Positions 1 to 48,468 of a DNA stretch of 48,468 nucleotides are shown one piece after another. The position numbers and the translations under genes were made by a program. Numbering within the stretch: the first letter of the stretch is position 1; every line of letters begins with the position of its first letter. The notes beneath the pieces were generated by a model. The model had not been told where the DNA came from, did no database searches, and saw only the letters and a program-made list of their open reading frames with translations. Origin of the DNA: Nesterenkonia massiliensis (GTDB lineage: Bacteria > Actinomycetota > Actinomycetes > Actinomycetales > Micrococcaceae); contig NZ_HG005167.1 in NCBI RefSeq assembly GCF_000455245.1, forward strand, positions 1 to 48,468, in the 5' to 3' direction.

Positions 1-634
1 ATTTCCAAGTGACCTTGATCGCGCGCGTACGGGAACAAGACCGGATTCTTCGGATGATTCGACATGGCTCAAGCATACTGAGATCACAGCCACGCCACAC
101 GATGCACGACAGCATTGCCGCGCCAATTCCGCCGTCTCCGACCGCGAACATCACACATAGAGGAACTGCCGCTGCAGCATATGAAGTCCTACTCGGCTCG
201 CCCAGAACGCCTCTAATAGGTGACGTCTTACACCTGCCCGAGAGTTTGGTTATCCTCGATGGGCCCGAAAAGCCTACCGACTCTGTGAACTTGGTGGATT
301 ACCGCTAGACGGGCGACGTGGGATTCTCTCACCAAGCGGAGTCGTAGCATGCCGTAAGCATTTTCCCTAACTGCTCGGGACAGCGCCTCCAGGGCTACCT
401 CGGTGACGTCCCGCCAGACCCAGGGCGCTTCACCGTGCGAGTCCGAGCTGTGAGCGGCTCGAAGCTTCGCATCGGATACGCCCGTCAAAGGCACGGTCAC
501 GGCAAGCTATGCCAGTACATGGCGGTCAAGGGAGTCGACCAGCGTGTTACCCGCGCAGGAAGTCCGAGGTGCCAGCGATCGGTCAACGTGGGGAGGACGC
601 GGGCGGCGATGCTCATTGACGGCGGTCCCTGTGG
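1..634. other. Left flank without a supportable gene
   Basis: Open frames exist on both strands here (for example + from base 9 to 308 and - from 500 to 228), but none shows a recognisable domain, a convincing ribosome binding site or neighbours that would explain it. The stretch lies just beyond the 3' end of the csoR gene and is probably degenerate DNA at the edge of the acquired copper island. I see no tRNA, insertion sequence end or terminator in it. Confidence 0.5.
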
Positions 635-946
635 TTAGGACTTCACGAGGCGGGCGATGGCGGCTGAGGCTTCGCGGAGCTTCTGCTCCGCGTCGTCTGC
701 CTGAGCTTGGATGGCGTCGGTGACGCAGTGTTTGAGGTGGTCATCGAGCAGACCCAGAGCGACCGTATTTAACGCGGAGGTAATGGCGCTGATCTGGGTG
801 AGGATGTCGATGCAGTACTTGTCCTCGTCGATCATGCGGTGGATGCCACGGGCCTGGCCTTCGATGCGTTTCATCCGGGCGAGGTACTGGTTCTTGTCGC
901 TGATGTAGCCGTGGCCGGTCGTTGCCACGGGTGCCGTATTCGTCAT
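635..946 (-). CDS. csoR: CsoR-type copper-sensing transcriptional repressor
   Basis: 103 residues, all-helical DUF156/CsoR family. The family ligand triad is present with the exact spacing of CsoR: Cys45, then His70 and Cys74 (25 and 4 residues apart), which binds Cu(I) and releases DNA. The N-terminal stretch with RMKRIEGQARG is the conserved DNA-contacting helix. The start is an ATG preceded by AAGGAAG four bases upstream. It is the last gene of the minus-strand copper operon, 16 bases after the CopB-type ATPase gene, so it is probably autoregulated through the operator near 7801-7818. Some family members sense other signals (RcnR nickel, FrmR formaldehyde). The C-H-C set and copper neighbours favour copper. 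Confidence 0.93.
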   Translation of the reverse strand: MTNTAPVATTGHGYISDKNQYLARMKRIEGQARGIHRMIDEDKYCIDILTQISAITSALNTVALGLLDDHLKHCVTDAIQAQADDAEQKLREASAAIARLVKS

Positions 947-962
947 AGTTCTTCCTTTTGGG

Positions 963-3197
963 TCAGGAGCGGTCGAGGATGCGGTTGGTGCTCGCTTCGG
1001 GCGTGAGGTCGAGGCGACGCAGCAGCTGGGCGTTGAGGGCGACGACGACGGTGGAGGCGGACATGAGGATTGCGCCGATGCTCATGGGAAGCACGAACCC
1101 GATGGGCGCGAGCACACCCGCTGCGAGGGGCACGGACACGAGGTTGTAACCGCCGGCCCACCACAGGTTCTGCTTCATCTTGCGGTACGAGGCGCGTGAC
1201 AGCTCGTAGATCGAGAGTACCGAGCGCGGGTCGGAGGAGGCGAGGATGACGCCGGCGGAACCGATGGCGACGTCGGTGCCTGCTCCGATGGCGATGCCGA
1301 CGTCGGCCTGGGCGAGGGCGGGGGCGTCATTCACGCCGTCGCCGACCATCGCGACCTTGCGGCCCTCGTCTTGGAGTTCTGCGACCTTGGCGGCCTTGTC
1401 CTCGGGGCGCACGCCGGCGAAGACCCGGTCGATGCCCAAGTCCTTGGCGACTGTGTCTGCGACGGCTTGGGCGTCGCCGGTGATCATCACCACCTGCGCG
1501 CCCTGTGCGTGGAGGGCGTCGACGGCGTCGCGGGACTCGGGCCGGATCTCATCGGCCAGCCGCAGTGCCCCGATGACCTCGCCGTCGGCGAGCACATGGA
1601 GGATGATCGCGCCCTCCTCCCGTCAGTGGTTCGCCACCGGCAGCTCTCGGGCGGAATGCTGTTCGAGCAGGTAGGGGCCGCCGACCTCGATCACGGTGCC
1701 GTCGACGGTCGCCTTGACCCCGACCGCGGGCGAGGATGAGAACTCACTGGCCCTCGGCACGTCCAGATCGCGCGCCCGCGCGGCTCCAGTGATCGCGTGG
1801 GCGAGCGGGTGTTCACTGTCGGATTCGGCGGCTGCGGCCAGGGCGAGAACTTCGTCCTCGCTCCGGTCGGCGACTGGGTCAATACCGGTAACGGTGGGCT
1901 CACCCTTGGTCAGCGTGCCGGTCTTGTCGAAGAGCACCGCATCCACCGTGCGCATCGACTCCAGCGCGAGGCGATCCTTGACGAGCACCCCGCCATGGGC
2001 CGCCCGCTCGGTCGCGATGGAGACGACCAACGGGATCGCCAGGCCCAGGGCGTGCGGGCAGGCGATCACCAGCACCGTGATGGTGCGCACGACCGCGGCA
2101 TCGGGCATCCCGACGAGTGTCCATACGATCGCGGTGATCACTGCGGCCCCGAGGGCGAACCAGAACAACCAGGCCGCAGCTGTGTCGGCGATCCGCTGCG
2201 CGCGAGACGACGACGCCTGAGCATCGGCAACGAGCTTCTGAATCCCGGCCAGGGCGGTGTCGTCGCCGGTGGCGGTGACCTCCACGCGCAGCCCGGAGTC
2301 GGTGGCGACGGTTCCTGCGACGATGTGGTCGCCGCTCTCGCGGCGCACGGTCTTGGACTCGCCGGTGACCATCGACTCATCCATCGAGGCCGAGCCGTCG
2401 ACGATCCGACCGTCGGCGGGTACCGACGAGCCTGGCCGGACGATCACGACATCGCCGACCCGAAGGTCTGCCGGAGCGACCTTGATGATGTCGTCGCCGT
2501 CTACCTTCTCCGCCTCGTCCGGCAGCAGAGCTGCCAGCGAGTCGAGCGCGGAGGTGGTCTGGGCCAGCGACCGCATCTCGATCCAGTGCCCGAGGAGCAT
2601 GATCACCACCAGTAGGGCGAGCTCCCACCAGAAGTTCAGCTCGTGATCGAGCAGGTGCAGGGTCGCACCCCAGGACGCGATGAACGCCACGGTGATCGCC
2701 AGCCCGATCAGCAGCATCATGCCGGGTTTACGGGAGCGGACCTCGCTGATCGCGCCGGTCAGGAACGGCCATCCGCCCCAGAAGTAGATGACCGTGCCGA
2801 GGATCGGGGAGACCCACCGCACCCACTCGGCGTCGGGCAGGTGGTAGCCGATCAGGTGGGCGAACATCTCGTTGAAGCCGACCACCGGGACGGCGAGGAC
2901 GAGCATGATCCAGAACAGCCTGCGGAACTGCCCGACATGATCGCCATGCCCGCCATGACCCCCGTGCCCGCCATGACCCCCGTGCCCTTCGTGAGCGGAA
3001 TCACCCGCGTGCACGTTGTGTCCACTGTGATCCTGATGATCGGCGTGACCGTCGTGCCCAGCATCGTGGCTGTGAGCAGAGTGGTCCTCGTGCTGGTGGT
3101 CGTGATGCGCGCGACCATGCTCGGGCGCGGAGTCGTGCTCTCGGGTCGCGTTGCCGCCACCATGATCGTGATGATGTTCGCTGTGCTTGTCGTTCAT
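963..3197 (-). pseudogene. copB: CopB-type (P1B-3, CPH) copper ATPase interrupted by an in-frame TGA
   Basis: Read through, this would be about 744 codons: a very His-rich cytosolic N-terminus (residues 1 to about 88), membrane helices, the TGES actuator motif, a CPH ion-binding motif (Cys380-Pro-His) typical of CopB rather than the CPC of CopA, the DKTGT phosphorylation site (Asp424), then ITGD and GDGVND. Codon 525 is TGA (bases 1623-1625, minus strand). The same frame continues cleanly afterwards with family sequence to a normal stop at 963, so this is one nonsense change, not a frameshift. The context (H-stop-REEGA) suggests TGG (Trp) was the original codon. The 524-residue product would lack the GDGVND hinge and last helices and should not transport. 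A restart at GTG 1595 could make a separate 210-residue piece. Readthrough or a base-calling error are alternatives. Confidence 0.85.
2946..2987 (-). repeat. In-frame GGH-type tandem repeats in the CopB N-terminus
   Basis: The minus strand encodes a run of Gly-Gly-His units near residues 70-84. At the DNA level an 18-base unit beginning cccgccatgaccc is repeated back to back almost perfectly. Such a repeat can gain or lose units by slippage without breaking the frame, changing the number of His metal ligands. Confidence 0.7.
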
Positions 3198-3239
3198 ACC
3201 GGTCTCACTGCTCCTGGTCCGCGTCCGTCCTGTGGCGGG

Positions 3240-3812
3240 TTAGCTGGTGGGTTCGATTTCGCTTTCGACGACCCACTTGTGGTTGGTCATGGTCATGCCG
3301 TCGGCTTCGTAGTCGACGACGTAGACGGTCTCGTCGGTGGAAGACGCGATCGTCGCGGTGACACCGCTCATGCCTTCCATATGATCGGCGAGCAATACCA
3401 CCTCGGTTCCATCGGCAAGGCGCTGGTCACCGGCGTCCTCGATCTCTTCCTGCACGACCCACTTGTGATCCAGAACCGGGGAACCTTCTTCCGGGGTGTA
3501 GTCAACGGAGTAGGTGTAGGTGTCGTAGGCGCCAACGATCGTCGCTGTCGCGCCGTCCATGCCGGGCATGTGATTCGCGGTGAGTGTCACCTCGCTGCCC
3601 ACCGGATAGGTCGGGTCGGTGGCGTCGACCATGCCGTCAGGCACCGGGCCGCCATCTGCCGGGTGATCCATACCGTCGTGGTCGCCACCGTGACCGCCGT
3701 GCTCGGCAGAGGGTGACGCCTCGGGCGTCTCTTGGTCGTTCGCACACCCAGCCAGTGCCAGGATGCCGCCGAGTGCAGCGACGGCGATGCTAAGTCGTAG
3801 ATGCTTGTTCAT
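3240..3812 (-). CDS. YdhK-type (DUF1541) lipoprotein
   Basis: About 190 residues with a lipoprotein signal peptide: basic start, hydrophobic core, then an LALAGC lipobox whose Cys is acylated. After an acidic His/Asp/Gly-rich linker come two copies of the DUF1541 domain (each with VGSEV/DGTEV, a NHMPGM or DHMEGM motif, and DHKWVV or NHKWVV). The Met- and His-rich motifs would suit Cu binding at the outer membrane face, although the biochemical role is unproven. The family is often found beside copper ATPases. A TTG three codons upstream is also in frame (3821). I prefer ATG 3812 because GAAAGG lies 10 bases upstream of it. It is the fifth gene of the copper operon. Confidence 0.85.
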   Translation of the reverse strand: MNKHLRLSIAVAALGGILALAGCANDQETPEASPSAEHGGHGGDHDGMDHPADGGPVPDGMVDATDPTYPVGSEVTLTANHMPGMDGATATIVGAYDTYTYSVDYTPEEGSPVLDHKWVVQEEIEDAGDQRLADGTEVVLLADHMEGMSGVTATIASSTDETVYVVDYEADGMTMTNHKWVVESEIEPTS

Positions 3813-3931
3813 GTGTGTCAATCCTTTCCTCGTTTCCCGTCGGAGCCGGGTCTCGTGCTAGCTCCGCTGCGGCGGATACTGCGCCCACCGTGCAGGGGAG
3901 TGGGCGGACGCGGCCTCCGATTCACTTGCTG

Positions 3932-4198
3932 TCAGACGACGTTGACGTACTGCTGGGGGTTGGCGTCGAACAGGGGTCCGCAGGCAGCGCAGCAGAACCA
4001 GTACCGCTCACCCTCGTAGTCGCGGTAGAGGCCAGCGGCCTCGGCCTGCGACTTGATGACCGGCGTACCGGCCATCACGAGGCATTCGGTGACATCGTCA
4101 CTGTTCGCCGTCGCGAGATCGTCGGCCTTCGGGGTATGGCCGCTGCAGCCGCCGGAGGCAGCACTGTGGCCGTGGTTGTGGTGATCGTGTGCAGACAT
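3932..4198 (-). CDS. YHS-domain metal-binding protein
   Basis: 88 residues. The first 20 residues are rich in His with one Cys, followed by a YHS/TRASH-like domain at about 33-88. The domain has Cys39 in ECLVMAG and Cys69, Cys70 and Cys73 in WFCCAACG, which could form a soft-metal site. There is no signal peptide, so it is probably cytosolic. It lies between the copA and YdhK-type genes on the same strand, which points to copper or other soft-metal binding, perhaps as a carrier or store. No enzymatic function is suggested. Confidence 0.8.
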   Translation of the reverse strand: MSAHDHHNHGHSAASGGCSGHTPKADDLATANSDDVTECLVMAGTPVIKSQAEAAGLYRDYEGERYWFCCAACGPLFDANPQQYVNVV

Positions 4199-4240
4199 CG
4201 TGGATGGTGTCCTTTCTGATGTGATGACGGTTCAGTTGTC

Positions 4241-6583
4241 TTAGCCCTGTGCCGGCTGGCGTGCAGGGGCGTTCCCCGCGGGGGCGGCCTGGTCGTCGTC
4301 GGCCTTGGCCTTGAATGTGCGCAGCCGCAGACTGTTACTCACGACGAACACGGACGAGAGCGCCATCGCGGCTCCGGCGAGCATGGGGTTGAGTAGCCCG
4401 AAGGCAGCCAGCGGGATTGCGGCGGTGTTATAGGCGAAGGCCCAGAACAGATTCGTCTTGATCGTGCCCAGCGTCTTCCGTGACAGGCGGATCGCGTCGG
4501 CGGCAGCGCGCAAGTCGCCGCGCACCAGGGTGATGTCGGCGGCCTCTATCGCGACATCGGTGCCGGTGCCCATTGCCAGGCCCAGGTCGGCTTGGGCGAG
4601 TGCGGGAGCGTCGTTGACGCCGTCGCCGACCATCGCCACGGTCTTGCCCTCACCTTGCAGGCGGGTGACGACGGCGACCTTGTCCTTCGGCAGCACCTCC
4701 GCATAGACCCGTTCGATGCCGACCTCGGCGGCGACCTGCTCGGCGACCGACTGATTGTCGCCGGTGAGCAGCACCGGAGTCAGGCCGAGTTCCTTGAACT
4801 GGCGGATCGCTTCAGCGCTGGTGGGCTTGATCTGGTCGGAGACCACGAGCACACCGCGCGCCTGGCCGTCCCAGCCGACAGCGATCGCGGTCTTGCCCTG
4901 CGACTCGGCCTCCCGCTTCGCAGCAAGGAGCTCATCGTCGAGATGGATCGACCAGTCGGCGAGCAGCGACTCGCGTCCGGCGAGCACGGCGTGGCCGTCG
5001 ACGATGCCCTGCACGCCTTTGCCCTCGATGTTCTCGAAAGACTCCGGCGTCGGCAGCTCACCCACCTCGGAGGTGGCACCTGCGGCGATGGCTTGAGCGA
5101 TCGGGTGCTCGGAGTAGTCCTCCAGGCCGCCCGCGATCCGCAGCAGCTCCTCGCGGGTGGTGCCGTCGGCGGTGAAGACGTCGGTGAGCGTCATCTTTCC
5201 GGTGGTGACGGTGCCGGTCTTGTCCAACACGATCGTGTCCACGCGCTTCGTGGATTCCAGTACCTCCGGTCCTTTGATGAGCACGCCCATTTGCGCGCCC
5301 CGCCCGGTGCCGACCAGCAGCGCCGTGGGCGTCGCGAGGCCCAGCGCGCAGGGGCAGGCGATGATCAGTACGGCGACGGCGGCGGTGAACCCAGCCGAGA
5401 GCGGGAATCCGGCCCCGATCCACGCGCCGAGTGCGGCCACCGCGACAGCGATCGCGATCGGCACGAACACCCCGGAGACGCGATCTGCCAGACGCTGGAT
5501 CTCGGCCTTGCCCGATTGGGCATCCTCGACGAGCTTGGCCATCTGGGCCAGCTGGGTATCGGCGCCGACCCGGGTGGCCTTAACCACGAGGCGTCCTCCG
5601 GCGTTCACTGTGGCGCCGGTGACGTTGTCGCCCTCGCCGACCTCGACGGGGATGGACTCGCCGGTCAGCATGGACGCATCGATCGCAGAGCTACCGGAGG
5701 TGATGATCCCGTCGGTGGCGATCTTCTCGCCGGGCCGGACGACGAACTCGTCACCGACGCTCAACTCCTCGATCGAGATCCGCTCTTCTCTGCCGCTCCG
5801 CAGGACCGAGACCTCTTTCGCGCCGAGTTCGAGCAGGGCGCGGAGGGCGGCTCCAGCGCGGCGTTTGGAGCGCTTCTCGAAGTACCGGCCGAGCAGGATG
5901 AAGGTGATCACCCCGGCGGCGACCTCTAGGTAGATGTGCCCGAGGCCGTCGGAGCGGGAGATGGTGAACTCGAAGGGGTGGACGACGCCACGATCTCCCG
6001 CGGTGCCGAAGAACAGGGCGATGACTGACCAGATCATGGCGGCGGTCGTGCCGACGGAGATGAGCGTGTCCATCGTCGCCGCGCCGTGCTTGAGGTTCAT
6101 CCAGGCAGCCTTGTGGAACGGCCACCCCGCCCAGACGACCACGGGAGCGGCCAAGGTGAGGGAGGCGAAGCCCCAGTAGTCGAACTGCAAGGCCGGGATC
6201 ATCGCCATCGCGATGACAGGCACCGTCAGAATCGCCGACCCGATGAGCCGCTGGCGCAGCACCCGCAGCTCAGCATCCTCACGTGAGGTGCCGTCATCAT
6301 CATTGCCCGGCGCGGGTGCGCCCGTGACGGCGGGGAGCTCGGCGGTGTAGCCCGTCTTCTCCACCTCCGCGATCAGCAGCTGCGGGTCATAGCCCGCCGG
6401 GGCGGTGACGCTGGCCTTCTCGGTCGCGTAGTTCACAGAGGCGGTGATGCCGTCGAGCTTGTTGAGCTTCTTCTCGATTCGGTTCGCGCAGGAGGCGCAG
6501 GTCATGCCACTGATCTGCAACTCGATCCCGGCAAGATTCACCCCGGAGCCGGTCGTCTGGGTACTGGTGTCCTCAGTGGTCAT
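4241..6583 (-). CDS. copA: CopA-type Cu(I)-exporting P1B-1 ATPase
   Basis: 780 residues, full length for CopA. One heavy-metal-associated domain carries GMTCASC (Cys29, Cys32). Then come membrane helices, a TGES actuator motif, the CPC transport motif ([12 protein letters not shown]), DKTGT, a His-Pro motif in the nucleotide domain (SEHPIA) and GDGVND. It pumps cytosolic Cu(I) outward using ATP. The start was chosen at ATG 6583 because GGAGAGG lies just before it. A longer frame to 6640 adds 19 residues without family similarity. The start overlaps the stop of the upstream exported-protein gene by 11 bases, so the two are likely translationally coupled. The gene is intact, unlike the CopB-type pump downstream. 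Confidence 0.96.
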
Positions 6584-7547
6584 GGCCCTCTCCTTCCTCG
6601 TGCTCGCCGGTTCCGTCTCCGGGGCTTGGCTGGCTCTCACTGCTACCGGTGGTATCGATCACCAGTGGCGCGGTATGCACCTGCCCATCGACCTGGAAGT
6701 CCAGGTAGAGCAGGTATCGGCCCGGCGTGGGCGCTGTGGCCTCGAAGACGATCTCCGGGCCGGACGTTTCACCGGCGGCAGGTGCGTCAGCGTGGGGGTG
6801 GACGTGCAGGTAGGCCAGGTCTCCGTCGCGCAGGGCGACCAAGTGGCCGAACGCGCCCAGATAGGGTTCGAGCGTCGTGACCGATTCACCGTCACGGGTG
6901 ACGGTCATGGTCAGCTCGGATGCCGAACCGGCGACGAGGTCACCGGACACGGCCACATCGAATCCCTCGACCGTGGTCGCCAGGGTGGGCTGCACCGGAA
7001 CCGGCTCGTAAGAACCCGCGACCTGCACCATCGTGGACAAGGTCAGCCCCTCACCGGTCTCCGCCGGGACGAAGTCCGCGAAGATTCGGTAGGTGCCAGC
7101 CGACTCCCACTGCCAGGGGATCGACCAGATGCCGGTCTCATCCCGTTCGGGGTGGACGTGGGCGAAGTGCTGCCCGTCGGCGCGGACGGCAACCAGGTGC
7201 ATTTCTTCCTCATGGTCGAGTTCAAAGTCGGTCACCGGGTTCCCGTCGGGCCCTGTGATCGCGAACGTCAGTTCGCCCTCGTCGCTAGGTCGGGTCGGTG
7301 CGCTCACACTGGTGAGCTGGTAGCCGTCCTGGGCCAGGCCGAGGCCCAGTGAGGCCGTGCCGGCCTCGTGGCCCTCATGCCCGCCGCTGTTCATCTCTTC
7401 TTCTCTGTGGTGGGTGTTGTCTGCGGTGTCTTCTGCCCAGGACTGCACGGTATCCTCTGGAATGATCGCGTTCGCCGTGAATGCGCTCACGCCGAACACG
7501 GCCACGAGGGCAAGCCCGTACAGGCCAAGCCGTGCAGCGGCTTTCAT
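6573..7547 (-). CDS. Exported His-rich copper-operon protein with two HVHP motifs
   Basis: 324 residues. Residues 7-28 form a signal anchor or signal peptide. A His/Glu-rich patch at 45-61 is followed by two beta-rich domains, each with a closely similar motif: HLVAVR...HVHP at 117-133 and HLVALR...HVHP at 235-251. The C-terminus (from about 315) is again His/Glu-rich. This suggests an extracytoplasmic metal-binding protein built from an internal duplication, resembling the small Ig-like folds of CopC/FixH-type proteins. I cannot assign a named family with certainty. It sits one base after copZ and overlaps copA, so it is a core member of the operon. A role in extracytoplasmic copper handling is inference. 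Confidence 0.8.
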
Positions 7548-7548
7548 C

Positions 7549-7761
7549 TCAGCTCCTGACGGCGGTGTAGCCGGCCTCGTCGACAGCAGCGATCACCGCG
7601 GCGTCATCGACGGGCTGCTCGGCGGTGACCGCGAGACGCCCGGTCTGTGCGCTCACCTCGATACCAGTCACGCCGCTGATCTCGGAGACCTCGCTGCGGA
7701 TCGCGATCTCGCAGTGCCCGCAGCTCATGCCGGTCACCTGGTACTCGGTTGTCGTTGCCAT
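7549..7761 (-). CDS. copZ: CopZ-like copper chaperone (HMA domain)
   Basis: 70 residues, a single heavy-metal-associated domain with GMSCGHC (Cys14 and Cys17), followed by the usual beta-alpha-beta pattern and the closing AGYTAV. Such proteins carry Cu(I) in the cytosol to CopA and to CsoR. First gene of the minus-strand copper operon. The start ATG has GAGGGAG eight bases upstream, and the CsoR-type operator lies about 40 bases further up. The stop codon is separated from the next start by a single base. Confidence 0.93.
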   Translation of the reverse strand: MATTTEYQVTGMSCGHCEIAIRSEVSEISGVTGIEVSAQTGRLAVTAEQPVDDAAVIAAVDEAGYTAVRS

Positions 7762-7798
7762 ATCTATAACTCCCTCACTCGTGTCTGATTTATTCCAG

Positions 7799-7825
7799 AC
7801 TATACCCAGGGGGGGTATGGTTCAA
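7799..7825 (-). promoter_or_regulatory. CsoR-type copper operator and promoter of the copper operon
   Basis: Bases 7801-7818 read (minus strand) ATACCCCCCCTGGGTATA, a GC-rich dyad TACCC...GGGTA of the type bound by CsoR in actinobacteria. A possible -10 (TATAGT, 7799-7804) overlaps its edge, and a possible -35 (TTGAAC, 7820-7825) lies on the other side, with a short 15-base spacer. Repressor bound here would block RNA polymerase. The dyad is visible. The assignment to CsoR follows from the neighbouring csoR gene. Confidence 0.8.
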
Positions 7826-8200
7826 CTGGCGGTTGCTTCGACCTCTTCCTGCGCCTGCCCGGTCGGGCGGACGTGGCGCAGCGGGTGGCGGCGATGATCG
7901 CCACCAGGCCTGCGACGACGGCGGAGACGATCGCGGCGGTGTTCATCCCGCCGGTGAAGGCTTTCTGTACTGCCGAGACGAGCTGTTCGCCGTGTGTGCC
8001 GGGAAGCTCCGTGGCGGTAGCCATCGCGCCGTTGACGCTGTCGGAGGCGTCCGCCGTCGCATCCGGTGACAGGCCGTCGGGCAGGAGCCCGCCGATTCGA
8101 CTGCGGTAGGCGGCGATCCCGACGCTGCCGGGCAGGAAGCGCCGTGCGAACACTGGCGAGAGCGTGGAGACCACGATCAACACGGCCGCCGCGGGCAAGG
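7800..8200 (-). pseudogene. 3' remnant of an MFS (DHA2-like) efflux transporter
   Basis: From about 8200 down to the stop at 7800 the minus strand encodes a hydrophobic helix, a short extracytoplasmic segment, another helix (TAAIVSAVVAGLVAIIAATR) and a basic tail. This resembles the last part of 14-helix drug efflux proteins. The N-terminal 350 or more residues are absent. Upstream of about 8200 the frame enters sequence that on the opposite strand encodes a relaxase, which marks a recombination junction. The last codons and stop fall inside the copper operator. Confidence 0.6.
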
Positions 8201-9110
8201 CTGTCGCGGGAGTTGTTCTACGTCGCGATGACCCGGGGCAAGCCCCGCAACCACGCCTACGTGATCGTGCCCGACCCGCACGAGGTCGACAGCATCTCGA
8301 CCAGCCCGAGCCGCTGACCCTGACAGACCGACTCACCAAGGTGCTCGCGTGCAGCGACGCCGACCTGTCCGCCCTCGAAACTCTCGCGCTCGAGGTAGAC
8401 CGTCACGCCTCGCTGTCCACGCTGCTGGCCGAGTACGACGTGTTCGCCCGCGAAGCGCAGATCGACCGTTGGGCCACGCTGCTCGACGTCGCACCTTTCC
8501 CCGAGAACGTGGCCGACGGCGTGTTCACCAGCCCCTACTACGAGAACTTGAAGAGCGCACCTGCGCGTCACGAGGCGGTCGGCTATCTCGCCGCGGTCGC
8601 GCTCACCGAGCTCGCACCGAGGCTCAGGCCGGGCGACGACAAGGCCGACCCCGCCGCGCAGCTGGCCGACATGCTCGACCAAGCCTCTCAGAAGCTGCGG
8701 CCCGGTAAGCGAACCTGGGCGCGAGTCGCTGGACTCATCCCAACGCCTGCCGAGTCGCTCGCCGACGATATCCAGACCGCGCTCACCGAGCGGCAGGCAC
8801 TCATCGAGGCCGGGGCACGCGAGCTGCTGCACGACGCCCAAGACGCAGGAGCCGCATGGGTGACGAAGCTCGGTCAGCCGGGTTCACGATCCGAGGCCCG
8901 AGAACGGTGGAAGGCGCACGCGACCATCGTCGCGCTGTACCGCTACCGCCACGAAGTCACGGGCACAGCACCGCTCGGGGATGCCAAGGCCGTCACGACC
9001 GCAGACCAAACAGCCGAGTATCGGTTCGCTCAGGCCGAAGTCGCCAGCGCGCCTCAGCACCCCAAGGAAGAACTCTGGCCAACGGTGACGCACCCCACAA
9101 CACGACCAAT
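8197..9110 (+). pseudogene. 3' remnant of a TraA/MobF-type conjugative relaxase-helicase
   Basis: The piece begins with a UvrD/RecD-like helicase motif VI (LSRELFYVAMTRGK...NHAYVIV) and continues as a long helical C-terminal region seen in actinobacterial plasmid TraA proteins. The frame changes near 8289: the helicase motif is read in one frame and stops at 8317, while the rest (from about QPEPLTLTDRL) is in another. The relaxase and Walker motifs are missing, so it is a 5'-truncated, frameshifted relic. Coding-like sequence fades out near 9110, where the opposite-strand HTH gene begins. It indicates that the region came in on a conjugative plasmid or integrative element. Confidence 0.75.
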
Positions 9111-9164
9111 CACGCGGCTTGTGAGACGTGGTTTCACCTCGCCGTTGCGGGGCCGCGACCCGTC

Positions 9165-9515
9165 TCAGATGTCTTTCGTGTACCGCCAGATCGTGCTGCG
9201 GTGCTTGTTGAAGCGCGCAGCGATAGAGCGGACGCTCTCACCGCTGGTCCTCGCCGTTCTAATAGCGTCTACTTCTTCTGGCGTGGGAGGCGTTCTAGGC
9301 GGTCTGCTCGGCTCTGTCACGACATCGAAGTCGCTCTGCTTCCGCGTGGCTTCGCCATCGTAGACACCCCGCCGTGCCTGATCCCACACCACTTCTAGGT
9401 GCTCGAACCGATGCTGTAAGTTCGGTTTAAGTCCATTAAGGAGCACTCTGCGAAAAAGCCCTACATCTCGTTGTTTGGAGAGGTGGGGCTTTTTCATTGC
9501 TTCGACTCGCCTCAC
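9165..9515 (-). CDS. Short helix-turn-helix protein, probable recombinase remnant
   Basis: Up to 116 residues. The last 40 (TPEEVDAIRTAR...RSTIWRYTKDI) form a helix-turn-helix like the C-terminal DNA-binding part of Hin/resolvase-type site-specific recombinases or small phage HTH proteins. No catalytic serine domain is present. A strong terminator-like hairpin (9452-9496) lies inside the first 20 codons of the longest frame, so the true start is probably further down and the longest version is doubtful. It may be the stump of a recombinase that once moved the island. Confidence 0.45.
   Translation of the reverse strand: MRRVEAMKKPHLSKQRDVGLFRRVLLNGLKPNLQHRFEHLEVVWDQARRGVYDGEATRKQSDFDVVTEPSRPPRTPPTPEEVDAIRTARTSGESVRSIAARFNKHRSTIWRYTKDI
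9452..9496. terminator. Bidirectional terminator-like hairpin
   Basis: GAAAAAGCCC...GGGGCTTTTTC with further pairing of the ACATCTC and GAGAGGT arms around a short loop. A-rich and T-rich flanks on both sides suit intrinsic termination in either direction. It would separate the relaxase/HTH remnants from the chromosomal side. Confidence 0.65.
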
Positions 9516-9863
9516 ACGGGTTCAATGCCGGGTCTTTAGTTCGCTGGGCCCCAAAAGTCGCGGCAACGGCCGGACCCTAGCAACGGCTCGTTATGCGATC
9601 GTGATTATCTCTGCGAAGTGCCAGAGTGACTGATCTCTCGACAAGCGGCATAAATCCCCGAAAATTCAAGGATCGAAGAGGATGGCGGGCGCAGCTGCCA
9701 CCTTCTCGGCGGCCCCTCTCGTTATCCGGATGTTACATACGTTATGGAGTTGTTATATAGTGCTCTGTGTCTTCGGATGGCCCTCGTGTCGATCCGCTGC
9801 TTGGTCTCGCCCCACCGGTGAGGCGAAGCATCTAACTACCGCAAATAGACAGAGGACTTTGAA
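9516..9863 (+). promoter_or_regulatory. Intergenic region with the promoter of the NlpC/P60 gene
   Basis: About 350 bases without a gene. Bases 9733-9738 (TTACAT) and 9756-9761 (TATAGT) are 17 bases apart and form a good sigma-70-type promoter reading toward the NlpC/P60 gene. The leader of roughly 95 bases contains a small TCGCC/GGCGA hairpin around a CACCGGTG palindrome, and ends with AGAGGA seven bases before the ATG. The part before 9730 shows no structure I can name. The island/chromosome boundary is probably here. Confidence 0.55.
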
Positions 9864-10787
9864 ATGACCAGCAACACCACCAGCCGCTCCCGCCGACAGC
9901 AGCGTCGCACTGCACGTCTGAGCAGCGCGACTCTCACCGGCCGGGCCACTGTAGTCGCACTGGCGGCAACAGGTCTTGTAGCCAGTGGCGGAGTCGCCGC
10001 CAACGCCGAGACTCCTGCAGATGCAGGACGTGCGGCCACCACCATGGACCTCGGTGCTGCGTTGCAGGCCGAGCCCGCATCTGCGAACTCTGCAGTGACC
10101 GTCGCCGCGGGCGCTGACATCCCCCTGAGCTTTGACCGCCCCATGGTCAAGAGCACACCGGCTCCGGAACCAGCACCGCAGCCCGAACCGGTCGAAGAGA
10201 CCGTAGCCGCTGAGGCACCAGCTGAGCCCCAGGGCACTGTCCAGCCTGCCCAGGAGCCCCAGGGCACTGTCCAGCCTGCCCAGGAGCCCCAGGCCACTCC
10301 GCAGTCTCAGCCTGCACAGGCCACCGCGCCTGCCGAATCCGTGACTCAGCAGGCGCCCGCTGAGTCCGCCCCGCAGCAGTCAGCCTCCGCTGACACCAGC
10401 AGCGGAACAACCGTGGCCTCCTCCAGCGCTGCCCCAGCTCCAGCCACCAACGGCAACGGTCTGGTCCAGGCTGCCTATGCAGGTATCGGTTCACCCTACC
10501 TCTGGGGTGGCACCTCCACTGCTGGTTTCGACTGCTCCGGCTTCATCAATTGGGTCTACAACCAGGCTGGCCGCGGTGGACTTCCCCGGACCACCTATGC
10601 AATGGAAGCTTCGCTGCAGCATGTCTCCAGCCCGCAGCCCGGTGACATTGTGCTGGCCAACGGTTCCTCCCACGGGGGAATCTACGTCGGCAACGGCCAG
10701 GTCATCTCCGCAACGCCATCCGGCGGTGTGCGTCTGCACGGCATGAACGAGGGCTGGCACCGGGTCAATGCCATCCTCCGCGGCTGA
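9864..10787 (+). CDS. Secreted NlpC/P60 family peptidoglycan hydrolase
   Basis: 307 residues. A long twin-basic N-terminus and hydrophobic segment (about 26-48) ending in ANA is the signal peptide. A Pro/Ala/Gln-rich low-complexity linker fills about 85-195, and the catalytic NlpC/P60 domain is at 198-307. The domain has Cys224 in DCSGF and His270 in SHGGIYVGNG. Such enzymes cut peptide stems of peptidoglycan, usually D-gamma-Glu to diamino acid, during growth and division. The linker contains a perfect 30-base tandem repeat. No LysM or SH3 anchor is visible, so the enzyme may be freely secreted or held by the linker. Confidence 0.92.
   Translation: MTSNTTSRSRRQQRRTARLSSATLTGRATVVALAATGLVASGGVAANAETPADAGRAATTMDLGAALQAEPASANSAVTVAAGADIPLSFDRPMVKSTPAPEPAPQPEPVEETVAAEAPAEPQGTVQPAQEPQGTVQPAQEPQATPQSQPAQATAPAESVTQQAPAESAPQQSASADTSSGTTVASSSAAPAPATNGNGLVQAAYAGIGSPYLWGGTSTAGFDCSGFINWVYNQAGRGGLPRTTYAMEASLQHVSSPQPGDIVLANGSSHGGIYVGNGQVISATPSGGVRLHGMNEGWHRVNAILRG
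10224..10283 (+). repeat. Two perfect 30-base tandem repeats in the NlpC/P60 linker
   Basis: The unit starting gagccccagggcactgtc occurs at 10224-10253 and again at 10254-10283, with a partial third copy after it. Each unit encodes ten residues beginning EPQGTVQPAQ. The number of units is likely to vary between strains. Confidence 0.9.
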
Positions 10788-10850
10788 CCCAGCGGTTGAT
10801 TTCCTAGGGTTTCGTCAGCAACTGTGAGTTTTGACCTCTAGCCTGAGGTG

Positions 10851-11189
10851 ATGAACTCAGCCCAAGGAGATGAATCCGACGATGCCGCACCGGGAAGCCG
10901 CAACTCCCAGAGAGCAGCTAGTGCTTCCCAGGCAGTGAAAGAGCTCGGGGAGACCGCGACCGGAAGAGCCTCCGGGGATCGGGCCACCGAGATTGAGGAG
11001 CGTTGGGAGAACCGGCTGGCCTGGCCGGTGCTGATCGCCGCGATCGTCTCGGTGCCAGCGGTGTTCCTGACCCTGCTGGATGAGCCCTTCGAGATGATCG
11101 GCCATATAGGACTGTGGCTCGCCACAGTCGTGCTCGTGGCAGAGACCGTGGTGCTCTTTCTGGTCTCATGGGCGCCATGTACCTCCTAG
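10851..11189 (+). CDS. Small membrane protein, possibly truncated ion-channel-like N-terminus
   Basis: 112 residues: a charged N-terminus to about 55, then two hydrophobic helices (about 58-78 and 83-106). The pattern resembles the first two helices of voltage-gated-channel-like proteins of actinobacteria, but the pore and remaining helices are absent. The reading frame stops at 11189. The overlapping next frame (ATG 11168 to TAG 11239) would add a plausible hydrophilic tail (YLLVREPRDQNDRDSTAKE), so a one-base frameshift near 11165 is possible. The start is uncertain: ATG 11851-type alternatives do not exist nearby, only GTG 10848 and ATG 10851. A strong terminator follows at once. Function unknown. 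Confidence 0.5.
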   Translation: MNSAQGDESDDAAPGSRNSQRAASASQAVKELGETATGRASGDRATEIEERWENRLAWPVLIAAIVSVPAVFLTLLDEPFEMIGHIGLWLATVVLVAETVVLFLVSWAPCTS

Positions 11190-11247
11190 TGCGCGAGCCG
11201 CGGGACCAGAACGACCGCGACAGCACTGCCAAGGAATAGCGTATTAA

Positions 11248-11284
11248 TGAAGGCCCGGAGACATCCGCAGTCTCCGGGCCTTCA
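11248..11284. terminator. Strong bidirectional hairpin terminator
   Basis: A perfect 14-base-pair stem, TGAAGGCCCGGAGA with TCTCCGGGCCTTCA, around a nine-base loop. It lies between the convergent small membrane protein gene and the oxidoreductase gene, so it can serve both strands. The T tract is short. Confidence 0.85.
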
Positions 11285-11296
11285 TTATGCTGGAGT

Positions 11297-11941
11297 TCAG
11301 TACGCTACAGCGAAGCGTGTCCGCCGGTGCTGGGGCTTCTCGATCCCATCTACCACCGCAATAGCAAGGTCCTCGGCCGAGAGATCCGAGTTGCCGGCCT
11401 CGTCACTGAGCAGAACATCGCCGCCCAGCCGGTAAGTGCCCTTGCGCTCACCGGGGTTATAGGCCCCAAAACCAGCGGCAGGGCTGACGTAGAACCAGTC
11501 CAGGGAGTCATCACTGCCCTGCAGCTTCTCCCATACGCTGATCAGCTCGAAGGCCTCGGGCTTGAACTCTTCGGGGAAGCGGTCAGTATCGATCAGACGT
11601 GGACCATCTTCGGCGACTTTCAGGGAGCCGGCGCCGCCAATCACACCGATGCGGATGCCGGTCTCCAAGGCGATAGGAATGAGGGTCTGTGCGACCTCAA
11701 GCACTTTGCCCTCCATGTCACCCCGCGGAGCCAGAGCAAGGATCAGCACGTCGGTCTGCTGCGCAAGCTCTTTAAGGAAGGTTCCGTCGGTAGCATCGCC
11801 ACTGACATAGCGCGGCCCGTCAGCCTGCTGCTCGGTAGCTCGCCGTGCCACAGCGGTGACCTCATGTCCGCGTGCTGCAGCCTCCTGCGCAATGGCTGCG
11901 CCAGCGTAGCCGGTGCCACCGAGAACTGTGATTCGTGTCAT
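11297..11941 (-). CDS. NmrA/SDR-like NAD(P)-binding oxidoreductase
   Basis: 214 residues of an atypical short-chain dehydrogenase fold. The N-terminus has a Rossmann motif GGTGYAG (residues 8-14), followed by the usual alternating pattern and the IGVIGGAGS segment. No Ser-Tyr-Lys triad is clear, which fits the NmrA-like/YwnB-type NAD(P)H-binding group often annotated as epimerase or flavin-reductase-like. Start at ATG 11941, with AAGGAG nine bases upstream. The substrate is unknown. It is convergent with the small membrane protein gene and shares its terminator. Confidence 0.82.
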   Translation of the reverse strand: MTRITVLGGTGYAGAAIAQEAAARGHEVTAVARRATEQQADGPRYVSGDATDGTFLKELAQQTDVLILALAPRGDMEGKVLEVAQTLIPIALETGIRIGVIGGAGSLKVAEDGPRLIDTDRFPEEFKPEAFELISVWEKLQGSDDSLDWFYVSPAAGFGAYNPGERKGTYRLGGDVLLSDEAGNSDLSAEDLAIAVVDGIEKPQHRRTRFAVAY

Positions 11942-12058
11942 TGAAGCGCTCCTTGCCGTTGTTGTCCGCAAATGGGGTCAGCGCAAGAACAACGACGGCG
12001 CCCCCACACTTCCCACAGGTGCGCCCCTGACTGGAGGCTGACGTGCTTAGGATGGGTT

Positions 12059-12910
12059 ATGCCCGAGCTTCCTGAGGTGCACGCCCTAGCTGCTGACCTG
12101 AGCTCCCGACTGGGAGGCCGCCACGTTGAGCGCCTGGACCTGCTGTCTTTCACCGCGTTAAAGACCTTCGATCCGCCTGCTTCGGCACTGAATGGACTTC
12201 AGGTGCAGGCAGTGACCAGGCATGGTAAGTTCCTAGATTGTGTGATCGGCGAGTTGCATCTGGTGGTTCATTTGGCCTTGGCCGGGTGGATCAGATGGCG
12301 TAAAGATGCTCCGCTGTCGGTGCGTCCACGAAAGAGCGCGATCGCTGCGCGCCTGGTGCTGGAGGATGGTTCGGGTGTGGATTTCACGGAGGCCGGAACC
12401 AATAAATCCTTAGCCCTGTATCTGGTCAAGGACCCAGCAGAAGTTCCCGGCATAGCACAGCTGGGTCCGGATGCCCTCGCAGTGAATCAGGAGGAATTCG
12501 CGCAACTGCTCGCTGGCCAGGGCAAGGCGCGGATCAAAACAGTACTGCGCAAGCAGTCGGTACTCGCCGGGATTGGCAATGCCTACTCAGATGAAATCCT
12601 CCATGCTGCGCGGATGTCGCCGTTTCACCCCGCGGACATGAACGACGACGACGCCGCCCGGCTCTATGCTGCGATGCGTCAGGTGCTTCTTCAGGCTATA
12701 GACCGCACCGAAGGGCACCCGGCCAGTGAGCTGAAGAAGGAGAAGAAATCAGCTTTGTCAGTTCACGGCCGATTCGGTGAATCCTGTCCGGTTTGCGCTG
12801 ACAGTGTTCAGCAAGTCGTCTATGCAGATTCCAGCTTCCAGTACTGCCCGACCTGCCAGACAGGGGGCAAGAAGCTCTCAGACCGCGGCATAGACAGACT
12901 GCTGAAATAG
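12059..12910 (+). CDS. Fpg/Nei family DNA glycosylase
   Basis: 283 residues. It begins MPELPEV: after Met removal Pro is the catalytic nucleophile, and Glu3 assists, as in formamidopyrimidine glycosylase and endonuclease VIII. A helix-two-turn-helix region has GIGNAYSDEIL, and the C-terminus carries a zinc finger CPVC...CPTC. The start was set at the ATG giving the obligatory MPEL, not at upstream starts. It removes oxidised bases and nicks the abasic site. Actinobacteria have several Fpg/Nei paralogues. Substrate preference (8-oxoguanine or oxidised pyrimidines) cannot be read here, so I give no symbol. Confidence 0.93.
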   Translation: MPELPEVHALAADLSSRLGGRHVERLDLLSFTALKTFDPPASALNGLQVQAVTRHGKFLDCVIGELHLVVHLALAGWIRWRKDAPLSVRPRKSAIAARLVLEDGSGVDFTEAGTNKSLALYLVKDPAEVPGIAQLGPDALAVNQEEFAQLLAGQGKARIKTVLRKQSVLAGIGNAYSDEILHAARMSPFHPADMNDDDAARLYAAMRQVLLQAIDRTEGHPASELKKEKKSALSVHGRFGESCPVCADSVQQVVYADSSFQYCPTCQTGGKKLSDRGIDRLLK

Positions 12911-12938
12911 TCAGCCGCGAACCGAGCTGCCCGGCAGA

Positions 12939-13400
12939 TCAGTCCAGGCAGAACTCGTTGCCCTCGGGATCTGTCATCACAATGAAACCGTTGCTCATCG
13001 GCGGGGCGGGCTCATGGCGTTCCCCACGCTGAGCGCCCAGAGCTACTAGCCGAGCACATTCTCGCTCAAGGACTGCCATCCGCTCTTCACCCTCAAGACC
13101 TGGCGCGGCCCGCACATCCAGGTGTACGCGGTTCTTGGCGCTCTTAGCCTCCGGGACCTGCTGAAAGAAAATCCGTGGGCCAACGCCGTCGGGATCCTCG
13201 AGAGCTGAGGCACTGTTGCGCTGCTCCTCTGGCACCCCGGCTTGGTCCAGGAAGGTGTCCCAAGCTGCTTGACCGTCCTCGCCCGGTGCCAGTTCTACCC
13301 CAGGCGGTGCCGGGTGTACGTAGCCGAGAACCTCTGCCCAGAATGAGGAGAGCGCTGCGGGGTCCTTGGCATCAAATGTGATCTGAATGGTGCTGCTCAT
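12939..13400 (-). CDS. VOC-superfamily (glyoxalase-like) protein
   Basis: 153 residues with two beta-alpha-beta-beta-beta modules. The opening IQITFDAKDPAALSSFWAEVLGY and closing MTDPEGNEFCLD are typical of vicinal-oxygen-chelate proteins of the DUF/glyoxalase-like type in actinobacteria. These bind small molecules or metals. No specific activity can be inferred. It is a single minus-strand gene convergent with the glycosylase gene. Confidence 0.85.
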   Translation of the reverse strand: MSSTIQITFDAKDPAALSSFWAEVLGYVHPAPPGVELAPGEDGQAAWDTFLDQAGVPEEQRNSASALEDPDGVGPRIFFQQVPEAKSAKNRVHLDVRAAPGLEGEERMAVLERECARLVALGAQRGERHEPAPPMSNGFIVMTDPEGNEFCLD

Positions 13401-13518
13401 GGTCTTCGCTTTCTTTTGGGGCAGGTCGGATCCAGTGTGGCGGAGGAATGCGCAGACCGTCCTGATCAGATGGGACAGGTGTCTGGTCGCGCCAAAATCC
13501 GGTTGAGTAGCGGCCTGT

Positions 13519-13737
13519 TCAGTCTTCCTTAAAATCTAGGCCTGCCGCCGCTAGCGCAGGTTCCAGAACGCGGATGGCCTTGGGCCCGACCCCGTGAATG
13601 GCCAGGAGCTCCTTGCGGGTGTGCTTTGCTGCCTCGGCGAGGCTGCTGATTCCCGCATGGTGCAGCTCGCGTACTGCAGTTTTGCCCATCTCGTTGGGTA
13701 GGTCTCCCACGGGACGAACATCTGGGGTGTCAGCCAT
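13519..13737 (-). CDS. Small helix-hairpin-helix protein
   Basis: 72 residues. The core RELHHAGISSLAEAAKHTRKELL...IHGVGPKAIRVLEPALAAAGL resembles the tandem helix-hairpin-helix fold of the RNA polymerase alpha C-terminal domain and related small DNA-binding proteins, with the GVGPKA hairpin that contacts the DNA backbone. No catalytic domain is present. Proteins of this kind are common and uncharacterised. It is transcribed after the SRPBCC gene, about 50 bases downstream, and may share its mRNA. Confidence 0.75.
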   Translation of the reverse strand: MADTPDVRPVGDLPNEMGKTAVRELHHAGISSLAEAAKHTRKELLAIHGVGPKAIRVLEPALAAAGLDFKED

Positions 13738-13784
13738 GACTGATCTCTTTCGTATTGGGGTGGTCCATTATCACGGACCCCTGG

Positions 13785-14255
13785 TCAGGTTCGCAGCACC
13801 TCGGCCTCCAGGCGGGCGTAGCTGGTTTCCATGCCCTCTGTCATGCCTGTGGCAAGAATGGAATCGCGCATCTCGGCATCGGCGTAGGTGATCACCAGCG
13901 TCAGCAGAGTTCCATCTTCCAATGGTGTCAGGGTCTGCTCATTCAGGGTGGCAGGGCCAGGGAAACCTTCCATGGATTCGGTGGTCACCTCCCGGTGCGG
14001 AGGGGCGGACTCTTTCAGCTCCCCGGTCAGGGCGAAGGGCTCGCCCTCGACGCCGGGCTCGGGAGTCCACGCATAGCGGTAGGTATCACCGACGGCGTGG
14101 GCCACCGTCACTTCGCTCATCATCCAGCCGTCGGGTCCCAGCAGCCAACGCTTCAGCAGTTCTGGATCATGGTGAGCCTGCCAGACCTGCTCTACGCTGC
14201 CGCGAATGACGCGGATGAATCGTGCCTGCGTCTGGCCGAGTAGCTGAGTGTCCAT
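13785..14255 (-). CDS. SRPBCC (AHSA1-like) domain protein
   Basis: About 156 residues from ATG 14255. It has one complete AHSA1/START-like domain: RFIRVIRGSVEQVWQAHHDPELLKRWLLGPDGW at the start, a long strand region, and a terminal helix (TEGMETSYARLEAEVL). This fold binds hydrophobic ligands, and many such genes are of unknown role. The frame stays open upstream to 14300 but has no good ribosome binding site. Just upstream, other frames encode a piece of a second AHSA1 domain, so the gene may be the surviving half of a two-domain gene and may not be expressed normally. Confidence 0.7.
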   Translation of the reverse strand: MDTQLLGQTQARFIRVIRGSVEQVWQAHHDPELLKRWLLGPDGWMMSEVTVAHAVGDTYRYAWTPEPGVEGEPFALTGELKESAPPHREVTTESMEGFPGPATLNEQTLTPLEDGTLLTLVITYADAEMRDSILATGMTEGMETSYARLEAEVLRT

Positions 14256-14410
14256 ACCGTGACCGGCGGCGAAGCTGCGCAGATCCGCCACGGACTTCAA
14301 AGCTGTACCCTTCCTCCGCGGTGAGGAACTCCCAGTAGCCAGCTGAGCGGTCGCCGTCGGGACCAGTCATGTAGTACTCACTGCGACCTCCGGGGTGCTG
14401 GTTTGAAGAT
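14256..14410 (-). pseudogene. Remnant of a second AHSA1 domain upstream of the SRPBCC gene
   Basis: In a frame different from the downstream gene the minus strand encodes PGGRSEYYMTGPDGDRSAGY and then WEFLTAEEGYSFEV, which matches the middle of AHSA1 domains (the YxMxGPDG and WWxF-like strands). A TGA lies 5' of it, and the downstream gene is in another frame, so the domain is split by at least one frameshift and has lost its ends. It was probably once fused to, or tandem with, the intact domain. Confidence 0.55.
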
Positions 14411-14585
14411 CAACTTCGCGCGCGGTGCTGCTGCCCCTGGCCCGATCGCTTGCGCCAGTTGGGGGCCCGGCGGACTCGCCGCGATTCGCCTGCAAGGGTA
14501 GACGTACCCAGTAGGCGTTCATAGACTGACGGCGCCAGCCCTTGATGAGGCCCAGTCAAGAGAATGCAATCAGAGTGGAGTGACT

Positions 14586-15734
14586 ATGAGCACCGTCGTC
14601 GAACATGTCCTGGCAGCCCCATCCCGGTACGTCCAAGGCCGGAACGTCATTCAGAAGCTGGGAAGCCATCTGAAGTCCTTGGGGTCCACACCTTTGTTGG
14701 TAGCCGACGATGTGGTCTGGGAGATCGTGGAGGACTCCTTGACTAAGGGCTTTGAAGAAGCTGACCTTCCTGTGACCCGTGTCGGCTTCGGCAAATTCGC
14801 TACGGCCGAGGCCGTGGACTCCCTCGTAGAGACTCTTCGTAACGGGGATCACGATGTCATCGTCGGCATCGGCGGCGGTTCCGCCATCGATGCGGTCAAA
14901 GCCGCAGGCCACCTCGCCGGCATCAGCTGGGCCAGTGTCCCCACGGCGGCATCCTCGGACGCGCCCACCTCAGCGCTCGCGGTGATCTACACAGATGAAG
15001 GTGAGTTCGTGGAATACCGGTTCTTTCCCAAGAATCCGGACCTGGTGCTCATTGATACTGTCCTGGTGGCCAATGCCCCGGAGCGGTTCCTGGTCGGGGG
15101 CATTGGAGATGCGCTGGCCACCTGGGTGGAAGCACGCGCCGTTGCTAAGACCCGGGCCAAAACCATGGTGGGCGATGCCCCAACCTATACCAGCACCGCT
15201 CTTGCGGAACTGTCGTGGAAGATTCTGTGGGAGAACGCCCTGGACGCCCTGGATGCTGTGCGCTCCAGAACGGTCACTCCCGCCTTAGAAGCCGTGGTGG
15301 AGGCAAACACGCTGCTCTCCGGTCTCGGCTTCGAATCCGGGGGACTGGCTGCGGCCCACGCCATTCATAACGGCATGACAGCTGCCCCACAGACCCATGG
15401 CCTGACCCACGGTGAAAAGGTCAATATCGGCACACTGACCCAGCTGATCATGGAGGGTGCGCCATCGGCGGAGATCGAAGACTTCATAGTCTTCAGCACC
15501 AAGGTTGGACTCCCGAACAGCCTCGCCGAAATTGGCCTGACTCCTGAGGATCAGAAGGAGATTCGCGCTATCGCCAAAGCTGCCACGGTCGAAGGCGAGA
15601 CCATCCACAATATGCCCTTCACGGTGACCCCGGAACTGGTTGCCGAGGCTATGACCGTGGCTGAGACCCTCTCCCGCCGCATCCGTGCAGAGCACGGCCT
15701 GCCCGAACCGCAGCTGTATCAAGCCGAGCACTAA
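14586..15734 (+). CDS. gldA: GldA-type iron/zinc-dependent glycerol (1,2-diol) dehydrogenase
   Basis: 382 residues, full length for the family-III (GldA) dehydrogenases. The NAD-binding GIGGGSAID motif is present. The metal ligands are visible with GldA spacing: Asp175 in GGIGDALATW, His258 in GGLAAAHAIHN and His275 in THGLTHGEKV. GldA oxidises glycerol to dihydroxyacetone with NAD and also accepts 1,2-diols. The start is ATG 14586 because GGAG sits five bases before it; a GTG two codons earlier is less likely. It stands alone, divergent from the SRPBCC gene and convergent with the LysR gene. Confidence 0.88.
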   Translation: MSTVVEHVLAAPSRYVQGRNVIQKLGSHLKSLGSTPLLVADDVVWEIVEDSLTKGFEEADLPVTRVGFGKFATAEAVDSLVETLRNGDHDVIVGIGGGSAIDAVKAAGHLAGISWASVPTAASSDAPTSALAVIYTDEGEFVEYRFFPKNPDLVLIDTVLVANAPERFLVGGIGDALATWVEARAVAKTRAKTMVGDAPTYTSTALAELSWKILWENALDALDAVRSRTVTPALEAVVEANTLLSGLGFESGGLAAAHAIHNGMTAAPQTHGLTHGEKVNIGTLTQLIMEGAPSAEIEDFIVFSTKVGLPNSLAEIGLTPEDQKEIRAIAKAATVEGETIHNMPFTVTPELVAEAMTVAETLSRRIRAEHGLPEPQLYQAEH

Positions 15735-15771
15735 GAAGCTGGCTGCTGAGGCCCTCGCGCCGGTGCAGTAA

Positions 15772-16689
15772 TTACGACGACGGCGGCGTCGTCGTCGCCT
15801 GATGCTGGAGTGAGCTGAGGGCGGCGACGACTACCGGGCTGCTGGCTTGCGAGGTCCGCACATGAGCCACAATTCTCCGCACCGGTGTCGGATCGCTCAG
15901 CTGCCGCACCACTAGGCCCTCTGGCATATCAAGCAGTGCCAGCGGAGGCAGCACAGTGATCCCCAGGCCGGCGCGAATCAGACTCAGTGCCGCGTGGTGG
16001 TCATCTAATCGTGCTGAGAAGACAGGGGAGTATCCGGCCGCCTGGCAGGCGCTGCGGATGATTCGACCCGTTGGGCTGTCGTGGATGTCATGGTCCACCC
16101 ACATCTCCTGGCTCAACTGGCTCATGCTCACGCTGCTTTGACCGGCAAGGTCATGGTCTGCAGGGAGGACGGCATGCAGCTGCTCCAGCATCAGGACTTC
16201 ACGGGTGTAACCCTCCAGGTGAGTCTCTACCTCTTCTGGAACTTCGTTTCGGATATCGATATCAGCTGGCCGCGGTCCCGGTGCTGCATGCGGTTCGTTG
16301 AGACTGACCTCCACGGTCAGTTCACCTTCAACCCGCCGAGCCGCGGTGATGGCATCCGGCAGCCATTGCTGGGATGCCGAGGAGAAGCAGGCGATGGAGA
16401 GATGCGTGCTGCGCCCGTGCCGCAGGTCCTCGGCTAACCGTGCTAGCCGGTCCAGCCCCGCTAGGGCCTCGGCGGCATGTTCTGCAAGGTGTTGAGCAGC
16501 CGACGTCGGACGTATGCCACGACCGTCACGCTCAAAGAGCACAAGATCGGTTTCCCGCGCGAGGGCAGAGAGATGCTGGCTAATTGTGGCAGGGGAGTAG
16601 TGCAGGTTCCGAGCCGCAGCCTGGATGGAACCAGCCGCTACTACCGCCTGCAGAACGCGGAGGCGTTGGGGATTCAGCACATCCTTCAT
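15772..16689 (-). CDS. LysR-family transcriptional regulator, divergent from a LysE exporter
   Basis: 305 residues. An N-terminal winged helix-turn-helix (about 6-65, with GSIQAAARNLHYSPATISQHLSAL) is followed by a substrate-binding-like domain of about 200 residues. It is head-to-head with a LysE-type exporter gene, an arrangement in which the regulator usually senses the exported compound and activates the exporter. The 73-base gap holds overlapping dyads that suit LysR binding. The protein is not clearly ArgP/LysG itself, so the ligand is open. Confidence 0.9.
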   Translation of the reverse strand: MKDVLNPQRLRVLQAVVAAGSIQAAARNLHYSPATISQHLSALARETDLVLFERDGRGIRPTSAAQHLAEHAAEALAGLDRLARLAEDLRHGRSTHLSIACFSSASQQWLPDAITAARRVEGELTVEVSLNEPHAAPGPRPADIDIRNEVPEEVETHLEGYTREVLMLEQLHAVLPADHDLAGQSSVSMSQLSQEMWVDHDIHDSPTGRIIRSACQAAGYSPVFSARLDDHHAALSLIRAGLGITVLPPLALLDMPEGLVVRQLSDPTPVRRIVAHVRTSQASSPVVVAALSSLQHQATTTPPSS

Positions 16690-16690
16690 T

Positions 16691-16716
16691 ATTCGTTACT
16701 GGCGAATGATTCGCCA
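16691..16716. promoter_or_regulatory. Overlapping dyads, probable LysR operator
   Basis: TGGCGAAT-G-ATTCGCCA at 16700-16716 is a perfect inverted repeat of the T-N11-A type. A second dyad ATTCG-N7-CGAAT at 16691-16707 shares one arm with it. The pair begins just two bases upstream of the LysR start codon (16689), so regulator bound here could both repress its own gene and control the exporter. Confidence 0.65.
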
Positions 16717-16762
16717 TATTTCATTGCTTGTGCCCACGTAGAGTGCGGGCCAGCATGGAACA

Positions 16763-17509
16763 GTGAGTCTCAGCACCTACTTCGCACTGGTCGGCGTCGC
16801 GGTCATCTTGGCCGTGATCCCCGGACCGGACACGATGCTTTCACTGCGCTATGCGCTGTCCTCCCGCCGTGCCGGGTTGGGTGCCGCCACCGGCTCATCC
16901 CTGGCGGCCTTCGCCTGGGCGGCGTTAGCGGCTACCGGGCTGGCGGCTCTTTTTGAGACTTCACCCCTGGCCTACGAGATCCTCAGCCTGGTAGGCGGTG
17001 CTTATCTGATTCTCCTGGGTCTCCGTGCCGTCTCCGCTGCGCGGCTGCGCATGCGCGCAGTCTCCCTGGCGCGAACCCAGGAGAAGATACTTGTAGGTGC
17101 AGGGGAATCTCAGGCGTCACCTGCTTCACTGACGGCCGGAGATGTCGTTGACGTCACCGCTGCTGCCCCTGTGAAAATTTTGCGCGCCCGTACCGGGCTG
17201 CTGGCCGGGATGGCCACGTGCATGACCAACCCCAAAGTGGGGCTGTTCTTTCTCGCCCTGTTCCCGCAGTTCACTCCGCAGGAGGCGTCACTTGTCTTCA
17301 CGGTGGGAGTTCTCGGAGGAACTGTTGCGCTGACCATGTATCTGTACCTGATCGGCGTCGTGCTCTTAGTAGATGGGGCAAACCGCTGGCTGTCGAATCC
17401 GCGGATCACCGGCTGGATCGAACTGGTCAGCGGCGCAACCTTGATGGTACTGGGCCTCTACATGCTCACCACCGGAGGTTGGGGACTTACCCAACTGCTG
17501 ACTGCCTAG
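16763..17509 (+). CDS. LysE-family amino-acid exporter (RhtB/LysE type)
   Basis: 248 residues with six hydrophobic helices and the LysE/RhtB signature near the N-terminus (ILAVIPGPDTMLSLRYALS, then the GLGAATGSSLA motif). A hydrophilic loop of about 60 residues in the middle is longer than usual. Such permeases export amino acids such as lysine, arginine, homoserine or threonine by ion antiport. The start GTG 16763 gives the standard N-terminus. The position just before argS-lysA-hom-thrC-thrB makes a basic amino acid or the aspartate family a fair guess, but substrate is not shown by sequence. Confidence 0.88.
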   Translation: MSLSTYFALVGVAVILAVIPGPDTMLSLRYALSSRRAGLGAATGSSLAAFAWAALAATGLAALFETSPLAYEILSLVGGAYLILLGLRAVSAARLRMRAVSLARTQEKILVGAGESQASPASLTAGDVVDVTAAAPVKILRARTGLLAGMATCMTNPKVGLFFLALFPQFTPQEASLVFTVGVLGGTVALTMYLYLIGVVLLVDGANRWLSNPRITGWIELVSGATLMVLGLYMLTTGGWGLTQLLTA

Positions 17510-17561
17510 GTCGCCGATCCGGTGCGGTGGGAGTGCTGCCGTGAGGCTTTAGGATAGTCGG

Positions 17562-19244
17562 GTGACTCCCGAAGAACTTTCCGCAGCCGTACAGTCCGTT
17601 CTCACCGACGCCGTCGAAGCCGGTGAGCTGAACCTCCCCGAAGGTTCGGTGCCGCAGGAAGTCCGCGTGGAGCGACCCAAGAACCGCGACCACGGCGACT
17701 GGGCCACTACCATCGCCCTGCAGCTGGCCAAGCCCGCAGGCGCCAACCCCCGCCAGCTGGCTCAAGTACTGGCCGCACGTATCGAGAACATCGACGGCGT
17801 CTCCGCAGTGGACATAGCCGGTCCCGGATTCATCAACATCACCCTCGATGCCGCCGCTGCAGGACAGCTGGCCAAGAACATCGTCGACGCGGGCGAGACC
17901 TTCGGTCACACTCAGGCTCTTGCCGGGCGCACGGTGAACTTGGAGTTCGTCTCTGCCAACCCCACCGGTCCGCTGCACATCGGCCACACCCGCTGGGCGG
18001 CACTGGGCGACGCCGTTGCTCGGCTGCTTCGCGCCTCCGGGGCCGACGTTACCAGCGAGTACTACATCAATGACGCCGGCAACCAGATGAACGTCTTCGC
18101 CAATAGTGTGATGGCCCGCATCCACGGTGAAGACGTCCCCGAGGGTGGCTACCCCGGTGAATACACCAAGGATCTAGCTGCAGAAGTCCTCGCCGCCCGC
18201 CCAGAGGTCAAGGACATGCCGCGAGAGGAGGCCCTGCCGATCGTGCGCGAGCTGGCCTATCAGTCCCAGCTGGCGCAGATCAAGCAGACTCTGGCTGATT
18301 TCGGCGTGCACTTCGACGTCTACTTCTCCGAAACCACCCTGCACAACGAGGGCAAGATCGAATCCGCGATCGACACCCTGCGCGAACAGGGACACATCGA
18401 AGACCGCGACGGCGCCATCTGGCTGCGCACCACCGACTTCGGGGACGATAAGGACCGCGTGCTTATCAAGGCCGACGGGGAGCCTACATATTTCGCCGCC
18501 GACGCCGCCTACTACCTCACCAAGCGCGAGCGCGGCTTTGAAGAGAAGATCTACCTGCTGGGGGCCGATCACCATGGGTACGTCGCGCGGCTGAAGGCCA
18601 TTGCAGCCTGCGCAGGAGATGACCCGCAGAAGAACATCGAGATCCTCATCGGACAGCTGATGAGCGTGCGCGGAGCCAAGCTCTCCAAGCGCGCCGGTAA
18701 CATCATCGAACTGGCGGACCTCATCAACTGGCTGGGCACAGACGCGCTGCGCTACACCCTGGCCCGGTTCCCCGCTGACTCGCCCATCGATGTGGACCCC
18801 GAACTGCTGCAGTCCAAGACCAACGACAACCCGGTCTTCTACGTCCAGTACGCCCACGCCCGGGCTTGCAATGCCGCCCGCAATGCGGCCGCCTTCGACG
18901 TCGCCCGCACTCGCGAGGACGGTCAGCCCGCTTTTGACGCCAGCCTGCTGACCCACCCCACGGAAGAGGAGCTGCTGGCGCACCTGGGACGCTTCCCCTC
19001 CACGGTGGCCTCCGCCGCGGAACTCCGCGAACCCCACCGGGTGGCGCGCTATCTGGAGGCACTGGCCAGTGCCTACCATGCGTGGTACGCCAAATGCCGG
19101 ATGTCCCCGAGCACCCATCAGGACGGCACCGTTGATGAGGTCACCGACCTCCACCGGACTCGGCTGTGGCTCAATGACGCCACCGCCCAAGTGCTGCGCA
19201 ACGGACTGAGCCTGCTGGGCGTCTCTGCGCCGGAAAAGATGTAA
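17562..19244 (+). CDS. argS: Arginyl-tRNA synthetase
   Basis: 560 residues, class I synthetase. It has the N-terminal Arg-tRNA-synthetase domain (1 to about 95), HIGH at 139-142, and a KLSK at 373-376 that serves the KMSKS role. The C-terminal anticodon-binding DALR domain holds QYAHARACNAARNAA. It charges tRNA-Arg. GTG start with AGGA seven bases upstream. The lysA gene follows after 11 bases, so the two are likely cotranscribed, as in many actinobacteria where argS, lysA, hom, thrC and thrB are neighbours. Confidence 0.98.
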   Translation: MTPEELSAAVQSVLTDAVEAGELNLPEGSVPQEVRVERPKNRDHGDWATTIALQLAKPAGANPRQLAQVLAARIENIDGVSAVDIAGPGFINITLDAAAAGQLAKNIVDAGETFGHTQALAGRTVNLEFVSANPTGPLHIGHTRWAALGDAVARLLRASGADVTSEYYINDAGNQMNVFANSVMARIHGEDVPEGGYPGEYTKDLAAEVLAARPEVKDMPREEALPIVRELAYQSQLAQIKQTLADFGVHFDVYFSETTLHNEGKIESAIDTLREQGHIEDRDGAIWLRTTDFGDDKDRVLIKADGEPTYFAADAAYYLTKRERGFEEKIYLLGADHHGYVARLKAIAACAGDDPQKNIEILIGQLMSVRGAKLSKRAGNIIELADLINWLGTDALRYTLARFPADSPIDVDPELLQSKTNDNPVFYVQYAHARACNAARNAAAFDVARTREDGQPAFDASLLTHPTEEELLAHLGRFPSTVASAAELREPHRVARYLEALASAYHAWYAKCRMSPSTHQDGTVDEVTDLHRTRLWLNDATAQVLRNGLSLLGVSAPEKM

Positions 19245-19255
19245 GGGAACCCCGC

Positions 19256-20725
19256 ATGAACCTCGCACACCCCCTGGCACCGGAATGGCTCAGCCCCCGG
19301 ACCGATACCGCAGATCTCGAAGCCGCACTACTTCCTCGCGACGCAGTGCGCAATGACGAGGGCGAACTGACTCTCGGCGGGGTCAGTGTCAGTGCCCTGG
19401 CAGCAGAGCACGGAACACCGCTGTATGTGATCTCCGAAACCGAGTTTCGTACCCGGGCCCGCGAGTTTCGCGAAGCCTTCACCGCGGCCTTCGCCGCCGA
19501 TGACAGCGGTGTTGGAGCAGAGGTGGACGTCTACTATGCCGGAAAAGCCTTCCTCTCCACCCATGCGGCCCGCTGGGCAGCAGAAGAAGGTCTCTGCGTA
19601 GACACCGCCAGTGGAGGAGAGCTGGCCATCGCCCTTGCCGCAGGGGTTGCGCCTTCCCGCATCGGGCTGCATGGTAACAATAAGTCCGAGGCAGAAATCC
19701 GGCGCGCCCTGGAAGCCGGAGTGGGCCGGATCATCGCTGATTCCCTGGACGAGATCGATCGGATCTCCCAGATCGCTCAGGGGCTAGGCGTCGAAGCGCC
19801 CGTGATGCTGCGGCTGACCCCGGGCGTGCACGCCTCCACCCACGAGTACATCGCCACCGCCCATGAGGACCAGAAGTTCGGGCTCTCGCTGACACCGGCC
19901 GTTGACTACCAGCGTTCAGATCACGACGACGCCGCGAACCCATACCTGGGATCACCGGCCTGGACGGCAGTAGAGCGCGCGCTGGATGCCCCAGGGATCA
20001 ACCTCCTCGGCCTGCACTGCCACATCGGATCGCAGATCTTCGAAGCTGCAGGCTTTGAGGTTGCCGCCGGAAAGCTCATCAGCTTCTTGGGCCAGCTGCA
20101 GCAGGCCCACCAAGTCGTCCTGCCGGAACTAGACCTCGGCGGCGGTCACGGAATCGCCTACACCGAAGCTGATACCCCACGCGCCCCGCGCCAGATCGCC
20201 GAAGCCCTAGCTGCCGCAGTGCGCACTGCCTGCGCCGAACACGGCATCGGCATTCCGCGCCTGAGTATCGAGCCCGGCCGCGCCATTGTGGGACCTGCAG
20301 GTGTGACCCTCTACAGCGTCGGCGTGCAGAAGGACGTCGTCGTCGAAGACGGCGTGACCCGCCGGTATATCGCTGTGGACGGCGGCATGAGCGATAACGC
20401 CCGCACGGTGCTGTACGACGCTGACTACTCAGCAGTAGTGGCCAGTCGGCAGATCACCGGTGAACACGTGCTGTCTCGCATCGTGGGCAAACACTGCGAA
20501 TCCGGTGACATCGTAGTGCGAAACGTATACTTGCCAGCGGCTGTGCGCCGGGGAGATCTGCTCGCGGTTCCAGCCACCGGCGCCTACTGCCACTCGCTGT
20601 CGAGCAACTACAACTATCTGACCCGCCCGGCCGTCGTCGCCGTAGCTCAGGGGGAATCCCGTGTGCTCATCCGCCGGGAGACAGAGGAACAGATGCTCAG
20701 CCGCGATACCGGCTACGCGCCCTGA
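19256..20725 (+). CDS. lysA: Diaminopimelate decarboxylase
   Basis: 489 residues. PLP-dependent fold-type III barrel: the PLP Lys is Lys97 in YYAGKAFLST, followed by GLHGNNKSEAE, LHCHIGSQ and the phosphate-binding GGGHGIAY. The C-terminal beta domain has EPGRAIVGPAG and the ligand motif YCHSLSSNYN. It makes L-lysine from meso-diaminopimelate, the last step of lysine synthesis. The length is slightly above the usual 420-470 because of an N-terminal extension. AAGGGAA precedes the ATG. It is 11 bases downstream of argS. Confidence 0.97.
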   Translation: MNLAHPLAPEWLSPRTDTADLEAALLPRDAVRNDEGELTLGGVSVSALAAEHGTPLYVISETEFRTRAREFREAFTAAFAADDSGVGAEVDVYYAGKAFLSTHAARWAAEEGLCVDTASGGELAIALAAGVAPSRIGLHGNNKSEAEIRRALEAGVGRIIADSLDEIDRISQIAQGLGVEAPVMLRLTPGVHASTHEYIATAHEDQKFGLSLTPAVDYQRSDHDDAANPYLGSPAWTAVERALDAPGINLLGLHCHIGSQIFEAAGFEVAAGKLISFLGQLQQAHQVVLPELDLGGGHGIAYTEADTPRAPRQIAEALAAAVRTACAEHGIGIPRLSIEPGRAIVGPAGVTLYSVGVQKDVVVEDGVTRRYIAVDGGMSDNARTVLYDADYSAVVASRQITGEHVLSRIVGKHCESGDIVVRNVYLPAAVRRGDLLAVPATGAYCHSLSSNYNYLTRPAVVAVAQGESRVLIRRETEEQMLSRDTGYAP

Positions 20726-20777
20726 CCGGCTGCTGACTGCCAATAGTCACACATAGTTACCAGGCGAAGAGGTGGGA

Positions 20778-22103
20778 ATGGCTCAGGCCGAGGACATCGT
20801 CAGGATCGGACTGCTCGGTGCAGGAAATGTGGGCGCCCAGGTGGCCCGCACGCTCGTGGAGGAACGCGAGCTGATCTCAGCGCGAGTGGGCACACCGGTC
20901 AAACTCATCGGCGTAGCAGTGCGCGACCCCGAGGCTCCGCGCGACTGGAAGATCCCGGGCGAACTGCTCACTACCGACGCTGAGGCGCTGGTGGATGAAG
21001 CTGATCTGATCGTGGAACTCATCGGCGGCTATGAGCCGGCAGGTGCGCTCATCGAACGCGCCCTGCGCCGCGGGGCTGCTGTGGTCACCGGGAACAAGGC
21101 CCTGCTGGCCACCCGCGGAGCCGAACTCGATGCTATCGCTGCAGAGACCGGCGCCGTGCTGCGCTACGAGGCCTCGGTAGGCGGCGCGATCCCGATCCTG
21201 CGACCCATCGAAGAGTCCCTCTCCGGTGACCGCATCACCAAAGTCATGGGGATCGTCAACGGCACCACCAACTACATCCTGGACCAGATGGACACCACCG
21301 GCGCCGCCTTCGCCGATGCCCTGGCCGAGGCCCAGAAGCTCGGCTATGCCGAAGCGGATCCGACTGCTGATGTGGAGGGGCATGACGCGGCAGCAAAGGC
21401 TGCCATCCTAGGCACCCTGGCCTTCCACGCGCCCTTCACCCTGGATGAGGTCTACTGCGAGGGAATCTCCCAGGTCACTGCCGATGATATTGAAGCTGCA
21501 GCCGCCTCCGGTTATGTCATTAAGCTGCTGGCCATCGCGGAGAAGCACGATGACGGCGCAGTGCTGCGAGTACACCCCACTCTGCTGCCGCGCACGCACC
21601 CGCTGGCCAGCGTCCGCGGAGCTTTCAATGCGGTATTCGTGGTGGCGGAGAACGCCGGTGAGCTGATGTTCTACGGTCAGGGTGCCGGCGGCAAGCCCAC
21701 CTCCTCAGCCATTATGGGCGACGTCGTGGCTACCGCCCGCCGGCTGCGCGCCTGCGTGGCTGAGACCCCCACAGTGCCGGCCGGTGCCCACCTGCCTGCC
21801 CTGCCCATCGAACGGGCCACCACCCAGTACTACATCGATATGCAGGTTGCCGACAGGGAAGGCGTCATCGCTGAAATCGCTCAGGTGTTGGCAGATCACC
21901 ACGTCTCCATCGAATCGATGCGCCAGCCCGGCAGCGTGAGCGTAGAGGGTGAGGTGGAATCCGGGGAGAGCCTGGGTGCCCAGGTGCAGATTGTCACCCA
22001 TCTGGCCCTGGAGAAAGATCTCGACGCCACGGTCAAACAGCTGAAGAGCCTGGATGTGGTCAAATCAGTGACCTCCGTGCTGCGCGTCGAAGTGGGGAAA
22101 TAA
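20778..22103 (+). CDS. hom: Homoserine dehydrogenase with ACT domain
   Basis: 441 residues. An N-terminal NAD(P)-binding domain (IGLLGAGNVGAQVARTL) precedes the catalytic domain, with GIVNGTTNYIL and the conserved EADPTADVEGHDAAAK carrying the catalytic acid and Lys. A C-terminal ACT domain (from about 355) is the usual site of threonine feedback control. It reduces aspartate semialdehyde to homoserine. The start is ATG 20778, two codons after a GTG, with GAGGTGGG just upstream. It forms a run with thrC and thrB. Confidence 0.97.
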   Translation: MAQAEDIVRIGLLGAGNVGAQVARTLVEERELISARVGTPVKLIGVAVRDPEAPRDWKIPGELLTTDAEALVDEADLIVELIGGYEPAGALIERALRRGAAVVTGNKALLATRGAELDAIAAETGAVLRYEASVGGAIPILRPIEESLSGDRITKVMGIVNGTTNYILDQMDTTGAAFADALAEAQKLGYAEADPTADVEGHDAAAKAAILGTLAFHAPFTLDEVYCEGISQVTADDIEAAAASGYVIKLLAIAEKHDDGAVLRVHPTLLPRTHPLASVRGAFNAVFVVAENAGELMFYGQGAGGKPTSSAIMGDVVATARRLRACVAETPTVPAGAHLPALPIERATTQYYIDMQVADREGVIAEIAQVLADHHVSIESMRQPGSVSVEGEVESGESLGAQVQIVTHLALEKDLDATVKQLKSLDVVKSVTSVLRVEVGK

Positions 22104-22171
22104 CCCCTCCCGCACCCCGGCGCGCACGCGTCACGAGACCTTTATAGTCAGTTCAGAGAACGGAGCAGCAC

Positions 22172-23311
22172 GTGGCCCATCAGTGGCGAGGAGTGATCCG
22201 CGAATACGCCGAACGTCTTCCGGTGACAGAATCCACCGAAGTGATCACGCTGGGGGAGGGCGGTACCCCACTGGTACATGCCCCGGCGCTATCGGCACTG
22301 GTGGATGGCACGGTCTATCTGAAGGTGGAGGGGATGAACCCCACCGGATCCTTCAAGGACCGCGGCATGACTATGGCTATCACCTCCGCGGTGGCCGAAG
22401 GGGCCAAGGCCGTGGTCTGTGCCTCTACCGGAAACACCTCTGCCTCAGCAGCGGCCTACGCCACCCAGGCCGGCCTCACCTGTGCGGTGCTGGTGCCGGC
22501 AGGCAAGATCTCCATGGGCAAGCTCTCTCAGGCAGTGGCCCACGGTGCCGAACTGATCCAGATCGACGGCAACTTTGACGGCTGTCTTGACATCGCGCGC
22601 AAACTCGCGGAGAACTATCCGGTCTTCCTGGTGAACTCGGTGAATCCCTCCCGCATCGAGGGGCAGAAGACCGCCGCCTTCGAAGTGGTCGACGCCCTGG
22701 GGGATGCCCCGGACTACCACCTGCTGCCGGTGGGCAACGCCGGGAACATCACCGCATACTGGAAGGGCTACCAGGAGTACGCGCAGCCCTGGAAGAAACC
22801 CGCTCACCCCGGTAACCCGGCCCACGACGACGCCGTCGAGCTGCCTGCCGTGGCCACCAAGACGCCCATTATGTGGGGTTTCCAGGCCGCTGGCGCGGCA
22901 CCTATCGTGGCTGGCCACCCCATCACCGAACCCGAGACCGTGGCTACCGCGATCCGGATCGGCAATCCCGCCTCCTGGGAGAAAGCCGAAGCTGCACGTG
23001 ATGAATCCGGCGGCGTGATCGAGGCCGTGACCGATGAGGAGATCCTCGCAGCTCATCGCTGGCTGTCCTCGAAAGAGGGCGTTTTTGTGGAGCCCGCCTC
23101 CGCCTCCGGAGTGGCTGGTCTGATCAAGAAGCACTCCGCCGGTGCTGCACCGGCCGGGAAAACCTGGGTGATCACCGTCACCGGCCACGGCCTCAAGGAC
23201 CCCGACTGGGCCATCAACAACCCGGCGCTGCAGAATGAAAACGGCGAGGGCGCCCAGCCTACTCAGGTCCCGCAGGATGTGGAGACCGTGGCGCGAGCAC
23301 TGGGCCTCTGA
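22172..23311 (+). CDS. thrC: Threonine synthase
   Basis: 379 residues, fold-type II PLP enzyme. The PLP Lys is Lys62 in GSFKDRGMT, the phosphate loop is STGNTSASA, and [13 protein letters not shown] is typical. It converts O-phosphohomoserine to threonine. GTG start with GGAG six bases before it. 68 bases separate it from hom, and thrB begins 23 bases after its stop, so hom, thrC and thrB likely form one transcription unit. Confidence 0.97.
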
Positions 23312-23334
23312 GGCTGGATCGGGGACGACGGAGC

Positions 23335-24402
23335 ATGTCAGCAGCCGAAGTGAACCATCTGGGCCAGCTGGGCCAGGGGCAGCCGCCAGAAGCCGCAGCC
23401 GGCTCAGCAGCCGAGCCGTTGCGGACACCGCTGGAGCAGCCGCTGGCCTTCACGCTGCGGGTCCCGGCCACCAGCGCCAACCTTGGACCCGGATATGACT
23501 CCATGGGCTTGGCTCTTGAACTACGTGATGAGATCGAAGTAGAGGCACGTCCGCGGAAGAACCCGGCGCAGCCGGCGGTGGACGTCGTCGTCGTTGGTGA
23601 AGGTGCCGCTGATCTGCCTACCGATGCTTCGCATCTGGTGGTCGCCGTCGTGGAGAAGATCCTCGCCGCCAAGGGCTACTCCCTTCCTGATCTGAGCGTC
23701 CGGGCCACCAACGTCATTCCGCACTCGCGGGGACTGGGTTCATCGGCTGCGGCCATCGTGACGGCCGTGCTCACCGCAGACCAGCTGCTGCGTGCCTCTG
23801 CAGAAGGCATAGGTCTCAGCGATGATGAGAAGCTGCAGATCGGTTCACGGATTGAAGGACACCCTGATAATTATGTGCCCGCCTTGCGCGGGGGAGTCGG
23901 TATCTCCTGGGAGAGCACACCTGAGGGCGACGGCGCCCGCCGTTTCCGCACCGCTGCGCTTGAACCGCACCCGGAGCTGACGGCGATAGTTGCCATCCCT
24001 GGTTTTGTGCAGTCCACCGAAGCCGCCCGCGGGTTGCTCCCGCCAACGGTCTCTCATACCGCGGCCGCCCGCAACAGCGCCCGTGCCGCCCTTCTGGTAC
24101 ACGCCTTGACGCAGGACCCCGACCTGCTGCTGGAGGCCACCGAGGATTCGCTGCACCAGGAGTACCGACGGCCGGCTTTCCCCGCTGCGATGGCGCTGGT
24201 GGACTCGCTGCGGGCTGCGGGATTCCCCGCTATGATCTCCGGTGCCGGCCCCACTGTGCTGACCCTGGTCACCACAGAGCGAGCCGCGGCGGTGAGCCAG
24301 CATATTGAAGCCTGGGGACGGCAGAGAGACACCGCAGATACTTTCCGACCGGTCAATCTGCTTCTGGCCCGTTCAGGTGCTACAGTGGAGTCAAGCCCCT
24401 AG
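23335..24402 (+). CDS. thrB: Homoserine kinase
   Basis: 355 residues of the GHMP kinase family. The ATP loop is PHSRGLGSSAAAIV, with the conserved NLGPGYDSMG near the start and GAGPTVLTL near the end. It phosphorylates homoserine for ThrC. The first 40 residues are a Gln/Glu/Ala-rich extension not usual in the family, so a start further in is possible. However, the ATG at 23335 follows closely on thrC and has a GGAG nearby. Last gene of the threonine cluster. The rho leader begins directly after it. Confidence 0.94.
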   Translation: MSAAEVNHLGQLGQGQPPEAAAGSAAEPLRTPLEQPLAFTLRVPATSANLGPGYDSMGLALELRDEIEVEARPRKNPAQPAVDVVVVGEGAADLPTDASHLVVAVVEKILAAKGYSLPDLSVRATNVIPHSRGLGSSAAAIVTAVLTADQLLRASAEGIGLSDDEKLQIGSRIEGHPDNYVPALRGGVGISWESTPEGDGARRFRTAALEPHPELTAIVAIPGFVQSTEAARGLLPPTVSHTAAARNSARAALLVHALTQDPDLLLEATEDSLHQEYRRPAFPAAMALVDSLRAAGFPAMISGAGPTVLTLVTTERAAAVSQHIEAWGRQRDTADTFRPVNLLLARSGATVESSP

Positions 24403-24584
24403 TTAGCGCAGACGCAGATCTGCGAGGGGATCATTGCAGTTCTCCCATGCAGAGCGCATCACTTCTTATGGAGAACTGGTCATGCAATCCCGACGGTCAC
24501 ATCTGAGAAGCCGTTGAAGAGACCGCAGGCCGAGATCATGCACATGTTCAGCGCGCCTGCCCGACGAGGGAGAAGGAAACCTTC
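24403..24584 (+). promoter_or_regulatory. Structured leader of rho with a competing anti-SD segment
   Basis: Bases 24438-24445 (AGTTCTCC) are perfectly complementary to 24470-24477 (GGAGAACT), with an ATGC/GCAT hairpin nested in the loop. The core of the same segment (TTCTCCC, 24440-24446) is also complementary over seven bases to GGGAGAA (24568-24574), which is the ribosome binding region of rho. A short Arg-rich peptide frame (24482-24517) uses the first GGAG as its own site. A 12-base palindrome CGCAGATCTGCG lies at 24413-24424. The pairings are visible. A switching role is inference. Confidence 0.5.
24482..24517 (+). CDS. Candidate 11-residue Arg-rich leader peptide upstream of rho
   Basis: ATG to TGA, 12 codons, encoding MQSRRSHLRSR. 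Four of the 11 residues are Arg, written CGA, CGG, AGA and CGT, of which CGA and AGA are likely rare in a genome of this kind. GGAG lies eight bases before the ATG, a good spacing, and this GGAG is part of the stem that closes the upstream hairpin. The peptide ends 67 bases before the rho start. Short frames arise by chance, so this needs conservation in relatives to be believed. A second overlapping 12-residue frame (24468-24506) has no ribosome binding site. Confidence 0.35.
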   Translation: MQSRRSHLRSR

Positions 24585-26552
24585 GTGACAGACACCATCA
24601 CTGAGGCACAGCCTCAGGACGCCGACAAGGCCCCCAGGAACTCTGAAGCCCCCAGTGGAGGACTCGCGGGTCTTAAGCTGGCACAGCTGAAGGCCCTGGC
24701 ATCCCAGCTCGGCATTGCTGGCTCATCCCGGATGCGTAAATCTGACCTGGTTGAGGCGATCTCTGCCCACCAGCGCGGTGGCGCTGTAGCCGACCGCAAG
24801 AAGACGGCACCCGCTGAGAAGACGGAGGCCGAGAAGAACACCGCTCCGAGGGCCGACGCTCAGCAGGACCGTGCTGATAAGGCCGTCACCGAGACGAACA
24901 GTACTGGGACGAGCGCCGGTGAGAAGAACAACGCCGAAAAGACCTCCGAGTCCAACGGATCCGCTGAGCAAGCTTCTCAGGACCAGTCGCCGCGTCGCGG
25001 CGGACGCAACAGCCGCAGCAATAACGCTGAGGGCGAGCAGGAGCGCGGTCAGGACGAGAAGTCCGGGCAGAAGGGCTCCGAAGACGATTCCGAGGGGGGT
25101 CAGTCGCGCAATAACGGCCGCAACCGGCGCAACCGTGACCGCCGCAATGACGACTCCCAGCAGGGTGAGCGCCAGAACAACGAGCGCCATAACGACCGGC
25201 AGAACAATAATGACCGGGCGTCTCAGGACAATGACGGCGACGGCGAGGACGAGGGCCGCGCACGTCAGCGCAATGACCGCAACGACCGCGGCGATCGGGG
25301 TGATCGCGATGACCGCCGCAACCGTCGTCGTAACCGCAATGAGCGCAACCGTCGCGGTCGCACTCGCGGCCCGGAGCACGATGACACCGAGGTCACCGAG
25401 GACGATCAGCTGATCCCGATCGCCGGCATCCTGGACGTACTCGACAACTACGCTTTTGTGCGCACCTCCGGCTACCTGCCCGGTCAGAATGACGTCTATG
25501 TGGCGCTGGCCCAGGTGAAGAAGTACAACCTTCGCAAGGGTGATGTGGTCACTGGCTCCATCAAGGCCCCGCGTGAGGATGACAAGCCGAATAAGCGGCA
25601 GAAGTTCAACGCTCTGGTCAAGGTGGACAAGGTCAATGGCCGTCCCGCTGAGTCCAACACCGATCGCGTGGAGTTCGGCAAACTGGTCCCGCTCTACCCG
25701 CAGGAGCGTCTGCGTCTGGAAGGCGGCGATCCCAAGGCCGTCGGCCCGCGCGTCATCGACCTGATCGCCCCCATCGGCAAGGGTCAGCGTGGCCTGATCG
25801 TCTCCCCGCCGAAGGCCGGTAAGACCATGATCTTGCAGGCCGTGGCCAACGCGATCAAGACCAATAACCCAGAGGTGCACCTGATGATGGTGCTCGTTGA
25901 CGAGCGCCCCGAAGAGGTCACCGACATGCAGCGCACCGTTGATGGTGAGGTCATCGCCTCCACCTTCGACCGTCCCGCCGATGACCACACCACTGTGGCC
26001 GAACTGGCCATTGAGCGTGCCAAGCGCCTGGTGGAGCTGGGCAAGGACGTCGTCGTGCTGTTGGACTCCATGACCCGCCTGGGCCGCGCCTACAACCAGG
26101 CCGCTCCGGCTTCGGGCCGTATCCTCTCCGGCGGTGTTGACGCCTCTGCGCTCTACCCGCCGAAGCGCTTCTTCGGTGCTGCCCGCAATATCGAAAACGG
26201 CGGCTCACTGACCATTTTGGCCACCGCTCTGGTAGAGACCGGCTCCAAGATGGACGAGGTGATTTTCGAGGAGTTCAAGGGAACCGGCAATATGGAGCTG
26301 CGGCTGTCCCGTCAGCTGGCAGATAAGCGGATCTTCCCGGCAGTGGATGTCACCGCGTCCTCCACCCGCCGCGAAGAGGCTCTGCTCTCCCCGGAGGAAG
26401 TCAAGATCATGTGGAAGCTGCGCCGGGTGCTCTCAGGCCTGGACCAGCAGCAGGGACTGGAACTGCTCATGAACAAGCTCAAGGAAACTCAGTCCAATGC
26501 TGAGTTCCTGATGCTGATCTCCAAGACCACCCTCGGCGAGAACGGCAAGTAG
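24585..26552 (+). CDS. rho: Transcription termination factor Rho with large Arg/Asn/Asp-rich insertion
   Basis: 655 residues. An N-terminal SAP-like Rho_N domain (about 27-65) is followed by a low-complexity, highly charged insertion (about 66-265) that turns strongly Arg/Asn/Asp-rich towards its end. Then come the S1-like RNA-binding domain ([15 protein letters not shown]...), the P-loop PPKAGKT (408-414, Lys413), the [11 protein letters not shown] motif and the R-loop region. Rho is a hexameric RNA helicase that ends transcription. Insertions of this kind are known from high-GC actinobacteria and let Rho act on structured RNA. GTG start with AAGGA seven bases upstream. A strong hairpin closes the gene. 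Confidence 0.97.
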
Positions 26553-26560
26553 CTACGCAT

Positions 26561-26603
26561 CAGAAGCCCGGGCCGAGCATACTGCTCATGGCCCGGGCTT
26601 CTG
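26561..26603 (+). terminator. Hairpin terminator between rho and prfA
   Basis: CAGAAGCCCGGGCC pairs perfectly with GGCCCGGGCTTCTG (14 base pairs), with a small GAGCA/TGCTC stem in the loop. It starts eight bases after the rho stop. There is no T tract, so termination may be partial or need other factors. It could also protect the 3' end. Confidence 0.75.
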
Positions 26604-26646
26604 CCGTATCAGCGAAGACCACCACACTGATTAAGGACGTATCTGC

Positions 26647-27753
26647 ATGAGCACCCAGATCAACCCCCGCATGTTCGACTCCGTCGGCACACTGCTCGAA
26701 GAGCATAAGGAGCTGCAGTCCAAGCTCGCTGAGCCGGAGACCCACGCAGACCAGGCGCTGGCCCGGAAGCTGGGACGCCGCTATGCGCAGCTCAACGGCG
26801 TGGTCGAGGCACATAAGCGCTGGACACAGCTGCAGGATGATCTGGAGACCGCCCAGGAGTTCGCCGCCGACGACGCCGAATTCGCCGCCGAAGTGCCACG
26901 CCTACGTGCTGCACTGGATGTTGCAGCGGAGAAGCTGCTGCGAATGCTCATCCCACGTGATGAGAATGATGCTCGCAACGCAATTCTGGAGATCAAGGGC
27001 GGTGCCGGCGGTGACGAGGCGGCGCTTTTTGCCGGCGACCTGCTGCGTATGTACACCCGCTACGCCGAAGCCAAGGGCTGGAAGACTGAGATTATCTCCT
27101 CCACCGCTTCTGACCTGGGTGGATATAAAGATGTACAGGTGGCCATTAAGGCCAATACCAATGATCCGGCTGAAGGGGTCTACGCCCACCTGAAGTTCGA
27201 AGGTGGTGTGCACCGTGTCCAGCGTGTGCCGGAGACCGAATCCCAGGGGCGAATCCACACTTCAGCAGCGGGCGTGCTGGTGCTGCCCGAGGTTGATGAG
27301 CCCGAGGAGATCGAGATCAATCAGAATGATCTCAAGATCGACGTATACCGCTCCTCGGGGCCGGGCGGGCAGTCGGTGAACACCACGGACTCCGCTGTGC
27401 GCATCACCCACCTGCCCACCGGCATTGTGGTGGCCATGCAGAATGAGAAATCGCAGCTGCAGAATAAGGAAGCCGCTATGCGCGTGCTCCGGTCCCGGCT
27501 GCTGGCCCACCAGCAGGAGCAGCTGGACGCCGAGAGCGCTGCGGTGCGGAAATCCCAGGTGCGCACCATGGACCGTTCGGAACGCATCCGCACCTACAAC
27601 TTCCCGGAGAACCGGATCGCTGACCATCGCACCGGCTATAAGGCGTACAACCTTGATGCCGTGATGAACGGTGACCTGGAGCCAGTAGTGCAGTCCTGTA
27701 TCCAACTGGATGAGCAGGAGCGGCTCGCCGCGCTCGGCGATTCGGATGGCTGA
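26647..27753 (+). CDS. prfA: Peptide chain release factor 1
   Basis: 368 residues. The peptidyl-tRNA hydrolysis motif GGQ is at 240-242 ([16 protein letters not shown]). The RF1-type stop-codon-reading tripeptide is in [15 protein letters not shown] (Pro195-Glu-Thr197), in place of the more common PAT or PVT. RF1 reads UAA and UAG. ATG start after AAGGACG. Its last eight bases overlap the start of prmC, which encodes the methylase that modifies the Gln of GGQ, the usual arrangement. Confidence 0.97.
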
Positions 27754-28663
27754 TCTGCAGAATCTGCTGCGGCAGGCCGTTGCCCAGCTGCAGCACGCTT
27801 CAGTTCCCTCTCCACGTGCAGATGCCGAGTTGCTGGCAGGTCATGTGCTGGGTCTGACTCGCTCCCAGCTGCAGCTGAAGGCGGTGACCGGTATGGAGGT
27901 CAGCGACGACGACGCCGAGCGGCTTGCGGGCCTGCTGACAGAGCGTGCCCGCCGCATCCCGCTGCAGCACCTCACCGGGACCGCGCCCTTCCGGCGCCTG
28001 GAGCTCAAAGTCGGCCCGGGGGCGTTCATTCCTCGACCAGAGACCGAAACCGTAGTCCAGGCCGCCCTTGATGAACTCATCCGGCTCGAGTCGGCCGGTG
28101 TGAGACGACCGCGTGTTGTGGACCTGGGCACTGGTTCTGGCGCTATCGCCGCTGCCATAGCCAGTGAACACCCATCAGCCGAGGTCCATGCCGTGGAACT
28201 CTCCGCGGAGGCTGCCTCCTGGGCAGAGCTGAATTTTGCTCACCTGCCCTCTGGTTCAGCCGAAGTCACGCTCCACCGCGACGACCTGCGCAACTTTCCT
28301 GATGGCTGGGAGGCGGAGTTCGACGTCGTCGTTTCCAATCCGCCCTATATACCTGCAGATATGGTCCCCCAGGACGAGGAGGTTCGGGTCCATGACCCGG
28401 AGCTTGCTCTTTACGGCGGTGGATCCGATGGCCTGGAGTTGCCACGGGCGGTGATCACCGCAGCCCAGCGTCTGCTGGTGCCCGGTGGCTGGTTCATCAT
28501 GGAACACGCTGAGGTACAGGCCCCGGCACTGCAGCAGATCTGTCGCGCCCAGCCACAGCTGAGCCAGGTCAGCACGCACCAGGATCTCGCTGGACGCGAC
28601 CGTGCCACATCTGCACGCTTCGCAGTGTCATCGGAGCCCGAATCAGCAAGCCGCAACGGATAA
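27746..28663 (+). CDS. prmC: Release factor glutamine N5-methyltransferase
   Basis: 305 residues. The SAM-binding motif [11 protein letters not shown] and the catalytic NPPY (Asn198 to Tyr201, in [15 protein letters not shown]) identify the HemK/PrmC family, which methylates the Gln of the GGQ motif in release factors. The N-terminal helical domain (1-70) binds the factor. The start ATG 27746 overlaps the prfA stop by eight bases, indicating translational coupling. Longer upstream starts lack family similarity. Confidence 0.96.
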
Positions 28664-28682
28664 GCGTGAAAGAATACACCGC

Positions 28683-29336
28683 GTGAGTGAGACCTTCGAC
28701 GTAACCAGTCCGCAGACCCGTACTGCGGCGATCGACGCCGCCCGGGATGCTGTCCGCCGCGGAGAATGCGTAGTGCTCCCCACTGATACCGTCTACGGCA
28801 TCGGTGCCGACGCGTTCTCGCCACAGGCCGTCGCCGTGCTGCTGGCCGCTAAAGGACGCGGCCGCAATATGCCGCCACCGGTGCTGATCGCCCGCCAGGA
28901 GGTTATGGATGCCCTGGCTACCGAGATTCCTGATTCGGCACGCGCCCTGGCGGAAACCTTGTGGCCCGGGGGGCTGACTCTGATTCTGCGCTCGCAGCCG
29001 TCGTTAGCGTGGGACCTGGGGGAGACCCGTGGGACAGTTGCCCTGCGAATGCCCGCAGACGAGGTCGCCCTGGAACTGCTAGCGGCCGTGGGGCCGATGG
29101 CGGTCTCCAGCGCCAATCGCACCGGGATGGCAGCGGCAACCACTGCCGCACAGGCTCAGGAGATGCTGGCCGAATCCGTCTCGATCTACTTGGAAGATGG
29201 GGAGCGCAGCACCAGCGCAGCCTCAACCATTGTCGACTGCACCCGCGAGGTGCCCACCGTGGTTCGGCAGGGCGCAATTCCGCTGCACGAGCTCCAGGCG
29301 ATCGTCCCGGACGTCACGGCTGCAGAGACCGAATGA
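28683..29336 (+). CDS. L-threonylcarbamoyladenylate synthase (Sua5/YrdC/TsaC)
   Basis: 217 residues from GTG 28683. The YrdC domain motifs are present: LPTDTVYGIGADAF, KGRGRNMPPPVLI, WPGGLTLIL, ALRMPADEVA and VSSANRTGM. It uses threonine, bicarbonate and ATP to make threonylcarbamoyl-AMP for the t6A37 modification of tRNAs reading ANN codons. It is a single-domain (TsaC-type) protein without the Sua5 C-terminal domain. It follows prmC by 19 bases, as in many actinobacteria, and its stop overlaps the next start by four bases (ATGA). Confidence 0.95.
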   Translation: MSETFDVTSPQTRTAAIDAARDAVRRGECVVLPTDTVYGIGADAFSPQAVAVLLAAKGRGRNMPPPVLIARQEVMDALATEIPDSARALAETLWPGGLTLILRSQPSLAWDLGETRGTVALRMPADEVALELLAAVGPMAVSSANRTGMAAATTAAQAQEMLAESVSIYLEDGERSTSAASTIVDCTREVPTVVRQGAIPLHELQAIVPDVTAAETE

Positions 29337-30481
29337 TCTATTTCCTCATTGTGCTGACCGTCTCGGCGGTGACCACCTACGTGCTCACCCCGCCGGTCCG
29401 GCGCATCTCCTACCAGTTGGGGATCTACACCCCTATCCGCGAGCGTGACATCCACTCCGTGGTCAAACCGCGCTGGGGCGGTGTGGCCATCTATGCAGGA
29501 ATGCTCGCCGGGTTGGGGGCTGCAGCCTTCATTCCCTACCTCAGCGGGCTGTTCAGTGATCTCACCCCGGTCATCGGGTTGCTGCTGGCCTCGCTGCTGA
29601 TTGTCATCACGGGAATGGCCGATGATGCATGGGATATCCACTGGGCGCTGAAACTTGCCGCGCAGGTGGGCTGTGGCATCATCCTGGTGCTGCATGGGAT
29701 CCAGCTAGAGGTCATGCCGGTGGGCTGGCTCGGCGTCGGCGGCCCGCTGCTGCAGGCATGTCTGACGGTGTTTCTGGTAGTGGCAACAATCAATGCGTTT
29801 AACTTCATTGACGGCCTGGACGGGCTGGCCGCAGGAGTGGCCGCCCTGGGCGGCTCGGCCTTCTTCCTCTACAGCTACCTGCTGACGCTGTCCATCAATT
29901 CGTTTGACGCCTCAAATCTGGTGACCCTGCTCATGGCGATATTGGTGGGATCCTGTCTGGGCTTCCTTCCACATAATTTCCATCCCTCCACGGTGATTAT
30001 GGGGGATACCGGTGCCATGCTGCTGGGACTGATCATGGCAGCCGGGGCTTTGATCGTGACCGCATCTCTGGAACTGTCCCAGGAAACCTTCCGCTTCAGG
30101 AATATTCCGGCGTATATGCCAATACTGCTGCCGTTGGCGGTGATGCTGCTGCCGGTCCTGGATCTGGCACTGGCGGTGATCAGGCGCACCGCCCGCGGAG
30201 CGTCCCCATTCAGTCCGGACCGTGGTCATCTGCACCATAAGCTCATCGATTCCGGCTACACCCATCCGCAAGCTGTGCTGCTGCTCTATCTCTGGGCTGG
30301 CCTGTTTGCCTTCGGATCCATCTCCTTCAACTTCCTGCCATGGTGGCTCGTGAGTATCGGGTTGCTGCTGGCCCTCGCCGCTGCCGTCATACTGACGCTG
30401 AGTCCTTGGCTGCGCCGACGTGTGTGGCGGGCCCGACGAGCTGCAGCACAGCAGGCCCTGCTTCAGAAGAGGGGACGTTGA
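29333..30481 (+). CDS. MraY/WecA-family undecaprenyl-phosphate sugar-1-phosphate transferase
   Basis: 382 residues with about eleven membrane helices. The family motifs are MADDAWDIHW (the catalytic ADD Asp pair), NAFNFIDGLDGLAAG, the MGDTGAMLLG loop and the SPDRGHLHHKL His motif of WecA-like enzymes. It transfers GlcNAc-1-P or a related sugar phosphate from UDP-sugar to undecaprenyl phosphate, the first step in making wall glycopolymers or linkage units. Start ATG 29333 overlaps the YrdC gene stop. A much longer upstream frame has no similarity. The LCP ligase further down could act on its products. Confidence 0.94.
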   Translation: MIYFLIVLTVSAVTTYVLTPPVRRISYQLGIYTPIRERDIHSVVKPRWGGVAIYAGMLAGLGAAAFIPYLSGLFSDLTPVIGLLLASLLIVITGMADDAWDIHWALKLAAQVGCGIILVLHGIQLEVMPVGWLGVGGPLLQACLTVFLVVATINAFNFIDGLDGLAAGVAALGGSAFFLYSYLLTLSINSFDASNLVTLLMAILVGSCLGFLPHNFHPSTVIMGDTGAMLLGLIMAAGALIVTASLELSQETFRFRNIPAYMPILLPLAVMLLPVLDLALAVIRRTARGASPFSPDRGHLHHKLIDSGYTHPQAVLLLYLWAGLFAFGSISFNFLPWWLVSIGLLLALAAAVILTLSPWLRRRVWRARRAAAQQALLQKRGR

Positions 30482-30484
30482 GAC

Positions 30485-30934
30485 ATGAGGAAGCGAGGCC
30501 TGGCACCCGAAAGAGGGGCTTGGGGGAGGATGCTGCGGCTAGCTGTAGCATGCAGCCTCCTGGTCCTGATCCCCTTCGCGCTGGTCGCATTTCTGGCAGC
30601 AGGGCAGGAAGCGGCCCGATCGGTCATCATCGGCGGTGGGCTCGTTATTGTGCTCTATGCGCCCTCGATCTGGGTGGTGGATCAGGCCGAGCGACGAGTG
30701 CCGCAGCTGGCGATCCCGCTGTATATGCTGCTCTTCGTCCTGAAATTCCTCGGAGTTGGAATAGCCATCGCCACCATACCGCTGCCGGTGTGGCTGAGTT
30801 TGGCGTGGGGCGGAGCAGCTGGTGTGACTACCGTAGTGGTGTGGCAGGCAGCGTGCGTCCACGTGTTCAGCAGCATGCGTATGAGCATCGTGCCGCAGGA
30901 AAACGCTGCCCCTCCACCGCCCCCCACTGCGTAG
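30485..30934 (+). CDS. Probable AtpI-like ATP synthase assembly membrane protein
   Basis: 149 residues with four hydrophobic helices (about 18-40, 44-62, 72-94, 98-120) and a Pro-rich C-terminus. It lies directly before atpB, where actinobacteria carry an AtpI-like protein thought to help c-ring assembly or ion supply. Sequence similarity to AtpI is weak by eye, so the call rests mainly on position and topology. It starts four bases after the wecA-like stop. Confidence 0.7.
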   Translation: MRKRGLAPERGAWGRMLRLAVACSLLVLIPFALVAFLAAGQEAARSVIIGGGLVIVLYAPSIWVVDQAERRVPQLAIPLYMLLFVLKFLGVGIAIATIPLPVWLSLAWGGAAGVTTVVVWQAACVHVFSSMRMSIVPQENAAPPPPPTA

Positions 30935-31131
30935 TAAGGCCGAAATAACCGCTTTTCTACAGAATGTAGTACTGTTGAGTCCGCAGCCTCAGCGTGCGCG
31001 AGTTCACCTTTCGATTTGATAAAGTGATCGGCACGCGCACGGTGGGATTCCTGCGCAGACTTGCTAACTTCTCGCACAGAACGAGCCTCTAGTTTTTGAG
31101 GATTCGTCGACGACCGATGAGAGGACCAGCG
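30935..31131 (+). promoter_or_regulatory. Upstream region of the ATP synthase operon
   Basis: About 200 bases without a gene. A perfect dyad CTACA-GAA-TGTAG lies at 30957-30969 and is followed by TACTGT, a possible -10. Further on, TTGATA near 31016 could be a -35, but no partner is clear. Close to the gene a weak hairpin forms from CCTC...GAGG around the Ts at about 31090. This is the likely promoter and 5' leader of atpB, but exact sites are not certain. Confidence 0.45.
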
Positions 31132-31944
31132 TTGCTTACGCTTGCCCTGAGAGCCGCCGATGGAGGCGAGTTTCAACCCCCCAGCATCAATGACACCCAC
31201 CTTCCTGAGATTCTTCCTTGGGGCGTCGAGTGGGGAGAGGGCTTCCTCGGCAAGAACGGACTCGTCCTTCTTGTTTCGGTAGTCATTATCTGGGCATTCT
31301 TTTCTTTCGCCATTCGCAAGCAGTCCCTGGTTCCCACCCGGACCCAGTTCATTGGCGAATCTATCTATGCATTCGTGCGGAACTCCCTGGGACGTGACAT
31401 TCTCGGCGAGAAGCACTTCAAGCCCTGGATCCCCTTCCTGTTCGCCGTCTTCACGTTCATTCTGGTGAACAACCTCATGGGCGCGATCCCGGTCATCCAG
31501 ATGCCGAGCTTCTCGCACGCTGGCCCCGCCTACGTCATGGCGGCCATCGTCTACTGCACCTGGATCGGCGTCGGCATCCAGAAGCACGGCCTGCGGTATT
31601 TCAAGCTGGTGACGATCCCCTCTGGGGTGCCGTGGTACGTCATGCCTGTCATGATCCCGCTGGAGATCATCTCCAACTTCATCGTTCGCCCGCTGACCCA
31701 CTCACTGCGTGTGATGGCGGTGATGCTGGCAGGACACATGATCGTCATGATCGCCGCAGCCGGCTCCGAGTTCCTGGTGACTCAACAGGACAACATCTTC
31801 CTCAACGCCACCGGCATCATTGTCCTCATCGGCTTCGTTCCGCTGTATTTCCTCGAGCTGCTGCTGATGGTTCTGCAGGCATTCGTGTTCGCCCTGCTGA
31901 CTGCCATTTACCTCCAGGGCGCTATCGAGGCCGACTCGCACTGA
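31132..31944 (+). CDS. atpB: F0 ATP synthase subunit a
   Basis: 270 residues, membrane protein of the proton channel. The conserved Arg facing the c-ring is in RPLTHSLRVMAVMLAGHM, and a second typical region is LLLMVLQAFVFALLTAIYLQGA. Start taken as TTG 31132, after GAGAGGACCAGCG, because the resulting LLTLALRAADGGEF matches the usual short N-terminus. ATG 31117 and ATG 31096 are alternatives. It begins the atp operon proper. Confidence 0.96.
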   Translation: MLTLALRAADGGEFQPPSINDTHLPEILPWGVEWGEGFLGKNGLVLLVSVVIIWAFFSFAIRKQSLVPTRTQFIGESIYAFVRNSLGRDILGEKHFKPWIPFLFAVFTFILVNNLMGAIPVIQMPSFSHAGPAYVMAAIVYCTWIGVGIQKHGLRYFKLVTIPSGVPWYVMPVMIPLEIISNFIVRPLTHSLRVMAVMLAGHMIVMIAAAGSEFLVTQQDNIFLNATGIIVLIGFVPLYFLELLLMVLQAFVFALLTAIYLQGAIEADSH

Positions 31945-32026
31945 GTCAGCGTTTTCACAGACTTCTAACTGAATAGACCCGCCCGAAAGCGCCGGGACCC
32001 CGGCACCTTCACAAGAAAGAGATCAC

Positions 32027-32236
32027 ATGGAAATCATCGGTAACGTGAACATGATCGGCTACGGCCTGGCTGCTATCGGCTCTGCACTTGGCGTGGGCCT
32101 GGTGTTCATGGCCTACATCAACGGTGTGGCACGTCAGCCCGAGGCACAGCGTGTGCTGCAGCCCATCGCCATCCTGGGCTTCGCCGTGATCGAGGCGCTG
32201 GCCATCCTCGGCCTCGTCTTCGCGATCTTCCTCTAA
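32027..32236 (+). CDS. atpE: F0 ATP synthase subunit c
   Basis: 69 residues, two membrane helices joined by the polar loop ARQPE (35-39). The ion-binding carboxylate is Glu56 in VIEALAI. The glycine-rich first helix and absence of the Gln/Glu set of sodium-type rings suggest a proton ring. A GC-rich hairpin (31991-32004) precedes the gene and a longer one follows it, which fits the need for many more c subunits than its neighbours. Confidence 0.97.
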
Positions 32237-32247
32237 GTCAGACCACA

Positions 32248-32277
32248 GCACCTGATGGCACCGCATACACAGGTGCC
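32248..32277 (+). promoter_or_regulatory. Intercistronic hairpin between atpE and atpF with two possible folds
   Basis: GCACCTG (32248-32254) pairs with CAGGTGC (32270-32276). Alternatively GGCACC (32257-32262) pairs with GGTGCC (32272-32277). Both folds use the same 3' arm. A hairpin here could stop exonucleases and stabilise atpE mRNA, raising c-subunit output. Visible by sequence; function inferred. Confidence 0.55.
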
Positions 32278-32301
32278 TCATGAAAAGGAATGGGTGAATA
32301 C

Positions 32302-32865
32302 ATGATCAGCACTGCACTGATCCGCGCGGCGGAGGGCGACTATGTCGCCAACCCGCTGATCCCGCACCCGTGGGAGATGGCTGCTGCCTTCATCGGCTTC
32401 TTCGTCCTGCTGTTCGTGGTCGTCAAGTTTGTTGCTCCGAAGTTTGAAGCCACCTACCAGGAGCGGGTTGCCGCGATTGAAGGCGGAATCAGTGAGGCCG
32501 AGGAAGCCAAGGCGGAAGCAGAATCGCTGAAGGCTGAATACGAGAAGAACCTCGCAGATTCTCGCGCTGAAGCGTCACACATCCGCGAGGAAGCTCGTGC
32601 CGAGGCAGCCCAGATCGTGGCTGAGGCTCAGGAGAAGGCCGCCGCTGAGAGCGCCCGGATCCGTGAGCAGGCTCAGGCCCAGATTGAAGCAGAGCGCGCC
32701 AGCGCAGCTGCACAGCTCAAGGCCGACGTCGGCACCCTTGCCACCCAGCTGGCAGGCCGCATCGTCGGTGAAGCCCTGGAAGACGACGCCCGCTCCCAGC
32801 GAGTGGTCGACCGTTTCCTTGCTGATCTTGATGCTGAGCAGAACCGGGCAGGAGCGACCCAGTAA
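32302..32865 (+). CDS. atpF: F0 ATP synthase subunit b
   Basis: 187 residues. One N-terminal membrane helix (about 24-44, AAFIGFFVLLFVVVKFV) is followed by a long charged coiled-coil helix rich in Ala/Glu/Arg to about residue 160. This is the peripheral stalk. I start at ATG 32302: AAGGA lies 12 bases upstream, while for ATG 32290 the same AAGGA is immediately adjacent and unusable. Its stop overlaps the atpH start (TAATG). Confidence 0.95.
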   Translation: MISTALIRAAEGDYVANPLIPHPWEMAAAFIGFFVLLFVVVKFVAPKFEATYQERVAAIEGGISEAEEAKAEAESLKAEYEKNLADSRAEASHIREEARAEAAQIVAEAQEKAAAESARIREQAQAQIEAERASAAAQLKADVGTLATQLAGRIVGEALEDDARSQRVVDRFLADLDAEQNRAGATQ

Positions 32866-33674
32866 TGGCAGCGGTGACCAGCGAATCCCTGGCAAGCCTG
32901 CAGAGCGACCTTGCAGCAACCATCTCCTCCGCCGATCTCTCGGTGGCCGATGAGCTGTTCGCTGCGCTGGACGTCCTCGAGGGTTCGGCATCGCTGCGCC
33001 GGTCACTGACAGATCCTGCACGGCAGCCGGCAGAGCGGGCAGCCCTGGTGCGCTCGCTCTTCGGCAACAAGGTCGCCGAGCCCACTGTCAGCATTCTGGA
33101 GGCAGCAGTCTCTCGACGCTGGAGCACCGAACGTGACCTTGGGGACGCCCTGGAGAGCCTTGCCGTCAGCGTCACCGCAGCTCAAGCGGAACGCGTCGGG
33201 CTCAGCGGTCTTGAGGACCTGGAAAGTGCGCTGCTGGGATTCCGTCACACGGTTGCCGAGTCCCATGAACTGCAGCGCGCCTTCACTGATGCACAGGCAA
33301 CACCGGAGGCTAAGCAGCGGCTTGCCGCCCGGCTGACCCCCAACGTTTCCGCTGAGGCGCGCCTGCTCATTGATCGCGCTGTGACTCAGCCCCGCGGAGT
33401 GCGCCCGACCACGCTGGTGGAGAAGTTCGCTTCGGCGATCGCCGCCCGTCAGCAGCGCTGGATTGCGCAGGTCACCGTGGCGAAGCCACTGGACAGCGCC
33501 TACCTGCAGAAACTGTCTACTAGCCTGGACAACTACTTCGGCAGGGAGCTGAAGCTCGACGTCGTCGTCGACCCCGCAGTGGTCGGCGGCATCCGGGTAC
33601 AGGTGGGGGATGAGGTAGTCGACAGCACCGTCGCTGCCCGACTCAATGACCTGAGCCGGACACTGGCACGCTAG
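32865..33674 (+). CDS. atpH: F1 ATP synthase subunit delta
   Basis: 269 residues. The length is that of the actinobacterial delta, longer than the roughly 180 of E. coli. The OSCP-like C-terminal region is clear ([21 protein letters not shown], then [19 protein letters not shown]). It links the peripheral stalk to the top of the alpha3beta3 head. Start codon overlaps the atpF stop by one base. Confidence 0.95.
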
Positions 33675-33756
33675 CTCACGCTGGCAACAATACGAATCTT
33701 TGAACCGAACGGCCGCCGACGGTGCGGCCACTGATAGAGGAGAGCAGGGACTGCAG

Positions 33757-35385
33757 ATGGCCGACTTGACCATCAACGCCGACGACGTCCGCAATGCTTT
33801 GACCGAGTTCGCTGCGTCTTACGAGCCTGGCGCGGCAGAACGAGTCGAGGTCGGACGTGTGATCTCGGCAGCCGACGGAATTGCACGAGTGGAGGGACTT
33901 CCCTCCACTATGGCGAACGAGCTGCTTCGCTTCGAAGACGGAACCCTGGGACTGGCCCAGAACCTGGACACACGCGAAATCGGCGTGGTGATCCTGGGCG
34001 AGTTCTCCGGCATCGAAGAAGGCCAGGAAGTGACCCGCACCGGCGAGGTGCTCTCCGTTCCGGTGGGTGATAAGTTCCTGGGCCGCGTGGTGGACCCGCT
34101 GGGCAACCCGATCGACGACCTCGGTGAGATCGAAGCCGAGAGCCGCCGGGCGCTGGAGCTGCAGGCACCTTCGGTGGTGCAGCGTAAGTCCGTCCACGAG
34201 CCGCTGCAGACCGGCATCAAGGCTATCGACGCCATGATTCCGATCGGCCGTGGTCAGCGTCAGCTCATCATTGGCGACCGTCAGACCGGTAAGACCGCCA
34301 TCGCCATCGACGCGATCCTCAACCAGAAGGCCAACTGGGAATCCGGCGACGTCAACAAGCAAGTCCGCTGCGTGTACGTCGCTGTGGGACAGAAGGCATC
34401 CACCATTGCTGCTGTGCGCCAGACCTTGGCCGATCGCGGTGCCCTGGAATACACCACTATCGTGGCTTCCCCGGCATCCGACCCGGCAGGCTTCAAGTAC
34501 CTGGCACCCTTTGCAGGCTCGGCTATCGGCCAGCACTGGATGTACGGCGGCAAGCACGTGCTGATCATCTTTGATGATCTCTCCAAGCAGGCTGAGGCCT
34601 ACCGGGCTGTGTCCCTGCTGCTGCGCCGCCCGCCGGGACGCGAAGCATACCCGGGTGACGTGTTCTACCTGCACTCACGCCTGCTGGAGCGTTGCGCAAA
34701 GCTCTCCGATGAGATGGGCGCCGGCTCCATGACCGGACTGCCGCTGATCGAGACAAAAGCCAATGACGTCTCCGCCTACATCCCGACCAACGTCATCTCC
34801 ATCACCGATGGTCAGATCTTCCTGCAGTCGGACCTCTTCAACGCTAACCAGCGTCCCGCTGTGGACGTGGGCATCTCGGTGTCCCGCGTGGGTGGTGCTG
34901 CTCAGGTCAAGGCCATGAAGAAGGTCTCCGGCACACTGAAGCTGGATCTTGCCCAGTACCGGGATATGCAGGCCTTTGCGATGTTCGCCTCGGACCTTGA
35001 TCCCGCTACCCGCCAGCAGCTGGTGCGCGGCGAGCGTCAGACCGAGCTGCTCAAGCAGGCCCAGTACACCCCGTACCCGGTGGAAGAGCAGGTCGTCTCC
35101 ATCTGGGCCGGCGCTCAGGGCCACCTCGATGACGTGGAGCTGGCTGATATCAAGCGCTTCGAAGCCGAGTGGATCGATCACCTCAAGCGCAAGACTGACG
35201 TGCTCACCAACATTGCTGCCACCGGCAAGCTCGAGGATGACACCCTCAACACGCTGAACGAAGCCATCGTGGACTTCAAGAACGCTTTCCAGTCGGAAGG
35301 CTCCCAGTCCATCCTGGGCAACGAGACCACTGAGGCACTCTCGGCTGAGGACATCGAACAGGAAGAGATCGCCGCTCAGAAGTAG
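33757..35385 (+). CDS. atpA: F1 ATP synthase subunit alpha
   Basis: 542 residues. The P-loop GDRQTGKT is at 173-180 and the alpha signature [13 protein letters not shown] further on. Start set at ATG 33757, with AGGGA six bases before it, giving [10 protein letters not shown]. The upstream in-frame extension has no similarity. The C-terminus carries a Glu/Gln/Ser-rich tail of about 30 residues ([20 protein letters not shown]), longer than in E. coli; C-terminal tails on alpha are known in mycobacteria, where they hinder ATP hydrolysis, but this one is not obviously the same. Confidence 0.98.
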
Positions 35386-35430
35386 CGGATGCACCGAACT
35401 CTTCGACTGACTACTTAGGGAAGGACAAGC

Positions 35431-36324
35431 ATGGGAGCCCAGATCCGGGTCTATCGCCAGAAGATCGCATCGACTTCGTCGATGAAGAAGATCTTCAAGG
35501 CGATGGAGCTGATCGCGACCTCGCGCATCGGCAAGGCGCGCAGCCGCGCACAGGCGGCCTCGCCCTATGCCGAGGCCATCACCCGTGCGGTCTCGGCCGT
35601 GGCCTCGCAGAACGATATCGAGCATGTGCTTACGCAGAAGGCGGATGCGCCTAAGCGCGCGGCAGTGCTGATCATGACCAGCGACCGCGGGCTGGCCGGA
35701 GCGTATTCCACCAACGTGCTCAAGCGCGCTGAATCGCTGACTGCGCGGCTGAAGGAAGACGGCATTGAGGTGCGTCCGTACCTCTACGGTCGCAAGGCTC
35801 AGGCCTTCTATGACTTCCGCGACCGTGAGTACGACAAGGTCTGGACCGGTCAGACGGATGCGCCTGCGGTTGAGCGCGCCCGCGAGATCGGTCAGACACT
35901 GGTCGAGCGCTTCACCCAGCCCACTGAGGAGGGCGGCGTGGACGAGCTCTACCTGGTCTACACGCAGTTCAAGTCGATGGTCAGCCAGGAGCCGGTGGTT
36001 CAGCGACTGTTACCACTGGCTGTTGTCGCGAAGGAAGCCGAGTCTGCCGAGGAGTTCCTGCCTCAGTATGATTTTGAGCCTTCCCCCGAGGAGGTGCTGG
36101 ACGAGCTGCTGCCGAAGTACATCGAGTCCAAGATCTTCGCGGCAATGCTCGAAGCCTCCGCCTCCGAACTGGCCGCACGTCAACGCGCAATGAAGTCGGC
36201 TGCAGATAACGCAGACGAACTCATCCGCAAGTACACGCTGCTGCGCAACAACGCTCGCCAGGCCGAAATCACCCAGGAGCTCACCGAGCTCATCGCCGGT
36301 GCAGACGCGCTGGCTTCGTCCTAA
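35431..36324 (+). CDS. atpG: F1 ATP synthase subunit gamma
   Basis: 297 residues, the central shaft. The conserved ends are present: [29 protein letters not shown] at the start (shortened here in reading: residues 1-29) and the C-terminal helix with [12 protein letters not shown] and [25 protein letters not shown] precedes the ATG. 45 bases after atpA. Confidence 0.97.
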
Positions 36325-36333
36325 GCCCTTTGA

Positions 36334-37824
<1,491 letters not shown>

Positions 37825-37826
37825 TC

Positions 37827-38093
37827 ATGGCTCAGCTCGACGTTCAGGTCGTAGCCTCTGACCACGCTGTGTGGTCGGGGCAGGCCAAGTCGGTGCGCGC
37901 GCGCACCGTGGAGGGCGACATTGGCATCCTGCCCGGTCACACCCCGGTACTCGCCCTGCTGGGCGAGGGCGAGCTGGTGGTGGAGCCGGTCAGCGGCACC
38001 GCTGTGAAGGCCCAGGTCAGCGGAGGTTTCTTCTCCGTCGACCATGATCGGGTCACCATCGTCGCCGACGACGCCGAGCTCTCCCACGGCTGA
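37827..38093 (+). CDS. atpC: F1 ATP synthase subunit epsilon, short form
   Basis: 88 residues containing only the N-terminal beta-sandwich (AQLDVQVVASDHAVWSG, then GDIGILPGHTPVLALL and the GGFFSVDHDRVTIVADDAE strand). The C-terminal two-helix domain that inhibits hydrolysis in E. coli and Bacillus (family length about 120-140) is absent. The stop is clean and followed by the operon terminator, so this is the natural end and not a frameshift. Short epsilons of about this size are known in Micrococcales. Confidence 0.95.
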   Translation: MAQLDVQVVASDHAVWSGQAKSVRARTVEGDIGILPGHTPVLALLGEGELVVEPVSGTAVKAQVSGGFFSVDHDRVTIVADDAELSHG

Positions 38094-38126
38094 TCCCTCA
38101 GCCTGACTCTCACTTCACACTCACGT

Positions 38127-38155
38127 GATGGCCCCCGGTTCCGCCGGGGGCCATC
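38127..38155 (+). terminator. Terminator of the ATP synthase operon
   Basis: GATGGCCCCCGG pairs with CCGGGGGCCATC (12 base pairs) around a five-base loop, 34 bases after the atpC stop. No real T tract, but the stem is very stable. Confidence 0.85.
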
Positions 38156-38209
38156 GGTGTATCTTCCCGACTCCGCGCGGGCCGAGACCACACGATAGGA
38201 TCGATGACC

Positions 38210-38902
38210 GTGCGATTGGTGATAGCAACATGTTCGGTGACCTATTCCGGTCGGCTCAATGCCCATATGGCTCTGGCCAAGCGCCTGCTGATGGTCAAAG
38301 CTGACGGAGCGGTGCTTATTCACTCAGACGGCGGCTCCTATAAACCGCTGAACTGGATGTCGCCACCAGCGACGATGCGGGTGAGCGCACCGGATGAGCA
38401 TCAAGCCGAAGCAGGCATCAAAGAGGTGTGGACAGTATCCGCTACCAAATCAGATGACACCTTAAAGATCCTCATCTCAGAGATTCACCACGATTCATCG
38501 CACGAGCTGGGCACCGATCCCGGACTCGTCAAGGACGGCGTCGAGGCAGATCTGCAGCGACTGCTGTCGGAACAGATCGAGCGGCTGGGGGATGGGCACG
38601 CCCTGATCCGCCGTGAACACCCGACCCCCATCGGGCCGGTAGACATTCTGGCCAAGGGTCCTCAGGGAACTGTGGCAGTAGAACTTAAACGTCGCGGCGA
38701 TATCGACGGTGTGGAGCAGCTGAGCCGCTATCTGGAGCTGCTCAACCGTGATCCACTGCTCGCCCCCGTCAGCGGTGTCTTCGCTGCCCAGCAGATCAAA
38801 CCCCAGGCCAGAACTCTGGCTGAGGATCGAGGCATCCGCTGCGTGGTGCTCGACTACGAGGAGATGAAGGGCGTCGACGACGCCGACTCACGGCTGTTCT
38901 GA
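38210..38902 (+). CDS. nucS: Mismatch-specific endonuclease NucS (EndoMS)
   Basis: 230 residues. The N-terminal beta domain starts [16 protein letters not shown], and the RecB-like nuclease domain has Asp145 in GPVDILAKG and Glu158-Leu-Lys160 in AVELKRRGD. The C-terminus DADSRLF is the kind of tail that binds the sliding clamp. NucS cuts both strands at mismatches and replaces MutS/MutL in most actinobacteria. I use GTG 38210 because AGGA lies nine bases upstream and the family starts here. ATG 38204 has only three bases of spacing. Confidence 0.95.
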
Positions 38903-38998
38903 GTCAGTTGCGCCAGGGGCATAAGGCTTCCCACCGTTTGTTGCGCTTTCGACGCGATTTTCAGCCTGTCGCGCACCATCGGATGGGAGAATAGCCCT

Positions 38999-39295
38999 AT
39001 GGCCAAGCGCAGAGCATCGAAGTGGCAGCGGGAACAGCGCCCGTTGAGCACTCAGTTCCTCGCTCCTGGCGGTATCAGTACCGGTATCGCCACCAAGCGC
39101 GACGGTGAATATCACGTGCGGTTCATTTCGGCAGCAGCTGCGCAGAAGGACTACATCTGCCCGGGCTGTCACGGTCGGATCCCACCTCAGACAGCGCATA
39201 TCGTCGCCTGGCCCACTGGCTCACTGTTCGGTGTTGACTACGCAGCAGAACAACGGCGCCACTGGCATTCCCACTGTTGGAGGATCGCGGCCTGA
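38999..39295 (+). CDS. Small actinobacterial protein with zinc-ribbon-like Cys/His set
   Basis: 98 residues. The N-terminus is basic (MAKRRASKWQREQ). The C-terminal half has CPGCHGRIPPQTAHIVAW followed by RRHWHSHCWR, a C-x2-C-x-H...H-x-H-x2-C pattern that could hold zinc in a treble-clef, HNH-like fold. I do not recognise a catalytic HNH motif. Similar small proteins near nucS in relatives are annotated as hypothetical. GGGAG lies nine bases before the ATG. It follows nucS by 96 bases on the same strand. Confidence 0.8.
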   Translation: MAKRRASKWQREQRPLSTQFLAPGGISTGIATKRDGEYHVRFISAAAAQKDYICPGCHGRIPPQTAHIVAWPTGSLFGVDYAAEQRRHWHSHCWRIAA

Positions 39296-39371
39296 ATCCG
39301 TCCATTCCTCGGGAGGGCCCGCGCTGACCAGGTGCTATGCCGGCCACCAACGCAGGGCCAGCGTCCAGGCA

Positions 39372-39410
39372 GTCACAAGATTGTGACCTTATCGTTATCT
39401 TCGATAGTGT
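39372..39410 (+). promoter_or_regulatory. Promoter with overlapping palindrome upstream of the 731-residue membrane protein gene
   Basis: A perfect dyad GTCACAA-GA-TTGTGAC (39372-39387) covers a -35-like TTGTGA (39381-39386). After 18 bases comes TAGTGT (39405-39410) as a -10. A regulator bound to the palindrome would hide the -35. Identity of the regulator unknown. Confidence 0.55.
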
Positions 39411-39457
39411 AGGCCGCTGAACTACCGCGTATCCACCACCAAAGGACACTTCGTACC

Positions 39458-41653
39458 GTGCGATTCCTCTATCCCGTCTCTGCCTTTCTTCTTGGGCTGA
39501 TCCTTCTCGGCTTCGGCATCGGCCAGCTCGTCCCTGGCGAACCCGAGGACGTCCGCAGCCAGCCGGCAGAGGCGGCACCATTCACCGTCATCACTGATGA
39601 CCTCATCGACGCCGATGAAGGTCACGATGAGTTCACCATTGAAGGCGACGGCGAATACAGCCTGGCGATCGGTCGGGCGCATGACATCGAGGCGTGGCTG
39701 GGCGACGCCGCCTACAACCGCGTCACCGGAGTCACTGACTCAGCCGATCAGGCTGAGATCGAGGTGGAGCACATTGAGGGTGAGCAGCAGGCCCCGAATC
39801 CGCTGAACTCAGACCTCTGGGTAGCGACCGAGACCACTGAGGGCGAACTCCTCTACCGCTGGAGCACCCCCGACACGGACGAAGAATGGTCCTTGCTGGT
39901 CTTCCGCGACGGTGAAGCCGCTGCTCCCGTGACAATCTCCGCTGAGCGCCCGGCGCCGGGCTCGCAGGGTCTGGGTATCACCCTGGTGATCCTCGGAGCC
40001 CTGGCCGTGCTGGTTGCCTTGGCGCTGTTCTACCGAGCTCTGGGAGCAACGCGCCGTGAAGCTGCGGCTGACAACGCCGACGGCGCCACCGCAGCATCCG
40101 CTGGTCTGGCCACCGAGCCAGAGTCCTCATCAGTTGATTCCGATGACCAGACGCTCGAGCACCCTTCGATCGCTCTGCCCGGTGCTGCTGACGCAGACCC
40201 TGCAGCAGATCTCTCCAGCGTCGAAGAATCTTCTTCAGCTGAGCCTTTGGCGGCAGACCACGCTGATAGCACCGAAGAACACCCTGAAGCCGACGAGGAT
40301 GAAACCACGGCCCTGAGCTTCGACTTCCAGGATGACTCCGACGATTCCTTGGCCGAGACCGAAGTCATCGACGATGAGCAGAATGAGTCGCAGCAGGAAG
40401 CCAGCGAAACTGCTAGTGAAGCTTCCGCCTCCGAAGAAGAGGCCAACCGTGTGACCGCGGATGAAGCAGCTGACCCCGAAGATGCACCACAAGAAGACCA
40501 GGAGCACGTCATCAACGACGACGAACCCGCCTCCGAGCAGTCCCGGTCAGACGACGCGCAGACACCGGCGCAGAAGCCCAAGGGCCTGCGCGGACGATTC
40601 GGTCGTGGCACTGCCTACGCCGTCGTACCTGCGGTGGCAATTGCGCTGACCTCAGCTCTGGGCGGCACCGAGCAGGCATATGCTGCGACGGAAGAGCCCG
40701 AGCAGACCGAGACTGACATCGACGTAGCAGAGGAAGTGCCCTCCGAGGGCTACTCCGTGCTGCTGGGAACCCAGTTGGAGCGGATTCTCGGTGATATCTC
40801 CGAGGTGGTGGCCAGCGCCGATGAGGAGCAGGATGCTGAGGCCCTCCAGCAGCGGGTTGCAGGTCATGCACTCGAAGTGCGAGAGCTCAGCTACCGCAAT
40901 CATGACCTCGCTGAGAGTTCTCTGCCGGCGCCTATCGGCACCGAGGTGCTCTCTGCGGCAGTGACTTCCGAGACAGAGTTCCCGCGACAGGCTGTGGTGA
41001 TCACTAACCACCCAGACGGTGAAGTCCCACAGATCCTGATTCTGGAACAGAATTCCGCGCGGGAGAACTACAAGCTCATCCATGCCTCCCTGATGGCGCC
41101 GGGCACCGAGTTCCCGTCCTTCTCCGCCGAGCAGGGCGGTGTGGTTCCGGTTGATCCGGAGGACGAGTCCGCCTCTGAAGCACCAGCTCAGGCACTTCGC
41201 GGCGTCGCCGACTTCTTCGCCGATTCCGAGGACGAGTTTGGTGAGCAGGTCGCTGAGAGCATCTACCTGCAGAGCCTGCACGGCTACTACGAGGAATTGG
41301 CCGAAGCAGCTGAAGACACCGAGCTGAGCTTCCCAACCCCGGAGATGGGTGAACAGATCACAGCTCTGGAGCTGCCTGACGGTTCGACTCTGGTGGCTGG
41401 CTCCTTCGAGCTGGTGATGCAGATGGCCCCACTAGACGACGGCGATACGATCTTCCTGGAGCATGACCTCGTCGAGGAGCTGGCCGGCACTGACTGGACC
41501 ACGTTCCCGACCGAGATCAGCACCACCGAGTCGGTCGTGCTCCAGATTCCGGCCGATGAAGACGGCGAGATTGTCCTACTGGGCATCCACGACATCATCT
41601 CTGATGCTTCCATCGACACCCCAGAGTGGTTTGAGGGCTACGATAGCGACTGA
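39458..41653 (+). CDS. Large acidic three-helix membrane protein of unknown function
   Basis: 731 residues. A first helix (about 4-24) is followed by a beta-rich extracytoplasmic domain of about 145 residues and a second helix (171-195). A Ser/Glu/Asp/Ala-rich acidic region (200-370) leads to a third helix (384-405) ending in a signal-peptide-like AYA, and a C-terminal domain of 320 residues (acidic, alpha/beta) likely outside. I do not recognise a family for certain. GTG start with AAAGGA 11 bases upstream. The stop overlaps the start of the thioredoxin/TPR gene (TGATG), so the two products are probably made together. A scaffold or wall-stress role is only a guess. Confidence 0.8.
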   Translation: MRFLYPVSAFLLGLILLGFGIGQLVPGEPEDVRSQPAEAAPFTVITDDLIDADEGHDEFTIEGDGEYSLAIGRAHDIEAWLGDAAYNRVTGVTDSADQAEIEVEHIEGEQQAPNPLNSDLWVATETTEGELLYRWSTPDTDEEWSLLVFRDGEAAAPVTISAERPAPGSQGLGITLVILGALAVLVALALFYRALGATRREAAADNADGATAASAGLATEPESSSVDSDDQTLEHPSIALPGAADADPAADLSSVEESSSAEPLAADHADSTEEHPEADEDETTALSFDFQDDSDDSLAETEVIDDEQNESQQEASETASEASASEEEANRVTADEAADPEDAPQEDQEHVINDDEPASEQSRSDDAQTPAQKPKGLRGRFGRGTAYAVVPAVAIALTSALGGTEQAYAATEEPEQTETDIDVAEEVPSEGYSVLLGTQLERILGDISEVVASADEEQDAEALQQRVAGHALEVRELSYRNHDLAESSLPAPIGTEVLSAAVTSETEFPRQAVVITNHPDGEVPQILILEQNSARENYKLIHASLMAPGTEFPSFSAEQGGVVPVDPEDESASEAPAQALRGVADFFADSEDEFGEQVAESIYLQSLHGYYEELAEAAEDTELSFPTPEMGEQITALELPDGSTLVAGSFELVMQMAPLDDGDTIFLEHDLVEELAGTDWTTFPTEISTTESVVLQIPADEDGEIVLLGIHDIISDASIDTPEWFEGYDSD

Positions 41654-42609
41654 TGAGTGAACAGCCTTCAATCAATGCGCGAGGGGCAGTAGACCTCTCC
41701 TCTCTGACCGACCAGTCCCAGCAGCCACAGAGCCGACCAGCCGGGGCTGCTCCGGCGGGTGCCTCGGGCGCTGCCGCGCAGCAGCCAGGTGCTGACACCT
41801 GGAGCGTGAGCATCCAGCCGCAGCAGCTGCAACAGGTGATCCAGCTTTCAGCTCAGGTGCCTGTTCTGGTGCTGATCCATGGGGCAGATGACACATCAGC
41901 CCAGTTCCGCGAGACACTGGAAAGCGCGGTTGATGCCCAGGGCGGCCGACTCGTTCTTGCCCAGATTGACGCAGCTGCTTCCCCAGAACTAGCCCAGCAG
42001 GCGGGGCAGCTGCCGGTGGTGACCGCGTTCCTGGCCGGCCAACCGATCGGTGAATTCGACGCAACGGCACCGGCGGAGCAGCTGCCGCAATTGGTCACCC
42101 AGATCATGCAGCTGGCCACCCAGAACGGCATTACCGGAACCGTGCCGCCCCAGGGGCGTAAGGCAGGGACCGCCGAGGACGCGAGCGAACCAGAGCTGCC
42201 GCCGCTGCACCAGAAAGCTCACCAGGCGCTGGAGCAGGGAGACTACGACAGCGCCATCGCTGCTTTCGAACAGGCCGTGCGGGAGAAGCCCGACGACGAG
42301 GACGCCAAACTGGGCATTGCCCAGGTCAAGCTGATGAAGCGCACCCAGGATGTGGATCTGGCGGCAGTGCGCCAGCGCGCCGCTGAGCATCCTGATGATG
42401 TGCAAGCCCAGACCCAGGTGGCAGATATCGACGTCCTCGGTGGTCACGTCGAGGACGCCCTCGCGCGGCTGGTGCGGTTTATCCAGACCCATCCCGGTGA
42501 TGATCGCGAAACTGCGCGGCGCCACCTGGTGGAGCTCTACAGCATCGTGGGAGACAGCGATCCTCGAGTGGCGGCCTCGCGCAAGCGCCTAGCCTCTGCC
42601 CTGTTCTGA
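41653..42609 (+). CDS. Thioredoxin-fold plus TPR protein (CnoX/YbbN-like)
   Basis: 318 residues. A Gln/Ala-rich N-terminus (about 1-50) precedes a thioredoxin fold at about 55-155. The CxxC active site is replaced: after the strand PVLVLIHGADD comes a non-Cys segment, so it is not a redox thioredoxin. From about 180 on are TPR-like helices (KAHQALEQGDYDSAIAAFEQAVREKPDDEDAKLGIAQ style). This is the architecture of CnoX/YbbN, a chaperone-holdase working with GroEL and DnaK. Coupled by one base to the upstream membrane protein gene. Confidence 0.9.
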   Translation: MSEQPSINARGAVDLSSLTDQSQQPQSRPAGAAPAGASGAAAQQPGADTWSVSIQPQQLQQVIQLSAQVPVLVLIHGADDTSAQFRETLESAVDAQGGRLVLAQIDAAASPELAQQAGQLPVVTAFLAGQPIGEFDATAPAEQLPQLVTQIMQLATQNGITGTVPPQGRKAGTAEDASEPELPPLHQKAHQALEQGDYDSAIAAFEQAVREKPDDEDAKLGIAQVKLMKRTQDVDLAAVRQRAAEHPDDVQAQTQVADIDVLGGHVEDALARLVRFIQTHPGDDRETARRHLVELYSIVGDSDPRVAASRKRLASALF

Positions 42610-42939
42610 GTTGGTTCCGCGGGCGGGGAGACCCCGCCACGCTCTCGGCGGGCTCACGCCCGCCATCACGCCTGAAGGGTTCCGGCGGCGCGCGCATGTC
42701 GCGCACGCGCCGTGACGTAGCCCGCACACCCGCGGAGCGGCTGCACGGGTCCCTAACGTCACGGTTCCACTCGGCCGCGTGCAGTGGCCGCGGCCTTCAC
42801 GCCTAAAGTTGGTTCCGCGGGCGGGGGAAACCCCGCGACGGCCATGACGTAGCCCGCACGCCCGTGTTGCGGGCGCGCTGGCGGAAGTCATCCGCAGGGC
42901 TGACGGCTGCCCGACTGCGGCATCGATAGGGTGGAGCCT
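42609..42939. repeat. GC-rich intergenic region with duplicated elements
   Basis: About 330 bases with no gene. AGTTGGTTCCGCGGGCGGGG followed by ACCCCGC occurs at 42609 and again at 42807. TGACGTAGCCCGCAC occurs at 42713-42727 and again at 42845-42859. CACGCCT-AAAG or TGAAG plus GGTTCCG occurs at about 42668 and about 42799. Each of the first two can fold (GGCGGGG-aga-CCCCGCC). The first hairpin begins at the stop codon of the thioredoxin/TPR gene and may act as its terminator. Confidence 0.75.
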
Positions 42940-43695
42940 ATGGAGACTAATGCGCTGAGCATCCGTGGGCTGCATAAGCGATACGGGGACAAGATCGCGG
43001 TCCAGGACTTATCGCTGAATGTGCCCAAGGGATCCTTCTACGGATTCGTCGGCCCCAACGGTGCCGGTAAGACCACCACCCTGTCGATGGCCACCGGTCT
43101 GTTGCGCCCCGACGCCGGCTCAGCCGAGATAGCCGGCGTCGATGTCTGGAAGCACCCCAGCGAGGCCAAGCGGCGTATGGGCGTCCTTGCTGATGGGGTG
43201 TTGCTGTTCTCCAAACTCACCGGTGAGCAATTGGTGACCTACGCGGGACTGCTGCGTGGAATGGACCGCGAAACTGTCGCCACCCGCACCGAGGACCTGC
43301 TGCGCGTCCTGGGACTGGAAGAGGCCGCTGGCAAGCTCGTTCAGGACTATTCAGCTGGTATGACCAAGAAGATCGCGCTTGCTTCTGCCATGGTGCATGC
43401 CCCTGAGCTGCTTGTCCTGGATGAGCCCTTCGAAGCAGTCGATCCGGTTTCCGCCCGGACCATCCGCGGGCTACTGGATGCCTACGTGGCCAGCGGCGGA
43501 GCCGTCATCCTGTCCTCCCATGTGATGGACCTCGTTCAACGCATGTGCACCCATGTCGGCATCATCGCCCACGGTCAGCTGCTGGCATCCGGAACAGTGG
43601 ATGAGGTGCGCGGTGACTCAGATCTGGAAACCCGCTTCGTGGAACTTGTCGGGCTGGAAGGCACAGATCAGGAGCTCTCGTGGTTGAAAGCCTGA
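42940..43695 (+). CDS. ABC transporter ATP-binding protein
   Basis: 251 residues. Walker A is GPNGAGKTT (38-46), the signature is a variant, YSAGMTKK, and Walker B is LLVLDEPFEAVDP. The signature has M-T-K-K rather than the usual GQxQR after SAG, as in export-type (bacitracin/Nod-like) ABC proteins. Start at ATG 42940 with GGAG upstream. It overlaps the permease gene by 16 bases. Substrate unknown: it may export a lipid, peptide or drug. Confidence 0.92.
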   Translation: METNALSIRGLHKRYGDKIAVQDLSLNVPKGSFYGFVGPNGAGKTTTLSMATGLLRPDAGSAEIAGVDVWKHPSEAKRRMGVLADGVLLFSKLTGEQLVTYAGLLRGMDRETVATRTEDLLRVLGLEEAAGKLVQDYSAGMTKKIALASAMVHAPELLVLDEPFEAVDPVSARTIRGLLDAYVASGGAVILSSHVMDLVQRMCTHVGIIAHGQLLASGTVDEVRGDSDLETRFVELVGLEGTDQELSWLKA

Positions 43696-45260
43696 TCCGC
43701 CTCAAGCTGCGGCTGCTGGGGAACACGTACAAACGCTCGGGATGGGCTCTGGCGGGGACCGTGATCGCCGGGCTCTACGGCCTCGGCCTGGTAGGGCTGG
43801 TGGTCACGACTCAATTCGTCGAAGGAGCCCGCGCAGAATCCGCTATGGATCTGCTGATCCCCAGTGTGGTGGTCTCCACGGGTGTCACCCTGGTCTGGAT
43901 TATCGTGCCGCTGGCGATGACCGGAGGCGATTCCGTGATGGATCCCCGGCAGCTGATCACCTTCGGCATTCCTCGGCGCAGCCTCGTCATTGGCCTCAGT
44001 GCCGCCCGGATGATCTCTGTGGGTGCGATTCTGACCGTTCTCTGGCTGGTGGGGCAGGTCCTGCTGTGGCGCTCTGACCTCCTGGCCGCGGTGATTGCCA
44101 TACTGAGCATCCCACTTCTGCTGGTGACTTTTACTGCTGTGTCACAGGCGGTCACGACGGCCGCTTCAGCGTGGCTCTCAGCCCGCAAATGGCGCGATCT
44201 GCTGGCTATCTTGGGACTCGGTCTGGCCATGATGGCGTTCCCGATCGTCTCGAGCGCCGTCAGTGTCTTTGAGAATGTGCAGGAGGCTCTTCCGGTCATC
44301 GCCGAAGTGCTGTCCTGGACGCCGCTGGCCGCCGGAGCCGCACTGCCCTACGATGCCGCCACCGGGGCCTGGGGAGCGTTTGGCTTACGGCTGCTGATCC
44401 AGTTGGCCACCCTAGGTGCGGCACTGCTGATGATCCGCGCCGCCCTGATCACCATCACCGAGAAGCCGCGTGGCCAAGGCGGCCAGCGTCGTTCAGCAAA
44501 GCGCGGAAACATCGGACTTTTCGGGCTCTTCCCGGCTACTCCGTGGGGAGCAGTCGCAGCGCGCAGTCTCACGTACTGGCTGAAAGACCCCCGATACGGT
44601 GGGTCCTTGATTGTGGTCCCCGGTCTCGCCGTGCTGGGCCTCTTCCTATGGTGGCAGTCAGGGGAGACCTGGACCCTCTATGCGCTGGGACCCTTCATCG
44701 CATGGATGCTGGGCTACGCCATCTCGGCCGATATTTCCTATGACAACACCGCATTCGCCCTCCACGTCACCACCGGGGTCACCGGCGTCGCGGATCGGAC
44801 CGGACGTGCCGTCTCACTGCTGACCTTCTCCCTGCCGGTGACTTTGGCGGTAAGCGTGCTGCCGATGCTGGCAGTAGGCAACGTGGAGCATCTGCTGGTG
44901 GTGACCGCCTTGAGTCTGGGCATGCTGCTGAGCACCATCGGGCTCTCCTCGGTGATCTCCGCTCGGCTCGTCTATCCCACGCCGAAACCCGGGGACTCAC
45001 CCTTCAAGCAGCCTGAAGGTGCTGGCGGACGAATGATGGCGATTCAGATGGCGACCATGCTGCTCACCGCCGCAGTGATGATCCCCGATGTCGTCCTGCT
45101 CATTCTGTGGGCCGTCAATGGTGCCGACTGGCTGTTAGGGCTCTTGGTCGCAGCAACAGTGCTCAAGGGCGTCGGACTGGTCGTGGCTGGCATAGTGCTG
45201 GGGGCACGGGTCTACGAGCGCGCCGCTCCCGAGCTCTTCCAGGAAGTCGCAGCCCACTAA
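43680..45260 (+). CDS. ABC transporter permease, ABC-2/type-like multi-span protein
   Basis: 526 residues with about twelve hydrophobic stretches and a hydrophilic loop around 258-275. No substrate-binding protein gene is nearby, so an exporter is likely. Partner of the preceding ATPase gene, which it overlaps. The last codons lie in a 13-base unit (cgcagcccactaa) repeated twice, so the stop codon is itself duplicated in the repeat. Confidence 0.9.
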   Translation: MVESLIRLKLRLLGNTYKRSGWALAGTVIAGLYGLGLVGLVVTTQFVEGARAESAMDLLIPSVVVSTGVTLVWIIVPLAMTGGDSVMDPRQLITFGIPRRSLVIGLSAARMISVGAILTVLWLVGQVLLWRSDLLAAVIAILSIPLLLVTFTAVSQAVTTAASAWLSARKWRDLLAILGLGLAMMAFPIVSSAVSVFENVQEALPVIAEVLSWTPLAAGAALPYDAATGAWGAFGLRLLIQLATLGAALLMIRAALITITEKPRGQGGQRRSAKRGNIGLFGLFPATPWGAVAARSLTYWLKDPRYGGSLIVVPGLAVLGLFLWWQSGETWTLYALGPFIAWMLGYAISADISYDNTAFALHVTTGVTGVADRTGRAVSLLTFSLPVTLAVSVLPMLAVGNVEHLLVVTALSLGMLLSTIGLSSVISARLVYPTPKPGDSPFKQPEGAGGRMMAIQMATMLLTAAVMIPDVVLLILWAVNGADWLLGLLVAATVLKGVGLVVAGIVLGARVYERAAPELFQEVAAH

Positions 45261-45273
45261 CGCAGCCCACTAA
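45248..45273 (+). repeat. Two 13-base tandem repeats over the permease stop codon
   Basis: The unit cgcagcccactaa is present twice in succession and then decays (cgcggccc). Each copy carries its own in-register TAA in the alternating frame. It looks like a recent local duplication. Confidence 0.8.
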
Positions 45274-45326
45274 CGCGGCCCGGAGAAGTCCAGTGCAGAG
45301 ATAGCCCAGTGCAGCGTTAGCCCTGT

Positions 45327-45884
45327 TCAGAGGTCCTCGGAGTTCTCCACGTACGCGGTGCATTCACGTGATTGCTCAATGCGGCTGACTGCGTCGGTCA
45401 GTGGCGGCATCGCATTGACCGACGAGATCTGCTCCATCGCCAGCAGGACCTCCACGGTAGGAACGCGCCCGTAGCTGATGAGCTGCCAGTGATCCTCGCG
45501 GTCCATAGCGACCCAGTCGATACCGCCGTATCTCACACAGGGTTCCGTGGTGGGACCGATGGGCTCCACGCCGCAGCGCAGCACAATCTCCGATGGCTCG
45601 CCCCAGACAGCAGTGCCTTGCGAACTGGTGGGGCGGCGCTCCTGGTCCCCGATGACTTCAGGAAGCCGCAGCATGACCTCCGCGCAGTCAGGATCTTCAG
45701 CGTTGGGAGCAGGTTCCACGGTGGCTGTGGCTGCGCAGGAAGTCAGCAGCAGCATTCCGGCTGCCAGCATGGCTCGCCGCCCTCGTGCCAACGCGGCAGA
45801 CCCGGTAAGGACTGCGCCGATCCTGGGTCGGGGGCGCGGTGCGGAGGACGTCAACACCGTGGGCTGCGCGGAATTATCAGACAT
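45327..45884 (-). CDS. DUF3515-type lipoprotein
   Basis: 185 residues. A long N-terminal region with a membrane segment (about 36-50) ends in a lipobox LLTSC. The rest matches the DUF3515 pattern of actinobacteria: DCAEVMLRLPEVIGDQERRPTSSQGTAVWG, RCGVEP, CVRYGGIDWV, and a Cys near the end (SRECTAYV). Four Cys may form two disulfides outside the cell. Function unknown. It is on the minus strand between the ABC genes and the LCP gene. Confidence 0.85.
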   Translation of the reverse strand: MSDNSAQPTVLTSSAPRPRPRIGAVLTGSAALARGRRAMLAAGMLLLTSCAATATVEPAPNAEDPDCAEVMLRLPEVIGDQERRPTSSQGTAVWGEPSEIVLRCGVEPIGPTTEPCVRYGGIDWVAMDREDHWQLISYGRVPTVEVLLAMEQISSVNAMPPLTDAVSRIEQSRECTAYVENSEDL

Positions 45885-45968
45885 ATGGCCTATTCTGATC
45901 GAATCTGAGGCCGCACGCTAAACGCTGGCGGTCAACACTTGATGAGCAGGCACCCTGAGGAGAATGTG

Positions 45969-47039
45969 ATGACTGCTGCCCCGCCTCGGCACGGCGCCCC
46001 GTACAACGGCCCCGTCTTTTTTGACGAAGAACCTCCGCCCAAGCGCCGTAAGACCGGACGATGGGTGCTCGGTGGATTTGCCGTGCTGGTAGTTCTTGGC
46101 CTGCTGGCATCACTGACGTATCTCTTTGTGCTTCAGCGTTCATATAACGAGAACGTCACTCACTTCCCCTCCGCTGAGGATGGACAGAGCGCGGTGTTCC
46201 CGCCTGAAGAGGAACGTCCCGCCGACGACGACGCCCTGAACATCCTGCTGCTGGGCTCAGACTCCGGCGGCGGATCCGGTGATAACGAGAACCTGCCGCG
46301 GGTCCCCGGCGGCGGGCGCAGTGACACCATGATGCTGGTTCACATCCCGGAAAGCCGGGATGCCGTCTCAGTCATCTCCATTCCGCGCGACCTCTGGGTC
46401 GAGATTCCCGGCGGGTACGGCTGGCATAAGGTCAACGCAGGCCTGGCACTTGGCGGGGGACAGGGCCCTGGCCTCACTGTGGCCACCATCGAGTCGCTCT
46501 TCGACGTCCGAGTAGACCACGTGGCCGCCATCGATATGCTCGGTTTCGCCGGACTGGTGGACTCCATGGGGGGAGTCACAGTGAACTCGCCTATGGCCTT
46601 CACCGCGCAGAACGGCATGAGCTTCGCCGAAGGTCCGCAGCATATGACCTCGGAACAGGCATTGGCCTTCGTCCGCGAGCGGAAAGCCTTCCCTACAGGA
46701 GATCTCCAGCGCATCCAGAACCAGCAGACCTTCATCCGGGCAGTGATCGACCAGGCCGCCACACCCTCGACCCTGTCTAATCCGGTGCGGGTCAACGAAA
46801 TGGTCGGTACTTTCGCCCAGCACCTGATCACCGACGAAGAGCTCGATGCAGGTGCCGCCGCGAGCCTGGCGTGGAGCGCACGCGGGGCAGTCAACAATAT
46901 GCAGTTCACCACGTTGCCCACCGCCGGAAACGGATACTCCGCAGATGGGCAGTGGATCTTCTACCAGGACACCGAGGCCATCGCCGCGATGTCCCAGCAT
47001 ATGAAAGACGGGACCCTGGCGGACCACCTCTCGCAATAG
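45969..47039 (+). CDS. LCP (LytR-CpsA-Psr) family cell-wall polymer ligase
   Basis: 356 residues from ATG 45969. A cytosolic Pro/Arg-rich start, one membrane helix (about 32-56), then the extracytoplasmic LCP domain. The domain has NILLLGSDSG, GRSDTMMLVHI and ISIPRDLWVEIPGGYGWHKVNAG with the Asp and Arg residues that hold the polyprenyl-pyrophosphate. The start was chosen because AGGAG lies six bases upstream. LCP proteins attach wall polymers to peptidoglycan and may work downstream of the WecA-like enzyme in this window. Confidence 0.94.
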   Translation: MTAAPPRHGAPYNGPVFFDEEPPPKRRKTGRWVLGGFAVLVVLGLLASLTYLFVLQRSYNENVTHFPSAEDGQSAVFPPEEERPADDDALNILLLGSDSGGGSGDNENLPRVPGGGRSDTMMLVHIPESRDAVSVISIPRDLWVEIPGGYGWHKVNAGLALGGGQGPGLTVATIESLFDVRVDHVAAIDMLGFAGLVDSMGGVTVNSPMAFTAQNGMSFAEGPQHMTSEQALAFVRERKAFPTGDLQRIQNQQTFIRAVIDQAATPSTLSNPVRVNEMVGTFAQHLITDEELDAGAAASLAWSARGAVNNMQFTTLPTAGNGYSADGQWIFYQDTEAIAAMSQHMKDGTLADHLSQ

Positions 47040-47116
47040 CGGCTCTGCGCACTTCAGGCGCTGGTAGGGGAGAATAGGGACAGGACATACGACGACGGCG
47101 TGAGGGAGTCTTCTTC

Positions 47117-48145
47117 GTGAAGGGCAAAGTCAAGGGCGCAGCGGCTGCGCTGCAGTGGTTCGCCCAGGCCGAGCAGATGCTTGAAGTCCACGCCCCGCAG
47201 ATCAACAGGCTCAACGTATTCCCGGTCCCGGATTCAGATACCGGCTCGAATATGCTGGCCACCATTCGGGCCTGCCGGGAAGCCGTGGAAGAAGCCGCCG
47301 GTGCCCGTCAAAGCGATGCCGAGGAGGACCTCGGTCAGCTGCTCAGCCTGGCGGGAAGCCGGGCCATGGGGGAGGCCTGCGGAAACTCCGGCACCTTGCT
47401 GGCAGTGCTGATCGCTGGTTTCGCTGAACCCCTGCATGGCTCCTCCCGGTTGACGGTAGAAGGCCTCAGCCGTGCCCTAGACCGAGCAAGCCTGCGAGCC
47501 TGGTCAGCGTTGTCTGCACCGGTGGACGGCACGATGCTCTCGGTTCTTGATGCGGTGCGCGATGCCGCCCACAACGAAACCGCCGCTGCACAGGAACCTG
47601 ACTCAAGGGCGGCACTGGAGGCCGCCATGCCGAGGTTGGTCGCCGCGGCGCGGGAGGCGCTCGTTCGTACCGAGCAGCAATTGCCGGTACTCACTCGGGC
47701 GCAGGTGGTGGACTCTGGCGGGCTGGGCCTGCTGCTGGTGCTGGCCGCACTTGCTGCCACGGTTCGTGGCGAGAGCCCCATGCAGTATGTCCAGGACGAC
47801 CTGCTCACCGGCCTTTCCGGATGGGCTGCTGCAGGGGAGGAGTCACGTGCAGGGGCTTCCGGGGCGCCGTCGTCGATTGAGTCCTCCACCGCAGAGGCCA
47901 GCCTCTCCGGAGTCGAGATCATGTCCACCGTGCGTCTGGACCCACTGGGCGCAGCCTCGCTTCGCCACCGATTGGACGAACTGGGTGAGGCTGTGATCAT
48001 TACGCCCATCGGTGCAGAGGCCGAAGTCGATGGCTCCCTGCGCTGGCGTATCCACGTCCACGCCCAGGACGAGCAAGCCGTACTTGAGGCCATCAGCGCC
48101 GCCGGAGCGGTAGAGAGCAGCGCGGTCACCCCGCTGGGTTCGTGA
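47117..48145 (+). CDS. DAK2-domain (FakA-like) protein
   Basis: 342 residues. An N-terminal DAK2 nucleotide-binding domain has NVFPVPDSDTGSNM (Asp39, Asp41) and ACGNSGTLLAVLIAG, with PVDGTML and VVDSGGLGLLLVL further on. A second domain (from about 250) has WRIHVHAQDEQAVLEA. FakA phosphorylates fatty acids bound to FakB; actinobacterial versions next to recG are of uncertain role. It is shorter than the usual 500 or more residues because the last domain is missing. GTG start with GGGAG eight bases before it. Confidence 0.88.
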   Translation: MKGKVKGAAAALQWFAQAEQMLEVHAPQINRLNVFPVPDSDTGSNMLATIRACREAVEEAAGARQSDAEEDLGQLLSLAGSRAMGEACGNSGTLLAVLIAGFAEPLHGSSRLTVEGLSRALDRASLRAWSALSAPVDGTMLSVLDAVRDAAHNETAAAQEPDSRAALEAAMPRLVAAAREALVRTEQQLPVLTRAQVVDSGGLGLLLVLAALAATVRGESPMQYVQDDLLTGLSGWAAAGEESRAGASGAPSSIESSTAEASLSGVEIMSTVRLDPLGAASLRHRLDELGEAVIITPIGAEAEVDGSLRWRIHVHAQDEQAVLEAISAAGAVESSAVTPLGS

Positions 48146-48181
48146 TCGCTTGCAGATGCAGATGAGCGCAGTGGGTAATTC

Positions 48182-48468
48182 ATGAGCACTCTCGCCCCAG
48201 ACTCAGTGCGCCCGGAGACGCCCCTCGAGCGACTGCTCGGCGGCCGCACGGCATCCACTCTGGCCAAGGAGCTCAACCTCACCACAGCCGAGGAACTGCT
48301 GCGGCATTTTCCGCGCCGCTATGTCGCCTATGGTCAGCTCTCGGCGTTCGTGGATCTCAACGAGGGCGAGCAGGTCACATTCATGGCCGAAGTGGTGTCC
48401 TGCAACAAACGCGAGATGCTCCGCCGTCGTGGCTTCATCGTTGATGTGGAGGTCAAAGATGAACAGGG
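48182..48468 (+). CDS. recG: ATP-dependent DNA helicase RecG, 5' part
   Basis: The first 95 codons, continuing beyond the window. The N-terminal pattern (PLERLLGGRTASTLAKELNL, EELLRHFPRRY, then the wedge-domain start GEQVTFMAEVV) is that of RecG, which reverses stalled replication forks. The helicase motors are not in view. ATG start 36 bases after the DAK2 gene, the usual partner in actinobacteria. Confidence 0.9.
   Translation, partial: MSTLAPDSVRPETPLERLLGGRTASTLAKELNLTTAEELLRHFPRRYVAYGQLSAFVDLNEGEQVTFMAEVVSCNKREMLRRRGFIVDVEVKDEQ

Follow-up and report, generated by a model that had tools for sequence, protein, structure and literature searches.

Background

The locus analysed here raises the question of whether the region immediately upstream from rho in Nesterenkonia massiliensis is a regulatory RNA and, if it is, by which route it would act on rho. 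The window, by which we mean the whole 48,468-nt stretch of DNA that was analysed, carries rho at 24585-26552 (655 aa, GTG start, as given in the ORF list). We considered as the rho leader the 182 bases at 24403-24584, from the thrB stop codon to the rho start codon, the thrB ORF ending at 24402. All the features described below lie on the forward strand.

A first-pass annotation of the same DNA had proposed a translational attenuator in this leader. Precisely, a shared segment, TTCTCCC (24440-24446), was supposed to pair either with the ribosome-binding site of a candidate leader peptide or with GGGAGAA (24568-24574) ahead of rho, ribosomes on the peptide deciding between the two, and an ATGC/GCAT hairpin was placed in the loop of the first pairing. 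These letters and positions are correct, and what had to be established was which of the proposed elements are conserved.

Rho level sets the cell's tolerance of unwanted transcription, and a conserved leader RNA at rho would offer a defined control point. Searches of open-licence papers brought up no description of a leader that controls rho in actinobacteria.

Leaders compared

Matches to rho were obtained in 29 of the 30 genomes of the window's genus and in all the 120 genomes drawn from its family, and a further 80 named loci were taken from GTDB genomes. Each leader was cut from the thrB stop codon to the rho start codon and incomplete loci were dropped, which left 28 leaders of the genus (the window's own included), 102 leaders from other genera of the family and 65 of the named set.

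Hairpins P2 and P3 across the family

Two hairpins stand ahead of the rho ribosome-binding region: P2 (24491-24516), with the stem CGACGG(T)/(G)CCGTTG and a loop holding ATCTGA at 24501-24506, and P3 (24525-24560), GCAGGC...GCCTGC, which ends 12 bases ahead of the AAGGA core of the rho ribosome-binding site. Alignment A1 was made of 18 leaders chosen by hand from different genera for a clear P2, and covered 13 pairs. In this alignment 85.5% of the cells were paired and the covariation was 0.720, against 0.240 after shuffling and at most 0.176 in slid registers. Changes on both sides were seen in 5 of 5 pairs of P2 and in 6 of 8 pairs of P3, a count equalled by 32 of 500 shuffles, and part of the evidence for P2 comes from leaders that were picked for their TCTG loop.

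A model built from A1, here R1, matched 96 of 100 family loci at E <= 0.1 and all the 28 genus leaders at E < 1e-6, much of its score being due to conserved letters of the ribosome site (two Streptomyces leaders scored 13.8 and 18.5 bits, the window 39.0). The 96 family leaders fitted to R1, 88 of them distinct, form alignment A2. Here 87.0% of the cells were paired against 55.4% after shuffling, and the covariation was 0.625 against 0.169, to be read with the fact that a model-fitted alignment leans towards its own structure; the number of pairs changed on both sides in A2 was equalled by 125 of 500 shuffles. P2, helix 1 of the two alignments, had 93.3% (A1) and 86.1% (A2) of its cells paired, with all of its five pairs changed on both sides. 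P3, which is helix 2 of both A1 and A2, is free to vary in sequence and keeps the pairing alone.

Folding energies that involve no fitting to a model were computed for 83 dereplicated family leaders. The mean z was -1.75 for P3, with 30 of the 83 below -2, while coding controls taken from rho and thrB gave -0.10 and -0.13, with 1 of 83 below -2 in each case. The signal of P2 was weaker (mean z -0.71, 8 of 83 below -2), and two stretches farther upstream in the leader had mean values of -0.22 and -0.24.

Structure of this kind could be passive, P1 (a stem described below), P2 and P3 stabilising the leader or holding a ribosome standby site open with no sensing involved. The freedom of P3 to change its letters, as long as it pairs, would fit such a role, as would its position, since 24 bases separate its end from the start codon, which is thus left uncovered. 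However, a recurring loop motif and a P1 5′ arm that also forms a local hairpin exceed what stability needs, and we regard a purely passive role as unlikely.

The loop motif and its distribution

The motif ATCTGA, found in the loop of P2 in the window, is the commonest 6-mer in the region from -105 to -28, being present in 40 of 130 leaders when related ones are counted singly. The shorter TCTGA occurs in the same region in 59 of the 130 and is absent from 71. Its location varies, since it may be in the loop of P2, in that of P3 or in both, and the stems around (A)UCUGA change freely, as judged from 16 hand-chosen hairpins. Five leaders (L191, L197, L202, L162 and L176) have TCTGA twice, at about -79 and about -38, that is, at the positions of P2 and P3, as if doubled.

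We also ran R1 on genomes of the order with stricter filters and a threshold of E <= 0.01, and 72 of 149 were matched. Of the 22 R1 loci of the order with a readable rho start, 19 come from beyond the family, and TCTGA was present in the last 110 bases in 7 of the latter. Those seven leaders belong to three other families (f14, f17 and f7), and the f7 one, in which the motif is at -95, is perhaps unrelated.

In the window's own genome the rho leader is the only clear match of R1 (E 5e-8), the next best having an E of 0.45. A second model, R2, which holds the hairpin only, gave matches at E <= 3 in 35 of 41 family genomes. Thirty of these matches were inspected, one per genome. Rho leaders accounted for 6 of them and 24 lay elsewhere, and a crude ORF scan of the inspected places found no recurring neighbour among the latter, so that no regulon was seen. 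The P2 of the window (24491-24516), whose loop is longer, is not recovered by R2, which has 23 weak matches in the window and none at these positions.

One or two hairpins with an (A)UCUGA loop before rho might form an operator, on which an RNA-binding protein would act to repress or protect the rho mRNA. Such an operator would account for a motif that is so common, that sits in either loop or both (as in L191, L197 and L202), that reappears in 7 of 19 leaders from other families of the order, and whose surrounding stems change freely. It accords poorly with the lack of TCTGA in 71 of the 130 leaders; moreover, no candidate protein was found, and no second gene recurs among the 30 inspected R2 matches, although this would be expected of a general regulator. 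We consider a protein-bound operator doubtful, slightly more so than the passive role.

Searches against known families gave nothing that would name the element. The Rfam scan at gathering thresholds had no match in the window or in eight relatives, relaxing the threshold for the leader brought up no credible family, and a plasmid DNA search had no result.

Stem P1 and the nested hairpin H1

Within the genus the leader holds a further stem, P1, which is the first of the two pairings proposed earlier. In the window it joins AGTTCTCC (24438-24445) to GGAGAACT (24470-24477) by eight Watson-Crick pairs. The 5′ arm lies mostly within block a (24439-24450), a 12-base block with a homologue in the 28 genus leaders; the 3′ arm, block c, doubles as the Shine-Dalgarno-like run of the candidate upstream ORF (uORF). 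In the alignment of the 28 leaders the shared segment lies in a block whose letters are GTTCTTTCGCGC in one large subclade and, in the window, GTTCTCCCATGC; the partner block, immediately ahead of the next hairpin, is GCGCGAAAGAA and TATGGAGAAC, respectively.

We counted standard pairs in P1 over 12 columns and 24 distinct arm pairs from the 28 leaders, the partner arm having been placed by hand, differently from the aligner's placing, in 10 of the 28. In register, 231 of 286 cells were paired, against values from 65 of 214 to 144 of 238 when the arms were slid by 1-3 columns. When partners were shuffled among leaders, 0 of 2000 shuffles reached 231 (mean 210, maximum 226). Judged by these shuffles, the bulk of the pairing is shared consensus, and the excess above them is covariation.

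Standard pairs with both sides changed were found in 9 of the 12 columns (a1-a3 and a5-a10). Examples are CTTTTGCG with CGCAAAAG in L093, CTTTCGTG with CACGAAAG in L085, CTTCCGCGC with GTGCGGAAG in L091 and GCTCTCC with GGAGAGC in L098. A parsimony count on the rho protein tree (columns a4-a11) gave 9 double compensatory branch events in register against 0-3 in registers slid by 1-2, and some of the 9 may be one event, because in this tree the window stands apart from L098 and L110 by a split that is only modestly supported. Pair-breaking branch events in the same count were 12 in register against 6-15 in the slid registers. By partition-function folding, P1 had a mean probability of 0.85 in the window; among the free leaders the predicted probability was at least 0.48 in 17 of 28 and at most 0.12 in the other 11. 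The first pairing is kept by compensatory changes across the genus.

The nested ATGC/GCAT hairpin, here H1 (24447-24459, ATGC-AGAGC-GCAT, with arms at 24447-24450 and 24456-24459), also belongs to the selected RNA structure. Its homologous forms are GCGC-GAGTT-GCGC in relatives and GTGC-GCAAT-GCAC in L085. Paired cells were 24 of 28 over 7 distinct arm pairs, against 2 of 21 in either slid register (L092, gapped, was left out). In most relatives the 5′ arm of H1 overlaps that of P1, so that the two compete. All the three segments involved depart jointly from the common form in L085 (GTGC, GCAC, CACG) and in the window together with L098, and these joint changes are the best hint of a two-state element, confined to one or two lineages.

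P1 was also considered as a transcription terminator and rejected, since the window has no T run after it; T runs after H1 are present in some relatives. We noted, too, that the coordinated GTGC/GCAC/CACG changes of L085 match what a two-state stem predicts.

Alternatively, P1 would be no RNA stem at all but an inverted repeat in DNA, each arm being a half-site for a transcription factor. The palindromic look of arms such as CTTTCGCGC and GCGCGAAAG speaks for this, as does the folding, by which P1 is favoured in no more than 17 of the 28 leaders. Nevertheless, the two blocks are 13-15 bases apart in the window's group and 66-147 bases apart in the others, and several P1 columns hold G-T combinations, which pair in RNA and not in DNA, so that a DNA repeat is very improbable.

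The proposed pairing with the rho start and the candidate leader peptide

GGGAGAA, the second partner proposed for the shared segment, had been taken as the rho ribosome-binding region. By letters and spacing the core of that region is AAGGA (24573-24577), and GGGAGAA is a purine run just upstream from it, with an overlap of 2 bases. Four of the 28 genus leaders have a 7-base match between the shared segment and this run, namely the window and, in a different register, L105-L107. In these three it is the homologous block itself that matches the rho Shine-Dalgarno core over 7 bases (TTCCTTC with GAAGGAA). In L098 and L110, whose leaders are the most similar to that of the window, the shared segment has changed T to C and its P1 partner A to G, the rho site is unchanged, and 6 pairs remain between the shared segment and the rho site.

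Partition-function folding gave the second pairing a probability of 0.000 in the free window leader and of 0.001-0.002 with a ribosome-sized block on the partner. When the partner arm was blocked, the predicted probability that the segment pairs at the rho start was 0.16-0.69 in L103-L107 and 0.17 in L094, and in L105 it was 0.70 even in the free fold. A competition of this general type is thus conceivable in the subclade L103-L107.

Chance complementarity to purine-rich sites had been the main doubt attached to the proposal. Among 3000 dinucleotide shuffles of the window leader, 3.9% had a 7-base match to the rho purine run and 0 had the additional 8-bp partner. The double match is hence rare by shuffling in the window, yet only its first half is conserved.

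The candidate uORF (24482-24517, MQSRRSHLRSR) lies inside a longer TTG-started frame in the ORF list. Fourteen of the 28 leaders have a start codon at the homologous place, namely three from the window's group, nine from a second subclade, L088 and L090; none is there in the nine leaders L100-L107 and L109. The peptides of the window's group are MQSRRSHLRSR in the window (ATG), MQFRR* in L098 (GTG start) and MQFLRRLLTRR* in L110 (TTG start). In the second subclade, eight of the nine leaders have M[E/K]TVG[R/C]I*, the stop codon of which falls within the AUCUGA loop, and L086 has an unrelated frame; in L088 and L090 an ATG opens a long frame that extends into rho. Start and sequence thus vary across the genus, and the peptides are unrelated between groups.

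Among the 28 genus leaders, then, covariation supports P1 and gives no support to the second pairing: relatives keep rho and lose both the peptide and the second pairing with no compensating change, which is clearly not the case for P1. Some points would favour an attenuator in which ribosomes on the leader peptide open P1 and the released segment then shuts the rho start. The 3′ arm of P1 provides a good Shine-Dalgarno run, followed by ATG in the window and by GTG and TTG in L098 and L110, respectively; the segment is predicted to pair with the rho start in L103-L107 once the arm is blocked, and it matches the core over 7 bases in L105-L107. Against it, neither start codon nor peptide is conserved, the 7-base rho match is confined to 4 of 28 leaders, the predicted probability of the second pairing in the window is no higher than 0.002, and the segment change in L098 and L110 is compensated in P1 and not at rho. 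A peptide-driven switch at the rho start is unsupported, and we hold it extremely unlikely.

Proposed function

The comparison shows the rho leader to be a structured RNA, with P1 and a competing H1 in the genus and with P2 and P3 in much of the family. Its compensatory stems stand at one position relative to one gene, which, on the evidence of the alignments, makes it a conserved structured leader RNA. Cis-regulatory RNAs are typically recognised by a conserved fold in the leader of a single gene, and for this reason we read the leader as a new candidate cis-regulatory RNA of rho, with a role in autoregulation likely.

In the reading that we prefer, to which we assign a probability of about 0.5, the 182-base leader would act in cis as a structured RNA and would set the amount of rho mRNA that is completed or translated, most likely through autoregulation by Rho. 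Rho loaded on the leader would cause early termination of transcription, and P2 and P3, with (A)UCUGA recurring in their loops, would be a putative site at which either the loading of Rho or the entry of ribosomes is adjusted. The peptide would be an accidental frame that spans P1 and P2.

A bolder proposal, which we put forward only tentatively and consider rather improbable on present comparative evidence, is that of an undescribed RNA family before rho in the window's family and in some related ones, whose one or two (A)UCUGA-loop hairpins, adjacent to the ribosome site, would bind Rho or a dedicated partner, and to which the genus would have added a P1/H1 switch that sets the Rho level.

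The Pseudomon-Rho motif (RF01720) is positioned before rho. It is a conserved RNA structure obtained by comparative genomics, listed as cis-regulatory and named for Rho (PMC2864571), and in this it resembles the present candidate leader RNA. It differs in being listed for Pseudomonas only; moreover, the best RF01720 score in the window's own genome was 21.1 bits against a cut-off of 45, none of the 7 places listed was in the rho leader, and no RF01720 match was seen at E <= 10 in 24300-24700. As the motif listed for Pseudomonas is a different one, a conserved leader RNA at rho here would point to more than one origin of structured rho leaders.

Autoregulation by Rho is our first guess because of what is described in enterobacteria. 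In E. coli, rho is autoregulated within its own leader, and in Salmonella the small RNA SraL pairs with the rho 5′ leader and protects it from premature termination (PMC6582626, PMC12691595). The E. coli attenuator is alike in that rho is controlled in its own leader, and differs in that it is described, in the accessible part of the source, without a folded conserved element (PMC6582626). SraL likewise has the rho 5′ leader as its RNA target, whereas it works by base pairing in trans (PMC6582626, PMC12691595). In actinobacteria, ilvB1 and whiB7 are described as uORF-based attenuators, with a short leader ORF and regulatory folding (PMC13236596). Of these, ilvB1 is described with a terminator and with a uORF that is conserved; in the rho leader, in contrast, the peptide is not conserved, and simple consensus scans found no terminator-like site, nor a promoter-like one, in the window.

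Other features of the locus

A C-rich, G-poor region in the leader would be expected of a Rho-autoregulated rho, and a C excess upstream of rho was considered as a rut signature, but the window's own leader does not have it (50 C, 52 G). Among the 130 leaders, C exceeded G upstream of the last 62 bases of the leader in 111, and the best 78-base C excess of the leader was greater than that of thrB in 117 and than that of rho in 98, some C excess being present at the start of the rho coding sequence too.

Downstream from rho, 94 bases (26553-26646) separate it from the next ORF, which looks like prfA. In actinobacteria rpmE is often located between rho and prfA, and the 94-base gap is too short for this gene of ribosomal protein L31.

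In the 5′ part of the window leader there is a palindrome, GCAGATCTGC (24414-24423, in the region 24413-24424), which contains the same ATCTG word as the loop of P2; it is absent from the other 129 family and genus leaders.

The ribosome-binding region of rho in the window, GAAGG-AAA-CCTTC (24572-24584), stands directly before the GTG. The pattern GAAGG N0-4 CCTTC RTG has 1 place in the window's own genome and the reversed control pattern has 2, so that the single place says little by itself. Having the form GAAGG-N-CCTTC right before the start codon, the Shine-Dalgarno region of rho could pair with itself, and GAAGG N0-4 CCTTC is found ahead of the start in 143 of 194 actinobacterial leaders.
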